A stretch of DNA of 64,000 nt. Origin: Salipiger abyssi (GTDB lineage Bacteria; Pseudomonadota; Alphaproteobacteria; Rhodobacterales; Rhodobacteraceae). The position numbers and the translations under genes were made by a program. The stretch lies in NCBI RefSeq assembly GCF_017311415.1, contig NZ_JAEKIS010000010.1:62001-126000 (forward strand). The letters run 5' to 3'. This document shows positions 1 through 64,000 of this stretch, piece by piece. Under the pieces are notes generated by a model. It searched no databases, was not told the DNA's origin, and worked only from the letters and a program-made list of their open reading frames with translations. The number at the start of each line of letters is the position of its first letter. Positions within the stretch are counted from its first letter, which is position 1.

Positions 1-620
1 AGCGGCGCGCCGGCGCATTTCATCTCGGTCACGGGACGGGTGAAAAGCCCCACGCCGCCGGTCTCGGTATAGGCCTGCGCCGCCTGCCAGGTCTTCGCGG
101 CGTAGTCCGGCCCGGCATAAAGCGCGCCGATGCCTTCCTTGCCCACGAGATCGAGGTCGAAGCCTTCGATGGCGGCATGGTCCAGCGTCAGGCCGGTGGC
201 GACCACGAGGTAATCGTAGCTCAGTACCTCACCGCCCTGCAACGCGACGGTCTTGGCCTCCGGGTCGATATTGGCGGCGAAGTCCTGCTTCAGTTCCACG
301 CCCGAGGGCAGCCAGTCGGTGGTCTGGCTCACGGAATAGTTGGGCGCCTTGAGGCCCGCCGCGATCAGCGAAAAGCCCGGCTGATACCAGTGTTCTTTGC
401 GGCCATCCACGATGGTGATGCGGGCGCCGTCGAGGCGGCGCACCAGCCGGTTGGCCAGCGCGGTGCCAGCGGCCCCCGCGCCCAGAATAACGATATGGGC
501 GCTTGTGGCGACCTGTGCCTGCACCTCTTGCGCGGTGCCCGCGGCGGCCAGCGCCCCGGCACCAGCGGCCAGCCCCAGGAACCCCCGGCGGCTCGGCCTG
601 AAATCTTTCATGTCGGTCAT
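1..620 (-). CDS. Sulfide:quinone oxidoreductase-like FAD protein, Tat-exported (3' end missing)
   Basis: Probable flavoprotein passing electrons from sulfide to the quinone pool. Only the first 206 residues are in the window. Residues 8-30 form a twin-arginine signal (PSRRGFLGLAAGAGALAAA), implying a periplasmic location. An FAD-binding Rossmann motif follows at about 43-57 (VILGAGAAGTALANRL). The visible part ends at KCAGAPL, whose Cys202 fits the conserved catalytic cysteine motif (KCAGAP) of type II sulfide:quinone oxidoreductases. The ATG at 618-620 has a strong upstream AGGAGGG. The gene lies downstream of cydX on the same strand, so its quinol product could feed the bd oxidase. A flavocytochrome c-type sulfide dehydrogenase is the main alternative. 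Confidence 0.8.
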   Translation of the reverse strand, partial: MTDMKDFRPSRRGFLGLAAGAGALAAAGTAQEVQAQVATSAHIVILGAGAAGTALANRLVRRLDGARITIVDGRKEHWYQPGFSLIAAGLKAPNYSVSQTTDWLPSGVELKQDFAANIDPEAKTVALQGGEVLSYDYLVVATGLTLDHAAIEGFDLDLVGKEGIGALYAGPDYAAKTWQAAQAYTETGGVGLFTRPVTEMKCAGAP

Positions 621-671
621 TGTTACCCTCCTCGACATATATAATTTTTGGAATTTTTATCCGGTGTCGCG

Positions 672-685
672 ATGACCCAGATCAA
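672..685 (-). promoter_or_regulatory. Degenerate FNR-like box upstream of the sulfide:quinone oxidoreductase gene
   Basis: Read on the minus strand this is TTGAT-CTGG-GTCAT. The left half matches the FNR consensus TTGAT-N4-ATCAA perfectly and the right half keeps TCA. Its centre is about 58 bp before the ATG at 620, and an A+T-rich stretch that could hold a -10 element (positions 638-662) lies between. It shares the TTGATCTGG core with the perfect box before cydA. Function is inferred only. Confidence 0.4.
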
Positions 686-771
686 TGTCGAGTTTCGTTT
701 GCTTGTTTTTCTTGCTGGAGTTTTTACCGGAGCCGGGCGAGCCGCACGCGTGGCCCGCCCCGCCCCTGCTC

Positions 772-798
772 CCGCTGTCAGGGACGAAGTGACAGCGG
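772..798 (-). terminator. Perfect 9-bp inverted repeat behind cydX
   Basis: CCGCTGTCA and TGACAGCGG form a perfect 9-bp stem around a 9-nt loop, 12 bp beyond the cydX stop codon. No clear U-tract follows, so it may be a weak terminator or a processing hairpin separating cydABX from the downstream flavoprotein gene. Confidence 0.45.
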
Positions 799-809
799 AA
801 TTCTGCGCC

Positions 810-947
810 TCAGCGCTTGTGCTTGCCGACCGGGCACTCGCCCTCGTCGGCGAGGCAGGCATCGACCCGCAGTTCCAGCCACATCGCGTTCAGAACCGCG
901 AAGAGCGCGGCCAGCGGCAGGCCGAGAAGCCAGGCAAAATACCACAT
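810..947 (-). CDS. cydX: Cytochrome bd oxidase small subunit CydX
   Basis: A 45-residue protein beginning MWYFAWLLGLPLAALFAVLN and continuing with MWLELR. This is the hallmark of the CydX/YbgT family, the single-helix subunit that stabilises the haems of the CydAB core. One transmembrane helix spans about residues 3-24, and a Cys-containing, Lys/Arg-rich tail follows. The ATG lies 15 bp after the cydB stop and has an AAGGAG Shine-Dalgarno, so it is the third gene of the cydABX operon. The tail (CLADEGECPVGKHKR) is longer than the minimal E. coli form and has two cysteines, whose role is unknown. Confidence 0.9.
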   Translation of the reverse strand: MWYFAWLLGLPLAALFAVLNAMWLELRVDACLADEGECPVGKHKR

Positions 948-962
948 GTTCTGTCTCCTTTC

Positions 963-2126
963 TCAGTAGACGCTGTCAGAGCTGCCGGTCACCTCATCCT
1001 CGGTGACCTTGCCCCAGAGCACTTTGTAGACCCATGCCGTGTAGAGCATGATCAGCGGCATGAAGATCACCGCCGCCACCAGCATCACGAACAGCGTCAG
1101 ATGCGAGGAAGTGGCATCCCACACGGACAGCGAGCTGGTGGGATCGACCGTCGAGGGCAGCACGAAGGGGAACATGGTCAGGCCGACGCTGGCGATGATG
1201 CCGGTGATGGCCAATTTCGACCACAGCAGGGTCGAGACCTCGTACCCCTCGCGTAGCCCACGCACCGCCATGGCGATGCCGGCAAAGCCCATCAGCGGCG
1301 CGATGGCGATCCAGGGCCGCTCGCCATAGGCCGCCAGCCACGACCCCCCGCGGGAGACTTCGTTGTAGAGCGGGTTCGACGGTCCGTCGGTGACCACCTC
1401 GCCGACCATGGCGAAACCGTCCACACCGAACGCAAGCCAGACCCCCGCCAGCGCGTAGGTCACCGCAGCGACGATGCCGGCAACCGTGCCGATGTTGCGG
1501 GCACGTATCTGCACCATGCCTTCGGTCTTCAGCGTCAGCCAGGCGGCGCCATGCATCAGAAGCATCGACAGCGACACCACGCCCGAGAGAATCGCGAAAG
1601 GCCGCAGCAGGCCGAGGAACTTACCGTAGAACGTGCCGTCATACATCGGCATCAGGTCTTCGGTCAGATGAAACGGCACGCCCAGCAGCACATTGCCCAC
1701 CGCCACACCAAAGAGCAGCGCCGGGGCCGCGCCGCCGACAAACAGCGCCCAGTCCCAATTGTTGCGCCAGCGCTGGCTGTCGCGCTTGGAGCGGTACTTG
1801 AAGCCCACGGGCCGCAGGATCAGCGCCGCGAGCACGGCGAACATCGCCAGGTAGAAGCCCGAGAAGCTCACCGCGTAGAGCGGTGGCCAGGCGGCAAAGA
1901 TCGCGCCGCCGCCCAGGATGAACCACACCTGGTTGCCTTCCCAGACCGGGCCGATGGTGTTGATCACCACGCGCCGCTCCACATCGGTCTTGCCGACGAA
2001 GGGCAGCAGCGCGCCGACGCCCATGTCGAACCCGTCGGTGAGCGCGAAGCCGATCAGCAGCACGCCCAGCAGGACCCACCAGACCACGCGCAGAAACTCG
2101 AAACTCAGAAATTCATGCAGGATCAT
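963..2126 (-). CDS. cydB: Cytochrome bd ubiquinol oxidase subunit II
   Basis: A 387-residue polytopic membrane protein. It pairs with CydA to form the quinol-oxidising, oxygen-reducing bd complex in the inner membrane. The N-terminus (MILHEFLSFEFLRVVWWVLL) and the early GFALTDGFDMGVGALLPF segment are typical of CydB. The segments VWEGNQVWFILGGGAIFAAW and HLTLFVMLVAAVIFMPLIML are also family-like. Length is close to the usual 380 residues. It starts 5 bp after the cydA stop and precedes cydX by 15 bp, so the three genes should be co-transcribed. Confidence 0.96.
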   Translation of the reverse strand: MILHEFLSFEFLRVVWWVLLGVLLIGFALTDGFDMGVGALLPFVGKTDVERRVVINTIGPVWEGNQVWFILGGGAIFAAWPPLYAVSFSGFYLAMFAVLAALILRPVGFKYRSKRDSQRWRNNWDWALFVGGAAPALLFGVAVGNVLLGVPFHLTEDLMPMYDGTFYGKFLGLLRPFAILSGVVSLSMLLMHGAAWLTLKTEGMVQIRARNIGTVAGIVAAVTYALAGVWLAFGVDGFAMVGEVVTDGPSNPLYNEVSRGGSWLAAYGERPWIAIAPLMGFAGIAMAVRGLREGYEVSTLLWSKLAITGIIASVGLTMFPFVLPSTVDPTSSLSVWDATSSHLTLFVMLVAAVIFMPLIMLYTAWVYKVLWGKVTEDEVTGSSDSVY

Positions 2127-2131
2127 GTGAC

Positions 2132-3772
2132 TTACTCCGCCGGTGTCGCACCAGAGGTGCGCGGATCAGAAGGATCGGCAAAAGGCCCTTTGCCATCATG
2201 GGTGCGCAGCCGGTGCTCGTGCCGCTCCAGCCAATGGTCGGTTTCCTCGACATCCATGTACGGGCCCTTGCGGATGTATTTGATCATCAGGCTCATCTCG
2301 ATGACGAACAGCACCGTGTAGAAGATCACGAAGCCTGCCAGTGTGATCAGCAGATCGCCGATGCTGAGATGACTGACCGAAAGCGCCGTCGGCAGCACGC
2401 CGTCCACCGTCCAGGGCTGGCGTCCGAACTCGGCCACGAACCAGCCCAGCTCCGCCGCGATCCAGGGCGCCGGGATGATGATCACCGCTGTGCGCAGCGC
2501 CCAGCGCGGGAACTGCATGGTGCGGAAATTCGACATCACGAAGAAATAGAGCATCACCGCGATAAAGCCGAAGCCCAGCCCGACCATGATGCGGAACGCC
2601 CAGAACAGCGGCGCGACGCCGGGAATGGTGTCTTCCGAGGCCTGCACGATCTGCGCCTCGGTGGCCTCGCGCGGGTCGTCGACATAACGTTTCAGCAGGA
2701 AGGCAAAGCCGAGATCCGCAGAATGATCCTCAAAGCTCAGCCGCACCGCCTCGGGGGTCGCATCGCGCTGTTCGCGGATCGTCATCAGGTTGTCGTAGGC
2801 GATGATGCCAGAGCGCACGCGGCGCTCGGCCTCGATGACCAGTTCGTTGATGCCGGGGATCTCCTGCGTCAGCGAGCGGGTGCCGATCAGGCCCATGGCC
2901 CAGGGGATATGGATGGCATAATGGGTCTCGCGCGCGGCCTTGTCGGGGAAGCCGACGAGGGTGAAGCTCGCGGGGGCCTCTTCGGTCTCCCACATCGCCT
3001 CGATGGCGGCGAGTTTCATCTTCTGGGTGTGCGAAGCGGAGTAGCCCGACTCGTCGCCCAGCACCACAACCGAGAGCGCCGCCGCGAGGCCAAAGCTTGA
3101 CGCAATCGCGATGGAGCGGCGCGCCAGCTCCGTATGCCGGCCCTTGAGCATGTACCAGGCCGAAACCCCCAGCACGAAGACCGAGGCGGTGACATAACCG
3201 GCGGAGACCGTGTGCACGAATTTCGCCTGCGCCACCTCGTTGAAGAGCACCTCGAAGAACGAGGTCATCTCCATCCGCATGGTGTCGGGATTGAACTGCG
3301 CGCCGACCGGATTCTGCATCCAGCCATTGGCGATCAGAATCCACAGCGCCGAGAAGTTCGAGCCGATGGCGACCAGCCAGGTCACGATCATATGCGCCAC
3401 TTTCGACAGCTTGTCCCAGCCGAAAAAGAACAGGCCCACAAAGGTCGCCTCCAGGAAGAAGGCCATCAGCCCCTCGATCGCCAGCGGCGCGCCGAAGATA
3501 TCCCCGACATAGTGGCTGTAATAGCTCCAGTTCATGCCGAACTGGAATTCCATGGTGATCCCTGTCGCGACACCCAGCACAAAGTTGATGCCGAACAAGG
3601 TGCCCCAGAATTTCGTCATCTGCCGCCAGATGGGACGGTTGGTCATCACATAGACCGTCTCCATGATCGCCACGAGGATCGACAGACCCAGTGTCAGCGG
3701 CACGAACAGGAAGTGATACATCGCCGTCATCGCAAATTGCAGGCGCGACAGCTCGACGATATCGAGCTCCAT
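2132..3772 (-). CDS. cydA: Cytochrome bd ubiquinol oxidase subunit I
   Basis: A 546-residue haem-carrying subunit of the bd oxidase. Predicted haem ligands match E. coli CydA: His20, His187 and Met396. The acidic pair E100/E108 (IEGLMAFFLEAT) corresponds to E99/E107, and the GRQPW quinol-oxidase signature is at 450-454. The Q-loop (about 250-380) is long, as in the E. coli type. AGGAG precedes the ATG. The leader of about 170 bp carries a perfect FNR box and a pair of direct repeats, pointing to oxygen-responsive control. No His/Met ligand is missing, so the enzyme should be functional. Confidence 0.97.
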   Translation of the reverse strand: MELDIVELSRLQFAMTAMYHFLFVPLTLGLSILVAIMETVYVMTNRPIWRQMTKFWGTLFGINFVLGVATGITMEFQFGMNWSYYSHYVGDIFGAPLAIEGLMAFFLEATFVGLFFFGWDKLSKVAHMIVTWLVAIGSNFSALWILIANGWMQNPVGAQFNPDTMRMEMTSFFEVLFNEVAQAKFVHTVSAGYVTASVFVLGVSAWYMLKGRHTELARRSIAIASSFGLAAALSVVVLGDESGYSASHTQKMKLAAIEAMWETEEAPASFTLVGFPDKAARETHYAIHIPWAMGLIGTRSLTQEIPGINELVIEAERRVRSGIIAYDNLMTIREQRDATPEAVRLSFEDHSADLGFAFLLKRYVDDPREATEAQIVQASEDTIPGVAPLFWAFRIMVGLGFGFIAVMLYFFVMSNFRTMQFPRWALRTAVIIIPAPWIAAELGWFVAEFGRQPWTVDGVLPTALSVSHLSIGDLLITLAGFVIFYTVLFVIEMSLMIKYIRKGPYMDVEETDHWLERHEHRLRTHDGKGPFADPSDPRTSGATPAE

Positions 3773-3827
3773 TTTTCGTCTCCTCGGTTTAGGTGGCCCC
3801 TGTCAGCTTCGCAGATCACTGTCTCAG

Positions 3828-3879
3828 CTTTGCGAAAAAACATGCACCACAGATTCATATTTATCTTTGCGCAAAAAAC
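3828..3879. repeat. Two near-identical CTTTGCG(C)AAAAAAC direct repeats in the cydA leader
   Basis: CTTTGCGAAAAAAC (3828-3841) and CTTTGCGCAAAAAAC (3865-3879) differ by one inserted C and start 37 bp apart. The second contains the palindrome TTTGCGCAAA (3866-3875). TTCGCAGA/TTCGCAGAG-like boxes flank them (near 3808 and 3884). They sit between the FNR box and cydA, where a second regulator could bind. The regulator is unknown. Confidence 0.5.
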
Positions 3880-3935
3880 CTATTTCGCAGAGTCAGATTT
3901 GAGGGTTTGCTACACCCGACTCAAAGGCTCATGAT

Positions 3936-3949
3936 TTGATCTGGATCAA
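3936..3949 (-). promoter_or_regulatory. Perfect FNR/FnrL box upstream of cydA
   Basis: TTGAT-CTGG-ATCAA is an exact match to the FNR consensus TTGAT-N4-ATCAA. It overlaps the cydC stop codon (3946-3948) and is centred 170 bp before the cydA ATG. A weak -10-like TAGCAA on the minus strand (about 3907-3912) lies at roughly class II activator spacing. This suggests that cydABX has its own oxygen-responsive promoter, separate from cydDC. Confidence 0.75.
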
Positions 3950-5625
3950 AAATATCGGTTTTTTGGAATATAGGTTTCGAGGGTCAGAACCCGGTCTGCC
4001 GCATCCAGCTCTGCCGCCCTGTGAGAGGCCGTCACAATAGCAGCCTCAGGCAGAAATTCCCGAACGCCGGAAAGCACTTGCCGTGCGGTCGGGCCGTCGA
4101 GACCCTCGGTCGGCTCATCCAGCAACAGCACCGCCGGGCGGCGCAGAAGTGCCCGCGCCAGCACCAGCCTGCGGGCTTGCCCGCCCGACAATCCGGCACC
4201 GCCCTCACCGAGTTGTGACCTCAACCCGCCGCGCGCGGAAACCGCCTCGTCGAGCGCCACGGCGCGCAGCACCGTAAGCGCCTTGTCTTCGGTCAGATCC
4301 GGATCGGCGAGCGCGAGGTTTTCCAGGATGCTGCCAGAGAGCAGCGCCGCACGCTGCGGCACCAGCGTCAGCGCATCGCGCAACGCCACCGTCTCCCAGT
4401 CGGGCAACGGTTTGCCGAGCAGCAAGGCCTCGCCCGCCGTGGCGGGCTCCAGCCCCGCCAGCACGTCGAAGAGCGTGCTCTTGCCAGCGCCGCTTTCGCC
4501 CCGGATCGCCAGCATCTCGCCGGGCATCACGGTAAAGGACAGATCGTGCAACAGCAGCCGCGTCCAGCCCGGGCGGGCAAGCGACAGGTGCCGCACCTCC
4601 AGCGCCGCGCCGGGCTGCGCGGGCTCTGCCGGGCCGGTGCGTTTCGGCAGGCGGTGCGGCGCGGGGTCGGCCATGACCCGCTCGGCGGCGTCGCGCATGC
4701 GACCGATCTCGGCCATGCCCCGGCGCAGCGGCAAGAGCGTCTCGGCCAGCGCGATGGAGATAAAGACCCCGATGGCCGCCCGCGCCGGGTCGAGCCCGCT
4801 ATCGACCACCAGCCAGCCCGCGAGCGCAAAGACCGCCGCCGTCACCAGAGCGACGATCACCGCGAGGATCATGCCCGCGCCGGTGTCGATGGCGTCGAGC
4901 CGGTCCATGGCGCCCCGCGCCTCGGCCTCGGTGTCGTCGAGCGCCCCCCGCCAGCGCGGCAGCGCGCCCTGAAGGATCGCCTCGCGCCGGCCCCGGAACA
5001 TCCCGATGGCGCGCTGGCGCAGGGTCTGCATCGCCTCTTCGGCCTGGCTGGAGGGCGTCAGCGTCGCGCGCCCCACCCGCCAGAGCACCACGCCTCCGCC
5101 CAGCAGATAACCCAGCGCAACAGAGGCCGCGACCGCATGCGAGGTCAGCGCCCAGAGCGCCACGAAGGCCGCGCCATGGGTAATCAGCGCCGCCGCCACC
5201 GGCAGCGCCAGCCGCAGCACCACGCCGTCGAGCGCATCCACATCCGCCGTGATCCGGGTCAGCGCCGCCGCCCCGCGCAGGCGGCGCAGCTCAGGCATGG
5301 AAAAGCGTTCCAGCCGCGCCAGCAGCGTCACCCGCAGCCGCGCCAGTGCCCGCAGCGTGGCATCGTGGGTCAGCAGCCGCTCGCCATAGCGCGCCGCCGC
5401 CCGGCCCAGCGCGAGAAAGCGCACGCCGGCGGAGGGGCGGAACACGTCGAAGGCGATGCCGATCCCCGCGAGCCCGGCGATGCCGGTGGCCGTGATGAAC
5501 CAGCCCGAAAGACCCAGCAGCGCCGCGCCCATGATCAGCACCGCCACGGCCAGAGCCGCGCCGCGCCACATCGCCCAGGGCTCGGCCTTCCAGAGCAGCC
5601 GCAGAACCTGCCAGAGCCGCCTCAT
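3946..5625 (-). CDS. cydC: Thiol reductant ABC exporter subunit CydC
   Basis: A 559-residue half-transporter. With CydD it exports cysteine/glutathione to the periplasm, which is needed to assemble cytochrome bd. An N-terminal transmembrane domain covers about 15-320. The nucleotide-binding domain has Walker A GESGAGKST, signature LSGGQARRL and Walker B VLLLDEPTEGLD. The start codon overlaps the cydD stop (ATGA), showing translational coupling. Its own stop codon lies inside the FNR box of the cydA promoter, so the last codons and the operator share bases. Confidence 0.94.
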   Translation of the reverse strand: MRRLWQVLRLLWKAEPWAMWRGAALAVAVLIMGAALLGLSGWFITATGIAGLAGIGIAFDVFRPSAGVRFLALGRAAARYGERLLTHDATLRALARLRVTLLARLERFSMPELRRLRGAAALTRITADVDALDGVVLRLALPVAAALITHGAAFVALWALTSHAVAASVALGYLLGGGVVLWRVGRATLTPSSQAEEAMQTLRQRAIGMFRGRREAILQGALPRWRGALDDTEAEARGAMDRLDAIDTGAGMILAVIVALVTAAVFALAGWLVVDSGLDPARAAIGVFISIALAETLLPLRRGMAEIGRMRDAAERVMADPAPHRLPKRTGPAEPAQPGAALEVRHLSLARPGWTRLLLHDLSFTVMPGEMLAIRGESGAGKSTLFDVLAGLEPATAGEALLLGKPLPDWETVALRDALTLVPQRAALLSGSILENLALADPDLTEDKALTVLRAVALDEAVSARGGLRSQLGEGGAGLSGGQARRLVLARALLRRPAVLLLDEPTEGLDGPTARQVLSGVREFLPEAAIVTASHRAAELDAADRVLTLETYIPKNRYF

Positions 5626-7274
5626 GTCGCGCCCTCCCCGATGGTCACGATGCGCCCCATGGCACCCGAAAGCGCCGGGTCGTGGGTGGCCACGATCACC
5701 GTGCAGCCCTCGGCAGCGAGCGCCGCCAGCGCGTCGATGATCGCCGCCCCGTTCGCGGCATCCAGATCGGCGGTCGGCTCGTCGGCGAGGATCACATCGG
5801 CCCCGGTCAGGAAGGCGCGGGCGAGCAGCAGCCGCCGTGCCTCGCCGCCCGAAACACCGGCGCCGGTCTCGCCCAGCACGGTCTCCAGCCCCTCGGGCAG
5901 CGCCGCGACGATGCCCTCGGCGCGCGCCTTGCGCAGCGCCGCGTCCATGTCGGCGCCAAGTTCATGCGGATCGAGAAAACGGCGCAGGGTCATGTCGGGC
6001 ACATGTATGCTCTGCGGCACATAGGCGACACGCGCGCGCCAGGCATCGGCGATCTCGCAGGCCAGCGCCTGCCCGGCCACCGTTACCTGACCCTCTTCCG
6101 GCGTCAGCAGCCCGGCGATCAGATCGAGCGCGGTGGATTTGCCGGTGCCGCTGGGGCCCGAGAGCGCCACGCTCTCGCCCGGCGCCACGTCGAGATCCGG
6201 CAGCGCGAGCAACTGGTCTCCGCGTCGCACCGATACGCCATGCAACGCGACGGAGGCCGGGCCGGCCAGCGGCTCGGCGCGGGCGCCCTGCCCTAGCACC
6301 GGCGTCGTCTCGTCCGCTTCCAGCGCATCCAGCTCGTCGGCCACCGCCTCGGCGGCGGCCTTGTCGTGCCAGGCGGCGGCGAGATCGCGCAGCGGCTGGA
6401 AATACTCCGGCGCCAGCAGCAGCAGGAAGACACCCTCTGCCAGCGTCAGCCCGGTGCCCCAGGTGCCGAAATTCACCTCGCCCAGCAGTGAGAACCCCAC
6501 ATAGACCGCCACCAGCGCCACGCCGATGGCCGAGAACAGCTCCAGCACCGTCGACGACAGGAACGCCACCCGCAGCACCGCCATGGTGCGCGCGCGCAGC
6601 CCTTCTGCCCGCGCCTCGAAGGCGGCGCGCGATGCGTCGCCCGCGTTCAGCAGCAGGATATCGGGCAGCGCGGCAATCCGGTCGATCAGCAGCGTGTTCA
6701 TATCGCCGATCTCGACCATCTGGCGGGCGCTGGCCTCTTTCGCGGCCATGCCCACCAGCGCCATGAAGACCGGGATCAGCGGCCCGGCGACGAGGAAAAT
6801 CACCCCGACCGCCCAGGACACGTAAAAGGCCAGCGCCAGGATCAAGAGCGGCACCAGTTTGGTGCGTGCCATGGCCGGGCGGTAACGGGTGATCCACGGT
6901 CCGAGAATGGCCAGTTTTTCGGTCAGCATCGCCGCCAGCGCAGCGGAGGAGGCCGCCGCGCCCGGGCGCCGAGCCTCGCGGGTCAGCAGCGCCTGCCGCA
7001 GATCGTGGATGACGCCATCGGCGGCGTGAAAGGCCAGCCGCGCGGCGATGCGGTCAGCGACCGCGCGGACAATCCCGATGACCGCAAAAGCCCCGGCGGC
7101 GGCAAGGCTTGCCTGCGGCGCGGCCTCTGTCACCCAGCCGCCAATGCCCCAGGCCAGCGCCAGCGCCTGCAAGGGCCAGAGCGCGGCGGCCAGCGCCGAG
7201 AGCAGCGCGGCGCGGCGCAGCGTGCCCTGAGCCTGTTTCGGCAACAGCCGGTCCGGTGACGTGCGTTTGGCCAA
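5622..7274 (-). CDS. cydD: Thiol reductant ABC exporter subunit CydD
   Basis: A 550-residue half-transporter partnering CydC, with a membrane domain (about 20-320) and an ATPase domain carrying GPSGTGKST, VSGGEARRL and VILADEPTADLD. The reading frame opens with TTG at 7272-7274. The frame upstream reaches a stop seven codons later without ATG or GTG, and the hydrophobic N-terminus fits this start, so TTG initiation is likely. The Shine-Dalgarno is poor (GGGG about 7 nt before). It begins 101 bp after the BKACE gene on the same strand, so a promoter probably lies in that gap. Confidence 0.93.
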   Translation of the reverse strand: MAKRTSPDRLLPKQAQGTLRRAALLSALAAALWPLQALALAWGIGGWVTEAAPQASLAAAGAFAVIGIVRAVADRIAARLAFHAADGVIHDLRQALLTREARRPGAAASSAALAAMLTEKLAILGPWITRYRPAMARTKLVPLLILALAFYVSWAVGVIFLVAGPLIPVFMALVGMAAKEASARQMVEIGDMNTLLIDRIAALPDILLLNAGDASRAAFEARAEGLRARTMAVLRVAFLSSTVLELFSAIGVALVAVYVGFSLLGEVNFGTWGTGLTLAEGVFLLLLAPEYFQPLRDLAAAWHDKAAAEAVADELDALEADETTPVLGQGARAEPLAGPASVALHGVSVRRGDQLLALPDLDVAPGESVALSGPSGTGKSTALDLIAGLLTPEEGQVTVAGQALACEIADAWRARVAYVPQSIHVPDMTLRRFLDPHELGADMDAALRKARAEGIVAALPEGLETVLGETGAGVSGGEARRLLLARAFLTGADVILADEPTADLDAANGAAIIDALAALAAEGCTVIVATHDPALSGAMGRIVTIGEGAT

Positions 7275-7375
7275 GAGATGCCCCGAAAAGTTCCGCTATC
7301 GGCCTGTCTTAGCCCCCGCACGGAACCGAGGCAAACGGCCTGCCCGCGTCACAGCGCCGCCCTTCGGGGCCGCGA

Positions 7376-8212
7376 TCAGGCGGCGCGGAGCCCCAGCATG
7401 CGCCGCGCCTGTTCCGGCGTCGCGATGGGGCGGCCATGGCGTTTCGCCACCTCCGCCGCCCGCGTCACCAGCGCCGCGTTGGAGGGGGCAAGCGTGTCGC
7501 GGTCGAGCCGGATATTGTCCTCGAGCCCGGTGCGCAGATGGCCACCGGCCGCCGCCGCCCATTCGTTGACCTCGATCTGATGCCGCCCGATCCCCGCCGC
7601 GCACCAGGGCGCCTCGGCGCCGAATAGCAGCTTCACCGTATCGACATAGATGTCGAACACCCGCTTGTCGGCGGGCATGGCGTTCTTCACGCCCATGACG
7701 AACTGCACATAGGGCGTGCCTTCGAGTGCGCCCCGGTCGGCCATCGCCTTGGCCTGATAGATATGCGAGAGGTCGAACGCCTCGATCTCGGGCTTCACCC
7801 CGTAGGTTTTCATCTCGGAGGCCAGCCACTCGACCAGATCCGGCGGGTTCTCGTAGACCCGCGTCGGAAAGTTGTTCGAGCCCACCGAGAGCGAGGCCAT
7901 GTCGGGGGCGAGCGGCAGCATGCCGCCGCGCGCCTGCCCGGCGCCGGAGCGCCCGCCGGTGGAAAGCTGCACGATCATGCCGGGGCATGCCGCCTCGATC
8001 CCCGCCTTCAGCTGCGCGAACCGCTCGGGATCCGAGGTCGGCTTGCCGTCGTCGTCGCGCACATGGCAATGGGCGATGGTCGCCCCCGCCTCAAAGGCCT
8101 CGCGGGTCGATGCGACCTGCTCCTCGACGGTGATCGGCACGGCGGGGTTGTCCGCCTTGGTGGGCAGCGATCCGGTAATCGCCACGCAGATGATACAGGG
8201 GGTTTCGCTCAT
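7376..8212 (-). CDS. Beta-keto acid cleavage enzyme (BKACE, DUF849)
   Basis: A 278-residue TIM-barrel enzyme of the DUF849/BKACE family. The family condenses a beta-keto acid with acetyl-CoA and releases acetoacetate plus a new CoA ester. The metal-binding set is visible: His48 and His50 in AHCHVR and Glu231 in HLRTGLED. They sit at almost the same positions as the zinc ligands His46, His48 and Glu230 of 3-keto-5-aminohexanoate cleavage enzyme. Its ATG overlaps the upstream hydrolase stop (ATGA). The neighbours are ring-cleavage enzymes, so beta-ketoadipate is the attractive substrate. That assignment is inference; beta-keto amino acids or dehydrocarnitine are alternatives. Confidence 0.85.
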   Translation of the reverse strand: MSETPCIICVAITGSLPTKADNPAVPITVEEQVASTREAFEAGATIAHCHVRDDDGKPTSDPERFAQLKAGIEAACPGMIVQLSTGGRSGAGQARGGMLPLAPDMASLSVGSNNFPTRVYENPPDLVEWLASEMKTYGVKPEIEAFDLSHIYQAKAMADRGALEGTPYVQFVMGVKNAMPADKRVFDIYVDTVKLLFGAEAPWCAAGIGRHQIEVNEWAAAAGGHLRTGLEDNIRLDRDTLAPSNAALVTRAAEVAKRHGRPIATPEQARRMLGLRAA

Positions 8213-9045
8213 GACATCCTCGATAGCGCATCCAGGAAATACGGGCGGAAACCCTGCGGATGCTCGCTCATCGGAAAATGACCCAGCTCGTCCATGATCG
8301 CAAGCGTCGCACCGGGGATCGCATCCGCCGTGCGTTTTGCATCCTCGGGCGTGCAGGTGAGATCGTAGGCGCCGGCGATGATATGCACGGGCGTTTTGCC
8401 GGTGTCGATCTGCCCCAGACGCTGGATCAGGCTGCCATCCCTAGTGTAAAAACTCAGATCGCCCCGAAACACGCCCGGCCCCGACTGCATGAACATCCAC
8501 AGCGTATTCCAGCGCTCCGCCTCCGGTGCGTAGGGCGAGATATTGGCCGAAACCAGCGCCGCCCCCATCTCGCCGCCATGGGCGTCGGGACGGTGGAACC
8601 AGTCGATATCGTACCAGGCGGGCTGGAAGTCGCTGGCCTCGATGGCGATGAAGCCGGCAAAGCGCTCGGGATGCAGCGCCGCGAGCTGAAGCGCGATGCG
8701 CCCGCCCATGGAACAGCCCGCCAGCACCGGTTTCTCCAGCCCCAGCCCGTCCATCACCGCCAGGATGGTCTCGATATAGGCGTCTGTGGTGAGCAGGTAT
8801 TCCTCGGTCTGGAAGCCCTCGGGCGGCAGCGATTTGCTGTGCCAGGGCATGTCGAAGGCGATCAGGCGGTTGGCGCCGGTCACCTCGGCATCGTTCATCA
8901 GATGCCGCCACTGGCCGGTATGGGCGCCCGCCGTGTGCAGGCAGAGCACTGGGCGGCCCTGCCCGGCCTCTTCGAAATAGATGCGTTGCGCGCGGCCTGC
9001 GACCTCGACGGTCAGATAGCGGCCAATGATCGGTTCGATGCTCAT
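8209..9045 (-). CDS. Alpha/beta-fold hydrolase, possible enol-lactone hydrolase
   Basis: A 278-residue alpha/beta hydrolase. The nucleophile elbow is GCSMGG with Ser112. Asp228 (AGAYDLTC) and His256 (ELGHFPMSEHP) complete the likely triad, and the oxyanion segment is LHTAGAHTGQW. The ATG at 9043-9045 was chosen because the upstream gene stops at 9042-9044, giving an ATGA coupling. The frame runs further upstream but only through the overlapping neighbour. In the ring-cleavage context it could hydrolyse beta-ketoadipate enol-lactone or muconolactone, as CatD/PcaD do. The sequence alone does not prove this. Confidence 0.78.
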   Translation of the reverse strand: MSIEPIIGRYLTVEVAGRAQRIYFEEAGQGRPVLCLHTAGAHTGQWRHLMNDAEVTGANRLIAFDMPWHSKSLPPEGFQTEEYLLTTDAYIETILAVMDGLGLEKPVLAGCSMGGRIALQLAALHPERFAGFIAIEASDFQPAWYDIDWFHRPDAHGGEMGAALVSANISPYAPEAERWNTLWMFMQSGPGVFRGDLSFYTRDGSLIQRLGQIDTGKTPVHIIAGAYDLTCTPEDAKRTADAIPGATLAIMDELGHFPMSEHPQGFRPYFLDALSRMS

Positions 9046-9413
9046 GCCCGGCCCTCCCGCGGCAATGCCAGAAGCTCTTTGAAGAAGCGCAGGTTCTTCA
9101 CCAGAAACAGGATGTCGCCGAGAATCTCGGCGCGGCCGATCTTCACCAGCCCGAAGATGTCGTGAAAGCCCGGCTCGGGGATCGGCTGCCAGAATTTCTC
9201 CAGCGCCTCGCGGTCGGTGACCAGCGCCACGCGGTAGGGGATCTTTTTCGACGGGCCCGGCACGATCTCGGCCAGCGCGCCCTTGTCGAAGACCAGATAG
9301 TGCTCGATATCGCCGACCTTGAGCAGCACCGTCTCCGACACCAGCCGCCCCAGGCGCAGCAGATGCGGGCGCGCCGCCAGCCCGGCGGGCATCGCTTGGA
9401 TCTCTTGCAGCAT
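9042..9413 (-). CDS. Small conserved-looking protein of unknown function, first gene of the BKACE operon
   Basis: A 123-residue soluble protein that I do not recognise with certainty. The ATG at 9411-9413 has GGAGG six bases upstream. The sequence has no signal peptide or membrane helix. Its C-terminal half (FWQPIPEPGFHDIFGLVKIG ... LGDILFLVKNLRFFKELLAL) resembles small SCP2-like fold proteins, but this is a weak impression. It does not resemble muconolactone isomerase CatC. The stop overlaps the next start, so it is translated with the hydrolase and BKACE. It may bind an aromatic or lactone intermediate. Confidence 0.7.
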   Translation of the reverse strand: MLQEIQAMPAGLAARPHLLRLGRLVSETVLLKVGDIEHYLVFDKGALAEIVPGPSKKIPYRVALVTDREALEKFWQPIPEPGFHDIFGLVKIGRAEILGDILFLVKNLRFFKELLALPREGRA

Positions 9414-9481
9414 TTCGCCTCCCATGCCTTGCGTCGCGCGGACCATGCGCGCGCCGCTTGGTCACAGCAATGACGGCACGA

Positions 9482-9531
9482 GTATCAGCCGATACCCAAG
9501 CGGGCGAATACAGCAGAGTATTGCGCAATAC
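9482..9531. promoter_or_regulatory. LysR-type operator array between the BKACE operon and the dioxygenase gene
   Basis: Three overlapping or adjacent dyads are visible. GTATC-AGCC-GATAC is at 9482-9495, ATAC-N6-GTAT at 9508-9521, and the perfect palindrome GTATTGCGCAATAC at 9518-9531. The ATAC/GTAT/ATAC half-sites start at 9508, 9518 and 9528, exactly 10 bp apart, on one face of the helix. BenM/CatM-type LysR regulators bind ATAC-N7-GTAT, so this is close to their site. It lies in the 198-bp divergent region and could control both directions. Confidence 0.65.
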
Positions 9532-9611
9532 CTTCGCGGATATTGGATTGCGTCCCGCAAAGCGCGACTGTCTGCCATGATTTGAATATGTCATCTCGGG
9601 AGGAGATCATC

Positions 9612-10484
9612 ATGGCAATCACCCTGGAAAACGTCACCGACGTGGTCACCGCGTCGCTGGGCCGGAACGGCGAGATCGACGCCCGTCAGCGCGAGATCAT
9701 GACCGCGCTGATCAAGCACCTGCACGCCTTCTGCAAGGACGTGAAGCTCCAGCACCACGAATTCCTCGCCGCCTGTGACTACCTCGCCCGCGCCGGGCAG
9801 ATCTGCGACGACAAGCGTCAGGAATTCATCCTGCTGGGCGATATCCTCGGCGTCGAGGTGCTGGTCGACATGCTGTCGAACCCGGTCAGCGGCAGCGAGA
9901 GCGAATCCACCGTGCTGGGGCCGTTCTACCGCGAGAACCCGCCGGTTCTGCCCAAGGGCGCCTCGACCGTGCTGAAGAATTTCGACGATCAGGAAACCGC
10001 CTATTTCGAAGGCTATGTGCGCGATGCCGATGGCACGCCGCTGGCCGGCGTGATCATGGATGTCTGGGAAGACGCGCCCAACGGGCTCTACGAAAATCAC
10101 GATCCCGATCAGCCCGACTACAACCTGCGTGGCCGGTTCGAGACCGACGAGAACGGCCATTACGCCTTCCGCGCGGTGCGCCCGGTGCCCTATCCAATCC
10201 CCGACAACGAAACCGCCGGCGAGCTGCTGCGCTATATGGGGCACCACCCCAACCGCCCCGGTCACATGCATTTCATTCTGTCCAAGGACGGCTACCGCCC
10301 GCTCATCAGCCAGGTCTATGACAGTTCCTCCGCCTGGCTCGACGACGACAGCGTCTTTGCGGTGAAGGACAGCCTCGTGGCCGAGTTCAAAAAGGCCGGT
10401 CCCGAGCTCGACACCGAGCTGCACGTTCAATTCGATTTCGTCCTCAAGCGCGTCGCCGCCGAGGACCGGATCGCTGCCGAATAA
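9612..10484 (+). CDS. Intradiol ring-cleavage dioxygenase (catechol / hydroxyquinol 1,2-dioxygenase type)
   Basis: A 290-residue non-haem Fe(III) enzyme. It opens catechol or hydroxyquinol between the hydroxyl groups, giving cis,cis-muconate or maleylacetate. The four iron ligands are visible: Tyr160 (NGLYEN), Tyr194 (PVPYPIP), His218 and His220 (RPGHMHF). An N-terminal helical dimerisation domain precedes them. GGGAGGAGA just upstream selects this ATG over an in-frame ATG 24 bp earlier. The YPIP ... MGHHPNRPGHMHF block looks like the hydroxyquinol subgroup. The nearby muconate cycloisomerase and CatR-like regulator favour catechol, so substrate remains open. Confidence 0.92.
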   Translation: MAITLENVTDVVTASLGRNGEIDARQREIMTALIKHLHAFCKDVKLQHHEFLAACDYLARAGQICDDKRQEFILLGDILGVEVLVDMLSNPVSGSESESTVLGPFYRENPPVLPKGASTVLKNFDDQETAYFEGYVRDADGTPLAGVIMDVWEDAPNGLYENHDPDQPDYNLRGRFETDENGHYAFRAVRPVPYPIPDNETAGELLRYMGHHPNRPGHMHFILSKDGYRPLISQVYDSSSAWLDDDSVFAVKDSLVAEFKKAGPELDTELHVQFDFVLKRVAAEDRIAAE

Positions 10485-10510
10485 GCGTATCCCTGCGACA
10501 TTCGGCGCGA

Positions 10511-10540
10511 AACCCCCGCTTCGGCGGGGGTTTTTCTTTT
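10511..10540 (+). terminator. Rho-independent terminator after the dioxygenase gene
   Basis: CCCCCGC-TTCG-GCGGGGG forms a 7-bp GC stem with a stable TTCG tetraloop, followed by TTTTTCTTTT. It lies 26 bp after the dioxygenase stop and isolates that gene from the downstream LysR regulator. Confidence 0.93.
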
Positions 10541-10579
10541 GCCGCCCGCGCGCGAGAATGGCGGCGGGGAGCGCCGATC

Positions 10580-11470
10580 ATGAATCTCAAGCAACTGACC
10601 TATTTCATCGCAGTGGCCGAGGAGCTGCATTTCGGCCGCGCCGCCGAGCGGCTGGGCATGGCGCAACCGCCGCTGTCGCGCCAGATCAAGCAGATCGAGG
10701 ACGAGCTGGGCGCGGTGCTCTTCAACCGGGGCCGCCGCGCGGTAAGCCTGACCCAGGCAGGCGAGCGTCTGCTGGAACGCGGACGGGGGCTGGTGCGCGA
10801 TTTCGAGGATATGCAGCTCGAGGTGCGCCGGCTCGGCGAAGGCGCCGAGGGCCGGCTGCGCATCGGTTTCGTGGGCTCTTCGACCTTCGGCATCCTGCCC
10901 AATATCGTCAAATCCTTCCGCGCCAACCGGCCCGATGTGAACCTGACACTGACGCCGATGAACAATGCCCAGCTTCAGCGCCGCCTCGTCAGCCGCGAGA
11001 TCGACGTGGCCTTCGCCCGCCCGGCGCTGAAGGACGCCGAGTTCCGCACGATCCACCTGGGCGTCGAGCCGCTGGTCGCCGCGATGCCCGACACGATGGA
11101 GACCGAAAAGCAGGGCCGCGTCACCATCGACGAGCTGCGCGGACAGAGCTTCATCCTCTATCCGGAATTCCCCCGCCCCTCCTATGCCGATCTGGTGCTG
11201 GAGAGCTGCGCCGCGCACGGGCTGGAGGTGGGCAAGACGCTCTTCACCATGGATCTTCTGACCGCCCTCAGCCTGGTGGCCATCGGCGAGGGCATCTGCA
11301 TCGTGCCCGCCTCGGTCGCCTCCGGCGCCCGCAACGGCGTGCGCTTCCGCGAGATCGCCCCGCCGATCGGCGAGACATCCCTGTCGCTCAACTACCGGCT
11401 CGACGAACAGGGCCCGCATGTGAAGGCCTTCGTGCAGATCGCACAAAGCGTGGCGCGAAAGGCGTTTTGA
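10580..11470 (+). CDS. LysR-family regulator, CatR/BenM-like
   Basis: A 296-residue LysR transcription factor. The N-terminal winged helix-turn-helix (FGRAAERLGMAQPPLSRQIK, residues 18-37) is typical of the CatR/CatM/BenM/ClcR subgroup of aromatic catabolism regulators. A periplasmic-binding-like inducer domain follows from about residue 90. It is cut off from the dioxygenase gene by a terminator and should have its own promoter in the short gap. It probably binds the ATAC/GTAT array at 9482-9531, with muconate or a related acid as inducer. That is inference from neighbours and motif. Confidence 0.88.
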   Translation: MNLKQLTYFIAVAEELHFGRAAERLGMAQPPLSRQIKQIEDELGAVLFNRGRRAVSLTQAGERLLERGRGLVRDFEDMQLEVRRLGEGAEGRLRIGFVGSSTFGILPNIVKSFRANRPDVNLTLTPMNNAQLQRRLVSREIDVAFARPALKDAEFRTIHLGVEPLVAAMPDTMETEKQGRVTIDELRGQSFILYPEFPRPSYADLVLESCAAHGLEVGKTLFTMDLLTALSLVAIGEGICIVPASVASGARNGVRFREIAPPIGETSLSLNYRLDEQGPHVKAFVQIAQSVARKAF

Positions 11471-11833
11471 GGGCGGATCCGGATGGGTGCCGCATCCGAC
11501 ACCAACATATGATGGAAATTCCCCGGGTAGGGACTCGAGAGCAGTTTTCACACTGCTTTTCTGTAACGCGGCGCCTTCCTGCCGTTCACCGCAAGTGCTA
11601 GGTTTTCGCCAGGCACGCAACCGCGGCGCCAGGCAGGTCGGACTTTGGCCCCTCGGCCTCCACCAGCGGTAGCGACGCGCGGGATCCGCTTTGGCGGAAG
11701 TGACCTGCGCGTAGACATCTGCGCGAGCGGCTCGATGACGATCAAAGACCATATCCAGACCAGCCAGGAAGACATGGAAGAAATCGAAATCGGGCACGAC
11801 CTGGATCGCAGACAGTATCGGCGTGGCGCTGGT
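11471..11833. other. Gene-poor stretch between the LysR gene and the orphan gene
   Basis: About 360 bp without a convincing gene. A weak hairpin CGGATG-N7-CATCCG (11480-11498) follows the LysR stop and may end its transcript. GGCGCC-containing boxes recur near 11570 and 11622. In-frame ATGs of the downstream gene occur at 11735 and 11774 (the latter with AGGA four bases before), so part of this stretch may be coding. A minus-strand reading frame crosses 11650-11860 but shows no recognisable domain. Confidence 0.4.
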
Positions 11834-12565
11834 GTGAACGCGGGCCTCATTCGGTTTCTCTACATATCTGTTACTGCGCTCTTGTGCGCGGTCACTCCAT
11901 CGATCTCTGCTGGAGAGCGCGAAACCTTGGTCTCTTCTGTCATCGATAGCTTTAGGTTCGGCCAGTTCTATCCGGAGTGCAGAAATTTGTTTTCTGAAAA
12001 GACCTGCCAGGCTCTCGTGTTTGTTAATATTGCCCCAATGAAGAGTTACGGCGAACAGGAAGGTCGGACGACGGACGACGACGCCTTTATTCCACGACGC
12101 ATTCGATCCTACCTTGACAACCGACCAATTGAAGCCCTTGGGGCATTGTCTAGTTGCTCGGAGCATGAGTTCTTGGAATGGGTCGCGGAGGTCGTGCGGA
12201 GGGCTGGGAAAAGTGCCGAAGGCACAATCCATTCACTTCCAAATGAATTCATCGGATGTGTGTCTCTGCTGCATAAATCAGAGCACTATTTTATTGTTAC
12301 TTCTGAAGGTATTGTTGGTAAAGCTGAGGTCACCAAAGGGAAGTCCAATAGCGTGCTCTCGATGACCTTTTTCTTTCGGATGAAGAATTTCGAGATAAGC
12401 TTGACTGGATTTCCGATTGAAGTCTGGCAAGAAACCCCATCCAGTGTCTTGGATTTTTTGAATAATTCCGTTAGGGATATGTTCCCAGATAGCTCAATCA
12501 AAATAGATGTTGGATCTCCATCAGAACTTCGCTTCGAAAGCGAAGATCAACAAAATACTGATTGA
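11834..12565 (+). CDS. Orphan exported protein of unknown function, atypical base composition
   Basis: From GTG 11834 the product has 243 residues and starts with a Sec-type signal (NAGLIRFLYISVTALLCAV, then TPSISA before GERE). In-frame ATG starts at 11774 or 11735 are possible but would bury the signal. No family is recognised. The mature part has about five cysteines and no repeats. The DNA is clearly A+T-richer than its surroundings: positions 12301-12420 contain 51 G+C of 120 by hand count, and codons such as TTT, AAT and TTA are frequent. It lies between the catR-like and catB-like genes and looks like recently acquired DNA. Confidence 0.6.
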   Translation: MNAGLIRFLYISVTALLCAVTPSISAGERETLVSSVIDSFRFGQFYPECRNLFSEKTCQALVFVNIAPMKSYGEQEGRTTDDDAFIPRRIRSYLDNRPIEALGALSSCSEHEFLEWVAEVVRRAGKSAEGTIHSLPNEFIGCVSLLHKSEHYFIVTSEGIVGKAEVTKGKSNSVLSMTFFFRMKNFEISLTGFPIEVWQETPSSVLDFLNNSVRDMFPDSSIKIDVGSPSELRFESEDQQNTD

Positions 12566-12696
12566 CACCAAAACTATGGGAGCGGAGCCTCCTCGAGGTT
12601 GCGGCCTCTGTCAACGTAGGATCCAAGCAGCCATGGCCAGCCAGCCTGACCCGCGGCGTTTCACCTGAGCGCTCGCACCCGGCCAACGTAGAGGCC

Positions 12697-13854
12697 TCAC
12701 GCCCCGCTCGGCACCGCCACCCCAGCCACCTGCGTGCTGCGGTCGCGGCGGAACTGGGCGATGCGGTCTTCGTCCAGCTCCGCACCCAGCCCCGGACCCT
12801 CGGGCAGATGCACCGAGAAATCCTCGTAGCGGATGGGCTCGGCCAGGATGTCGTGCTTCATCAGCAGCGGACCGAAGAGCTCCGTACCCCAGTCGAGCTC
12901 CGGGAAGGTCGAAAAGAGCTGCAAGGCCGCCGCCGTGCCCACGCCGGCCTCCAGCATCGTACCCGCGTAAAGCCCGATGCCTGCCGCCTGTGCGATGGAG
13001 ACCACCTCGGAGCCGCGTTTCAGCCCGCCGGACTGCGCGATCTTCACCGCGAAGACATCCGCCGAGCGCCCGGCGGCATAGGCCATCGCATCCTCGGGCC
13101 CCTGAAGCGCCTCGTCGGCCATCACCGCGATCTCGTACCCGTCGGTCAGCGCTTTCAGCTGCTCGCGATAGCGCGCGCCGATGGGCTGCTCGACCAGATC
13201 GACGCCGATCTCCTGCAAGCCCTTCAGCCCCCAGCGCGCCTCGCTCAGCGACCAGGCCTGATTGACGTCCACCCGGATCGACGAGCGGTCGCCCACCGCG
13301 TCGCAGATCGCCGCGACATGGGCGAGGTCGTCCCTCACCGGGCGCTTGCCGATCTTCAGCTTGAAGATGTTGTGCCGGCGGTTTTCCAGCATCGCCTGCG
13401 CCTCTTCGATATCGGTCTCGGATTTGCCCGAGGCCAGCGTCCAGGCCACCGGCATCGCCCGGCGCACCGGCCCGCCGAAGAGCTGCGCCACCGAGACACC
13501 CAGCCGCTTGGCCAGCCCGTCCCAGAGCGCCGTCTCGACCGCACAGCGGGCAATCGGGTTGCCCTTGACCGCGCGCTGCATCGCGTCGATGGCGGCGTTG
13601 ATCTGATCGCCGTCGAGCCCTTCGAGCACCGGCGCGATATAGGTGTCGATGGCCAGCTTGATGCTTTCCGGGCTCTCGGCACCATAGCTCATGCCGCCGA
13701 TGGAGGTGCCCTCGCCCAGCCCCACCGACCCGTCGGAGAAGCGGACCCGCACCAGAACGATGGATTGCACCATCATCGTGGTCATCGACAGCACATGCCC
13801 GCGAATGGTCGGGAGGTCGATGAGCGTGGTCTCGATCCGGTCGATCTTGGTCAT
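12697..13854 (-). CDS. catB: Muconate cycloisomerase-like enolase-superfamily enzyme
   Basis: A 385-residue enolase-superfamily enzyme, probably converting cis,cis-muconate to muconolactone. The catalytic set matches the muconate lactonising subgroup: Lys165 and Lys167 (KLKIGK), metal ligands Asp196, Glu222 and Asp247, general acid/base Lys271 (KIAQSGG), and Glu302 (MLEAGVGTAA). AAGG lies a few bases before the chosen ATG (13852-13854). An in-frame ATG 33 bp upstream lacks a ribosome site. Its 3' end faces the orphan gene and the LysR gene. A chloromuconate or other lactonising or racemising activity is possible. Confidence 0.87.
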   Translation of the reverse strand: MTKIDRIETTLIDLPTIRGHVLSMTTMMVQSIVLVRVRFSDGSVGLGEGTSIGGMSYGAESPESIKLAIDTYIAPVLEGLDGDQINAAIDAMQRAVKGNPIARCAVETALWDGLAKRLGVSVAQLFGGPVRRAMPVAWTLASGKSETDIEEAQAMLENRRHNIFKLKIGKRPVRDDLAHVAAICDAVGDRSSIRVDVNQAWSLSEARWGLKGLQEIGVDLVEQPIGARYREQLKALTDGYEIAVMADEALQGPEDAMAYAAGRSADVFAVKIAQSGGLKRGSEVVSIAQAAGIGLYAGTMLEAGVGTAAALQLFSTFPELDWGTELFGPLLMKHDILAEPIRYEDFSVHLPEGPGLGAELDEDRIAQFRRDRSTQVAGVAVPSGA

Positions 13855-14049
13855 TGCGGTGCCTTTTGCGTGGAGGACGTGTTGCAACGATTTTCAGGGC
13901 TTTGCGCGGCCAAGTCTAATACCGCCCGGGTCTGGTGTGATACCGTTCCCTGCAGCCGGCCGCAGCGCGGTCTGACCGTGAAAAGCGGTTTCCTAGCCCG
14001 GTTTTGCGGTCTAGTCTCCGCGCCAAACGCGATGCCTCACGAGGACGAA

Positions 14050-14802
14050 ATGAGTGATTTTGCCGGACGCCTGCGGCTGGGCGTCAATATCGACCACGTC
14101 GCCACCGTGCGGAATGCGCGTGGCAGCGCCTATCCCGATCCGCTGCGCGCCGCGCAACTGGCGCAGGAGGCGGGCGCCGACGGCATCACCGCGCATCTGC
14201 GCGAAGACCGCCGCCATATCTCGGATGCCGATATCGACGGGCTGATGGCCGGGCTGACCCTGCCGCTGAACCTTGAGATGGCGGCGACCGACGAGATGCA
14301 GGCCATCGCCCTGCGCCACAAGCCGCATGCGGTCTGCATCGTGCCGGAAAAGCGCGAGGAACGCACCACCGAGGGCGGGCTCGACGTGGCGCAGGACGAG
14401 AACCGGCTGGGCCATTTCGTCGAGCCGCTGCGCGCGGCGGGCTGCCGGGTGTCGCTCTTCATCGGCGCCGACAAGCGGCAGGTCGAGGCCTCTGCCCGGA
14501 TCGGCGCGCAGGTGGTGGAGCTGCACACCGGCGCCTATTGCGATTTCCACGCCGAGGGCAATCTCGCCGAGCGCGATGCCGAGCTGGAGCGCCTGCGCGA
14601 GATGACCGCCTTTGCCCATTCGCTTGGGCTGGAGGTGCATGCGGGCCACGGGCTGACCTATGAGACGGTGAAACCGGTGGCGGCCTTCCCCGAGGTGATG
14701 GAGTTGAATATCGGCCATTTCCTCATCGGCGAGGCGATCTTTCTGGGCCTCGTCCCCGCCATCGCCGAGATGCGCCGCCTGATGGACGAGGCGCGGGCGT
14801 GA
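14050..14802 (+). CDS. pdxJ: Pyridoxine 5'-phosphate synthase
   Basis: A 250-residue TIM-barrel enzyme. It joins 3-amino-2-oxopropyl phosphate and 1-deoxyxylulose 5-phosphate in vitamin B6 synthesis. Family motifs are [16 protein letters not shown] at the N-terminus, [26 protein letters not shown], and HTGAYCDF with VHAGHGL near the end. The ATG is preceded by GAGGA. A longer in-frame start at 14032 adds six residues and has no better ribosome site. acpS follows after 19 bp, the usual proteobacterial order. Confidence 0.97.
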
Positions 14803-14821
14803 CGCGGCGCGCCCCGGCGGC

Positions 14822-15232
14822 ATGATCCTCGGCATCGGCACAGATCTGGCGAATATCGAGCGGATCGAGCGCACGCTCGACCGCTTTGGCGACCGGTTCC
14901 GCAACCGCGTCTTCACCGAGACCGAGCAGCGCAAGGCCGAACGCCGCGCCGATGTGGCCGGCACTTATGCCAAGCGGTGGGCGGCGAAGGAAGCCTGTTC
15001 CAAGGCGCTGGGGACCGGGCTGCGCATGGGCATCGCCTGGAAGGACATGGCGGTCACCAATCTGCGCAGCGGTCAGCCGGTGATGCATGTGACCGGCTGG
15101 GCGAAGGAGCGTCTCGACGCGATGACCCCGGAGGGGCACGAGGCGATCATCCATGTGACGCTGACCGACGATCACCCCTGGGCGCAGGCCTTTGTGGTGA
15201 TCGAGGCGCGACCGGTGGCTGGGGCGGGCTGA
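14822..15232 (+). CDS. acpS: Holo-[acyl-carrier-protein] synthase
   Basis: A 136-residue enzyme that transfers 4'-phosphopantetheine from CoA to apo-ACP. Signatures are [13 protein letters not shown] at the N-terminus (Asp binds Mg2+) and [16 protein letters not shown] in the middle (Glu of the WAAKEA box). It is transcribed with pdxJ. In many relatives lepB-rnc-era-recO follow. Here a tandem repeat array and a convergent adenosyltransferase gene follow, and recO is about 39 kb away. Confidence 0.95.
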
Positions 15233-15363
15233 CGGCACCGCGTGGCATTTGGCGCAAGGGTTACGGTCGAACAGATCCCCAGCGCGGGACAAGCCCGAAG
15301 GCCGCCGCGCAAGCGCCGGAGCGGCTGTGAATACCGTATCGTCTGAACACCGCCACCGCTTCC

Positions 15364-15548
15364 GCTTTCAGCGGTTCGCTCCCGCCCTTGCGGGCCGGCG
15401 CCTCGCGGCGCTTCCGGGGGCCGGGCCGTCCACCGGACGCCCCGCTGCTTTCAGCGGTTCGCCCCTGCCCTCACGGGCCGGCGCCTCGCGGCGCTTCCGC
15501 GGGCCGGGCCGTCCACTGGACGCCCCGCCGCTTTCAGCGGTTCGCCCC
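15364..15548. repeat. 83-bp tandem repeat array, 2.2 copies
   Basis: Two full 83-bp units (15364-15446 and 15447-15529) agree at 76 of 83 positions, and a third partial copy (15530-15548) follows. Each unit starts GCTTTCAGCGGTTCGC. In the partial copy that sequence is the 3' end of the adenosyltransferase gene (codons Ala-Asn-Arg-stop on the minus strand). The array therefore looks like repeated duplication of the end of that gene plus its 3' flank. The units are very GC-rich and can fold. 83 is not a multiple of three, so no coding role is expected. Confidence 0.9.
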
Positions 15549-16106
15549 CGGAACCCACAATACATCGGCCTTGCCGTCGTCGTTGCAGATGCGCGAGGCG
15601 ACGAAGAACCAATCGCTCAGACGATTGAGATATTTCACCGCATGCTCGTTGGTCTGTTCGACCGAGGCGAGTTCGACCGCGCGACGCTCGGCACGGCGCG
15701 CCACGGTGCGGCACTGATGCAGATGCGCCGCTGCCGCCGATCCGCCCGGCAGCACGAAGCTGCGCAGCGGCTCCAGCCGGGCGTTCATCGCGTCGATCTC
15801 CGCCTCCAGCCGGTCGACCTGCGACGCGATGATGCGCAGCACCGGATAGCCCGCCTCGCCGTCCTTCTCCATCTCGGGCCGGCCCAGATCGGCGCCGAGA
15901 TCGAAGAGGTCGTTCTGGATCCGCGCCAGCGCCGCGTCGAGATCGCCCTCGGCATGCAGCCGGGTCACGCCCAGCACCGAATTCAGCTCGTCCACCGTGC
16001 CATAGGCCTCGACCCGGGGGGCGAATTTAGGCACGCGGGTGCCATTGACCAGCGCGGTTTCGCCTTTGTCGCCGGTGCGTGTGTAGATCTTGTTCAGAAC
16101 GACCAT
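15534..16106 (-). CDS. Cob(I)yrinic acid a,c-diamide / cob(I)alamin adenosyltransferase, PduO type
   Basis: A 190-residue enzyme that adenosylates cob(I)alamin using ATP to give coenzyme B12. The PduO-family motifs are present: N-terminal KIYTRTGDKGETAL (ATP-binding), VEAYGTVDELNSVLG, and C-terminal RRAERRAVELA plus YLNRLSDWFFVASR. AGGAGG precedes the ATG. The gene starts 2 bp after the stop of a small membrane protein and is co-transcribed with it. Its stop codon is part of an 83-bp tandem repeat. Confidence 0.94.
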   Translation of the reverse strand: MVVLNKIYTRTGDKGETALVNGTRVPKFAPRVEAYGTVDELNSVLGVTRLHAEGDLDAALARIQNDLFDLGADLGRPEMEKDGEAGYPVLRIIASQVDRLEAEIDAMNARLEPLRSFVLPGGSAAAAHLHQCRTVARRAERRAVELASVEQTNEHAVKYLNRLSDWFFVASRICNDDGKADVLWVPGANR

Positions 16107-16108
16107 GC

Positions 16109-16312
16109 TCAGCCTCCTCTGCGGATCAGTACGAACAGCACGATCAGCACCACCGCGACGAATTGCGCGATGATGCGCCAGCGCATCGCCTTGTTCGCGT
16201 ATTTCTTGTTGAACTCGCCGCCCTTGGCAAAGCTGCCGATGCCGAAGAGCAGGATCGCCACCACGACCAGCATCGCCGCGGCCATCACCATGAACAAAGG
16301 ATCGTCTCGCAT
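16109..16312 (-). CDS. Small twin-transmembrane protein, HIG1-like
   Basis: A 67-residue protein with two predicted helices (about 6-26 and 46-63) joined by a charged loop, GSFAKGGEFNKKYANKAMRW. That loop resembles the HIG1 (hypoxia-induced) domain, KGG-F-N-x-K-Y-x-N-K-x-M-R. Proteins of this type often sit beside the PduO adenosyltransferase in Rhodobacteraceae. HIG1 proteins elsewhere associate with respiratory complexes; its role here is unknown. GGAGGG precedes the ATG and the adenosyltransferase follows after 2 bp. Confidence 0.8.
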   Translation of the reverse strand: MRDDPLFMVMAAAMLVVVAILLFGIGSFAKGGEFNKKYANKAMRWRIIAQFVAVVLIVLFVLIRRGG

Positions 16313-16371
16313 CGGGTCTCCCTCCGGGCTTTGCCCGAGACATAGCGGCTCCGCTCAAAAAAGCGAACCGG

Positions 16372-17205
16372 TTATCTGGCGCGGTCGATCAGCGCATCCA
16401 GCGCCCGGGTCGGCAGCAACCGCCGCAGCCGGCCCATCAGATGGGTGGGAAAGGTCACGTAGTAGCGCGGGCGCGGTCTGGGATGTTCGAGCGCGTGGAT
16501 CAGCTTGCGCGTCACCGCCGAGGGCGGCAGCTCGAACGTATCTTTCGACGGCGCCGCATAGAGCCGCTTGAGCAACGAACCCTCGTATTGCGCCCGGCGC
16601 GGCGAGGCGCGCCAGTCGACCCATTGCTCGAAATGCGGCACCGAATTCGCCCGGATGCGCGAGGTGATCGGACCCGGCTCGATCAGGATGACCTTGATCG
16701 GCGTGTCGCGCATCTCGATCCGCAGCACGTCGGTGAGGCCTTCGAGAGCGAATTTCGTCGAGACATACGCCCCGCGCCAGGGCATCGGCACCAGACCCAG
16801 CACCGAAGAGCAGTTGACGATGCGCCCGTACCCCTGCGCCCGCATCACCGGGATCACCGCCCGTGTCAGCGTGTGCCAGCCGAAGAGATTGGCCTCAAAG
16901 ATCTCGCGCAGCGCGCCGGTGGGCAGATCCTCCAGCGCGCCGGGCACGGCAAAAGCGCCGTTGTTGTAAAGCGCATCCAGCGTGCCGCCGGTGGCCGCCA
17001 GCACATCGTCCAGCGCGCGGCGAATGCTGTCTTCGTCGGCATAGTCGAGTTGCGGGCTCTCGAACCCCTCACCGCGCAACCGTTCGCAATCGGCCTCCTG
17101 ACGGCAGGAGGCGAATACGCGCCAGCCGCGCGCCCGCAGCCCATGCGCCGCATCATAGCCGATCCCCGAGGAACAACCGGTGATAAGAACGGATTTTCCG
17201 GTCAT
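16372..17205 (-). CDS. Short-chain dehydrogenase/reductase
   Basis: A 277-residue classical SDR with unknown substrate. The cofactor motif TGCSSGIG is at residues 9-16. NNGAF replaces the usual NNAG, followed by NCSSVLG and the catalytic YVSTK. The C-terminal tail is long and basic (LMGRLRRLLPTRALDALIDR) and may contact the membrane. This layout is common in SDRs acting on lipids or retinol-like substrates. The gene ends about 60 bp from the HIG1-like gene on the same strand and may be in the same transcript. Confidence 0.88.
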   Translation of the reverse strand: MTGKSVLITGCSSGIGYDAAHGLRARGWRVFASCRQEADCERLRGEGFESPQLDYADEDSIRRALDDVLAATGGTLDALYNNGAFAVPGALEDLPTGALREIFEANLFGWHTLTRAVIPVMRAQGYGRIVNCSSVLGLVPMPWRGAYVSTKFALEGLTDVLRIEMRDTPIKVILIEPGPITSRIRANSVPHFEQWVDWRASPRRAQYEGSLLKRLYAAPSKDTFELPPSAVTRKLIHALEHPRPRPRYYVTFPTHLMGRLRRLLPTRALDALIDRAR

Positions 17206-17268
17206 GCGCGCCCTTCCCTGCCCGTCAGGGGCGGCCTAGGCCAAAGCCCCGGGCGGCGCAAGCGGCGC

Positions 17269-17817
17269 TCAGTTCAGGACGATGCGCAGGAAGTCGTCGG
17301 ACATCCAGCCGACGCGACCGGTCTCTGCAACTTTCAGCTTAACCCAGCCAAGTCCCGGATCAGAGAGAACCTCGACCCTGTCGCCGCGCAGAAGCTGCGA
17401 GACCACCGAGTATTCGGTGCCCGGCCCGTTGCGCATATTGACACGGCTTCCGGTCACCTGCCGCATGTCCGGCAGGATTTCGAGCTCGGGCGCGGCGGGG
17501 GCGGCATCGCTCCGAACATTGACGGCGGCGACGGTCACCGTCGGCGCGGGCTCTATCTTGGCGGGCGTTTCCGCAGCGGCGGCGGCGAGCGTCAGGTCGA
17601 GCTTCGGCGCCGGGATCTCGGCAGTGGTGGCCCGTGCCAGCGAGACAGAGGTCAGATCGGCGGCGCCGGTCTCGGCCCGCGCCACCTCGGGCAGCTGCAT
17701 CGCCTCGGCGACCGACACGGCCTTGGCCGAGGTGCCGGCCTCATATGCTGAGCCCCCGGACATTTCATACCAGGCCCAACCGAGAAATCCGAACGTCAAA
17801 AGAATAAATCGCGTCAT
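17269..17817 (-). CDS. Exported SH3-domain protein
   Basis: A 182-residue protein. A short N-terminal hydrophobic segment (RFILLTFGFLGWAWYEM) acts as signal or anchor. An Ala/Pro/Thr-rich linker covers about 25-115. A bacterial SH3 (SH3b) domain occupies about 120-180, with the hallmark GSRVNMRNGPGTEYSVV and GWVKLKV segments. SH3b domains usually bind peptidoglycan or cell-surface ligands, so a periplasmic cell-wall role is likely. It is divergent from parC, separated by 192 bp. Confidence 0.82.
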   Translation of the reverse strand: MTRFILLTFGFLGWAWYEMSGGSAYEAGTSAKAVSVAEAMQLPEVARAETGAADLTSVSLARATTAEIPAPKLDLTLAAAAAETPAKIEPAPTVTVAAVNVRSDAAPAAPELEILPDMRQVTGSRVNMRNGPGTEYSVVSQLLRGDRVEVLSDPGLGWVKLKVAETGRVGWMSDDFLRIVLN

Positions 17818-18009
17818 GACAAATCCGGCCCCCCGACCGCACGCAGTACCACTGTCTCTAAAATCAATCTTCCAGCCACGGGCAGACAACGTGGCGCAGA
17901 GTAAGCTCTACCCGATTCTCCGACCTTGCCGAAGCGAAAAGCGGAAAATTTCGCCGTCGCATGCCGGGATCGCTTTACCGGCGGCGGCTGCGAAGATATC
18001 ACAGCATCT

Positions 18010-20433
18010 ATGAGCGATATCGTCGATGACCCCAACATGAACCCCCGTGATGTGGCCGAGCCGCTGCGCCGAGCCATTGGCGAGCGCTACCTGACCTATG
18101 CGCTGTCGACGATCATGAACCGCGCCCTTCCGGACGCGCGGGACGGCCTCAAGCCCGTGCATCGACGTATCCTATATGCAATGCGCAGGCTGCGACTTAG
18201 TTCCAGCGGCGGGTTCCTGAAATCCGCAAAAATCTCTGGCGACACCATGGGGGACTTCCACCCGCACGGGGACGCGGCGATCTATGACGCCATGGCGCGG
18301 CTGGCGCAGGATTTCACCATCCGCTATCCGCTGGTCGACGGTCAGGGCAATTTCGGCAATATCGACGGCGACAACCCGGCGGCCTCGCGCTACACCGAGG
18401 CGCGCATGACGATCATGTCCGAGGCGCTGCTCGACGGGCTCGACGAGAACGCCGTCGATTACCGCCCGAACTACGATGGCCGGCTGGAAGAGCCCTCGGT
18501 GCTGCCCGCCTCCTATCCCAACCTGCTGGCGAACGGTTCCAGCGGCATCGCGGTGGGCATGGCGACCAATATCCCGCCGCACAATATCGGCGAACTGATC
18601 GACGCCTGCCTGCATCTGATCAAGACCCCCGACGCCCGCGACGAGACACTGCTGAACTACGTGCCCGGCCCCGATTTCCCCACCGGTGGGGTGATCGTCG
18701 AGCCGCGCGACAATATCGCCGAGGCCTATCGCACCGGGCGCGGCTCCATCCGGCTGCGCGCCAAATGGGAGGTCGAGGATCTGGGCCGCGGTCAATGGCA
18801 GGTCGTGGTAACCGAGATCCCCTATCAGGTGCAGAAATCCAAGCTGGTCGAGCGTCTGGCCGAGCTGATCCAGACCAAGAAAGTGCCGATCCTCGCCGAT
18901 ATCCGCGACGAGAGCGCCGACGACATCCGCATGGTGCTGGAGCCGAAATCCAAGAATATCGACCCCGATCTGCTGATGAACCTGCTGTTCAAGAACAGCG
19001 ATCTGGAAATCCGCTTCTCACTCAACATGAACGTGCTGATCGACGGGGTGACCCCCAAGGTCTGCTCGCTGAAAGAGGTGCTGCGCGCCTTCCTCGATTT
19101 CCGCCGCGACGTGCTGATCCGGCGGGCGCGCCACCGCATGGCCAAGATCGACAACCGGCTGGAAGTGCTCGAAGGCCTGATCGTCGCCTTCCTGAATCTC
19201 GACCGGGTGATCGACATCATCCGCTACGACGACGACCCCAAGGCCGCGCTGATGTACGAGGACTGGTCGAAACCGCACCAGGCCACCATCGCGCGCGCCA
19301 CGGACGAGCGCGATTACCGCTCGCCGCTGACCGGCATCGACGTCAAGTCGCTGGAGCTGCAACCCGATCCCGAAGCGGTGGCGCGCGGCGTGCTGGCCGA
19401 CGAGGGCGGCCCCGCGCAGATCCCGCACCGCTTCATCGGCCGCTCCGAGGGGCTCTCGGATGTGCAGGCCGAGGCGATCCTCAATATGCGCCTGCGCAGC
19501 TTGCGCCGCCTCGAAGAGCTGGAACTGGTCAACGAGCGCGACAAGCTGATGGAAGAGCGCGCGGGGCTCGAAGACCTGCTCGACAGCGACGATCTGCAAT
19601 GGAAGCGCATCTCTGAAGAGCTGCGCGAGGTGCGCAAGAAATTCGCCAAGGATCTCGACCGCGGCGCCCGACTGACCTCCTTTGCCGAGGCGGGCGAGGC
19701 CGAAGAGGTGCCGCTCGAGGCGATGATCGAGCGCGAGCCGATCACTGTGGTCTGCTCCCAGATGGGCTGGATCCGCGCCATGACCGGCCATATCGCACTC
19801 GACCGCGAGCTGAAGTTCAAGGATGGCGATGGCCCGCGCTTCATCTTCCACGCGGAGACCACCGACCGGCTGCTGGTCTTTGGCAGCAACGGGCGGTTCT
19901 ACACGGTCTCCGCCGCCAACCTGCCCGGCGGGCGCGGCATGGGCGAACCGCTGCGCATCATGGTCGACCTGCCCAACGATGTGGAGATCGTCGATCTCTT
20001 CATCCATGTGCCCGACCGGCGGCTGCTGGTCGCCTCCTCCGCCGGCGATGGTTTCATCGTGCCGGAAAACGAGGTGCTGGCGCAGACCCGCTCCGGCAAA
20101 CAGGTGCTCAACGTCAAGGACGGGGTAAAGGCCAAGATCTGCAAACCGGTCAAAGGCGATGCCGTGGCCGTGGTGGGCGAGAACCGCAAGGTGCTGGTCT
20201 TCATGGCCGACGAGCTGCCCGAGATGGGCCGGGGCAAGGGTGTGCGGATGCAAAAATACAAGGATGGCGGCCTTTCCGACGCCACCACCTTCACACTGGC
20301 CGACGGGCTCTCCTGGCACGATCCGGCAGGCCGCACCCGCACCGAAACCGTGCTTGACGAGTGGATCGGCAAGCGCGCCAGTTCGGGCCGGATGGCGCCG
20401 CGCGGCTTCCCGCGGGATAACAGCTTTACCTGA
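18010..20433 (+). CDS. parC: DNA topoisomerase IV subunit A
   Basis: An 807-residue type IIA topoisomerase subunit that decatenates sister chromosomes with ParE. The catalytic tyrosine is Tyr128 ([10 protein letters not shown]). The quinolone-pocket segment reads [12 protein letters not shown]. Ala89 occupies the place of E. coli Ser80, and Asp93 that of Glu84. A beta-pinwheel C-terminal domain covers about 500-740. ParC rather than GyrA is favoured by length and by the absence of a GyrA box. The ATG at 18010 opens the conserved N-terminus; the frame runs 84 bp further upstream without conserved sequence. Confidence 0.95.
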
Positions 20434-20440
20434 TATCGCC

Positions 20441-20469
20441 CGGGCGCAGGCTCTGTTAGGCTGCGCCCG
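20441..20469 (+). terminator. GC-rich hairpin after parC
   Basis: CGGGCGCAG and CTGCGCCCG form a perfect 9-bp stem with an 11-nt loop, 7 bp after the parC stop. It is followed by CAACGGGTTTC, so the U-tract is weak. It probably reduces read-through into the DUF898 gene. Confidence 0.55.
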
Positions 20470-20498
20470 CAACGGGTTTCGACAAGGCGATTTGAGCC

Positions 20499-21722
20499 AT
20501 GAGTGACGGCAATTATGCCCATGGAGACTATACCGGCGACGGCAAGGCGCTGTTCTGGCTGGCACTGCGCACCGGGCTGTTGACGCTGTTCACGCTCGGC
20601 ATCTACCGGTTCTGGGCCAAGACCCGCGTTCGCCGCTATATCTGGACCTCTTCCCGGCTCGACGGCTCGCGCTTCGAATATACCGGCACGGGGCTTGAGA
20701 AATTCCTCGGCTTCCTGATGGCAGTGGTGTTCCTTGCGGTCTATCTCGGGCTGATCCAGATCGTGCTGTTCTATTTCGGCCTGACGATCTTTGCCGCGCC
20801 GCAGACGCCGGAACAGGCGCTGGCGCAGACCGCCGGCGTCTCTGTCTCCGCGCTGGCGCTGATGCCGTTCATCTTCTTCGCCATCTACCGCGCCCGCCGC
20901 TACAAGCTCGCCCGCACCCGCTGGCGCGGCATCCGCTTCGGCATGGACAAGGATGCCTGGGGCTATGCGTTCCGGGCCATCGGCTACTGGCTGCTGACGC
21001 TGGTCTCGCTCGGGCTTCTGACGCCGCTGATGACCTTCCGGCTGGAAAAATACATGACCGATCGCACTTGGTTCGGCGACGCACGTTTCGACCAGCAGGG
21101 CCGCTGGACGGCGCTTTACGGCAAGATGAAGCATATCTTTGTCGGGCTCGCGCTGATCGCGCTCGGCGTGCTGGCCGCCGCGCTCGCCGCGCAGTCGGGT
21201 CCGCTGCTCGGGGTGCTCAGCGCCCTCGCGATTCCGGTGGGCGTGGTTTGGTTCGTGATCGGTGTGATCTCCTACCGGGTGCAGAGCTTTGCCTATCTGG
21301 CGCAGAACAAGATGCTGAGTGGCAAGGTGGCCTTTCACGCCCATCCCAGCACCAAGACCGTCATCCTGACCTATATCCTCGGCAGCATCGTGCTGGGGAT
21401 CTGCCTCTCGGTCGCCACCGGGATCTTTGGTGGCATTGTCGCCATGACGCTTTCGGGCATCGATTTCGAGACGATGAACGGCCAGTTTCAGCCCGGTATG
21501 ATCCTGCCCGCGATCATCACCGTCGCCGGCTATCTGCTGACCCTGACCGCCGCGCAGGCCGGAGCGCTGGCGGCCATCACCCAGCCGATCCTAAAGCACT
21601 ATGTGCAGACGATCACCGTCATCAACCTGCCCGCGCTCGCCGAGATCCAGCAGCGCGACGCCGATCAGGGCGCCGATGCCGAGGGCTTTGCCGACGCGCT
21701 CGATATCGGCGGGGCGATCTGA
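20499..21722 (+). CDS. DUF898 (YjgN-family) polytopic membrane protein
   Basis: A 407-residue membrane protein with about eight predicted helices. The N-terminal block GDGKALFWLALRTGLLTLFT and LGIYRFWAKTRVRRYIW, and the repeat-like RARRYKLARTRWRGIRFG, are typical of DUF898. The two halves share the pattern F/Y-W-T-R-x-R-R-Y, suggesting an internal duplication. Function is unknown. An M48 metallopeptidase gene starts 3 bp after its stop, a pairing seen in related bacteria, so the two products probably act together in the inner membrane. Confidence 0.85.
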   Translation: MSDGNYAHGDYTGDGKALFWLALRTGLLTLFTLGIYRFWAKTRVRRYIWTSSRLDGSRFEYTGTGLEKFLGFLMAVVFLAVYLGLIQIVLFYFGLTIFAAPQTPEQALAQTAGVSVSALALMPFIFFAIYRARRYKLARTRWRGIRFGMDKDAWGYAFRAIGYWLLTLVSLGLLTPLMTFRLEKYMTDRTWFGDARFDQQGRWTALYGKMKHIFVGLALIALGVLAAALAAQSGPLLGVLSALAIPVGVVWFVIGVISYRVQSFAYLAQNKMLSGKVAFHAHPSTKTVILTYILGSIVLGICLSVATGIFGGIVAMTLSGIDFETMNGQFQPGMILPAIITVAGYLLTLTAAQAGALAAITQPILKHYVQTITVINLPALAEIQQRDADQGADAEGFADALDIGGAI

Positions 21723-21725
21723 GCC

Positions 21726-22856
21726 GTGAAGGGCGACGCGCATCTCTATGACGGACGCTCGGCAGCCCGGCACGCGGTGCATGTGGAGCTGTCGCGCGAC
21801 CTTCAGGCGCTGGTGATCACCGGCGAGGCGCTGCCCGAACCGCTGGTCTGGCCGCTGCCCGACCTGCGCGCCCTCGGCGATCACGCCGATGACAGCCAGA
21901 TCGTGCTGGCACGGCACCGCGAGACCGAGGACGAATCGCTGCGCGACCCGGCGCGGCTGGTGGTCGAAGACCCCGAGATGGTTGCCTGGCTGCGCCGCAC
22001 CCGTCCGCGCCTCAACCGCAAGGATCTGCGCACCGGCACCGGGCGGCGCATCGCGCTGCGTCTCGGCGGTGCGCTGGCGGCGGTGGCGCTGATGCTCTTC
22101 GTCATCCTGCCGGCGCTGGCCAATACACTGGCCGGCCTCCTGCCGCTGGAGAAGGAGATCGCCTTCGGGCGCAGCGTCAAGGCGCAGATGGAACGGTTTC
22201 TCGGCGCCACCGAGGTCGGTGCGCTGGATTGCGATGAGCCCGATGGGCAAGCGGCGCTCGACCGGATGGTTGCGCGGCTGACCGAAGGGCAGGATCTCGA
22301 CTATCCGCTCGAGGTCAGCGTGATCGACCACAAGATGATGAACGCCTTCGCAGCGCCCGGCGGGCAGATCGTGGTGGTGCGCGGGCTGCTCGACAAGGCC
22401 GACGGGCCGGACATGGTCGCCGCCGTTCTGGCGCATGAGATCGGCCATGTGGTGCATCGCGACCCCACCCGCCACGCGCTGCGCTCGGCAGGTTCGGTGG
22501 GGCTCTTGGGGCTGGTCTTCGGCGATTTCACCGGCGGGGCGGCGATGGTGTTTCTGGCTGAGCGGCTGATCAACGCGAGCTACAGCCAGAGCGCCGAGGC
22601 TGAGGCCGACGCCTATGCCCATGAGGCGCTGCTGGCCGCCGGCCTGCCGCCTTCCGCGCTCGGCGATATGTTCGAAACCTTCCGCGCGGAATTCGGCGAC
22701 CGCGAGGGGCCGATGGCGCATTTCGCCTCGCATCCGCAGCTCTCCGCGCGCATCGCCGCCGCGCGCGCCGCCACCCCCGAGGGCCTGCCCGACCGTCCGG
22801 TGCTCGACGCCGCCGAGTGGCAGGCGCTGAAGACGATCTGCGACGGGCGCGGCTGA
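21726..22856 (+). CDS. M48-family membrane metallopeptidase
   Basis: A 376-residue protein. A cytoplasmic N-terminal domain (about 1-105) is followed by one transmembrane segment (about 108-136, LGGALAAVALMLFVILPAL) and an M48 peptidase domain. The zinc motif HEIGH has ligands His237 and His241 with catalytic Glu238. The third ligand is in EAEADAYA (about 291-297). It starts with GTG 3 bp after the DUF898 stop, so translation is coupled. M48 peptidases such as HtpX and BepA act on misfolded membrane or outer-membrane proteins. The substrate is unknown here. Confidence 0.88.
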   Translation: MKGDAHLYDGRSAARHAVHVELSRDLQALVITGEALPEPLVWPLPDLRALGDHADDSQIVLARHRETEDESLRDPARLVVEDPEMVAWLRRTRPRLNRKDLRTGTGRRIALRLGGALAAVALMLFVILPALANTLAGLLPLEKEIAFGRSVKAQMERFLGATEVGALDCDEPDGQAALDRMVARLTEGQDLDYPLEVSVIDHKMMNAFAAPGGQIVVVRGLLDKADGPDMVAAVLAHEIGHVVHRDPTRHALRSAGSVGLLGLVFGDFTGGAAMVFLAERLINASYSQSAEAEADAYAHEALLAAGLPPSALGDMFETFRAEFGDREGPMAHFASHPQLSARIAAARAATPEGLPDRPVLDAAEWQALKTICDGRG

Positions 22857-23046
22857 GACCGTCCGGCGGGTGCAGGCTCTATCCGGCGCGCAGCAATCGG
22901 ACATTTGCACGAGGAACGCGGCGTCTGTTTGACGCTAACAGGTCGTTTTAGGCCTGTTTCCCCTGCGTCCAGTTCGATATCACCCCGTGGGAGAGCAAAG
23001 TTCAGGAGTCGTGCCGAGGCGCGACACACACAAGGGAGAGAACCGC

Positions 23047-23805
23047 ATGAAGGTCCTGGTGCCTGTGAAACGCGTGATCGACTACAACGTGAAGGTCCGT
23101 GTGAAAGCGGACGGATCGGGTGTCGATCTGGCGAATGTGAAGATGTCGATGAACCCGTTCGACGAGATCGCGGTGGAAGAGGCGATCCGGCTGAAGGAGG
23201 CCGGCAAGGCCGATGAGGTGATCGTGGTGTCCATCGGGGTGAAACAGGCGCAGGAGACGCTGCGCACCGGGCTCGCCATGGGTGCGGACCGGGCGATCCT
23301 GGTGGTGGCCGCCGAGGATGTGCACGAGGATATCGAGCCGCTGGCGGTGGCGAAGATCCTCGCCAAGATCGTCGAGGAAGAGCAGCCCGGGCTGGTGATC
23401 TGCGGCAAGCAGGCGATCGACAACGACCTGAATGCCACCGGCCAGATGCTGGCGGCGCTGGCGGGTCTGGCGCAGGCCACCAATGCGAATTCGCTGGAGC
23501 TCGACGGCGACAGCGCGGTGGTGGCGCGCGAGGTCGATGGTGGCTTGCAGACCATCAGGGTCGGTCTGCCGGCGATCGTGACCACCGACCTGCGCCTCAA
23601 CGAGCCGCGCTATGCCTCTCTGCCCAACATCATGAAGGCGAAGAAAAAGCCGCTCGAGGAGAAGACGCCCGGCGATTACGGCGTCGATGTCAGCCCGCGG
23701 CTTAAGATCGTCGGCACGGCGGAGCCTGCGGCGCGCAAGGCGGGCGAGATGGTCGGCTCGGTCGATGAGCTGATTGCGAAACTGAAAGACGCGGGGGCGG
23801 TGTGA
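23047..23805 (+). CDS. etfB: Electron transfer flavoprotein subunit beta
   Basis: A 252-residue subunit that binds AMP and carries the recognition loop for acyl-CoA and other dehydrogenases. It starts [20 protein letters not shown]. The ETF-beta signature region is visible as [16 protein letters not shown] and [13 protein letters not shown], and the late [16 protein letters not shown] block is typical. AAGGGAGAG lies before the ATG. The stop overlaps the etfA start by one base (TGATG). ETF delivers electrons from fatty acid and amino acid oxidation to the ubiquinone pool. Confidence 0.97.
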
Positions 23806-24731
23806 TGGCGGTTCTTCTTCTGGCAGAGATCAATGACGGCGCGCTGGCGATGGACGCCACCGCAAAGGCTGTGAGCGCGGCCGCGACGCTTGGCGAGGTC
23901 ACCGTGCTGGCGGTGGGCGCGCAGGCGAAGGACGCGGCGGCAGAGGCCGCGAGTATCGAAGGCGTGGCCAGGGTTCTGGTGGCGGAGGATGCGCTTTACA
24001 GCCACCGCCTGGCAGAGCCTGTTGCGGCGCTGGTTGTGTCGCTTGCGGGCGATTACAGCCATATCGTGGCGCCGGCGACGACCGATGCCAAGAACATCCT
24101 GCCGCGTGTTGCGGCGCTTCTCGATGTGATGGTTCTGACGGATGTCACCTCTGTGGTTGATGTGGATACGTTCGAACGGCCGGTCTATGCGGGCAATGCC
24201 ATGCAGACGGTAAAATCGAAGGATGAAAAAAAGGTTATCACCTTCCGGACCTCGACCTTCGACGCGGCGGGCACGGGCGGCGCAGCGCCGGTGGAGGACG
24301 TAGCGGCGGGCGAGAACCCCGGGCTTTCGGAATGGGTCGAGGACAAGCTGGCGGAAAGCGACCGGCCGGAGCTGACCTCGGCGGGGATCGTGGTCTCCGG
24401 CGGGCGCGGCGTGGGCTCGGAAGAGGATTTCGCGATCATCGAGGCGCTTGCGGACAAGCTGGGCGCCGCCGTGGGCGCGTCGCGGGCGGCGGTGGATTCG
24501 GGCTTTGCGCCGAACGACTGGCAGGTTGGTCAGACGGGCAAGGTTGTGGCGCCGGATCTGTATATTGCATGCGGGATTTCCGGGGCGATTCAGCACCTTG
24601 CGGGGATGAAGGACAGCAAGATCATCGTCGCGATCAACAAGGACGAAGAGGCGCCGATCTTCCAGGTCGCCGATTACGGCCTCGTTGCCGACCTGTTCCA
24701 GGCGGTGCCGGAACTGACGGAGAAGCTCTGA
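23805..24731 (+). CDS. etfA: Electron transfer flavoprotein subunit alpha
   Basis: A 308-residue FAD-binding partner of EtfB. The FAD domain in the C-terminal third carries LYIACGISGAIQHLAGMKDS and IVAINKDEEAPIFQVADYGL, both strongly conserved. SGGRGVGSEEDF precedes them. ATG overlaps the etfB stop (TGATG), so the pair is translationally coupled. A GTG three bases earlier was rejected because it lies inside the etfB stop region. A hairpin repeat element follows 10 bp after the stop. Confidence 0.97.
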   Translation: MAVLLLAEINDGALAMDATAKAVSAAATLGEVTVLAVGAQAKDAAAEAASIEGVARVLVAEDALYSHRLAEPVAALVVSLAGDYSHIVAPATTDAKNILPRVAALLDVMVLTDVTSVVDVDTFERPVYAGNAMQTVKSKDEKKVITFRTSTFDAAGTGGAAPVEDVAAGENPGLSEWVEDKLAESDRPELTSAGIVVSGGRGVGSEEDFAIIEALADKLGAAVGASRAAVDSGFAPNDWQVGQTGKVVAPDLYIACGISGAIQHLAGMKDSKIIVAINKDEEAPIFQVADYGLVADLFQAVPELTEKL

Positions 24732-24740
24732 GCGCGAGGG

Positions 24741-24764
24741 GTGGGCAGCATTGCCCACCCTACG
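24741..24764 (+). repeat. Dispersed hairpin repeat, copy 1
   Basis: GGTGGGCA-GCAT-TGCCCACC forms a perfect 8-bp stem and is followed by CTAC. It lies 10 bp after etfA. Closely matching copies are at 50582-50605 (opposite orientation), 56568-56591 and 61770-61792, each just behind a gene end. It may act as a terminator or transcript-end stabiliser. Confidence 0.8.
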
Positions 24765-24957
24765 ACGCGGCGCTCATCTGCCCGGGCAGCAAAGACAGGA
24801 TGCCGAGACAAGGCCCGCCAACTGGCGGGCCTTGTTCGTCTCGCCGGACTGACGTGCAACTGTGCACGCGATATGTGCGATGGCGGCTGTTGCCGCGACG
24901 CAGCATATACATAGCTTGGCTGCCAGCACTCCATCCCCCATTCGAAGGACATGCCCC

Positions 24958-25524
24958 ATGGCACTGAAACTGAAAATCATCATCGGCAGCACCCGCCCCG
25001 GCCGTATCGGCCCTATCGTCGGCAAATGGGCCGAAGAGATCGCCAAGGACTATAGCGAGTTCGATGTCGAGCTCGTCGATCTCAAGGAAATCGACCTGCC
25101 GCTGCTCGACGAGCCGAACCACCCGCGCGCGCAGGCCTATGAGCACGCGCATACCAAACGCTGGGCGGCCGTTGCCGAAGAGGCCGATGCGCTTATCTTC
25201 CTGACGCCGGAATACAGCTATTTCCCCTCCGCCGCGCTGGTCAATGCGCTGCAATGCCTGTCGCTGGAGTGGAACCGCAAGCCGGCCGCCGTGGTCAGCT
25301 GGGGCGGTGTCTCGGGCGGGATGCGCGCGATGCAGGAAATCCGCACGCTGATTTCCAACCTCAACATGATGCCGTTGCCGCAATCGGTGCCGCTGCCCTT
25401 CGTCTTCAACTTCATCGGCGAAGACGGCGTGCTGCGCCCGGAACAGCCGGTGCTCGATGGCATGAAAGGCATGCTGGCCGAGCTGACCGACTGGGCCGAA
25501 GCCCTGAAACCCGCGCGCGGCTGA
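24958..25524 (+). CDS. NAD(P)H-dependent FMN reductase
   Basis: A 188-residue flavodoxin-like reductase. The FMN-phosphate loop IIGSTRPGRIG is at about residues 8-18 and TPEYSYFPSAALVNAL, a family signature, at about 82-97. It probably reduces quinones, azo compounds or free flavin with NAD(P)H in the cytoplasm. AAGGA lies about 8 nt before the ATG. It is a single-gene unit between etfA and a bidirectional terminator. Confidence 0.9.
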   Translation: MALKLKIIIGSTRPGRIGPIVGKWAEEIAKDYSEFDVELVDLKEIDLPLLDEPNHPRAQAYEHAHTKRWAAVAEEADALIFLTPEYSYFPSAALVNALQCLSLEWNRKPAAVVSWGGVSGGMRAMQEIRTLISNLNMMPLPQSVPLPFVFNFIGEDGVLRPEQPVLDGMKGMLAELTDWAEALKPARG

Positions 25525-25547
25525 GCTTTCGGACCTCAGAAATACGA

Positions 25548-25578
25548 AACGCCCGACCGCTCCGGCCGGGCGTTTTTT
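25548..25578. terminator. Bidirectional terminator between the FMN reductase and capsule-type export genes
   Basis: AACGCCCG and CGGGCGTT form an 8-bp stem around an 11-nt loop, and TTTTTT follows on the plus strand. It lies 24 bp after the FMN reductase stop and 20 bp from the end of the convergent gene, so it can serve both. The minus strand lacks a good U-tract. Confidence 0.85.
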
Positions 25579-25597
25579 CATGCGGGGCGCGCTTTGC

Positions 25598-27277
25598 TCA
25601 GCTGGAGACCTGTTCGCGCAGGATCGAGGCGGTGAGCGAGATCATCAGGTAAATGCCCGAGAAGATCAGGAACGATAGGATCGTGTTCTCGAACTTACGC
25701 GGATAGCTCGGATCCTCCGACGCGACCGGCACCACCGAGGTCGTGAGGTAGCGCGCCTGGCTGACCGCATCGCGGCGCGCCTGTTCCAGCCGTTCGAGTG
25801 CGGTTTGCAGCATCATGTCGCGGGTGCCGAGATCGGCCTCGGCAAGCTTGATCTGCACTGCGACCTCGGCCAGCGAATCCTCGCCCGTGGTGGCGGTGGT
25901 CATCTCGGAATTCAGCTCGGCCAAGAGGTTTTCCAGCCGCCGGACATCCCCCTGCGCACCATCGACCTTGGCTTGGTTCGGCCGGGCGTTGTCGAGCAGC
26001 GCCTGAAGGGCCAGCCGCTTCTCCTGAAGCTGGATCTCGACATTGTTGATCTGGCCGCGCAGCGCCGCGATGCGGCCCTCGGGGTCGATCACCGCGCCCT
26101 CCTGTTGCAGACGGACCAGCCGTTCCTGCGCCTCGTAGCGAGCCTCCTGCGCATCCTCCAGCCCCTCTTCGGCGTCGGTCACCGCGTTCGACCGCTTGCG
26201 CAACGAGAGATTGTCGACGCGCTCCTCGGCATAACCGATCAGCGCATTGCTGAACCGCGCGGCGGTCTCGGGATCGGCGGCCATGATCTCCATCTTGACG
26301 ACGCCCTCGGCGGGGTCGTAGCCAATTTCGATATTCCGCTTGTAGAGCTTGTAGGCATCTTCGTTCGATGCGCCCTCCTCAAGCCGCTGGATCGGGTCGA
26401 TCCAGTCCTGTTCGTAATGCGCCTTGAACCCCTCGTCCTCATCGAGCCGCAGCATGGCGTCCTTGGACAAAAGATAGCTCTGCACCGCGATCGCATCCTG
26501 ATTGGTGGCGAATTGCGTTCCCGAGAACAGGCTGCCCATGCCGCTGGCCGCGTTCTCGGCCTTCAGGATGAGGAAGGCCGATTTGGTCGAATACATCGGA
26601 GTCGCGACGATGTAGAAATAATAGCCCGCGATGATCGTCGGCAGGAAGACGAAGAACGCCAGCCGCGTCAGGAGCAGCATCAGCTTCTTGCGGCGGCGCG
26701 CGGCGAGATCCTTCTGAATCTTCATGATCTCGGCAGCGCGACGCTCTGCCGGGTTGGCCATCTGCGTAGAGGGCAGTTGCGCCTTGCCGCCGGCGGGAAC
26801 GGTTTGCGGCAGCTGGATCTTGGGGTCGGGACGCGGCGCGGGGGCTTGCGCGGCCTGTCCGGGCGCGGGCGGTTTCGCGCCCCCACCGCCGAAACCTCCA
26901 GCCTCCGGCACGACGAGTTCGAGCATATTGGTGCGCTGGAACGGGTCGATGCCGCGGGCACGCAGCAGCCGCACCGCGTCGAAATCGGAGGTCGGGGCAA
27001 GACCGTGTTTCTGCGCCACCCGGCGCGCCATGCGCAGCTGACGCCCGGTCAGCCCCTCGCGCCGGATCGCATCCATATCGGTTTCGCCCGCAACCTGGGC
27101 GGCCGAGCTCACCTCGCCGGCGCGCGGCGCGGCAGCACCTTTCTGTGAAGGTGCCTGGGGCTGCGTTTCCGACGCTGCGCCACCAGCGGCCTCGTTGGCC
27201 GGCGCCTCAGGCGCAGGTGTCTCGATTGCGGCACTGCGGCGGACTCGGAACTTTTTAGCCTTGGGTTTCGTAGTCAT
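25598..27277 (-). CDS. Capsule/polysaccharide export inner-membrane protein, KpsE/Wzz-like
   Basis: A 559-residue polysaccharide co-polymerase-type protein. A Pro/Ala/Lys-rich cytoplasmic N-terminus of about 195 residues encloses a compact block (about 68-122, TGRQLRMARRVAQKHGLAP). Transmembrane helix 1 (about 199-223) is followed by a periplasmic coiled coil (about 350-500) and a C-terminal helix (about 530-550). This arrangement fits KpsE/CtrB/BexC exporters. The ATG at 27275-27277 lies inside the end of the upstream ATPase gene (23-bp overlap). No sugar biosynthesis genes or KpsM-type permease are adjacent, so the rest of the pathway must be elsewhere. Confidence 0.82.
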   Translation of the reverse strand: MTTKPKAKKFRVRRSAAIETPAPEAPANEAAGGAASETQPQAPSQKGAAAPRAGEVSSAAQVAGETDMDAIRREGLTGRQLRMARRVAQKHGLAPTSDFDAVRLLRARGIDPFQRTNMLELVVPEAGGFGGGGAKPPAPGQAAQAPAPRPDPKIQLPQTVPAGGKAQLPSTQMANPAERRAAEIMKIQKDLAARRRKKLMLLLTRLAFFVFLPTIIAGYYFYIVATPMYSTKSAFLILKAENAASGMGSLFSGTQFATNQDAIAVQSYLLSKDAMLRLDEDEGFKAHYEQDWIDPIQRLEEGASNEDAYKLYKRNIEIGYDPAEGVVKMEIMAADPETAARFSNALIGYAEERVDNLSLRKRSNAVTDAEEGLEDAQEARYEAQERLVRLQQEGAVIDPEGRIAALRGQINNVEIQLQEKRLALQALLDNARPNQAKVDGAQGDVRRLENLLAELNSEMTTATTGEDSLAEVAVQIKLAEADLGTRDMMLQTALERLEQARRDAVSQARYLTTSVVPVASEDPSYPRKFENTILSFLIFSGIYLMISLTASILREQVSS

Positions 27278-27914
27278 AGAGCTGTTTCGCTTCTTCCAAG
27301 GTTTCGAACATATGCAACTTGCCATCCATCAGGACAGCCGCCTTGCGCGCGAATTTCTCGAGAATCGGCGGCTGGTGCGAGACGATGATGATCGTCGTGG
27401 TGCGCAGCCGCTCGGCGAGAATATCACCGGCCTTCTTGTTGAACTCGGCATCGGTGGAATTCGGCATCCCCTCGTCGATCAAATAGATGTCGAAATCCAG
27501 CGCCAGCATCAATGAAAAGGTGAAGCGCGACCGCATGCCGCTGGAATAGGTGCCGATGGGCTGGTCGAAATATTCGCCGAGCCCGCAGAGCCAGCGGCAG
27601 AAGCTTTCCACGTAATCCGGGTCGATGCCGTACATGCGGGCGATGAAACGGGCGTTTTCCCGCGCCGAGATCTTCGACACGACCCCGCCCATGAAGCCCA
27701 GCGGAAAGGACACCCGGCAGCCGCGCCGGATCTCGCCCTCGTCGGGTTTTTCAAGGCCAGCCATCATGCGGATCAGCGTCGTCTTGCCGGTGCCGTTCGG
27801 CGCGAGAATGCCCAGCGACTGACCAAGCTCCACCTGAAACGAGACACGGTCAAGGATCACCTTGCGCTGTGTGCCCGTCCAGAAGGACTTGCTGACCATG
27901 TCGAACTCTAACAT
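27255..27914 (-). CDS. Capsule export ABC transporter ATP-binding protein, KpsT-like
   Basis: A 219-residue ATPase of the polysaccharide export ABC-2 type. Walker A is GILAPNGTGKTTLIRM. The signature is degenerate, GTYSSGMRSRFTFSL, as in KpsT. Walker B is DIYLIDEGMPNSTD, with the Asp-Glu-Gly variant typical of this subfamily. The start with MLEFDMVSKSFW gives the usual KpsT length; an in-frame ATG 33 bp upstream is an alternative. No partner permease is visible beside it. Confidence 0.88.
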   Translation of the reverse strand: MLEFDMVSKSFWTGTQRKVILDRVSFQVELGQSLGILAPNGTGKTTLIRMMAGLEKPDEGEIRRGCRVSFPLGFMGGVVSKISARENARFIARMYGIDPDYVESFCRWLCGLGEYFDQPIGTYSSGMRSRFTFSLMLALDFDIYLIDEGMPNSTDAEFNKKAGDILAERLRTTTIIIVSHQPPILEKFARKAAVLMDGKLHMFETLEEAKQLYDYETQG

Positions 27915-28010
27915 CACCCTGCCCCGGCTCTGGTTCGCCCCGCTCATAGCAGAAGCGCCTTAAACATGTCTTAGGTGAGGAATTTGGTGACATTATGGCC
28001 CAAATTGGAA

Positions 28011-28054
28011 ACAAAGAACAATCGTCCGTCACATCAGGCGGACGATTGCTTTGT
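28011..28054 (-). terminator. Long hairpin terminator after the permease gene
   Basis: CAATCGTCCG (28019-28028) pairs perfectly with CGGACGATTG (28039-28048) over 10 bp. The stem extends past a 2-nt bulge by ACAAAG/CTTTGT. On the minus strand the 3' side continues TTGTTCTTTGTTT. It lies 30 bp beyond the permease stop. Confidence 0.85.
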
Positions 28055-28083
28055 GCCAGGCAGCTATGCGGGGCGCGACAGGA

Positions 28084-29106
28084 TCAGGCCAGCGCGCCCC
28101 AGGCGAGCCCGGCGATCACCGCGCCGGTGACCGCATAGCCGATATAGGCGGCAAAGACCCGGGGCCTGACCAGCGCCCAGACCGCGACGGCGGCGGGAAT
28201 GCAGCTCACGCCGCCGGCCACAACAAAGCTCATCGCGGCGCCCGGTGCCATGCCCTGTTGCAGCAGCGCATCCACCAGCGGCACCGCAGCATAGCCGTTG
28301 AGATAGGCCGGCGCGCCGACGAACGCCCCCAGCAGGATCGGCCACAGCCCTTCGCCGCCCAGCAGGCCGGCAATCGCGTCGGCGGGCAAGTGGCGCAGCA
28401 TCACCGCTTCGAGCAAATAGGCCAGCAGCAGCCATTTCAGCAAAAAGACCAGATTGGTGAGCGCCTCGTCGCGGAAGGTCTCGCGCCGTGCGCTCTCCTG
28501 CCAGAAGCGCCAGACCGGCTTGCCCTGAAAGGGCTTCTTCACGCCGCAGCAACCGCCGATCTGCGGTTTCTCGCGCAGCGGATCGGCAAAGACCGGGCTG
28601 TTCTTGAGCGCCATGGTGCCGACGCCGCCGAGCAGGCCGATTCCCACCGCCGCCGCGGTCTTGCCCACGGCAAAATTCCAGCCCAGCGTGCCCGAGGTGA
28701 TGAGGAACATCGCCGGATCCATCAGCGGCGAGGCCAGCCAGAACGCCATGACCGCGCTCAGCGGTGCGCCAACCGCGAGTAGCGCGGCGATAAACGGGAT
28801 CACCTGGCAGGAACAGAAGGGCGAGAGCCCGCCCAAGAGCGCGGCAAAGACGATCATCCGCGTCTCGCGCCCCTCGAAGGCGCGCGACAACAGCGTCTCC
28901 GCCCCCGCCGCCTTGACATAGGCCACCGCCAGCACCGCGAAGAGGATGAAGGGCGCCGTACCCGAGAGCGCCTCTGCCGCGAAAGCCACCATCGGCCAGA
29001 GCTGCGCGCGCTCTGCCAAAGCGACCGCCAATAGAATGAGGGCGCTTGCCGCCCAGGCCTTGTCGATCTTCGGCAGGCGCCGGGTGAGGGTTGTGGTGTC
29101 AGCCAT
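28084..29106 (-). CDS. ArsP/DUF318-family permease (metal or organoarsenical efflux type)
   Basis: A 340-residue membrane protein with about eight helices. The family hallmark LSPFCSCQVIPFIAAL carries paired cysteines in the membrane, and a Cys-Cys pair (GGCCGVKK, about residue 190) sits in the central cytoplasmic loop. Relatives include ArsP, which exports trivalent organoarsenicals, and SO0444-type Cu/Zn efflux permeases. The start overlaps the end of the ArsR regulator gene by 8 bp, so both are made from one mRNA and should respond to the same metal or metalloid. The substrate is not determined by the sequence. Confidence 0.85.
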   Translation of the reverse strand: MADTTTLTRRLPKIDKAWAASALILLAVALAERAQLWPMVAFAAEALSGTAPFILFAVLAVAYVKAAGAETLLSRAFEGRETRMIVFAALLGGLSPFCSCQVIPFIAALLAVGAPLSAVMAFWLASPLMDPAMFLITSGTLGWNFAVGKTAAAVGIGLLGGVGTMALKNSPVFADPLREKPQIGGCCGVKKPFQGKPVWRFWQESARRETFRDEALTNLVFLLKWLLLAYLLEAVMLRHLPADAIAGLLGGEGLWPILLGAFVGAPAYLNGYAAVPLVDALLQQGMAPGAAMSFVVAGGVSCIPAAVAVWALVRPRVFAAYIGYAVTGAVIAGLAWGALA

Positions 29107-29449
29107 GATCGTGCTCCGGCGCGGCGCAATCGGCGCAGCATTGGGTGAGAAGGAATTCCGACAGCGCCCGCACCTCGTCATAAGCCGCGGCGGCGCAGAT
29201 GGTGCTGCGGCCCTGCCGGCTCTGCTGAACCAGACCGGCCTGGGTGAGAATGCGCAAATGGTGGGTCAGTGTGGAGCCGGTGACGCCGGTACGTGCACCC
29301 AGATCGCCGATGCTCAGCCCCGCAGGACCGGAGCGCACCAGCGCCTTGAGCACGCTGAGGCGCTGCTCGGAACCAAGCGCGGCGAATTTCGAGGCAGCAA
29401 CTTCCAGCGCCATGTCGGGGAGGAGATCGGGGGGAGACTCATGTTTCAT
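29099..29449 (-). CDS. ArsR-family metalloregulator
   Basis: A 116-residue winged-helix repressor. LSIGDLGARTGVTGSTLTHH and LRILTQAGLVQQSRQGRST (about 45-84) form the DNA-binding domain. The C-terminus carries Cys and His residues (LLTQCCADCAAPEHDHG) that probably bind the inducing metal or metalloid. It is the first gene of a two-gene operon with the ArsP-like permease. Two inverted repeats lie directly upstream. No Shine-Dalgarno is seen before the ATG; the A+T-rich operator touches the start codon, suggesting a leaderless transcript. Confidence 0.88.
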   Translation of the reverse strand: MKHESPPDLLPDMALEVAASKFAALGSEQRLSVLKALVRSGPAGLSIGDLGARTGVTGSTLTHHLRILTQAGLVQQSRQGRSTICAAAAYDEVRALSEFLLTQCCADCAAPEHDHG

Positions 29450-29509
29450 ATTTCTAGCATCGTCGAAATGAATGCCTTCGGCAAGTTTTATTTCGATAAC
29501 CTTCGAAAT
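29450..29509. promoter_or_regulatory. Twin ArsR operators
   Basis: ATTTCGA-TAACCT-TCGAAAT (29490-29509) is a perfect 7-6-7 inverted repeat. A second, imperfect copy, ATTTCT-N8-CGAAAT (29450-29469), touches the arsR start codon. The centres are 40 bp apart, about four helical turns, so two repressor dimers could bind the same face. A -35-like TTGCCG and -10-like ATGCTA lie between and inside them on the minus strand. Confidence 0.7.
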
Positions 29510-29555
29510 GATCCCGCCTCTGGCATCCCGCCCCCGTCACGCTTAGCTCTTGGCT

Positions 29556-30152
29556 ATGACCGCCCCGATTGCCGATCTCTCGCAAAAGCTCTCTGCCTGC
29601 ACGCTCTGCGCCGACCGCTTCGCCGCGACCAAGACCCGCCACGCGCCGCGCCCGGTGGTCTGGTTCGCCCCCGGTGCGCGGCTGCTGATCGCCGGACAGG
29701 CGCCCGGGCTGCGCGTGCACGAGAGCGGCCGGCCTTTCGACGACCCGTCGGGCAAGCGCCTGCGCGAATGGCTGGGGATCGACGAGGCCACGTTCTGGGA
29801 CAAGAGCCGCGTCGCCATCGTGCCCATGGCCTTCTGCTTTCCCGGCTACGATGCCAAGGGCGCCGACCTGCCGCCGCCACCGATCTGCCGCGACACCTGG
29901 CACGATGCGCTCTTTGCGGCGCTCGGCGAGGTGCGGCTGCGGATCTATGTCGGCGGCTATGCGCAGCGCTATCACATGGGTGTTAAAACCGGCGTCACCG
30001 AGACGGTGCGGAACTGGCGCGACAGCCTTCCGGGTGCAATTCCCTTGCCCCATCCGTCCTGGCGCAATACGGCATGGCTGAAACGCAACCCGTGGTTCGG
30101 GGACGAGCTGCTGCCCGTCCTGCGCACCCGCGTCCGCGAGGCCCTGGAATGA
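29556..30152 (+). CDS. Uracil-DNA glycosylase-family protein
   Basis: A 198-residue protein of the uracil-DNA glycosylase superfamily. Motif 1 is GQAPGLRVHESGRPFDDPSG and motif 2 is PLPHPSWRN. Both match the COG1573-like branch in position. Cysteines at 15 and 18 (ACTLC), with later Cys residues in FCFPG and PICRDTW, could hold an iron-sulfur cluster, as in family 4 enzymes. Activity on uracil is not proven; some members lack it. The stop overlaps the SseB-like gene start (ATGA). Confidence 0.85.
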   Translation: MTAPIADLSQKLSACTLCADRFAATKTRHAPRPVVWFAPGARLLIAGQAPGLRVHESGRPFDDPSGKRLREWLGIDEATFWDKSRVAIVPMAFCFPGYDAKGADLPPPPICRDTWHDALFAALGEVRLRIYVGGYAQRYHMGVKTGVTETVRNWRDSLPGAIPLPHPSWRNTAWLKRNPWFGDELLPVLRTRVREALE

Positions 30153-30940
30153 CCGAAAACACCCCGCTCGATATCGCCCATGCCGCCATGGAGGCCGCCC
30201 CCGAGGACGATGCCGCCCGGCTGCGCTTTTACGAGAGGCTCGCCGATTCCGAGCTCTTTGTGCTGCTGACCAAGGAGGCCGAGGGCGATCAGGTGGAGCC
30301 CGAGATCTTCGAACTGGCCGATGCCAGCTTCGTGCTGGTCTTCGACCGCGAGGACCGGCTGTCGCAATTCGTCGGCGGGCCCGCGCCCTATGCGGCGCTG
30401 TCCGGGCGCGCGGCGGTCAACATGCTGGCCGGTCAGGGCATCGGTCTGGCGGTCAATCTCGAGGTCGCGCCCTCGGCGATCCTGCTCCCCGAGCAGGCGG
30501 TGGACTGGCTGGCCGAGACGCTGGGTCACGGCCCGCAGGAGGCCGAGGCGCAGATCGAAGAGGTCCTGCCGCCCGCCGGCCTGCCGGAGGTCCTGGTCAC
30601 CGCGCTCGACACCAAGCTTGCCACCGCCGCCGGCTTTGCCCGCTGCGCCTGGCTGGCCGGCGTCGCCTATTCCGACGGTGTGCGCAGCCACCTGCTGGCC
30701 TTTGCCGGCACCGTGCCCGGCGCCGAGGGCGCGCTGGCCCGCGCGGTGAACGAGGCTCTGGTCTTTTCCGGCATCGAGGCGGGCGCGCTCGACGTGCTCT
30801 TCATCCGCGACAGCGACCCGCTCGCGGCCTCGCTCACCCGGGTCGGGCTGCGCTTCGATCTGCCCGAGATCGCCGAACCCGAACGGGTCGAACGCATCGC
30901 CCCCGGCTCCGATCCCGACAACCCGCCGATCCTGCGCTAG
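30149..30940 (+). CDS. SseB-family protein
   Basis: A 263-residue cytoplasmic protein. The N-terminal SseB domain (about 1-125) contains FYERLADSELFVLLTKEAEG and FDREDRLSQFVGGPAPYAAL. The C-terminal SseB-like half covers about 130-250. In enterobacteria SseB modulates serine sensitivity; the molecular role is unclear. It is translationally coupled to the glycosylase-like gene (ATGA overlap). Confidence 0.82.
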   Translation: MTENTPLDIAHAAMEAAPEDDAARLRFYERLADSELFVLLTKEAEGDQVEPEIFELADASFVLVFDREDRLSQFVGGPAPYAALSGRAAVNMLAGQGIGLAVNLEVAPSAILLPEQAVDWLAETLGHGPQEAEAQIEEVLPPAGLPEVLVTALDTKLATAAGFARCAWLAGVAYSDGVRSHLLAFAGTVPGAEGALARAVNEALVFSGIEAGALDVLFIRDSDPLAASLTRVGLRFDLPEIAEPERVERIAPGSDPDNPPILR

Positions 30941-30954
30941 GACGCACCGCCCTC

Positions 30955-30978
30955 CGTAGGGCGAGTTTCCAACCCACC
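30955..30978. repeat. Diverged relative of the dispersed repeat
   Basis: GTAGGGCGAGTTTCCAACCC followed by ACC lies 15 bp after the SseB-like gene. It keeps the GTAGGG start and CCACC end of the main repeat family, but its stem is degenerate. It occupies the same kind of position, just behind a gene end. Confidence 0.4.
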
Positions 30979-30991
30979 AAACCGCAAGACA

Positions 30992-31996
30992 TCACAGACG
31001 CCCCAGCTCCTCGCGCAACGTCGGCAGCGTGTCGCCCGGCGCGGGCCTCGCCTCCCACACCGCCCGGGCAATCGCCCGCGCCAGGCAGACGCTCGCCGCG
31101 TGACCGATGGCCGAGAGCTGCACCGACGGCACCACCAGATCCTGCGTCCCTGTCGCGGCGGCAAAGACCAGATCGCCGTCCATCGGCGAATGCGCCGGCA
31201 CGATGGCCCGCCCGATCCCGTCATGCGCCGCCACCGCCATGCGGTGACATTGCGCCTTGTCCAGCACCGCATCGGTTGCCACCACAGCAATCGTGGTGTT
31301 GCCGATCCCTGCCATGGCCGAAATCTTGCGACTCTCCGGCAGCGCGGCAAACCCCGCCGGATCCGCCCCCATCCCGCCGAACTCATCGCCGATCTCGAAG
31401 GGCGCCGCCCAGAAATGCCGCCCCGAGGGCGTGGTGACGCTGCCCATCGGGTTCACTGCCACCAGCGCGCCCACGGTGATGCCGTCCTCCAGCACAAGGC
31501 TGGCCGAGCCGAGCCCGCCCTTGTGCATCGCCGTCTGCGCGCCGCAGCCCGCCCCCGACGCGCCCAGCGCAAAGCCCTCGCCCGCCGCCGCCAGCGCCGT
31601 GCGGCCCAGCGCCGGATAGGGGTTCACCCCCCAACCCTTTTCACCGCCATTGAGCAGGTCGAAGATGATCGCCGCCGGCACGATCGGCACCCGTGCCGAG
31701 AGCACCTCGAACCCGCGCCCGGCCTCGTGCAGCGCATCCATCACGCCCTGCGCGGCGGCGAGGCCAAAGGCGCTGCCGCCCGAGAGCACCAGCGCATCCA
31801 CCCCCGGCGCGGTCTTGTCGGGGGCCAGAAGATCGGTCTCGCGCGTGCCGGGCGCACCGCCCATCACCGCCACAGACGCCGTGAACGGCGCCTCCGCCGT
31901 CACCACGCTCACCCCGGATTTCAGCGTCACATCCTCGGCATTGCCGACCTTCAGGCCGGGCACATCGGTGATCAGATTGCGGGGTCCGGGGCGCAT
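30992..31996 (-). CDS. P1-family peptidase (DmpA-like aminopeptidase/amidase)
   Basis: A 334-residue N-terminal nucleophile hydrolase of the DmpA / D-aminopeptidase-esterase family. Characteristic segments are LITDVPGLKVGNAED, APGVDALVLSGGSAFGLAAA, and HKGGLGSASLVLEDG. In the last, Ser164 after Gly is the probable autocleavage site and nucleophile. AGGAGGA precedes the ATG at 31994-31996. It is the last gene of the peptide-importer operon, where it could hydrolyse an imported peptide, beta-peptide or amide. Substrate range is inference. Confidence 0.86.
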   Translation of the reverse strand: MRPGPRNLITDVPGLKVGNAEDVTLKSGVSVVTAEAPFTASVAVMGGAPGTRETDLLAPDKTAPGVDALVLSGGSAFGLAAAQGVMDALHEAGRGFEVLSARVPIVPAAIIFDLLNGGEKGWGVNPYPALGRTALAAAGEGFALGASGAGCGAQTAMHKGGLGSASLVLEDGITVGALVAVNPMGSVTTPSGRHFWAAPFEIGDEFGGMGADPAGFAALPESRKISAMAGIGNTTIAVVATDAVLDKAQCHRMAVAAHDGIGRAIVPAHSPMDGDLVFAAATGTQDLVVPSVQLSAIGHAASVCLARAIARAVWEARPAPGDTLPTLREELGRL

Positions 31997-32113
31997 GACG
32001 TTCCTCCTGTCTGCTCTCCCCCTTTTGTCCGACGCCCACCGCCCCCGCGCAAGCCTCTGCGCGTCTTCTCTTTGCAAATACGCCCCTTTGCGACCGTGCC
32101 ACAGGCGGCGCCT

Positions 32114-32854
32114 TCAGATACAGCGCCCGCCATCCACCTCCATGCAGACGCCCGTCACCATCGACGCCTCGTCGGAACAGAGATAGAGCGCCGCATTGGC
32201 CATGTCCTGCGGCGTCGAGAACCGGCCCAGCGGAATGGTCGAGAGGAATTTCGCCCGCATCTCCGGCGTGTCCTCTCCCAGGAAGCTCGCCAGCAGCGGC
32301 GTCTCTCCCGCCACCGGGTTGATCGCATTGACCCGCAAGCCCGCCGGCGCCAGCTCCACCGCCATGGCCCTGGTCGCGGTGTTCATCCAGCCCTTCGAGG
32401 CGTTGTACCAACTGAGCCGCGGGCGCGGCGAGACACCGGCGGTGGAGGCCACGTTGAGGATCGCGCCGGCCCCGCGCGCCTTCATGTGCCCAACCAGCGC
32501 ACGCGCGGTCAGGTAGACCGATTTGCAGTTCACCGCGATGACCCGGTCGAAATCCGCCTCGCCGATCTCCTCCATCGGTGCCGGCAGATGCGTCACCCCG
32601 GCATTGTTGACCAGAATATCCACCTGCCCCAGCGCCTCCAGCGCATGACCCGCCATGGCCGTCACGCTGTCGCCGTCCGAGACATCCACCGGCTGCGCGA
32701 TGCCGCCGCAAGCCTCCGCCACGCGTGCAGCGGCCTCGGCATTGATATCGGCCACCATCACCCGCGCGCCCTCGGCGGCGAAGCGCATGGCGATTCCCTC
32801 GCCAAAGCCCGAGCCGCCGCCGGTCACGATGGCGCATTTTCCCTGCAATCTCAT
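32114..32854 (-). CDS. Short-chain dehydrogenase, 3-oxoacyl-ACP-reductase-like
   Basis: A 246-residue SDR. It has the cofactor motif TGGGSGFG, NNAG, catalytic Ser in NVASTAG and WYNASKG for Tyr-x3-Lys, plus the C-terminal VTGVCMEVDGGRCI. GGGAGGAG precedes the ATG. It lies between the aldehyde dehydrogenase and the P1 peptidase in one minus-strand operon. It may oxidise an alcohol released from the imported substrate, feeding the aldehyde dehydrogenase. FabG-like names are generic here. Confidence 0.9.
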   Translation of the reverse strand: MRLQGKCAIVTGGGSGFGEGIAMRFAAEGARVMVADINAEAAARVAEACGGIAQPVDVSDGDSVTAMAGHALEALGQVDILVNNAGVTHLPAPMEEIGEADFDRVIAVNCKSVYLTARALVGHMKARGAGAILNVASTAGVSPRPRLSWYNASKGWMNTATRAMAVELAPAGLRVNAINPVAGETPLLASFLGEDTPEMRAKFLSTIPLGRFSTPQDMANAALYLCSDEASMVTGVCMEVDGGRCI

Positions 32855-32879
32855 ATCGTTCTCCTCCCTCGATCCCTGC

Positions 32880-34325
32880 CTAACCGTGCCGTGCCGCCAC
32901 TGTCTTCAGCACCGAAAACCCGTAGAGCGCCTCGAACCCCTTCTCGCGCCCGTGGCCGGATTTCCCGACACCGCCAAAGGGCAGCTCCACCCCGCCCCCG
33001 GCGCCGTAATTGTTCAGAAACACCTGCCCCGCGCGCAGCTTCTTCGCCAGCCGCATCTGCCGCGCGCCGTCACGGGTCCAGACGCTGGCCACCAGCCCGT
33101 AATCGGTGCCGTTGGCGATGCGCAGGGCCTCCTCCTCGGTCTCGAAGGGCACGATCACCTGCACCGGGCCGAAGACCTCGTCCTGCGCCAGCACATGCTC
33201 CGGCGGCACCGGACCGAAGAGGCAGGGCTGCACGTAGTGCCCACCCTCCGGCAGATCCTCCGCCAGCGCTGCCCGCGCCAGCAGCGGCAGGTCGGCGCCT
33301 TTCGCCAGAAACCCCTCGACCCGCGCCTTTTGCGCCGCGCTGATCAGCGGCCCGACATCGGGATTCGCCATCGCCGGGCCGACCCGCTTGGCAGCATAGG
33401 CCTTGGCCATGCGCGCGCAGACTTCGTCCAGCAGCGCGCGCTGCACCAGAATGCGCGAGGAGGCAGAGCAGGTCTGCCCGGCATTCTGCAAGCCGGCATT
33501 GACCAGAAACGGCAGCGCCTCGTCGAGATCGGCATCGGAGAACACCAGTTGCGGCGACTTGCCCCCCAGCTCCAGCGTCACCGGCACCACATTGGCGCCC
33601 GCCGCCTGCTGCACCGCCGCGCCGGTGCCGACCGAGCCGGTAAAGCTCACATGGTCGATGCCCTTGTGCCCGGCCAGCGCCGCGCCGGCCTCTGCGCCGA
33701 GCCCCGGCACGACATTCAGCGCGCCCGCAGGCAGCCCCGCCTCCTGCGCCAGCCGGGCAAAGGCCAGCGCCGTGAGGCAGGCGTCTTCGGCGGGTTTCAG
33801 CACGCAGGCATTGCCCATGGTCAGCGCCGCGCCGACCGAGCGCCCGATGATCTGCATCGGATAGTTCCAGGGCACGATATGGCCGGTCACCCCATGCGGC
33901 TCGCGCAACGTGTAGACCGTGTAGCCGTCGAGATAGGGGATCGTCGTGCCATGCACCTTGTCCGCCGCCCCGCCATAGAACTCGCAATAGCGCGCCAGCG
34001 CCAGCGCATCGGCCCGGGCCTGGCTCAGCGGCTTGCCCACATCCATCGCTTCGAGTTCCGCCAGCGCCTCGGCATGCTCCAGCACCAGGGCAGACAGCCG
34101 CGTCAGGAGGCGCCCGCGCTCCAGCGCACTCATCCGTCCCCAGTCGCCCTCCAGCGCCGCCCGCGCTGCGGCCACAGCGTCATCGACATCCGCGCTTGTG
34201 GCGCGCGCGATGCGGCCGATCTCCTCTCCCGTCGATGGGTCGCTCAGCGGCAGCGTCTCGGCGCTGTCGCGCCATACCCCGCCAATCAGCATCCGGGCGC
34301 TATCGCGCCTCAGGCTGTCCAGCAT
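32880..34325 (-). CDS. NAD(P)-dependent aldehyde dehydrogenase
   Basis: A 481-residue member of the aldehyde dehydrogenase superfamily. The Rossmann region includes VPWNYPMQIIGR, LKPAED, and FTGSVGTG. The catalytic Glu is in LELGGKSP and the nucleophile Cys in QNAGQTCSASSR. LFGPV...EVFGPV and LPFGGVGKSGHG are also present. The ATG at 34323-34325 has GGAGGAGAG upstream and overlaps the end of the ABC ATPase gene by 26 bp. The pairing with a peptide-type importer, SDR and P1 peptidase suggests catabolism of one imported compound. Confidence 0.93.
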   Translation of the reverse strand: MLDSLRRDSARMLIGGVWRDSAETLPLSDPSTGEEIGRIARATSADVDDAVAAARAALEGDWGRMSALERGRLLTRLSALVLEHAEALAELEAMDVGKPLSQARADALALARYCEFYGGAADKVHGTTIPYLDGYTVYTLREPHGVTGHIVPWNYPMQIIGRSVGAALTMGNACVLKPAEDACLTALAFARLAQEAGLPAGALNVVPGLGAEAGAALAGHKGIDHVSFTGSVGTGAAVQQAAGANVVPVTLELGGKSPQLVFSDADLDEALPFLVNAGLQNAGQTCSASSRILVQRALLDEVCARMAKAYAAKRVGPAMANPDVGPLISAAQKARVEGFLAKGADLPLLARAALAEDLPEGGHYVQPCLFGPVPPEHVLAQDEVFGPVQVIVPFETEEEALRIANGTDYGLVASVWTRDGARQMRLAKKLRAGQVFLNNYGAGGGVELPFGGVGKSGHGREKGFEALYGFSVLKTVAARHG

Positions 34326-35985
34326 CGCTCTCTCCTCCTCCCGGTGGCTGCGGCAGGCTCGGCGCCGCGGCCAATAGGGATTTGGTATAGCAATGCCCGG
34401 GTCTGTCAAACACCGCCTCGGTCGGCCCCTGCTCGACGATCTCGCCCGCGCGCATGACGAGCACCCGGTCGGTGATGCCGCGCACCACGCTCAGATCGTG
34501 CGAAATGAAGAGATAGGTCAGCCCGTATTGCCGCGAGAGATCGGCGATCAGATCGAGGATCTGCGCCCGCACCCGCACATCCAGCGCCGAGACCGCTTCG
34601 TCGAAGATCACCAGCTCGGGCCGGATGATCAGCGCCCGCGCAATGGCGATGCGCTGACGCTGACCACCGGAAAAGGCGTGGATATAGCTCTCCGCATGCG
34701 CGGGTTGCAGCCCGACGGCGGTGAGCGCCTCGGCGATGGCGTGTTCGCGGGTGGCGCCCTTTGGCGGATCCGGCAGCAGGTGAAACGGCTCGGCAATGAG
34801 CCGGCCCACCTTGTGGCGCGGATTGAAGGAGCCATAGGGGTCCTGAAACACCACCTGCACTCGGCGGCGCACCGACGGGTCCGGGCGGCCCTGCGAATAG
34901 ACCGGCATGCCGTCGAGCGTGATCTCCCCCGCCTGCACCGGTTCCAGTCCGAGGATCGCGCGGGCGAGCGTGGATTTCCCGCAGCCCGACTCGCCCACCA
35001 GCCCGACGCGCTCCCCGCGCCGGATCTCGAAGCTTACGCCGTTCACCGCGATGAGCCCCGGTGCCGGGGCGAAGAGCGCCCGCCGCCCGGGATAGCGGCG
35101 GGTAACCTCGTCCACGCGCAACAGCGGCGCCTCGGCCCGCGCCCCGGGCAGATCGGCCCGGTGCCGCGACGCCTCGAAAAGCTGGCGGGTATAGGGGTGA
35201 CGCATCTCCCGGAACAGCGCCCGCGTCTCACCCTGCTCCACAATTCGCCCCGCTTTCATCACCGCGATCCGGTCGGCCATTTCCGAGACCACCGCGAGGT
35301 CATGGGTGATCATCATCAGCCCCATGCGCTCCTCGCGCACCAGATCGCGCAGCAGATCGAGAATCTGCGCCTGCGTCGTCACATCGAGCGCCGTGGTCGG
35401 CTCGTCGGCGATCAGCAGGCGCGGGCGCAAAGCGATGGCCATGGCGATCACCACCCGCTGACGCTGCCCGCCCGAGAGCTCATGCGGAAAGCGCGAGGGC
35501 GGCACCCGCTCTGCCGGCAGCCCCACCCGCGCCAGCACCTCCGCCGCGCGCACACGCGCGGCGGCGCGCGGCATCGCCTTGTGCACGAGGATGGTCTCGG
35601 CCACCTGATCGCCGATCCGCATCACCGGGTTGAGCGCGGTCATCGGTTCCTGAAAGATCATGCCGATCTCGCGCCCGCGCAGCGCGCAAAGCCGCGCTTC
35701 GGATAGGCCCAGAAGATCGGCCCCGCCCAGCCGCAACGCGCCCCGGGTCTCGGCGGCAGGCGGCAGGAGCCCGATGGTGGCGAGCGCCGTCATCGACTTG
35801 CCCGAGCCGCTCTCGCCGGTCAGCGCGACGATCTCGCCCGGCGCGATCTCCAGCGAGATATCGTCGAGGATCTGCCTGCCATGGATATGCAGCGACAGGC
35901 GGTCGATTTCGAGCAGCCGGGGCGCTGCCCCGTCGCGGCCCTGCCGCGACTCCCCGGGATATTTGGAGCCAATGGAAACACTCAT
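34300..35985 (-). CDS. Fused dual ATP-binding protein of a peptide-type ABC importer
   Basis: A 561-residue protein with two complete ABC ATPase domains, as in GsiA and YejF. Domain 1 (about 25-280) has [18 protein letters not shown] and [12 protein letters not shown]. Domain 2 (about 300-550) has [21 protein letters not shown] and [11 protein letters not shown]. In domain 2 the Walker B reads DEA instead of DEP. The start ATG overlaps the permease stop (ATGA). It energises the DppB/DppC-like permeases encoded immediately upstream. No substrate-binding protein gene is adjacent. Confidence 0.93.
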
Positions 35986-36797
35986 GCGCGCACCACCCGC
36001 AGGCGGGGATCGAGCCGGTCGCGCAGCCCGTCGCCGAGAAGGTTCAGCCCCAGAACCATGAGCACGATGGCGAGCCCCGGCAGGATCGCCACATGCGGCG
36101 CCAGCGCCACCATGGTCTGCGCATCCGCGAGCATCCGCCCCCAGGAGGGCACCGGCGGCTGCGCGCCGAGCCCGACATAAGAAAGCCCCGCCTCGGCGAG
36201 GATGCCCAGCGAGAACTGGATGGTGCCCTGCACGATCAGCAGGTTGGCAATATTGGGCAGGATGTGCTCGGCGCTGATGCGGGGCGCGGATTTGCCCGCC
36301 ACCCGCGCCGCCATGACGAATTCGCGCGTCCAGAGCGGCAGCGCCGCGCCGCGTGCCAGACGGGCGAAGACCGGGATGTTGAAGATGCCGATGGCGATGA
36401 TCGCGTTGGTGGCGCCGGGGCCGAAGATCGCGGTGATCAGAATGGCGATGACAAGGCTCGGAAAGGCAAAGATCAGGTCGTTGCCGCGCATGATGACCTC
36501 GTCGAGCCAGCCGCCCCTGCGCGCCGCCGCCGCCAGGCCCAGCGGCACACCCGCCCCCATGCCGATGCCCACCGCCACAAGCGCCACGGCAATGGAGGTA
36601 CGCGCGCCGACCATGATCATCGACAGGATATCGCGACCGAAATGATCGGTGCCCAGCCAATGCGCCGCCGAGGGCGGTTGCAGCCGCTCGGCGATCACCA
36701 GCGCGCCGGTGTCGTAAGGCGTCCAGAGGAAGGAGAGCAGCGCCGCGCCGGTGAAGAGCGCGGTGAGCAGCGTGCCGAGGATCAGGTTGCGGCTCAT
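35982..36797 (-). CDS. Peptide-type ABC importer permease, DppC-like
   Basis: A 271-residue inner-membrane permease. HWLGTDHFGRDILSMIMVGA at about 46-65 is the DppC/OppC family hallmark. The EAA-like ATPase contact loop is VMAARVAGKSAPRI and SAEHILPN. Six helices are predicted. Start and stop overlap both neighbours by four bases, so the three transporter genes are tightly coupled. Confidence 0.93.
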   Translation of the reverse strand: MSRNLILGTLLTALFTGAALLSFLWTPYDTGALVIAERLQPPSAAHWLGTDHFGRDILSMIMVGARTSIAVALVAVGIGMGAGVPLGLAAAARRGGWLDEVIMRGNDLIFAFPSLVIAILITAIFGPGATNAIIAIGIFNIPVFARLARGAALPLWTREFVMAARVAGKSAPRISAEHILPNIANLLIVQGTIQFSLGILAEAGLSYVGLGAQPPVPSWGRMLADAQTMVALAPHVAILPGLAIVLMVLGLNLLGDGLRDRLDPRLRVVRA

Positions 36798-37738
36798 CGC
36801 GCCGCCCTCAGCCGGGGATCGGCGGCGGCATAGGCGAGATCTGTGAGGAAGTTCACCGAGATCACCGCAAAAACCAGCAGCATCACCACCGATTCAACCA
36901 CGATCAGGTCACGCTGGGTGATCGCCTGAAAGATCAGCCGCCCGAGCCCGGGCAGAAAGAACACCTGCTCGATGATGATCGCGCCCGCCAGCAGGAAGGA
37001 GAATTGCAGACCGAGGATCGTCAGCACCGGAATGAGCGCATTGCGCACCCCGTGGCGCCAGAGCGCCTGCCGGCGCGACAACCCCTTTGCCCGCGCGGTG
37101 CGGATGAAATCCTCGTGCAGGATGTCGATCAGCGAGGAGCGCATGACCCGCGCCAGGATCGCCGCCTGCGGCAGCGCCAGTGCCACCGCCGGCAGGGTCA
37201 GCGCCTTGAGCGCGGCCAGCGGCGTCTCCCATCCGGGAAAGCCGCCGGCGCTGAACCAGCGCAGCTTCAGCGCAAAGAGCAGCACCAGCAGCATGGCGAA
37301 CCAGAAATTCGGCACCGCGATGCCGAGCTGCGTCGCCCCCATCACCCCGATATCGCCCGCCCGCCCGCGCCGCGCGGCGGCATAGATCCCCGCCGGGAAG
37401 GCGATCAGCGTCGAGAGCGTCAGCGCGTAGAGCGCCAGCGGCAGCGACACCCAGAGCCGCTCCGTCACCATCTGCGCCACTGGCGCGCGATAGGTGTAGG
37501 AGGTGCCGAAATCGCCCTGGAGCATGCCGCCGATCCACGCCAGGTAACGCTCCCATTTCGGCAGGTCGAGCCCGAGCTCCGTGCGCAGCGCCGCCACCGT
37601 ATCGGGGCGCGCATTTATGCCCAGCATATAGCTCGCCGGATCGCCCGGCGCGACCTCGACCACCAGAAAGATGACCAGCGAGGCGACCGCGAGGCTGACA
37701 GCGAGAATGGCCAGTCGTTTCAGCGCATAAGAGAGCAT
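36794..37738 (-). CDS. Peptide-type ABC importer permease, DppB-like
   Basis: A 314-residue permease with the DppB/OppB layout. The N-terminal helix (RLAILAVSLAVASLVIFLVV) is followed by APGDPASYMLG. The contact loop is IRTARAKGLSRRQALWRHGV, and GAIIIEQVFFLPGLGRL is also present. It is the first gene of the minus-strand operon 37738-30992. The 164-bp divergent region to the PhnM-like gene should hold the promoter. A binding-protein gene would be expected here and is absent. Confidence 0.93.
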   Translation of the reverse strand: MLSYALKRLAILAVSLAVASLVIFLVVEVAPGDPASYMLGINARPDTVAALRTELGLDLPKWERYLAWIGGMLQGDFGTSYTYRAPVAQMVTERLWVSLPLALYALTLSTLIAFPAGIYAAARRGRAGDIGVMGATQLGIAVPNFWFAMLLVLLFALKLRWFSAGGFPGWETPLAALKALTLPAVALALPQAAILARVMRSSLIDILHEDFIRTARAKGLSRRQALWRHGVRNALIPVLTILGLQFSFLLAGAIIIEQVFFLPGLGRLIFQAITQRDLIVVESVVMLLVFAVISVNFLTDLAYAAADPRLRAAR

Positions 37739-37902
37739 GGGCCGAGCCTATGCGGCAGCGCGGCGCGGGTCCAGCGGGATCGCCGGCGCAGGCACCACGG
37801 CGGCGGGACAGCGTTTTGCGGCTTTCGCCGGATCGCCGAAGCCCGTATCCCGCTCTCCATGCACCCGATCGCCGCCCCCTTCCCGTCTGCAAGAGCCCCG
37901 AC

Positions 37903-39042
37903 ATGATCGCTTTGTGTTTCGAAAACGCCCGCGTGCTGCGGCCCGGTGGCTGGGATCATGCGCCGCTCGCCATCGCCGACGGCAAGATTGTCGATGAGTC
38001 GGATGCGCGGCGGGTGGATCTGACGGGCTATGACATCCTGCCCGGCATCGTCGACGCCCATGGCGACGGGTTCGAGCGGCACATGGCGCCGCGCCGGGGC
38101 GCGCTGCGGGAGAGGGCCTCCGGGGTGGTGGCCTGCGCGGCGGAGCTGGCGGCCAATGGCATCACCACGGCGATGCTGGCGCAGTTCTGGTCCTGGGAAG
38201 GCGGCATGCGCGGGCCGGAATTTGCCGAGGAGGTCTTTGCCTCGGTGGCCGAGGTGGCGCCCACGGTGCCGGTGGACCTGCGGCTGCAATTGCGGCTGGA
38301 GACGCATTTCCTCGACAGTTTCGACGCGGCGGAGGCGGCAATGGCGCGCTGGGGGATCGGCTATGTGGTGTTCAACGACCACCTGCCGCATGCCCGGCTC
38401 GCCGAGGGGCGCAAGCCGCCGCGCCTGACCGGGCAGGCGCTGAAATCCGGGCGCTCGCCCGAGGCGCATCTGGCGCTGATGCAGGCGCTGCATGGCCGCC
38501 GCGACGAGGTGCCCACCGCGCTGGATGCACTCTGCGCGCGGCTGGCGGCGCGGGGCGTGCGCATGGGCAGCCATGACGACCGCAATGCGGACACCCGCGC
38601 GCTCTGGCGCGGGCGCGGCGCCCATGTGTCGGAGTTTCCGGAGACGCTGGAGGCGGCACGGGCGGCGCGCGAGGGCGGCGATTCGGTGGTGCTGGGCGCG
38701 CCCAACGTGGTGCGCGGGGCGAGCCATGCGGGCAATATCGCCGCGTCCGAGCTGATCGCGGCGGAGCTCTGCGACGCGCTGGCCTCGGATTACCACTACC
38801 CCGCCCCGGCGCGCGCCGCCTGGCGCTGCGTCGAGCTGGGCCTGCTCGACGAGGTGGCGGCCTGGCGGCTGGTCTCGGAAGGGCCGGCGCGGCTTCTGGG
38901 GCTGGAGGACCGGGGGCGGCTGGAGCCCGGGCTGCGCGCCGATCTGGTGGTGATGGCGCGCGAAACCCGGCGGATCGTGATGACCGTGGCGGGCGGAGAG
39001 GTGGCCTGGCTGTCGGGCGGGATCGCCGAGCGGCTGATCTAA
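37903..39042 (+). CDS. PhnM-like amidohydrolase
   Basis: A 379-residue amidohydrolase-superfamily protein. The metal motif is GIVDAHGDGFERH (HGD in place of the more usual HTD), with later GSHDDRNAD and ALASDYHYPAPARAAW. LEPGLRADLVVM closes the amidohydrolase beta-sandwich domain. It most resembles PhnM, alpha-D-ribose 1-methylphosphonate 5-triphosphate diphosphatase of the C-P lyase pathway. No other phn gene is in the window, so it may act with an unlinked cluster or on a different substrate. The Shine-Dalgarno is weak. Confidence 0.8.
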   Translation: MIALCFENARVLRPGGWDHAPLAIADGKIVDESDARRVDLTGYDILPGIVDAHGDGFERHMAPRRGALRERASGVVACAAELAANGITTAMLAQFWSWEGGMRGPEFAEEVFASVAEVAPTVPVDLRLQLRLETHFLDSFDAAEAAMARWGIGYVVFNDHLPHARLAEGRKPPRLTGQALKSGRSPEAHLALMQALHGRRDEVPTALDALCARLAARGVRMGSHDDRNADTRALWRGRGAHVSEFPETLEAARAAREGGDSVVLGAPNVVRGASHAGNIAASELIAAELCDALASDYHYPAPARAAWRCVELGLLDEVAAWRLVSEGPARLLGLEDRGRLEPGLRADLVVMARETRRIVMTVAGGEVAWLSGGIAERLI

Positions 39043-39055
39043 AGCGCGCGGCGCG

Positions 39056-40126
39056 TCAGCCGCGCACGATTCGGTTCACATGGCCCATCTTGCGGCCCGG
39101 CTTCACCGCCTCCTTGCCATATAGGTGGATTGCCGTATCCGCCTCGCCCGCAAGCTCGGGCAGCTTGTCGAGATCGTCGCCGATCAGGTTCTCCATCTGC
39201 ACATCGGCATAGCGGCTGCCATCGCCCAGCGGCCAGTTGGCGACGGCGCGGATATGCTGCTCGAACTGGTCGATGGTGCAGCCGTTCTGCGTCCAGTGGC
39301 CGGAATTGTGCACGCGCGGCGCGATCTCGTTCACCAGCAGGCCCTGCGGCGTCACGAAAAGCTCCACCCCCATGACGCCCACATAGTTCAGCGCATTGAG
39401 GATCTTGGCCGCCAGCAGCACCGCGTCGGTGCGCTGCGCCGTGCTCAGCCGTGCGGGCACGGTGGTGGTGCGCAGGATGCCCTCGCGATGGATGTTCTCG
39501 CCCGGATCGTAGCAGGCAACCGCGCCATCGGCGCTGCGCGCGGCGATGACAGAGACCTCGTGCGTGAAGGTAACGAAGCCTTCGAGGATCGCCGGCGCAC
39601 CACGCATCTCCCCCAGCGCGGCAGCCGCCTCGTCGGAGCTCTGGATGCGCACCTGCCCCTTGCCGTCATAGCCGAAACGCCGGGTCTTGAGGATCGCCGG
39701 GGTGCCGATGATCTCCAGCGCCTGGGTCAGGCTTTCGGCATCGGTGATATCGGCGAAAGGCGCGGTGGTGAGGCCGAGATCGGTGAGAAAGGTCTTTTCC
39801 GTCAGCCGGTCCTGGCTGACCCGAAGCGCCTCGCGCCCGGGGCGGATCGGACAGAGCGCCTGAAGCGTGTCGAGCGCGTCGGTGGGGATGTTCTCGAACT
39901 CGTAGGTGATCACATCGACCGAGGCGGCAAAGGCTTCGAGCGCGGCCTTGTCGTCATAGGAGGCAGTGGTGACCCGATCCGCCACATGACCGGCGGGTGG
40001 CGCCATGCCCGGCTCGTAGATATGGCAGCGCAGGCCCAGACGGCTGGCCGCGACCGACAGCATGCGGCCGAGCTGGCCACCGCCGAGAATGCCGATGGTG
40101 GCGCCCTGAGGGAGTTGGTCGGTCAT
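39056..40126 (-). CDS. purK: 5-(carboxyamino)imidazole ribonucleotide synthase
   Basis: A 356-residue ATP-grasp enzyme. It carboxylates aminoimidazole ribonucleotide with bicarbonate and ATP in purine synthesis. It begins with TIGILGGGQLGRMLSVAA. DGKGQVRI lies in the ATP-grasp loop, and the active-site tail NEIAPRVHNSGHWTQNGC is typical. CGGAGGC precedes the ATG. It follows purE after 62 bp on the same strand; PurE rearranges its product. Confidence 0.97.
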   Translation of the reverse strand: MTDQLPQGATIGILGGGQLGRMLSVAASRLGLRCHIYEPGMAPPAGHVADRVTTASYDDKAALEAFAASVDVITYEFENIPTDALDTLQALCPIRPGREALRVSQDRLTEKTFLTDLGLTTAPFADITDAESLTQALEIIGTPAILKTRRFGYDGKGQVRIQSSDEAAAALGEMRGAPAILEGFVTFTHEVSVIAARSADGAVACYDPGENIHREGILRTTTVPARLSTAQRTDAVLLAAKILNALNYVGVMGVELFVTPQGLLVNEIAPRVHNSGHWTQNGCTIDQFEQHIRAVANWPLGDGSRYADVQMENLIGDDLDKLPELAGEADTAIHLYGKEAVKPGRKMGHVNRIVRG

Positions 40127-40188
40127 GATCTGCCTCCGGTCACGTATCTGCGGCGGTTCTGTCGCGAAACGGCGCCCGCCGCAAGCGC

Positions 40189-40683
40189 TCAGTCGCGCTG
40201 CGGCTCGTCGGGGATGGAGGCGGAGAGCGCCGCGCGCCAGGCATCGAGCCGGTCGGCGAGCGCGGAATCCTGAAGCGCGAGGATACCCGCCGCCATCAGC
40301 CCGGCATTGGCCGCCCCGGCCCCGCCGATGGCCATGGTGCCGACGGGAAAGCCGCGCGGCATCTGCACGATGGAATAGAGGCTGTCGACGCCGGAAAGCG
40401 CCCGGGTCTGCACCGGCACGCCGATCACCGGCACGCGGGTTTTCGAGGCCATCATGCCCGGCAGATGCGCGGCCCCACCGGCACCGGCGATGATCACCTG
40501 AAGACCGCGCCCGGCGGCCTCCTTGCCATAGCTCCAGAGCCGGTCGGGCGTGCGGTGGGCCGAGACGATCCTGACCTCATAGGCCACGCCCAGCTCGTCC
40601 AGAATGTTCGCCGCCTCTTCCATGGTGGGCCAGTCCGACTGGCTGCCCATGATGATGCCGACCTTGACCGTCTCTTCCGCCAT
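40189..40683 (-). CDS. purE: 5-(carboxyamino)imidazole ribonucleotide mutase
   Basis: A 164-residue class I Pur[36 protein letters not shown] and the C-terminal [18 protein letters not shown] contain the conserved substrate-binding residues. The ATG at 40681-40683 fits the family start and has GGGG upstream. An in-frame ATG 27 bp upstream adds a charged tail unlike the family. It is co-transcribed with purK. Confidence 0.97.
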
Positions 40684-40723
40684 CGCGTGCCCCCGTTTGT
40701 CACGAAACACGCACTATAGCGGC

Positions 40724-40756
40724 TGGCCGCCCCTTGTCCATCGGCAGGGGCGGCCA
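40724..40756 (-). terminator. Strong GC hairpin behind yghU-like gene
   Basis: TGGCCGCCCCT and AGGGGCGGCCA form a perfect 11-bp stem with an 11-nt loop. It lies 14 bp after the stop of the minus-strand GST-like gene and before purE. There is no U-tract, so it is either a terminator of atypical form or an RNA-stabilising hairpin. Confidence 0.55.
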
Positions 40757-40769
40757 AGGCAGGCGGCGC

Positions 40770-41630
40770 TCAGCCTGCCAGCTTGTCCTGGGTGTTGGTG
40801 TCGAAATCCGAGGCCTCGTGACGCTCGTGCAGCTGCTCCGAAGGCTCTCCGAAGACCCGGTTCACCATGCGGCCGCGGACAACCGCCGGACGCGCGTCGA
40901 TCTCCTTCGCCCAGCGCTGGAGGTTCTTATAGCTCTCAACGTCGAGGAACTCACCCGCCTCATAGGAACGGCCCAGCGCCATATTGCCGTACCAGCACCA
41001 GATCGCGATATCGGCAATCGTGTAATCGTCGCCGGTCATATAGCGGCGCTCTGCCAGGTTACGGTCGAGCACGTCGAGCTGGCGCTTGGTCTCCATCGCG
41101 AAGCGGTCGATGGGATACTGCATCTTGTAGGGCGCATAGGCGTAGAAATGCCCGAAGCCACCGCCGACATAAGGCGCGCTGCCCATCTGCCAGAACAGCC
41201 AGGAGAGCATCTCGGGCCGGTCTTCCGCCTTGCCGAGGAAGGCTCCGAATTTCTCCGCCAGATGCAGCAGGATGGCGCCGGATTCGAACACCCGCACCGG
41301 CGCCGTGCCGGAGCGATCCAGCAGGGCCGGGATCTTGGAGTTCGGGTTGATCCCGACAAAGCCCGAACCGAACTGATCGCCATCGCCGATGCGGATCAGC
41401 CAGGCGTCGTATTCGGCCCCGGTATAGCCCGCCGCCAGCAGCTCTTCGAAGAGGATCGTCACCTTCTGCCCGTTGGGGGTGGCGAGGCTATAGAGCTGGA
41501 ACGGATGCTTGCCGACCGGCAGTTCCTTGTCATGGGTGGGCCCCGCGATGGGCCGGTTGATCGAGGCGAACTGGCCGCCGCTCTCCTGATCCCAGGTCCA
41601 GACCCGGGGCGGGGTGTAGTCTTCGCTCAT
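40770..41630 (-). CDS. yghU: Glutathione-dependent disulfide-bond oxidoreductase, YghU-type GST
   Basis: A 286-residue glutathione transferase-fold protein of the Nu/YghU class. The long N-terminal extension (WTWDQESGGQFASINRPIAG) precedes the thioredoxin fold. YSLATPNGQKVTILFEELLA, NPNSKIPALLDRSG and ESGAILLHLAEKFG follow. The all-alpha C-terminal domain contains YTIADIAIWCWYG. YghU enzymes reduce organic hydroperoxides and mixed disulfides with two glutathiones. It appears to be a single-gene unit. Confidence 0.93.
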   Translation of the reverse strand: MSEDYTPPRVWTWDQESGGQFASINRPIAGPTHDKELPVGKHPFQLYSLATPNGQKVTILFEELLAAGYTGAEYDAWLIRIGDGDQFGSGFVGINPNSKIPALLDRSGTAPVRVFESGAILLHLAEKFGAFLGKAEDRPEMLSWLFWQMGSAPYVGGGFGHFYAYAPYKMQYPIDRFAMETKRQLDVLDRNLAERRYMTGDDYTIADIAIWCWYGNMALGRSYEAGEFLDVESYKNLQRWAKEIDARPAVVRGRMVNRVFGEPSEQLHERHEASDFDTNTQDKLAG

Positions 41631-41780
41631 GGCTGCGTTTCCCTATTTCTGTTCGCCCGATGAACCTAACTCCGGAATCCCGGATTGCCAGACGCCGCGA
41701 TATGCCGATTTGCGCAAAGCGGCTGTTGCTGGACGCACAGACAGACCGGGGCTGCCTCGCCCGAGCGTCGAGCACACAGG

Positions 41781-41813
41781 AAAAAGGGCGGACCCGCAGG
41801 CCCGCCCCCTTTT
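41781..41813 (-). terminator. Rho-independent terminator after degP-like gene
   Basis: Read on the minus strand, GGGCGG and CCGCCC pair around a GC-rich loop and TTTTT follows. It lies about 20 bp beyond the protease stop codon. Confidence 0.88.
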
Positions 41814-41833
41814 CATCCGGTGTGTCGGGCCGC

Positions 41834-43303
41834 TTACGGCTCCAGCGACAGCGCCACGAAGCGCGGATCGCCGCCCCGGCGCACCAGCAGCAGCAGCGAC
41901 TTGCGCCCGGCGGCCTCGGCTTCTTCGATCTGGCCTTCCAGATCCGCGACCGTCAGAACCTGGACTTGGCCCGCCTCGGTGATCACGTCACCGGCGCGCA
42001 GCCCCTTCTCGAAGGCTTCCGAGGTCTCGTCCACCGCCGTCACGGCAAGCCCCTTGGCACTCACCGGCAGGTCCATCTCGTCGCGCAGCTCCTGCGTCAG
42101 CGGGCTCAGCGTCAGGCCGAGCATCTCCATTTCCGAGGGCTCTTCCGGGGTCACTTCCTGCGAGGCGGGGAAGGTGCGCTCCGCCTCTTCGCGTCGGCCC
42201 AGCGTCACCAGCAGTGTCTCGGTCTTGCCGTTGCGGTTCACCACCACGCGGACGGCCTTGCCGACCTCGGTGTTGCCGACGATGCGGACGAGCTGGCGGG
42301 TATCCTCGATCTCGCGACCATCAAAGCTCACGATCACGTCGCCCGCTTCCATGCCGGCTTCCATCGCCGGGCCCTCGGGCACGTCGGAGACCAGCGCGCC
42401 CTTGGCGGAGGCGAGGCCCAGCGCTTCGGCGACATCGTCGGTCACGTCCTGAATGCGCACGCCCAGCCAGCCGCGGCGGGTCTCGCCATATTGCTTGAGC
42501 TGGTCGACCACCTTGGTCACCACGTTGGAGGCCATGGAGAAGCCGATGCCGATGGAGCCGCCATTGGGCGACAGGATCGCGGTGTTCACGCCGATCACAT
42601 CGCCGTTCATGTTGAAGAGCGGCCCGCCCGAGTTGCCACGGTTGATGGCGGCATCGGTCTGGATGTAATCGTCATAGGTGCCCGAGAGCGCCCGGTTGCG
42701 GGCGGAAACGATGCCGGCCGAGACCGAAAAGCCCTGGCCCAGCGGGTTGCCCATCGCCATCACCCAGTCGCCGACGCGGGCCTCGTCGCTATTGCCGAAA
42801 TTGACGAATTTCAGCGGTTCGTCCGCATCGACCTTGAGCAGGGCGATATCGGTGTTGCGGTCGGTGCCGACCAGCGTTGCAGGCAGGGTGAAGCCCTCGA
42901 AGAACTCGATCTCGATCTCGTCGGCGCCGTCGATGACGTGGTTGTTGGTGACGATATATCCGTCTTCGGAGATCACGAAGCCGGACCCCAGCGCCGAGGA
43001 GCGGCGCGGACGCTCGCCCTGCGGGCCGTTGCGGTCCTGGAATTCGCGGAAGAAATCCTCGAAGGGCGAGCCTTCGGGAACGATGCCCTGCGGCCCGGTG
43101 CGCCCGGCCACCATCGTAGAGGTGGTGATATTGACCACCGAGGGGCTGATGCGCTCGGCCAGATCGGCAAAGCTCTCCGGAACGCCGCGCGCCTGCGCCA
43201 TGAGCGTCTGGGATATGATGAGGAACATCGACAGCGTCGCAAGCCAGAACAGCCGAAGCGGCGTGGCGTTGTCGCGTGTCACAGCAAGTGCTTGGGGTTT
43301 CAC
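41834..43303 (-). CDS. degP: Periplasmic Do-family serine protease (DegP/MucD-like)
   Basis: A 489-residue HtrA protease. The signal peptide (about 16-38, ending AQA) is followed by a trypsin-like domain with His122 (TNNHVID), Asp152 (NTDIALLKV) and Ser225 (GNSGGPLF). Two PDZ domains cover about 285-375 and 400-485. It degrades misfolded periplasmic proteins and can act as chaperone. The start is GTG at 43301-43303 with AAGGAG eight bases before. The longer in-frame ATG upstream has no ribosome site. A single-gene unit. Confidence 0.94.
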   Translation of the reverse strand: MKPQALAVTRDNATPLRLFWLATLSMFLIISQTLMAQARGVPESFADLAERISPSVVNITTSTMVAGRTGPQGIVPEGSPFEDFFREFQDRNGPQGERPRRSSALGSGFVISEDGYIVTNNHVIDGADEIEIEFFEGFTLPATLVGTDRNTDIALLKVDADEPLKFVNFGNSDEARVGDWVMAMGNPLGQGFSVSAGIVSARNRALSGTYDDYIQTDAAINRGNSGGPLFNMNGDVIGVNTAILSPNGGSIGIGFSMASNVVTKVVDQLKQYGETRRGWLGVRIQDVTDDVAEALGLASAKGALVSDVPEGPAMEAGMEAGDVIVSFDGREIEDTRQLVRIVGNTEVGKAVRVVVNRNGKTETLLVTLGRREEAERTFPASQEVTPEEPSEMEMLGLTLSPLTQELRDEMDLPVSAKGLAVTAVDETSEAFEKGLRAGDVITEAGQVQVLTVADLEGQIEEAEAAGRKSLLLLVRRGGDPRFVALSLEP

Positions 43304-43824
43304 CTGGGTCTCCTTCTTTGCGGCGGAGGGCCGCGCGTGAGGGCGCGTGCAGCTCCTCAGCCTCCTCTGTAATGAGGCTAACATAGGACGCGCCGAGCGC
43401 CACCAAAGAAAAGGTTGCAGAGGATCAACCCCATGTGAAACGCCGGTGATGCTCCGAGATCGGCGTCTAGGGCTGCCCGATCGCGTTGAACAGGGTCGCT
43501 GCTCCGATCAGACAGCAGGCTCGCGACCAGCGCCCCGAAACAGCCTCAGTGGCGGGAATCACGGACGCAGGGAACGGATATCGGGCAGGCTGAGAAAGCC
43601 TGCCGTTACGACCGCCGCAACCGGCCTTGCGCGACCTCCGAAAGCGTCGTGCGAGCGGATCACCGACAGAATACTCGTTAAATCAAGTTCTTAAAGGCGC
43701 TTCTCCGCGCTGTGAGCGCATGGCCGCCCCGACCGGGAAGTGTCACGGCGCATCCGAACGATCCTTGATCAATTAACTTAATTCAATTAATTTAATTTTG
43801 TTAAGTTTCATCAGAGCATCTCCC
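43304..43824. other. 521-bp gene-poor region with two hairpins
   Basis: No convincing coding sequence. AGCCTC-N9-GAGGCT (43359-43379) lies about 56 bp before the degP-like start and could be a leader hairpin or operator. A second hairpin, GGCAGGCT-GAGAA-AGCCTGCC (43584-43604), is perfect over 8 bp and stands alone. It could mark the end of a small RNA. The right end becomes strongly A+T-rich and holds the TetR operator candidate. Confidence 0.5.
43775..43807. promoter_or_regulatory. A+T-rich inverted repeat upstream of the TetR gene
   Basis: AACTTAA (43775-43781) and TTAAGTT (43801-43807) are perfect inverted arms 19 bp apart. Inside lies a near-palindrome, TTAATTCAATTAATTTAA, matching its own complement at 14 of 18 positions. 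It ends 17 bp before the tetR start, so binding should block its transcription. Probably the autorepression operator. Confidence 0.6.
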
Positions 43825-44451
43825 ATGGCCCGCCCCCGCAAGACCCAGCAGATCGACATTCGCGCCCGCGCCATCGCGGAAACCATCCGCCTGCTCGACG
43901 AAAAGGCGGCAACGGCGATCACGCTTTCCGAGGTGGCTGTGGCGGTCGGATGCCGCGCGCCTGCCCTTTACACCCATTTCGCCAACAAGGATGCGCTGCT
44001 GCGCGCCGTTCACGACGCCGGATTCCGCATGATGCTCGAGGAAAAGCTCGCCCTCGCCGCGCGTCACGAGGGCGACGCCTTCGCCCGTCTGCGCGAGGGC
44101 GGCCATGCCTATCTGCGCTTTGCCTTCGAGCGACCGGGCCTCTACCGGCTGATGTTCTCCCCTCCGCCTCTCGTCGTCACAGACGAGAACCCATTCGCCA
44201 CCGATGCCGGCGCCGCCTGCCTCGCCGCCCTGCGCTCCGCCGTGCGCAGCTGTCAGGCGGCGGGCTATCTGCCCGCCGAAGACGATGCGCAGACGGCCTT
44301 CACACTCTGGGCGGCGGTCCATGGCGCGGCCTCGCTGGTCTTGCAGGACCGCGCACCGGCCGCCGACCGCGACGGCGCCCGTGCCGCCGCCATGGCCACC
44401 GTCGATATGCTGATGGGCTTTATCGGCGCCACCCGGCCCCCGCTTTCCTGA
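43825..44451 (+). CDS. TetR-family transcriptional regulator
   Basis: A 208-residue repressor. The N-terminal helix-turn-helix covers about 12-58 (ITLSEVAVAVGCRAPALYTH then FANKDALLRAV). A TetR-C type ligand domain follows, with FERPGLYRLMFSPPP. The ATG at 43825 opens the MARPRKTQQ tail. A DUF6544 gene follows after 21 bp and is the probable target and operon partner. The ligand is unknown. Confidence 0.88.
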   Translation: MARPRKTQQIDIRARAIAETIRLLDEKAATAITLSEVAVAVGCRAPALYTHFANKDALLRAVHDAGFRMMLEEKLALAARHEGDAFARLREGGHAYLRFAFERPGLYRLMFSPPPLVVTDENPFATDAGAACLAALRSAVRSCQAAGYLPAEDDAQTAFTLWAAVHGAASLVLQDRAPAADRDGARAAAMATVDMLMGFIGATRPPLS

Positions 44452-44472
44452 CACCAACCGAAAGACACCGTC

Positions 44473-45324
44473 ATGACCCGCCGCCCCTTGGCCATTGCCG
44501 CCACCGTCATCGCCCTGCCCGTGCTCGGCCTCGCTACCTGGATCGGCATCTCGACCCTGCTCACCGAGCGCGAGATCGCCGGCCGCGTCGCCTCGGTCCG
44601 CCAGATCGCCGAAGATTACGGCCCCGTTGCGGTCAAGGCCGATGCCTTTGCCGAGCTGCCGGCACCCGTTCAGCGCTATCTGCGCTTTGCCGTGCCCGAA
44701 CTGTCCTCGCCTTATCACTTCGTGCATGTGGCCGAACGCGGCGACTTCCGGCGCCCGCTGATGGAGGCGTTCGAGCCGACCCGCGCCTCACAGAACATCG
44801 CCGTAGCGACGCCCGCGCTGATGTTCGATGCCACCACACCGATGATGACGGTGCTCTGGGCGCGGCCCTACGATTACTTTGCCGAGGGCAAGATGGTGAT
44901 GCGGGCAAAGATCGCCTCGACCCTCACCGTGGTGGACGAGCGCGAAAGCGAGGTGCTGAACCGCATCTCGCTGCGTCGCTGGCTACTGGAAAGCCCGCTC
45001 TTCCCCATGGCGCTGCTGCCCGGCGGCCCGGTCAGCTGGGAAGCCGTCGACGCGCACCACGCCCGCGCCACGGTATCGGGTTTCGGGCTCGAAGCCTCGA
45101 TGGTCGCGCAATTCCGCGAGGATGGCAGCCTGGAGAGCTTCCTGGCCGAAGAGGACGGGGATCTGAACACGCCCTATCACGGGTCCGGCGAATATTCCTG
45201 GCGCGGCGACTATCGGGAGGTTCAGGGGATGATGATCCCGCACAGTTTCATCACCGCGCGCGCGGCGGGCGGCGAAACCTTTCCGTTCTGGCAGGGCGAG
45301 GTGACCGAGATCGCTTTCGAATAA
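44473..45324 (+). CDS. DUF6544-family exported or membrane-anchored protein
   Basis: A 283-residue protein with an N-terminal hydrophobic helix (about 6-28, PLAIAATVIALPVLGLATWI) that is a signal or anchor. The rest resembles DUF6544, with the early LPAPVQRYLRFAVPE motif and a beta-rich body ending in FPFWQGEVTEIAFE. Function is unknown. It is co-transcribed with the TetR gene immediately upstream. Confidence 0.75.
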   Translation: MTRRPLAIAATVIALPVLGLATWIGISTLLTEREIAGRVASVRQIAEDYGPVAVKADAFAELPAPVQRYLRFAVPELSSPYHFVHVAERGDFRRPLMEAFEPTRASQNIAVATPALMFDATTPMMTVLWARPYDYFAEGKMVMRAKIASTLTVVDERESEVLNRISLRRWLLESPLFPMALLPGGPVSWEAVDAHHARATVSGFGLEASMVAQFREDGSLESFLAEEDGDLNTPYHGSGEYSWRGDYREVQGMMIPHSFITARAAGGETFPFWQGEVTEIAFE

Positions 45325-45449
45325 GGCACCGGGCGCGACGGGTCGGGGAGGCATATCCTCTCTCATCCGCCGCGCCCCAGAACGCTATGGCCGCTTGGGC
45401 GCATAGATGGTAAGCCCGGCCTAGATCCCTTGTCGATTGGACCAGTCCC

Positions 45450-46343
45450 ATGCCCGGCCTCACCCCCGAAGGCACCAAGCTCGTTTCCGAGATCGCGGCA
45501 CGCCACGGCGTGTCGACCGGCGCGGTCGAGACCCTGCTCTTTGCGTTGGTCGCCGGGAACGGCACGCAGGCGCAATTCGATCACCCGGATCTCGGCGGCA
45601 TGGGTCAGTGGTCGCAGGGCGGCATGACCATGGTCGGCAATATGTTCGACAATGCGCTCAAGGCACGGGTCGATGCGCTGTGCTCGGAACTTGCGGGCGT
45701 GCTGGCCAACCACCCGCCGCTGATCCACAGGCCTGCGGCCACGGGGATGCAGAGCCAGTCGCAATCGAACGGCGGCAACAGCAGCCTGTTCCTGCCCGGC
45801 GGCGCCGGGGCCTCCGCCTGGCCCGCAGAGCTGGGCATGCCCTCCTCCACCGGCGCGCAGAACAATCTGCGCTACGCCTTCTTTCCCGAAACCCACCGGC
45901 TGGCCATAGATATCGCCGGTCGGATGGAGATCTTCGACACCGGCGATCACCGGATCTCTGGCGTGTCGCAACAGCAAAGCGGCGATCAGTCGCTGACCTT
46001 CGTCAGCCAGTACGGTCTGGTCCGGCTCGCTGACTTGCCCAAGGTCGATCTGGGTGCGGCAGAGCCCGCACCCGCAACGCCCGCGCCGCAGCAGGCCGCG
46101 CCGGCGGCACCTGCACCCGCCCCAGCCGATCCGGAGCCGCAGCCACCGGCCGCACCCGAACCGTTCGCCGCAGAGCCTCTTGCAGAGGAGCAGCAGCCCG
46201 CGGCACCGCAGGCAAAGACGATGGAAACGGATTCCGACGCGATCATTGCCCTGATCCGCAAGCTCGCCGATCTTCGCGAGGGCGGCATCCTCACCGATGC
46301 GGAATTCGAGGCGAAAAAGCAGGAACTGCTTTCCCGCCTCTGA
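45450..46343 (+). CDS. SHOCT-domain protein with proline/alanine-rich linker
   Basis: A 297-residue cytoplasmic protein. The N-terminal region (about 1-90) is helical, the middle (about 140-200) beta-rich, and a low-complexity Ala/Pro/Gln stretch covers about 205-260. The last 33 residues form a SHOCT domain (IIALIRKLADLREGGILTDA then EFEAKKQELL). SHOCT domains usually mediate oligomerisation or scaffolding. Function is unknown. Its stop is 6 bp from the stop of the convergent CBS gene. Confidence 0.75.
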   Translation: MPGLTPEGTKLVSEIAARHGVSTGAVETLLFALVAGNGTQAQFDHPDLGGMGQWSQGGMTMVGNMFDNALKARVDALCSELAGVLANHPPLIHRPAATGMQSQSQSNGGNSSLFLPGGAGASAWPAELGMPSSTGAQNNLRYAFFPETHRLAIDIAGRMEIFDTGDHRISGVSQQQSGDQSLTFVSQYGLVRLADLPKVDLGAAEPAPATPAPQQAAPAAPAPAPADPEPQPPAAPEPFAAEPLAEEQQPAAPQAKTMETDSDAIIALIRKLADLREGGILTDAEFEAKKQELLSRL

Positions 46344-46349
46344 GCTGCG

Positions 46350-46781
46350 TCAGCCCGCCAGCACGCTGCGGCGGCAGTCGCGGAAGCGCTCGACCATGAG
46401 CCGGTATTCCGTCGGGATGTCACGCATCGAAACCATGCCCACGGGCACACCCTCGGCGGTAACCACGGGCAGGTGACGAAATCCGCCCTCACTCATGCGT
46501 GTCTGCGCCTCGGCCAGACTGTCGCGCCGCCGCACGGTGACGGGATCGGTCGTCATGATCTCCTCCACCCGAGTCTTGGACACCGGGCGCCGGGCCGACA
46601 CGCAACGGCGCAGCACATCGCGCTCGCTCAGGATTCCGACAAGCCTGCCGTCGCGCAGAACGGCGAGCGCGCCGATATTGCGCCGCGCCATGAGGCTGCA
46701 CGCGGCCTCGACGCTGTCTTCGGGGCCAATGGCGGACAGTTGCCGCCCCTGCAAAAACTGCTCTATCGACGTGATGGTCAT
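46350..46781 (-). CDS. CBS-pair domain protein
   Basis: A 143-residue protein consisting of two CBS motifs (about 15-65 and 78-130), each with the SERDVLRR or MVSMRDI end typical of the fold. CBS pairs bind adenine nucleotides and sense energy state. No effector domain is attached, so it must act on a partner. CGGAGA precedes the ATG. It is divergent from the helicase gene, with 152 bp between. Confidence 0.88.
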   Translation of the reverse strand: MTITSIEQFLQGRQLSAIGPEDSVEAACSLMARRNIGALAVLRDGRLVGILSERDVLRRCVSARRPVSKTRVEEIMTTDPVTVRRRDSLAEAQTRMSEGGFRHLPVVTAEGVPVGMVSMRDIPTEYRLMVERFRDCRRSVLAG

Positions 46782-46933
46782 AATGGTCTCCGAAAAATAA
46801 TGAGATCTGAAATGTCAGAGCTTCATCATAGCCGTGCCCTCGGAGCGCGGCAGTCCGGGATTCCCGACCTCGCTGCCTGTTCCGGCAAAGAAGCATGTTT
46901 CGCTTTTGTTCGCGCCGTCCTATCTATCGGGGC

Positions 46934-49357
46934 ATGACAGAGCTTCCCGCTTCCCTTCAGGGCTGGTTCGACCGGCGCGGCTGGCAGATCCATCCGCATC
47001 AGCGCGACATGCTGGATCGCGCCGATGCGCCCTGCCTGCTGCTCATCGCGCCCACCGGTGGCGGCAAGACGCTGGCGGGGTTCCTGCCGACGCTGACGGA
47101 ACTGGCCGAGGCGCCGCGCGACGGGCTGCACACGCTCTATATCTCGCCGCTGAAGGCGCTGGCCGCCGATATCCGGCGCAACCTGCTGATCCCCATCGAG
47201 GAGGCCGGGCTGCCGATCCGGGTCGAGGACCGCACCGGCGACACGCCGTCGAGCCGCAAGAAGCGCCAGCGTGCCGACCCGCCGCAGATCCTGCTGACCA
47301 CGCCGGAATCGCTGGCGCTGCTCACCTCCTACGAAGACGCGCCGCGCATGTTTGCCGGGCTGCAACGGGTGGTGGTCGACGAGATCCACGCGCTGGCCGA
47401 AAGCAAGCGCGGCGACCAGCTCATGCTGGCGCTGGCGCGGCTTCAATCCATGTGCCCCGGCCTGCGGCGGGTGGGGCTTTCGGCCACGGTCGAAGACCCG
47501 CAGGCCATCGCCACGCTGCTGGCGCGCCACCCCGACCCTTGCGAGATCCTTCAGGCCGATCCGGGGCCGGAGCCCGATATCTCCATGCTGGTCGCCGAGG
47601 AGGCGCCGCCCTGGTCCGGCGGCGGCGCGGCCTATGCCATTCCTGCCGTGCTGGAAGAGGTCAAACGCCACCGGACCACGCTCATCTTTCACAACACCCG
47701 CGCCCAGGCCGAGATCTTTTTCCACAAGCTCTGGCTCGCCAACGAGGACGCGCTGCCCATCGGCATCCATCACGGCTCGCTGGATCGCGGACAGCGCGAA
47801 AAGGTCGAGGCGGCGATGGTGCGCGGCGATTTGCGCGCCATCGTCTGCACCGGCTCGCTGGATCTGGGCATCGACTGGGGCGATGTGGATCTGGTGATCC
47901 AGATCGGCGCGCCGAAAAACGTCAAGCGGCTGGTGCAGCGGATCGGGCGGGCCAATCACCGCTACAACGCGCCGTCAAAGGCGCTGCTGGTCCCCGCCAA
48001 CCGCTTTGAAGTGGTGGAGTGCCGCGCCGCATTGGAGGCGGTACGCGACCGCGATCTGGATGGCGAGACGCGCGGGCGCGGGCCGCGCGATGTGCTCTGC
48101 CAGCATATCCTGATCGCCGCCTGCGCCGGGCCGTTCGAGGCGGACGCGCTTTATGCCGAGATGATCACGGCGGGCGCCTATGCGGATCTGACGCGGGAGG
48201 AGTTCGACGCCTGTCTCGATTTCTGCGCCACCGGGGGCTATGCGCTGCGCGCCTATGACCGCTGGCAACGCCTCTTGCAGCGCCCGGACGGGCTCTGGCA
48301 GTTGCGCGATCCGCGCTCGGCGACGCGCATCCGGCAGAATCTCGGCACGATCCAGGACACCGATACGCTCAAGGTGAAATGGCGCGGCCGTGGCGGCGCA
48401 CCGCTGGGCGAGATCGAGGAGGGCTTTGCCGCCTCGCTCACCAGGGGCGACACCTTCCTGATCGGCGGGCAGATCGTGCGCTATGAGGGGCTGCGCGAGC
48501 TGGTGGTCGAGGTCACCCGCGACGCCGCCCGCAAGCCCAAGATCGCCGCCTTCATGGGCACCAAATTCTCCACCTCCACCCAGCTCTCCACCCGCATCGT
48601 CGAGATGTTCCAGCAGGAGACCTGGCCGGAGCTGCCGCAGCATACTGCCGACTGGCTGCGGCTCCAGCGCGAGGTGTCGCGCCTGCCCGAACCCGGGCGG
48701 CTGCTGATCGAGAGCTTTCCGCATGACGGGCGCGAACAGCTCGTGGTCTACGGCTTTGCCGGGCGCAACGCGATGCAGACGCTGGGACTGCTGCTGACCA
48801 AGCGCATGGAGGAGGAGGGGCTGGCGCCGATGGGCTTTGTCTCCTCCGATTACGCCGTGCTGATCTGGGGGCTCGACGCGGTGAGCGACCCGGCGCCGCT
48901 CTTCGATCTGGAGCGGCTGGAGGCGGGGCTGGAGACCTGGCTGGCGGGCAACGCGGTGATGAAACGCACCTTCCGCGCCTCGGCCACCATCGCCGGGCTG
49001 ATCGAGCGCAACACAGCCGGGCAGCGCAAGAGCGGTCGGCAGGCCACCATGTCGTCGGATATCCTCTACGACACGCTGGTGAAATACGACCCAGGCCATC
49101 TGCTCTTGCGGATCACCCGCGAAGAGGCGATGCGCGGGCTGGTGGATTTCGCCCGCATCCGCGAGATGTGCCAGCGGGTGGGCGACCGGATCGACCTCGT
49201 CCGGCTGGAGCGCGTCACGCCGCTCTCGGCGCCGCTGTTCCTGGAGCCCGGGCGGGTACCCATCGCGGGCTCGGCGGATGAGCGGCTGATACAGGAGGAG
49301 ATCACGGCGCTGCTGGACGAGTCGGGGCTGGCGCAGATCGGGGCGGGGCATGGCTGA
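46934..49357 (+). CDS. Lhr-like DEXH-box DNA helicase, ligase-associated DNA damage response type
   Basis: An 807-residue superfamily 2 helicase. Motif I is APTGGGKT and motif II VVDEIHALAESKRG (DEIH). Motif III is VGLSATVE, with HHGSLDRGQREK and motif VI RIGRANHRYN. A long C-terminal Lhr-type domain covers about 420-800. The ATG at 46934 fits the family start; upstream sequence in frame is Cys/Arg-rich and unlike it. In other bacteria this helicase is encoded with a DNA ligase, an exonuclease and PdeM. Here only PdeM follows. Confidence 0.92.
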   Translation: MTELPASLQGWFDRRGWQIHPHQRDMLDRADAPCLLLIAPTGGGKTLAGFLPTLTELAEAPRDGLHTLYISPLKALAADIRRNLLIPIEEAGLPIRVEDRTGDTPSSRKKRQRADPPQILLTTPESLALLTSYEDAPRMFAGLQRVVVDEIHALAESKRGDQLMLALARLQSMCPGLRRVGLSATVEDPQAIATLLARHPDPCEILQADPGPEPDISMLVAEEAPPWSGGGAAYAIPAVLEEVKRHRTTLIFHNTRAQAEIFFHKLWLANEDALPIGIHHGSLDRGQREKVEAAMVRGDLRAIVCTGSLDLGIDWGDVDLVIQIGAPKNVKRLVQRIGRANHRYNAPSKALLVPANRFEVVECRAALEAVRDRDLDGETRGRGPRDVLCQHILIAACAGPFEADALYAEMITAGAYADLTREEFDACLDFCATGGYALRAYDRWQRLLQRPDGLWQLRDPRSATRIRQNLGTIQDTDTLKVKWRGRGGAPLGEIEEGFAASLTRGDTFLIGGQIVRYEGLRELVVEVTRDAARKPKIAAFMGTKFSTSTQLSTRIVEMFQQETWPELPQHTADWLRLQREVSRLPEPGRLLIESFPHDGREQLVVYGFAGRNAMQTLGLLLTKRMEEEGLAPMGFVSSDYAVLIWGLDAVSDPAPLFDLERLEAGLETWLAGNAVMKRTFRASATIAGLIERNTAGQRKSGRQATMSSDILYDTLVKYDPGHLLLRITREEAMRGLVDFARIREMCQRVGDRIDLVRLERVTPLSAPLFLEPGRVPIAGSADERLIQEEITALLDESGLAQIGAGHG

Positions 49358-49447
49358 GTTGTGTGACCTCTGCCCGGCGCGGCACCCTTTGGCGGGTGGA
49401 GTGACGTGAGTATTTATCGGAAAGATGAAAGGGCCGGGTCGGAGCAG

Positions 49448-50113
49448 ATGGCGGGGCTGGCATTCGGATTTCGGCGGGCAGAACTGGTGGCACTGGGCTC
49501 GGGCGGGCTCTACTGGCCGGATGAGGCGCTGCTGGTGGTGTCGGATCTGCATTTCGGCAAATCCGCGCGGCTCGCGGCGGTGGGCGGCGCGGCGCTGCCG
49601 CCCTATGAGACGCGCGAGACGCTGCTGCGGCTGGAGGCGGATCTGACGGCGACGGGCGCGCGCCGGGTGATCTGCCTCGGCGACAGTTTCGACGCGGAGG
49701 GCATCGCCGAGGCGCTTCCCGAGGAGGAACGGCTGTGGATCGCGCGGTTGCAGGCGGGGCGCGACTGGGTCTGGATCGAGGGCAATCACGATCCCGGCCC
49801 GGTGGATCTGGGCGGCACCCATCTTGCCGAGATGGTGCTCGGGGCGCTGGTGTTCCGCCATATCGCGGTGCCGGGGGCAGAGGGCGAGGTCTCGGGGCAT
49901 TACCATCCCAAGGCACGGCTGCGGCTGCGCGGGCGCAGCCTGTCGCGGCCCTGTTTCCTGGTCGATCACGCGCGGCTGATCCTGCCCGCCTATGGCGCCT
50001 ATACCGGCGGGCTGCGCAGCGATCACGCGGCTCTGAGGGCGCTGATGGCGCCAGAGGCGCGGGCGATCCTGACCGGGCCGCAGCCGGTTGCGATCCCGAT
50101 GCCGCGCGGCTGA
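49448..50113 (+). CDS. pdeM: Ligase-associated DNA damage response phosphoesterase PdeM
   Basis: A 221-residue metallophosphoesterase with all core motifs: SDLHFGKS (about 32), LGDSFDAEG, EGNHDPG and SGHYHPKARLRL, which bind two metals. It probably cleaves nucleic acid or nucleotide phosphodiesters during repair. The ATG at 49448 has GGAG five bases before; an in-frame GTG at 49406 would add 14 polar residues. It follows the DEXH helicase by 90 bp. Confidence 0.87.
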   Translation: MAGLAFGFRRAELVALGSGGLYWPDEALLVVSDLHFGKSARLAAVGGAALPPYETRETLLRLEADLTATGARRVICLGDSFDAEGIAEALPEEERLWIARLQAGRDWVWIEGNHDPGPVDLGGTHLAEMVLGALVFRHIAVPGAEGEVSGHYHPKARLRLRGRSLSRPCFLVDHARLILPAYGAYTGGLRSDHAALRALMAPEARAILTGPQPVAIPMPRG

Positions 50114-50152
50114 GGCTTGCCAGCGCGCCGCGCCCGTGATCGAGTGCGGGTC

Positions 50153-50560
50153 ATGGATCTCGACACGCGTATCAGGGCCAGTTTCGCCCGCCAGAACATG
50201 ATGCAGACGCTGGGCGCTCGACTGGTCTCGGTCGCACCCGGCGCGGTGAGCATCGAGGCGGCGATCCGCCCCGATCTGCAACAGCAGCTGGGCTATGCCC
50301 ATGCGGCGCTGGCCTTTGCCATCGGCGACAGCGCGGCGGGATATGCGGCGCTCTCGGTGATGCCGGAGGACAAGGAGGTCGTGACCTCGGAGATGAAGGT
50401 CCACCTGCTGGCGCCCGCCGTGGGAGAGACGCTGATCGCCCGCGGGCGGGTCATCAAGCCCGGGCGGCGGCTGGTGATCGTCAGTGCCGATATCTATGCG
50501 GTGGCGAATGGCAAAGAAACCCATGCCGCCCTGCTCACCGGCACCACCGTTCCCGTATAA
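50153..50560 (+). CDS. PaaI-family acyl-CoA thioesterase
   Basis: A 135-residue hotdog-fold protein. The central helix segment LGYAHAALAFAIGDSAAGYA carries the PaaI-type catalytic Asp. The strand VVTSEMKVHLLAPAVGETLI and the tail KETHAALLTGTT are typical. It should hydrolyse an acyl- or aryl-CoA in the cytoplasm. It lies 40 bp after pdeM and ends just before a dispersed repeat. Confidence 0.86.
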   Translation: MDLDTRIRASFARQNMMQTLGARLVSVAPGAVSIEAAIRPDLQQQLGYAHAALAFAIGDSAAGYAALSVMPEDKEVVTSEMKVHLLAPAVGETLIARGRVIKPGRRLVIVSADIYAVANGKETHAALLTGTTVPV

Positions 50561-50581
50561 TGCCTGTGCCACCAAGGGGCG

Positions 50582-50605
50582 GTAGGGTGGGCAATCCTGC
50601 CCACC
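50582..50605 (-). repeat. Dispersed hairpin repeat, copy 2 (reverse orientation)
   Basis: GGTGGGCA-GGAT-TGCCCACC plus CTAC on the minus strand, identical to the copy at 56568-56591. It lies 22 bp after the thioesterase stop and 8 bp from the end of the convergent folD, where it could terminate both. Confidence 0.8.
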
Positions 50606-50612
50606 GCTGTGC

Positions 50613-51515
50613 TCAGGCGGTGAGACCTTCGGGCTCGGCCAGACCGTTGGCGCGACACGCCGCCGTCACCGTATTGGCCAGCAGGCAGGCGATGGTCATC
50701 GGCCCCACCCCGCCCGGCACCGGGGTGATCGCGCCGGCCACCTCGACGCAGCTGTCGTAATCGCAATCGCCCACCAGACGGGTCTTGCCTTCGCCCTTCT
50801 CGGGCGCGTCAATGCGGTTGATGCCCACGTCGATCACCGTGGCGCCCGGCTTGATCCAGTCGCCCGGCACCATCTGCGGGCGGCCCACCGCCGCCACCAC
50901 GATATCGGCGCGGCGCACCACATCGGCGAGATCCTTCGTGCGCGAATGCGCGATGGTCACCGTGCAGCTCTCGCCCAGCAGGAGCTGCGCCATCGGCTTG
51001 CCGACGATGTTCGAGCGCCCGATCACCACCGCGTTCATGCCAGAAAGCGCGCCATGCACATCGCGCAGCATCATCAGGCAGCCGAGCGGGGTGCAGGGCA
51101 CCATGCTCTTCTGCCCCGTGCCCAGCAGGCCCACATTGGAGATGTGGAACCCGTCCACATCCTTGGCCGGGTCGATGGCATTGATCACCGCATCCGCGTT
51201 CATGTGATCGGGCAACGGCAGCTGCACCAGGATGCCATGCACCGCCGGATCGGCATTGAGCTGCGCGACCAGCGCCAGCAGATCGGCCTCGGGGGTGTCG
51301 GCGGGCAGCTTGTGCTCGAAGCTCTGCATGCCGCATTCCACGGTCTGCTTGCCCTTGTTGCGAACATAGACCTGGCTCGCGGGGTCCTCGCCCACCAGCA
51401 CCACCGCAAGGCCCGGCGTGATGCCGTTCTCTTCCTTCAGCCGCGCCACATGGGACGCCACCTTTTCCCGCACATTGGCCGCGAAGGCCTTGCCGTCGAT
51501 GATCGTGGCCGTCAT
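50613..51515 (-). CDS. folD: Bifunctional methylenetetrahydrofolate dehydrogenase / methenyltetrahydrofolate cyclohydrolase
   Basis: A 300-residue enzyme interconverting 5,10-methylene- and 10-formyl-tetrahydrofolate. [15 protein letters not shown] contains the catalytic Lys of the YxxxK-like site. [29 protein letters not shown] and [17 protein letters not shown] are family signatures. AAGGAGAGG precedes the ATG. It is the last gene of the fhs / chorismate mutase / folD operon. Confidence 0.97.
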
Positions 51516-51526
51516 GGACCTCTCCT

Positions 51527-51823
51527 TCATTCCCGCCCGAGCGCGGTCTCTTCGCGCCGGATCGACCATTCCACCAGCTCCCGCCAGAGCGATTCCGCCA
51601 GCGCCGGGTCGTAGCCTTCGGCCTCGGCATGGGCCATCGCATTGGCGATCACCTCGTCCACCCGGTCGGCGATGCGCGCCGGCCAGCCGTTCTCCGCCTT
51701 GAGCTCTGCCGCCCGCGAGATCAGCCGCGCGCGGTGCCCCAGAAGCGCACTCAGAGCCTTGTCGGTCGTGTCGATCTCGGCGCGCAGCGCCGCCATGTCA
51801 CCCAGATCCGCAGGGTTGCGCAT
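51527..51823 (-). CDS. Chorismate mutase (AroQ-fold)
   Basis: A 98-residue all-helical protein. [20 protein letters not shown] at the N-terminus, [13 protein letters not shown] and the C-terminal [14 protein letters not shown] fit the AroQ-type chorismate mutase, with catalytic Arg and Lys in place. It would convert chorismate to prephenate. It sits between fhs and folD, so its chorismate use is linked by transcription to one-carbon metabolism. An isochorismate-pyruvate lyase activity cannot be excluded. Confidence 0.85.
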
Positions 51824-51952
51824 TCTGTGTCTCCTTACCTGACCGCCCAGGCTCTGATGCCCGCCGGTGTATCAATGTTCAACGCCCCGAGAGCGCCGTT
51901 TGCGACCATGCAGTGTGGAAATGCGTTCCGATGAGCGTTTCGGTGGCACCGA

Positions 51953-53629
51953 TCAGAACAGACCCTCGATATCGCCCGCCGCATTGAGGCGGATCTTTTC
52001 GGCGGCGGGATGCCGGGGCAGGCCCGGCATGGTCATGATCTCGCCGCAGATCGCCACGACGAATCCCGCCCCGGCCGAGAGCCGGACCTCGCGCACCGGC
52101 ACCACATGGCCCTCGGGCGCGCCGCGCAGGTTGGGGTCGGTGGAAAAGGAATACTGCGTCTTGGCCATGCAGACCGGCAGGTTGCCATAGCCCTGCGCCT
52201 CCCACTGGTGCAGCTGCTCGCGGATGCGGGTGTCGGCAGTGACCTCATGGGCGTGATAGATCCGCTCGGCGACGGTCTCGATCTTCTGCCAGAGCGGCAT
52301 CTCGTCGGGATAGAGCGGCGCGAACTGCGCGGCACCGCCATCGGCGATCTCAGCGACGCGGGTGGCCAGCGCCGCGGTGCCCGCCGAGCCCTCGGCCCAG
52401 TGGGTGCAAAGATGCGCCTCGGCGCCCTGCCCTGCCACATAGTCCCGCACCGCCGCGATCTCGGCATCGGTGTCGCCGGTGAAATGGTTGATCGCCACCA
52501 CCACCGGCACGCCAAAGCCCTTGAGGTTCTGGATATGCCGCCCGAGATTGGCGCAGCCCTTGGTGACCGCCTCAACATTCTCGGCGCCGAGAGCGTCCTT
52601 GCCGACGCCGCCGTTCATCTTCAGCGCCCGCACCGTCGCCACCAGCACCACGCAATCGGGGGAGAGCCCGGCCTTGCGGCACTTGATGTCAAAGAACTTC
52701 TCCGCCCCCAGATCGGCGCCGAAGCCCGCCTCGGTCACCACGTAATCGGCCAGTTTCAGCGCCGTCTTGGTGGCGATGACCGAGTTGCAGCCATGGGCGA
52801 TATTGGCGAAGGGCCCGCCATGCACAAAGGCCGGCGTATGCTCCAGCGTCTGCACGAGGTTGGGCATCATCGCGTCCTTGAGCAGCACCGTCATTGCCCC
52901 GTCGGCGCCGATGTCGCGGGCAAAGACGGGCGAGTGATCGCGGCGATACGCGACGATCATGTCGCCCAGTCGGCGCTCCAGATCGGCCAGATCCTCGGCC
53001 AGGCAGAGGATCGCCATGACCTCGGAGGCGACGGTGATGTCGAAACCGGTCTCGCGCGGAAAACCGTTGCTGACCCCGCCCAGCGAGGTCACGGTATCGC
53101 GCAGGGCACGGTCGTTCATGTCGAGCACCCGGCGCCAGACCACGCGGCGCAGGTCGATCTCCTGCTCGTTGCCCCAGTAGATATGGTTGTCGATCATCGC
53201 CGCCAGCAGGTTGTGAGCGCTGGTGATGGCGTGGAAATCGCCGGTGAAATGCAGGTTCATCTCCTCCATCGGCACGATCTGTGCATAGCCGCCGCCCGCG
53301 GCCCCGCCCTTCATGCCGAAATTCGGCCCGAGCGAGGCCTCGCGGATGCAGATCGCCGCCTTCTTGCCGATGCGCGAGAGCCCGTCGCCGAGCCCGACCG
53401 TGGTGGTCGTCTTGCCCTCGCCCGCCGGGGTCGGGTTGATCGCGGTCACCAGGATCAGCCGGCCATCGGGCCGCTCGGAGAGGCCGGAGATAAAGCGCTG
53501 GTCGACCTTCGCCTTGTCATGGCCATAGGGCAGCAGGTGGTCCGGGCCGATATCCAGCTTGGCGCCGATTTCCTGAATGGGCCGTTTGCTGGCTTCGCGG
53601 GCGATCTCGATATCCGGTTTGACAGCCAC
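51953..53629 (-). CDS. fhs: Formate-tetrahydrofolate ligase
   Basis: A 558-residue enzyme making 10-formyl-tetrahydrofolate from formate and [23 protein letters not shown] is the ATP-binding loop. [20 protein letters not shown] and [16 protein letters not shown] are signatures. The start is GTG at 53627-53629, preceded by CAGGAGG. It opens the C1 operon with the chorismate mutase and folD genes, letting the cell assimilate or oxidise formate. Confidence 0.97.
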
Positions 53630-53734
53630 GGGGCACCTCCTGCTTCAGTCCGTTCCGCGGCGACCATGCCGCAAGCGTGCGCGAGACAACAGATGCAAAT
53701 CGGGCCTTTTTCCGCCTCACAACGGATACGCAAG

Positions 53735-54331
53735 CTAACGCAGCAGCCGCGCAATCCCGACCTGTGCGGCCCCAGCCGAGACGAAACCGGCGCATAGCAG
53801 CCCCGACCAGCGCGCCACGCCGGGCCAGCCGATCTCGGTCGGATCGACGAAGAAATAAGGATAGATGCCTTCGATCTGCCCGCGCAGCAGCGCATAGCCG
53901 ACATAGGCCAGCGGCCAGAGCATCCAGGCCAGCGCAGTGCCGAGGTGCAGCCCGTGCTTGGGCGCGGCAAATATCCAGAACAGCACGGTCAGCACCGGTG
54001 TCACCATGTGCAGCCCGAGATCGGCGAGTGCGTCGAGCCCGGTGAGCGGTTTGGCCAGCAGCAGGTGATAGACCACGCCGACGATGCCGATCCACAGCGC
54101 CAGACCACCGAGCCATGCGGCCCCCGCCATCCGGTCCCGCGCCGCAATCCACAGGAAGGTGCCGGCGACCAGCGCATTGGTGAGAATGGTAAAATAGCGC
54201 AGCAGCCGCCACAGCGTCTCGGGCGGGGTATAGTCGGGATTGGCCTGCGCGGTGGCCGTGAATTGCACCGCCAGCGCCGCCAGGGTCAGCAGCGCGATCA
54301 CAAGGGCGAAGAGGCGGGTCCGGTTGGTCAT
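53735..54331 (-). CDS. Pr6Pr-family membrane protein
   Basis: A 198-residue membrane protein with six predicted helices. The sequence [17 protein letters not shown] after the first helix and [16 protein letters not shown] match the Pr6Pr (FAR-17a/AIG1-like) family. [13 protein letters not shown] is the third conserved block. The molecular function in bacteria is unknown. It is divergent from recO, with a gap of only 55 bp between starts. Confidence 0.82.
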
Positions 54332-54386
54332 CGGCGATACCCTGTCGCAGCTTGCCGCCGGCGGCAAGCCGTCCGATAGTCCGCGC

Positions 54387-55115
54387 ATGGACTGGCGCGA
54401 CACCGGCATTCTTCTTTCCGCTCGCAGGCATGGCGAAAGCTCGGCCATCCTCGAGATCTTCACCGCCGAGCACGGGCGGCATATGGGCGTGCTGCGCGGC
54501 GGCGCCTCGCGCAGGATCGCGCCCTCGCTGCAACCGGGCGCGCAGCTCGACGTGACCTGGCGGGCGCGGCTCGAAGATCACATGGGCGCCTACACGGTCG
54601 AGCCGCAGCGCTCGCGCGCGGCGACCGCGATGAGCGACCGGCTGTCGCTGGCAGGGCTCAACGCGGTGGTGGCGCTGCTGGCCTTCTGCCTGCCCGAGCG
54701 CGAGGCACATCCGGCGCTCTATGCCCGTTCCGAGCAGCTCCTCGACCTGCTGGGCGAGCGCGAGCTCTGGCCGCTGGCCTATCTGCGCTGGGAAATGGCG
54801 CTGCTGGAGGAGATGGGATTCGGCCTCGATCTCTCCGCCTGCGCGGTCACCGGAATCAACGAGCCGCTGGACTACGTCTCGCCGCGCAGCGGGCGGGCGG
54901 TTTCGGCCATCGGCGCCGGTGACTGGGCGGCGCGGCTGCTGCCGCTGCCGCCGGTGCTGCGCGGCGAGGGAAATGCGCCCGATGCCGAGATCGTCACGGC
55001 GCTCTCCACCACCGGCTATTTCCTCGAACACAAGCTCGCGCATGAGCTGCGCGACCGCCCCTTGCCCGCCGCCCGCGCGCTGTTTGTCGAGCGACTGGAG
55101 CGGCAGGCGCGTTAA
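54387..55115 (+). CDS. recO: DNA repair protein RecO
   Basis: A 242-residue recombination mediator that helps load RecA on SSB-coated DNA. The N-terminal OB fold starts [20 protein letters not shown] and contains [12 protein letters not shown]. The helical C-terminus includes [20 protein letters not shown] and CAVTG. The usual C-terminal zinc finger is reduced to these two cysteines. In relatives recO often follows era; here it precedes pgsA. Confidence 0.93.
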
Positions 55116-55171
55116 GCGGTCGCGTGCGGGCTCTCTTCCCTCCCCCGGAAAAGAGCGTTACCAATCCTCCC

Positions 55172-55837
55172 ATGCGCTGGACCCTTCCAAACACACTCAC
55201 CGCGCTCCGCCTGCTTGCCGCTCCCGGCGTGGCGGTGATGTTCCTGTATTTCTCCCGCCCTCTGGCGGACTGGTTCGCGCTACTGCTGTTCGTCGGCGCC
55301 GCCGTGACTGACTGGTTCGACGGCTATATCGCGCGCGCCTGGTCGCTGGAATCGAAGCTCGGCGCGATGCTAGACCCGATCGCCGACAAGGCGATGGTGG
55401 TGATCGCGCTGATGGTGATCGTGGGCTATTCCTCGATGTCGCCCTGGCTGGTGCTGCCGGCGACCTTCATCCTCTTCCGCGAAGTCTTTGTCAGCGGGCT
55501 GCGCGAGTATCTCGGCGACGTGGCGGGCACGCTCAAGGTCACCAAGCTGGCAAAGTGGAAGACCACCTTCCAGATGGTCGCCATCGCGGTGCTGTTTGCA
55601 CAGGGCGTCTTCGAACATTATCTTGCGGTCAGCGTCATCGACCTCGACCCGCAGCGCGTAAGCGCGATTCTGAGCCGTGAGGCCGCAGATGTTCATGGCC
55701 TGATCTGGAAGGAGCAGGGCATGACCTGGGCCGGGCATATCGGGCTGACGCTGCTTTGGGTCGCGGCGACGCTGACCCTGATCACCGGCTGGGACTATTT
55801 CGTGAAGGCCCTGCCGCATCTCCGGGAGGAGCGATGA
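55172..55837 (+). CDS. pgsA: CDP-diacylglycerol-glycerol-3-phosphate 3-phosphatidyltransferase
   Basis: A 221-residue inner-membrane enzyme making phosphatidylglycerol phosphate. The CDP-alcohol phosphotransferase motif DG-x2-AR-x8-G-x3-D-x3-D is read in FDGYIARAWSLESKLGAMLD followed by PIADK. Four to six helices are predicted. The stop overlaps the moaD start (ATGA), coupling lipid and molybdopterin genes in one operon. Confidence 0.95.
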   Translation: MRWTLPNTLTALRLLAAPGVAVMFLYFSRPLADWFALLLFVGAAVTDWFDGYIARAWSLESKLGAMLDPIADKAMVVIALMVIVGYSSMSPWLVLPATFILFREVFVSGLREYLGDVAGTLKVTKLAKWKTTFQMVAIAVLFAQGVFEHYLAVSVIDLDPQRVSAILSREAADVHGLIWKEQGMTWAGHIGLTLLWVAATLTLITGWDYFVKALPHLREER

Positions 55838-56082
55838 TCGACGTTCTCTATTTCGCCTGGGTCCGCGAGCGGATCGGGATGCCGAAGGAAAGGCTCGACA
55901 CCGGGGCCGCGACCGTCGCGGCGCTGGTCGACGAGCTGCGCGCCCGCGAAGAGCGCTACGCCATGGCGTTCTCAGATCTCTCGGCGCTGCGCGTCGCGGT
56001 CGACCAGGAGCTGACCGATTTCGACGCGCCGCTGGCCGGTGCCCGCGAAGTGGCGTTCTTTCCGCCGATGACCGGGGGCTGA
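55834..56082 (+). CDS. moaD: Molybdopterin synthase sulfur carrier subunit
   Basis: An 82-residue ubiquitin-fold protein. It ends in FFPPMTGG, the Gly-Gly tail that is adenylated and thiocarboxylated to donate sulfur. VLYFAWVRERIG at the N-terminus is typical. It is translationally coupled to pgsA and 3 bp upstream of moaE. Confidence 0.95.
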   Translation: MIDVLYFAWVRERIGMPKERLDTGAATVAALVDELRAREERYAMAFSDLSALRVAVDQELTDFDAPLAGAREVAFFPPMTGG

Positions 56083-56085
56083 GCC

Positions 56086-56544
56086 ATGAGCGAGGAGGCC
56101 GGCATCCGCATCGTGGTGCAGGAGGCGCCCTTCGATTTCGGCGCCGAAGCCGACGCATTCGCCGCTGGCCGCAACGACATGGGCGCGGTGGTGACCTTCA
56201 CCGGCGTGGTGCGCGACGTCAGCGGCGGGCTCGACGGCATGGAGATCGAGCATTACCCCGGCATGACCGAAAAAGCGCTGGCCAGGATCGCCGCAGAGGC
56301 GCAGGCGCGCTGGTCGCTGGGCGAGGTTCTGGTGATCCACCGCCACGGCAAACTGGCGCCGGGCGAGCGCATCATGATGGTGGCGACCGCCTCACCACAT
56401 CGCAAGGATGCGTTCGAAGCGGCGGAGTACCTGATGGATTACCTGAAATCCCGCGCGCCCTTCTGGAAGAAGGAAAGCGCCGGCGGGGGGCAGTCCTGGG
56501 TCGCGGCCAAGGATGAGGACGAGGCGGCGCTGCGGCGCTGGTAG
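56086..56544 (+). CDS. moaE: Molybdopterin synthase catalytic subunit
   Basis: A 152-residue subunit that inserts sulfur into precursor Z with MoaD. GAVVTFTGVVRD, IEHYPGMTEKALARIAAEA, VIHRHGKLAPGERIMMVAT, HRKDAFEAAEYLMDYLKSRA and PFWKKE are the conserved blocks with the active-site Lys and Arg residues. A dispersed repeat follows 23 bp after the stop. Confidence 0.96.
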   Translation: MSEEAGIRIVVQEAPFDFGAEADAFAAGRNDMGAVVTFTGVVRDVSGGLDGMEIEHYPGMTEKALARIAAEAQARWSLGEVLVIHRHGKLAPGERIMMVATASPHRKDAFEAAEYLMDYLKSRAPFWKKESAGGGQSWVAAKDEDEAALRRW

Positions 56545-56567
56545 GCGCAGCAGATGGGTCGGCGAAC

Positions 56568-56591
56568 GGTGGGCAGGATTGCCCACCCTAC
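56568..56591 (+). repeat. Dispersed hairpin repeat, copy 3
   Basis: GGTGGGCA-GGAT-TGCCCACC plus CTAC, identical to the reverse-oriented copy at 50582-50605. It lies between moaE and the GntR gene. Confidence 0.8.
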
Positions 56592-56617
56592 TTGTCCCGC
56601 TCCCGGTGCGGTCATAT

Positions 56618-56639
56618 GATCTGACCAATTTCGCAGATC
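56618..56639. promoter_or_regulatory. Inverted repeat upstream of the GntR gene
   Basis: GATCTG-ACCAATTTCG-CAGATC is a perfect 6-bp inverted repeat, and the minus-strand ATTGGTCAGA segment recalls FadR/PdhR half-sites. It ends 12 bp before the start codon, so autorepression is likely. Confidence 0.5.
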
Positions 56640-56650
56640 AGAGGCGCCCC

Positions 56651-57421
56651 ATGCCCTTCCGTCCCGTGCAATCGGAAAAACTCGCCTCGGCCGTGGTGCG
56701 CCAGATCGAGGAGCTGATCCTGCGCGGCATCCTGCGCCCGGGCGAGCGGCTGCCGGCGGAGCGCGAGCTGGCCGAACGGCTCGGCGTCTCGCGCCCATCG
56801 CTGCGCGAGGCGGTGGCCGACCTTCAGGCGCGCGGGCTGCTCACCTCGCGCGCCGGCGCGGGGATCTTTGTCACCGAGGCGCTGGGTTCTGCCTTTTCGG
56901 ATACGCTGGTGCAGCTTTTTGCCCGCCATGACGAGGCGGTCTTCGATTATCTCAGCTTTCGCCGCGACATGGAGGGCATGGCCGCCGAACGCGCCGCCCT
57001 TCACGGCACCGATACCGACCTCAGGGTGATAGATACGCTCTTCGCGCAAATGGAGACGGCGCATGGCAAGCGCAACCCGGCGGACGAGGCGCGGCTCGAT
57101 GCGGAGTTTCACCTGGCGATCATCGAGGCCAGCCACAATGTGATCATGCTGCACATGATGCGCTCGATGTATCAGCTGCTGCGCGAGGGGGTGTTTTACA
57201 ACCGCTCGGTGATGTTCCGCCAGCGCACCACGCGCGAGGCGCTGCTCGACCAGCACCGCGCGATCAACGTGGCGCTTCAGGCCCGCGACGCCGCCGCCGC
57301 CCGCGCCGCCGTCGAGGCGCATCTGAGCTATGTGGAACGGGCGCTGGCCGCCGACCGCAAGGCCGAGCATGACGAAGACATCGCGAAACAGCGCTATGAG
57401 CGGGTGAAGCACCGGGGCTGA
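56651..57421 (+). CDS. GntR/FadR-subfamily regulator (FCD domain)
   Basis: A 256-residue regulator. The N-terminal winged helix contains ILRPGERLPAERELAERLGV and SRPSLREAVADLQARGLL. A C-terminal FCD ligand domain follows, with metal-binding His residues in EFHLAIIEASHN and LLDQHRAINVAL. FCD regulators sense small carboxylates such as lactate, pyruvate or glycolate. No obvious target operon is beside it. Confidence 0.9.
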   Translation: MPFRPVQSEKLASAVVRQIEELILRGILRPGERLPAERELAERLGVSRPSLREAVADLQARGLLTSRAGAGIFVTEALGSAFSDTLVQLFARHDEAVFDYLSFRRDMEGMAAERAALHGTDTDLRVIDTLFAQMETAHGKRNPADEARLDAEFHLAIIEASHNVIMLHMMRSMYQLLREGVFYNRSVMFRQRTTREALLDQHRAINVALQARDAAAARAAVEAHLSYVERALAADRKAEHDEDIAKQRYERVKHRG

Positions 57422-57514
57422 GACGTCCCGGCGGTCACCGCCCCGTCCTTTCCGGATCGCAACGACCGAGGCGGCGCCCCGCGCGCGTCTTCTTGCATCC
57501 GCTGCTTACCGCAC

Positions 57515-57541
57515 AAAAAAACCCGGGCGCGAACGCCCGGG
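57515..57541 (-). terminator. Rho-independent terminator after amtB
   Basis: CCCGGGCG-CGAA-CGCCCGGG is a perfect 8-bp stem with a tetraloop. On the minus strand seven T residues follow. It lies 35 bp after the amtB stop. Confidence 0.95.
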
Positions 57542-57576
57542 CAGTTGGTCACAAAAGGCTGACAGGAAGGAGGAGA

Positions 57577-58917
<1,341 letters not shown>

Positions 58918-58955
58918 GATCCGTTTGTCCCTTGTAAACTTGCGTCTGAATGAGA

Positions 58956-59294
58956 TCAGATCGCGTCCGCGTCGGTTTCGCCGGTGCGCACCCGCACGGC
59001 CTGCTGCACGTCCAGTACAAAGATCTTGCCGTCACCGATCTTGCCGGTCTGCGCGGTCTTGGTGATCGTCTCGACCACCTGGTCGGCCATGGACGAGGCC
59101 ACCACGATCTCCAGTTTGATCTTCGGCACGAAATTCACCGCGTATTCGGCGCCGCGATAGATTTCCGTGTGTCCAGACTGTGATCCGAAGCCCTTGATTT
59201 CCGTCACCATCATGCCGCGCACGCCGATTCCAGTGAGCGCCTCGCGCACCTCCTCCAGCTTGAACGGCTTGATCGTCGCAATGATCAGTTTCAC
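58956..59294 (-). CDS. glnK: Nitrogen regulatory protein P-II
   Basis: A 112-residue PII signal protein. KLIIATIKPFKLEEVREAL opens it. The T-loop RGAEYAVNFVPK carries Tyr51 for uridylylation. KTAQTGKIGDGKIFVLDV and AVRVRTGETDADAI complete the signature. The start is GTG at 59292-59294, preceded by AAAGGGA. In frame upstream the sequence is unlike PII. Confidence 0.97.
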   Translation of the reverse strand: MKLIIATIKPFKLEEVREALTGIGVRGMMVTEIKGFGSQSGHTEIYRGAEYAVNFVPKIKLEIVVASSMADQVVETITKTAQTGKIGDGKIFVLDVQQAVRVRTGETDADAI

Positions 59295-59427
59295 CTTGGT
59301 CCCTTTCGGTTTGGCAGACCGCTGCCTGCGTTTTGCATGGGCAGGAAGCCGCCCGAGCCATTCCATTGGAAGAAACGGCCCTTGTAACAGCCGGGCGACA
59401 CCCCATTAATGCGCGAAAATTGATCTA

Positions 59428-59448
59428 AATTCGAACATATGCCGAATT
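59428..59448. promoter_or_regulatory. Inverted repeat in the glnK-mrcA divergent region
   Basis: AATTCG-N9-CGAATT is a perfect 6-bp inverted repeat in the A+T-rich centre of the 256-bp divergent region. Nearby are CTGCC-TGCGTTTTGCATG-GGCAG (59322-59344), weakly NtrC-like, and a CCCGG/CCGGG hairpin near 59490-59505. None is a clear match to a known operator. Confidence 0.35.
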
Positions 59449-59550
59449 ATTAGTCACACTAAAAAGTCATGAATGTGACCGTTTCCCGGTCTACAACCCG
59501 GGTGAAAGCCGTTACTCTGCGGCAAAAGACGAAAATGCGGGCAGAGCCAA

Positions 59551-61722
59551 ATGAGTGATTCAGGCCGGGGCAAGGGCCAGTTGGTTGCGGATCGCCGCTA
59601 TCCGAACAAAACCGCCCAAAAGCCCAAGAAAACAAAGCCGAAAAAGGCCGGGAAAGCCGCGCCGCGCCGCAAGGCCGCGCCGCGTCGCAACCCGGTTGCG
59701 GCCTTTGTACTGGGCATGTTCCGCTGGATCTTTGGCCTGATCTGGCGCGTGGTCTGGCGGGTCACGGCGGTGGTTGCGCTGCTCGTGGCCCTCGGCGTCG
59801 GCTATTTCTACACCACCCTGCCCTCCTTCGAGGCGCTGCTCGACGGCCGCGCGCGCGGCTCGGTCACGCTCATCGACCGCAACGGCCAGATCTTTGCCTG
59901 GCGCGGTGACCAGTTCGGCGGCGCAGTGACCGCCGACAGCGTCAGCCCGCATCTCAAGAACGCGGTGGTCGCCACCGAGGACAAGCGCTTCTACCGGCAT
60001 TTCGGCGTCTCGCCGCGCGGCGTCGCCAGCGCCATCCGCATCAACCTCTCCGAAGGGCGCGGACCGCTCTCGGGCCATGGCGGCTCGACCATTACCCAGC
60101 AGACCGCCAAGCTGCTCTGCCTCGGCACCGAGTTCGACCCAGAAGCGTGGGAGAGCGAGGCCGCCTATGTCGCCGACTGCCGCCAGTCCTCACTGGCACG
60201 CAAGGGCAAGGAAGCGCTCTACGCCATGGCGATGGAGGCGAAATATACCAAGGACCAGATCCTCTCGATCTATCTCAACCGCGCCTATATGGGCGGCGGC
60301 GCCTATGGCGCCGAGGCCGCCTCGCAGCGCTATTTCAGCAAGCATGCGGGCGAGCTGAACCCGCAGCAGGCGGCGATGCTGGCCGGGCTGCTGACCGCGC
60401 CCTCCTCGCTCGCGCCGACCAACGACGTCGAACGCTCGCAGGCCCGCGCCGCCACGGTGCTGCGGCTGATGCGCGAACAGGGCTATCTGACCGCCGAGCA
60501 GGAAAAGACCGCGCAGGCCAACCCAGCGACGCTTTCCGAAGAGGCCGAGCGCCGGCTGGGCGGCTATTTCGCCGACTGGGTGATGTCGACGGGCCCGGAA
60601 TACTTCACCCGCGATACCACCGAGGATGTGGTGATCCAGACCACCCTCGACCCCAAGCTTCAGCGCGCCGCCGAGGCCGCGATGAACAAGGTCTATTCCG
60701 AGAAGGTGACCAAGCCGGGCTCTGTCGTGCAGGCGGCCATCGTGGTGATGTCGGCGGACGGCGCCGTGCGCGCCATGGTCGGCGGCAAGAAGACCGGCGT
60801 GTCGGGCGTGTTCAACCGCGCCACCCAGGCCAAGCGGCAGACCGGCTCCTCCTTCAAACCCTTCATCTATGCCACCGCGCTGGAACTGGGCTATTCGCCC
60901 TATGACACGGTGGTGGACGAACCCTTCTGCATGAACATCCCCGGCTCCGGCCAGTGGTGCCCCAAGAACTATTCGAACAACTTCAAGGGCCGGGTCACGC
61001 TGACCGACGCGCTGAAGAACTCGCTGAACATTCCGGCGATCAAGATCTCGGAAAGCGTGGGCCGCGATCTGGTGCACAAGGTGGCCTATGAATTCGGCAT
61101 CGAGTCCGAGCTGAACGACACCCCCGCCATGGCGCTCGGCACGTCCGAGGCCTCGCTGCTGGAAATGACCGGTGCCTATGCGGGCTTTCTCAACGGCGGC
61201 TCGGCCGTGACGCCCTACGGGCTCAAGGAGCTGCGGCTCAAGGGCGACGACACGCCGCTCATGGGCACCGGCGGCGGCATCCGCGAGCGGGTGATCCAGC
61301 CCGAGGCCGCGGGCCAGCTGACCTGGATGCTGGAAAAGGTGATCTCCGAAGGCACCGGGCGCCGCGCGCAGCTGCCCGACGGACGACCGGCGGCGGGCAA
61401 GACCGGCACCAGTCAGGACAGCCGCGATGGCTGGTTCATCGGCTTTACCGCCGATTACGTCACCGGCGTCTGGATGGGCAATGACGACAACTCGCCGCTC
61501 AGAGGCGTGACCGGCGGCGGGCTGCCCGCCGATATCTGGCGCGAGACGATGATCCGCGTGCAGGAGGGCATGCCGATCTCGCCGCTGCCCGCCATGGCCC
61601 CCGCGCGCCCCGAGCCGCAGGTGGTGCAGGAGCAGCCGCAGCAAGAGCCCGACCGCGAGCGCCGGCAGCGTGACAATATCATCCAGCAGGTGCTGCGCGA
61701 CCTTCTCGGACCGCGGAACTAA
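59551..61722 (+). CDS. Class A penicillin-binding protein (PBP1A-like transglycosylase/transpeptidase)
   Basis: A 723-residue bifunctional peptidoglycan synthase. The basic cytoplasmic tail (about 20-50, Lys/Arg/Ala-rich) precedes one transmembrane helix (about 70-90). The glycosyltransferase domain has catalytic Glu in VATEDKRFYRHFG and STITQQTAK. The transpeptidase domain has SxxK in TGSSFKPF, SxN in KNSLNIPA and KTG in GKTGTS. Cys residues in LLCLGTEF and VADCRQSS, and in EPFCMN and GQWCPK, could form two disulfides. The acidic tail is Pro/Gln-rich. A dispersed repeat follows. Confidence 0.94.
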   Translation: MSDSGRGKGQLVADRRYPNKTAQKPKKTKPKKAGKAAPRRKAAPRRNPVAAFVLGMFRWIFGLIWRVVWRVTAVVALLVALGVGYFYTTLPSFEALLDGRARGSVTLIDRNGQIFAWRGDQFGGAVTADSVSPHLKNAVVATEDKRFYRHFGVSPRGVASAIRINLSEGRGPLSGHGGSTITQQTAKLLCLGTEFDPEAWESEAAYVADCRQSSLARKGKEALYAMAMEAKYTKDQILSIYLNRAYMGGGAYGAEAASQRYFSKHAGELNPQQAAMLAGLLTAPSSLAPTNDVERSQARAATVLRLMREQGYLTAEQEKTAQANPATLSEEAERRLGGYFADWVMSTGPEYFTRDTTEDVVIQTTLDPKLQRAAEAAMNKVYSEKVTKPGSVVQAAIVVMSADGAVRAMVGGKKTGVSGVFNRATQAKRQTGSSFKPFIYATALELGYSPYDTVVDEPFCMNIPGSGQWCPKNYSNNFKGRVTLTDALKNSLNIPAIKISESVGRDLVHKVAYEFGIESELNDTPAMALGTSEASLLEMTGAYAGFLNGGSAVTPYGLKELRLKGDDTPLMGTGGGIRERVIQPEAAGQLTWMLEKVISEGTGRRAQLPDGRPAAGKTGTSQDSRDGWFIGFTADYVTGVWMGNDDNSPLRGVTGGGLPADIWRETMIRVQEGMPISPLPAMAPARPEPQVVQEQPQQEPDRERRQRDNIIQQVLRDLLGPRN

Positions 61723-61769
61723 GGCCAGCGCGACGGGTGGAGTTGCGCACTTAAAAATGTCGCGGAGGC

Positions 61770-61792
61770 GGTGGGCAGATTGCCCACCCTAC
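61770..61792 (+). repeat. Dispersed hairpin repeat, copy 4
   Basis: GGTGGGCA-GAT-TGCCCACC plus CTAC. The loop is one base shorter than in the other copies. It lies 47 bp after the penicillin-binding protein gene. Confidence 0.8.
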
Positions 61793-61895
61793 CTTCCGTG
61801 ACGGCATGATCGGCGGCGCGCCACAGGCCGCTGTTGCGGGGCGCCGGGGCGGCTTCTAAGATATGGCAAACCCTGCCCGGAGGAGCGCCCGCCCC

Positions 61896-64000
61896 ATGAG
61901 TGTGAAAGAGATCTTCGAGACCATGGAATACGGCCCTGCCCCCGAAAGCGCCGCCGAGGCGCTGGCCTGGCTGGTCGATCAGGGCGATCGCTTCGGCCAT
62001 TTCATCGACGGCGCCTTTACCGCCCCCGGCGACGGGTTCGAGAGCCGCAACCCCGCCACCGGCGAGGTGCTGGCGACGCTCACTCAGGCGGCGCAGGCCG
62101 ATATCGACGCCGCCGTCGCCGCCGCCCGTGCGGCGCAGGGCAAATGGGCGCGGCTCGGCGGCAAGGGCCGGGCGCGCCATCTTTATGCGCTGGCGCGGCT
62201 GTTGCAAAAGCACGCGCGCCTGTTTGCAGTGCTGGAGACACTCGACAACGGCAAACCCATCCGCGAGAGTCGCGAGATCGACCTGCCGCTGGCCGCGCGG
62301 CATTTCTATCACCATGCGGGCTTTGCCCAGCTCATGGAGAGCGAACTGCCGGGCCGCGAGCCGCTGGGCGTCTGCGGCCAGATCGTTCCGTGGAATTTCC
62401 CGCTGCTGATGCTGGCGTGGAAGATCGCCCCGGCGCTGGCCATGGGCAACACGGTGGTGCTGAAACCCGCCGAATGGACCTCGCTCACGGCGCTGCTCTT
62501 TGCCGATATCTGCCGTCAGGCCGGGCTGCCCAAGGGTGTGGTCAATATCGTCACCGGCGACGGCGCCGTGGGCGAGATGCTGGTTGCCTCTGATGTGGAC
62601 AAGATCGCCTTTACCGGCTCGACCGAGGTGGGCCGCAGGATCCGCGAAGCGACGGCGGGCAGCGGCAAGGCGCTGACGCTCGAACTGGGCGGCAAGTCGC
62701 CCTATATCGTCTTCGAGGATGCCGATCTCGACAGCGCGGTCGAGGGGCTGGTGGATGCGATCTGGCTGAATGGCGGTCAGGTCTGCTGCGCGGGCTCGCG
62801 CCTGCTGGTGCAAGAGGGCATTGCCGGGCGCTTTCACGACAAGCTGCGCGCCCGCATGGACAAGCTGCGCGTCGGCGATCCGCTCGACAAATGCATCGAC
62901 GTGGGCGCCATCGTCGATCCGGTGCAGAAGGCCCGTATTGCCGCAATGGTCGAGGCGAACGACGAGGGCGAGACCTATCGCGCCGGCGCCTGCCCCGAGG
63001 GCTGCTTCTACCCGCCGACGCTGATCTCCGGCCTGTCGCCGGCCTCACCGCTGATGCAGGACGAGATCTTTGGCCCGGTTCTGGTAAGCGCAACCTTCCG
63101 CACGCCCTCCGAAGCGGTGCAGATTGCCAACAACACCCGCTACGGTCTCGCCGCCAGCGTCTGGTCGGAGAATATCAACACGGCGCTCGACATCGCGCCC
63201 AAACTTGCCGCCGGGGTGGTCTGGATCAACGGCAGCAATATGTTCGACGCGGCCGCCCCCTTTGGCGGGCTGCGCGAAAGCGGCTTCGGTCGCGAGGGCG
63301 GCTGGGAGGGGCTCAGCGCCTATACCCGCCCGGTCGCGAAACCGAAGCCGCTGAAACCCGTTGCCGCGTTTGCCGGCGACGAAATCGAGCCGCAGCCGGT
63401 GGACCGCACCGCCAAGCTCTATATCGGCGGCAAGCAGGCGCGCCCCGATGGCGGCTATGCCCGCAATGTTTATGACAGGCGCGGCAAGCTCATCGGTCAG
63501 GCGCCCATCGCCAGCCGCAAGGACATCCGCAACGCCGTCGAGGCGGCGCGCGGCGCTGCCGGCTGGGCCGGAGCCACGGCCCATAACCGCGCGCAGGTGA
63601 TCTACTATATCGGCGAGAACCTCTCGGCGCGGGCCGAAGAATTCGCTGCCGGCATCGACCGGATGACCGGCGGGCGCTCCGGCGCGAAGGAGGTTGAGGC
63701 CGCGGTCGACCGGCTCTTCACCTATGCCGCCTGGGCCGACAAACTCGACGGGCGCGTGGCGCCGGTGCCAATGCGCGGCGCGGCTCTGGCAACGCGCGAG
63801 CCCTGCGGCGTGATCGGCGCACTCTGCCCCGACGAGATGCCGCTGCTCGGCCTCGTCTCGCTGATGGCGCCGGCCATTGCGATGGGCAACCGCGTGGTGC
63901 TGGCCGCCTCCGAACCCTTCCCGCTCGCCGCCACGGATTTCTATCAGGTGCTCGACACATCGGACGTGCCCGGCGGCGTCGTCAATATCCTCACCGGCAG
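61896..64000 (+). CDS. Two-domain aldehyde dehydrogenase (3' end beyond window)
   Basis: At least 701 residues are visible. Residues about 30-480 form a full aldehyde dehydrogenase domain, with [28 protein letters not shown], catalytic Glu in LELGGKSP, Cys in [11 protein letters not shown] and EIFGPVLVS. From about 500 a second, partial copy starts ([60 protein letters not shown]). In it VPWN-type residues are replaced by LCPDE. The second domain may be non-catalytic and structural. GGAGGAG precedes the ATG. The window ends inside it. Confidence 0.9.

Follow-up and report, generated by a model that had tools for sequence, protein, structure and literature searches.

How does a catechol ortho-cleavage cluster proceed from muconolactone to beta-ketoadipate in a genome where CatC is not found? 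The question is raised by a locus of Salipiger abyssi (GCF_017311415.1; contig NZ_JAEKIS010000010.1, positions 62,001–126,000 of the forward strand); "the window" below denotes this whole stretch of 64,000 nt. An earlier note on the window had placed five genes together at 7376–13854, those of an intradiol dioxygenase, a muconate cycloisomerase (MLE), an alpha/beta hydrolase (ABH), a LysR-type regulator and a BKACE enzyme, and coordinates and family matches bear out all five (Table 1). A further ORF, which was not among the genes in that note, lies between the hydrolase and dioxygenase genes; its product is here termed P134. Translation might begin earlier, at 9446, which would give 134 aa; the shorter start, giving 123 aa, agrees with annotated relatives. 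The P134, ABH and BKACE genes form one three-gene operon, with 4 bp (ATGA) shared between P134 and ABH and likewise between ABH and BKACE. No ATAC-N7-GTAT operator site was found in the divergent region upstream of this operon, and the number of such sites in the whole window is at chance level.

Table 1. Features of the locus, in window coordinates, with predicted roles
Feature	Coordinates	Strand	Family matches and assignment
BKACE	7376..8212	-	NF053568, PF05853; likely 3-oxoadipate:acetyl-CoA acetyltransferase
Alpha/beta hydrolase (ABH)	8209..9045	-	PF00561; candidate enol-lactonase (CatD role)
P134, 123 aa	9042..9413	-	Family-less ORF; candidate muconolactone isomerase (CatC role) or ABH partner subunit
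Divergent intergenic region	9414..9611	.	Between P134-ABH-BKACE operon and dioxygenase gene; probable control region, by gene layout
Intradiol dioxygenase	9612..10484	+	PF00775, PF04444; likely catechol 1,2-dioxygenase role
LysR-type regulator, BenM/CatM/AlsR-like	10580..11470	+	PF00126, PF03466; under NCBIfam cut-offs
Muconate cycloisomerase (MLE, CatB role)	12697..13851	-	TIGR02534; best PDB 3ct2, 1muc

The most productive point of the earlier note, that CatC is absent, holds for the genome as a whole: a PF02426 search, with 19 candidates scored, gave no match at E ≤ 0.001 anywhere in S. abyssi. The MLE of the window scores 503.4 bits against the TIGR02534 cut-off of 334.95 and belongs to that family. 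In common with a standard catechol cluster, the locus has an intradiol dioxygenase, an MLE, a hydrolase resembling lactonases and a regulator of the LysR type, and the genome also encodes PcaIJF. It differs from the standard cluster in that the genome has no CatC, the hydrolase scores well short of the PcaD cut-off, P134, a small unrelated protein, occupies the place expected of CatC, and BKACE ends the operon.

On balance, we favor the reading that this is a catechol ortho-cleavage cluster in which P134 and ABH take the place of CatC and CatD, followed by cleavage by BKACE. The dioxygenase would open catechol to cis,cis-muconate, which MLE would close to muconolactone; P134 and ABH would jointly convert muconolactone to beta-ketoadipate; and BKACE would turn beta-ketoadipate and acetyl-CoA into succinyl-CoA and acetoacetate, the latter to be finished by a CoA-transferase and a thiolase encoded elsewhere in the genome. 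The gene identities, the overlaps, the lack of CatC, the co-occurrence with MLE and the pairing with ABH are observed, and from these we infer every reaction. This applies above all to the assignment of isomerization to one protein of the pair. Most likely, the CatC step, a shift of the double bond, would fall to P134, and the CatD/PcaD step, opening of the enol-lactone, to ABH.

Among 394 genomes of the family, P134 (E ≤ 1e-40) occurs in 27, MLE in 30 and both in 25, an association with a Fisher P value of 2e-32 that ignores kinship and transfer and could in part reflect the spread of one mobile cluster. In 24 of these 25 genomes P134 and MLE share a contig and are no more than 12.5 kb apart, and in the remaining one they are on different contigs. 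CatC, with up to four candidates scored per genome, was found in only 4 of the 30 MLE genomes. PF02426 is a noisy marker in this set, because 15 of the 19 genomes with a match (again with up to four candidates scored) have no MLE. Two genomes (G023, G171) carry MLE beside CatC and no P134, while a third (G130) carries a pair of MLEs, the first next to CatC and the second 2.3 kb from P134; another two (G005, G113) have P134 and no MLE. P134 accompanies MLEs of two types, which share about 70% and about 40% identity with the MLE of the window. In a class-wide profile of 255 genomes, distant relatives of P134 were seen in 19 other genomes, and the sole genome with an MLE over the cut-off was the window's own, so this profile allowed no comparison of P134 with CatC beyond the family.

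For comparison of neighborhoods, 65 P134 loci were selected from the matches: 27 from genomes, 16 from plasmids and 22 distant loci. A P134 match was present in 34 family genomes, 33 of which were retrieved or are that of the window (G175 was left out); 19 of 25 plasmid records with P134 were retrieved, L107 being dropped as the same plasmid as L193; and 14 of the 19 other class genomes with P134 relatives were retrieved. L106 and L254 share the same P134 core. One caveat here is that each locus is cut off where its contig or retrieved stretch stops, and hence counts of MLE, BKACE and CoA-transferase presence are lower bounds. P134 loci have ben genes or HpaB-type genes nearby, in several gene orders; those of Rhizobium jaguaris and Shinella are arranged as dioxygenase-MLE-P134-ABH-LysR.

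Three MLE genomes (G254, G361, G367) lack both P134 and CatC, which implies that at least one further solution exists. Both of those that were read have a glutathione-transferase-like gene directly after MLE. These cases raise the alternative that an unrecognized CatC relative or an unrelated isomerase elsewhere in the genome gives CatC activity in S. abyssi as well, with the P134-ABH pair doing something else, such as handling an alternative lactone. We consider this quite improbable, given that P134 tracks MLE in 25 of 30 genomes and belongs to the same cluster, and that no match to the glutathione-transferase-like protein was seen in the 27 genome and 16 plasmid loci.

Replacement of CatC by P134 would also fit a case in print. 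In the published study of Sulfitobacter D7 (PMC9873259), benzoate served as the only carbon source for growth, and every catechol-branch gene was identified but CatC. We find P134, as B5M07_RS19070, and ABH in the benzoate cluster of its plasmid p5SUD7, which shares MLE, the dioxygenase and the LysR regulator with the window as well. Unlike the window, this cluster has benABCD and pcaI inside, and no BKACE was found in the retrieved stretch. If P134 fills the CatC gap, a hole in the published pathway of a benzoate-degrading roseobacter would be closed, the automated pathway annotation of many marine bacteria would be corrected, a nameless protein family would gain a function, and a non-orthologous replacement within a textbook pathway would become testable. 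We found no paper describing a CatC replacement in the open-licence literature; the accessible part of the Sagittula MA-2 paper does not treat the catechol branch.

The dioxygenase belongs to the intradiol family by PF00775 and PF04444, yet it scores below the catechol and chlorocatechol cut-offs of TIGR02439, TIGR02438 and TIGR02465. Its best PDB matches are 8r2x, 3n9t, 8r2v, 8r2w and 1tmx, the nearest being hydroxyquinol dioxygenases. These scores would suit a hydroxyquinol pathway, in which the dioxygenase yields maleylacetate while MLE, P134 and ABH act on other substrates. Relatives of the dioxygenase (≥45% identical) sit beside benABCD-type genes at 12 of the 27 loci from genomes and 5 of the 16 from plasmids, however, and a single maleylacetate reductase query (from L207) found no such gene in the 65 loci. 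Together with growth of Sulfitobacter D7 on benzoate by such a cluster, these data make a hydroxyquinol pathway very hard to credit, and catechol 1,2-dioxygenase is the likely, predicted role. The cluster hydrolase, scored against TIGR02427 (PcaD), reaches 69.3 bits versus a cut-off of 255.85. By score it is no PcaD ortholog, and we regard it as a candidate enol-lactonase.

P134 itself has no match in Pfam, NCBIfam or the PDB at default limits, and no relatives of it were found in viral contigs. The idea that P134 is a distant CatC was rejected, as it has no Pfam match to PF02426 and hhalign against four CatC proteins gave E 0.41; it follows that homology provides no argument for a CatC role. 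P134 is similar in length to SCP2 sterol-carrier-like proteins (PF02036, PDB 3cnu) and shows a weak colinear profile match to them, but this likeness falls below any accepted limit. The P134 of the window has no match to PF02036, and the best E value, in 1 of 38 P134 members, is 0.0092, short of the gathering cut-off. The comparison with 3cnu gave E 0.14, and hhalign against SCP2 relatives gave E 0.0027 with a probability of 11% over 92 columns (reversed controls, 0.38 and 0.37). A single-sequence structure model had a mean pLDDT of 44.7, too low for use in fold assignment.

The pairing with ABH is invariant. P134 lies directly upstream of ABH in all 65 loci (64 by script, one by matches and annotation), and the P134 gene stops within an ATGA in 37 of 40. 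For all 22 distant pairs, no MLE, dioxygenase or BKACE was seen in the retrieved stretch; nor did the stretches retrieved for the pairs of Xanthobacter and Ancylobacter, which share one sequence, show an MLE. These data show that the P134-ABH pair has further uses and, over its family as a whole, is not tied to muconolactone. P134 may therefore serve as a partner of the hydrolase and not be an isomerase. The two proteins could be subunits of one enzyme, with P134 as a small, perhaps SCP2-like binding subunit that is inactive alone, and with the complex, or ABH itself, both isomerizing and hydrolyzing. The strict pairing, which extends to loci with no MLE, and the faint SCP2 signals speak for this arrangement. 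Genes for consecutive steps often overlap too, however, and the usual division is into separate CatC and CatD, so we judge a single enzyme a real but lesser prospect. Somewhat less doubtful, though still tentative, is a broader proposal: P134 may found a new family of small isomerases for butenolide-type lactones, unrelated to CatC, perhaps SCP2-like, and obligate partners of one alpha/beta-hydrolase clade. In Rhodobacterales and part of the Hyphomicrobiales, the pair would have taken over from both CatC and CatD in the degradation of benzoate and phenol, and more distant pairs would act likewise on other lactones of CoA-linked pathways.

Whereas P134 in a CatC-less catechol cluster is the new point, the BKACE reaction is already known. 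The BKACE of the window scores 485.1 bits with NF053568, above the curated cut-off of 350, and 326.8 bits with PF05853; its nearest solved structures are 3fa5, 3chv and 3no5. The idea of a beta-ketoadipate-cleaving BKACE is also in print (PMC8963497); that paper cites Bastard et al. 2014 for the G4 BKACE, to which the NF053568-type enzyme corresponds. No open-licence paper joining DUF849 with 3-oxoadipate was found. Like other members of NF053568, the enzyme lies beside ring-cleavage genes. Its gene overlaps that of a catechol-branch hydrolase, whereas relatives with recognized context mostly have pcaG, of the protocatechuate branch, upstream (≤1.5 kb in 35 of 80 related loci). In Rhodobacter sp. 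CZR27, BKACE overlaps an annotated pcaD gene inside a benzoate cluster. Consistent with the earlier note, family membership, overlap with ABH and these neighborhoods indicate that BKACE is the likely final enzyme of the catechol cluster, with predicted activity on beta-ketoadipate.

Other parts of that note fared less well. PcaIJ and PcaF are indeed missing from the window, where whole-genome searches placed no PF01144 protein and no pcaF-type thiolase, but pcaI, pcaJ and pcaF occur together with pcaHG on another contig (C8) of the same genome. The notion that BKACE is required for want of PcaIJF was accordingly rejected. Nor would the route spare CoA transfer, as had been claimed. Acetoacetate from the BKACE reaction still needs activation, and a CoA-transferase gene (≥50% identity) is present in at least 9 of 27 P134 genome loci, each time with BKACE. 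PcaIJ and PcaF of C8 might instead cleave the beta-ketoadipate of both branches, leaving BKACE to act on another beta-keto acid. Consistent with such an accessory role, in 8 of 27 P134 genome loci the retrieved stretch shows no BKACE at ≥50%, and a pcaI knock-out of Roseovarius nubinhibens is blocked in growth on 4-hydroxybenzoate (PMC12442348), though a CoA-transferase would be needed after BKACE as well. The equivalog match to NF053568, the ATGA overlap with ABH and the position just after pcaG elsewhere argue against it, and we think it unlikely. Cleavage of beta-ketoadipate by BKACE thus remains our preferred last step, and this part of the reading is mainly a correction of a common misannotation: many plasmid records label BKACE relatives "3-keto-5-aminohexanoate cleavage protein".

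The earlier note had described a possible ortho-cleavage cluster (window 7376-13854) without CatC, the muconolactone isomerase. Its genes are located there, and CatC indeed has no match anywhere in the genome. Given this absence, the better question is whether CatC is replaced by P134, a 123-aa ORF, acting with the adjoining alpha/beta hydrolase (ABH). Searches of Pfam, NCBIfam and the PDB with P134 gave no match at default limits.

The three overlapping minus-strand genes (window coordinates)
Gene	Position	Strand	Remark
P134	9042-9413	-	shares ATGA overlap with ABH
ABH	8209-9045	-	ATGA overlaps within the P134-ABH-BKACE series
BKACE (DUF849)	7376-8212	-	shares ATGA overlap with ABH

Because these genes overlap one another, we regard them as one three-gene operon. 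A divergent region of 198 bp separates it from the dioxygenase gene, which is followed by the LysR gene. Between the LysR side and the muconate cycloisomerase gene (MLE) sits an unrelated AT-rich stretch, with a GC content of 0.47 at 12000-12499 versus 0.61-0.73 around it. This patch, which holds a 306-aa ORF without a Pfam match (11645-12565), is probably an insertion.

We searched 394 genomes of the family. P134 was found in 27 of these at E <= 1e-40 (with seven further weaker matches), MLE in 30, and CatC in 19 (18 over the cut-off). P134 and MLE occur together in 25 genomes, and in 24 of the 25 they share a contig, at most 12.5 kb apart. By Fisher's test, P134 goes with MLE at P = 2e-32 and CatC with MLE at P = 0.047; neither value takes kinship or gene transfer into account. 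Two genomes carry P134 without MLE (G005, G113), and five carry MLE without P134, two with CatC (G023, G171) and three without it (G254, G361, G367). G130 has two MLEs, one adjoining CatC and the other 2.3 kb from P134; G239 has two MLEs, P134 and a CatC distant from both MLEs. Of the three genomes that have MLE but neither P134 nor CatC, two were read (L205 and L207; the third is L206), and in both a glutathione-transferase-like gene directly follows MLE (L205:8313-8948, L207:8497-9132); it might supply the isomerase step in a third way. L207 also holds a true PcaD, over cut-off, and an iron-alcohol-dehydrogenase-type gene that we read as a putative maleylacetate reductase.

P134 lies directly before ABH on the same strand in all 27 genome loci (window included), all 16 plasmid loci (15 by script, with L295 added separately) and all 22 distant loci, and P134 terminates at an ATGA in 37 of 40 loci. 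Neighbors in the genome loci include relatives of the dioxygenase and LysR (25 each, at least 45% identity), MLE (24) and BKACE (19 at >= 50%, 18 at >= 65% identity), as well as benABCD-type (12), CoA-transferase (9) and HpaB (4) genes. The plasmid counts are dioxygenase 11, LysR 11, MLE 8, ben-type 5, CoA-transferase 5, BKACE 4 and HpaB 3, many of these stretches being too short to extend as far as MLE. Gene order varies, being dioxygenase-MLE-P134-ABH-LysR in Rhizobium jaguaris and Shinella and P134-ABH-MLE in Thioclava. Two tandem pairs (L295:4304-5516 and L295:9001-10235) sit on plasmid pP88_c of Phaeobacter inhibens P88, each adjoining an intradiol dioxygenase gene. Plasmids of Xanthobacter dioxanivorans and Ancylobacter polymorphus share an identical P134 sequence, with ABH (L106:3907-5147, L254:9001-9941) and monooxygenase-type genes nearby (annotated as toluene/alkene-type in L254), and have no MLE within the stretch.

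Sulfitobacter D7 grew with benzoate as its only carbon source, and the authors of that study reported every catechol-branch gene apart from CatC (PMC9873259). Two genes in its plasmid record, for the hypothetical protein B5M07_RS19070 and for an alpha/beta hydrolase, lie between the dioxygenase and the cluster end; these are P134 (63%) and ABH (85%). Our search of open-licence papers found none naming a CatC replacement.

For the 22 distant pairs, roughly 22-56% identical among themselves or to the queries used, the fetched stretches contained neither MLE nor dioxygenase nor BKACE at the thresholds applied. Neighbors include acyl-CoA dehydrogenase, acetate-CoA ligase family and aldehyde dehydrogenase genes, or in other cases protocatechuate dioxygenase genes or a family III CoA-transferase. 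Hence, the wider pair is not specific for muconolactone, which points either to a set of lactone isomerases differing in specificity or to a hydrolase that works with a partner subunit. One distant pair (L242:4180-5484) has two protocatechuate-3,4-dioxygenase-type genes at a distance of ~2 kb.

In the window's cluster, P134 and ABH would jointly convert muconolactone to beta-ketoadipate, a candidate activity that we consider somewhat likelier right than wrong; for P134 itself as the isomerase, the chances seem evenly balanced. A single-sequence AlphaFold2 model of P134 (mean pLDDT 44.7) is too low for use. The profile of 38 members gave 3cnu in the PDB (E 0.14), and one of the 38 matched Pfam SCP2 (E 0.0092), with hits to other families equally weak (such as DUF7190, 0.016). 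With hhalign, P134 against 19 SCP2 relatives gave E 0.0027 and probability 11% (reversed controls 0.38 and 0.37), and against CatC E 0.41. An SCP2-like fold is a lead only.

The earlier note had also argued the role of BKACE from a lack of PcaIJ and PcaF in the window. Contig C8 of the same genome carries pcaI, pcaJ and pcaF consecutively, along with pcaHG, and therefore the loss argument falls. What stands is the reading of BKACE as a beta-ketoadipate-cleaving enzyme, which is supported by profile and neighborhood comparisons and already known: PMC8963497, with reference to Bastard et al. 2014, puts BKACEs of this kind forward as a substitute for pcaIJ. In Roseovarius nubinhibens, loss of pcaI blocks growth on 4-hydroxybenzoate and loss of pcaF does not (PMC12442348); this is the pattern to be expected of a BKACE route whose acetoacetate is then activated, should that strain possess this BKACE. 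BKACE scores 485.1 bits against NF053568 (3-oxoadipate:acetyl-CoA acetyltransferase; cut-off 350) and falls under the cut-offs of the 3-keto-5-aminohexanoate cleavage enzyme models. Among the best 80 of 111 related loci found in named genomes, PcaH is matched in 39 and PcaH with PcaG in 37; PcaG ends <=1.5 kb upstream of BKACE in 35, and several of the remaining loci end near the gene. Only one further BKACE gene exists in the genome; it belongs to a different subgroup and is 32% identical to the window's. The BKACE gene of Rhodobacter sp. CZR27 overlaps a gene annotated as pcaD inside a benzoate/catechol cluster.
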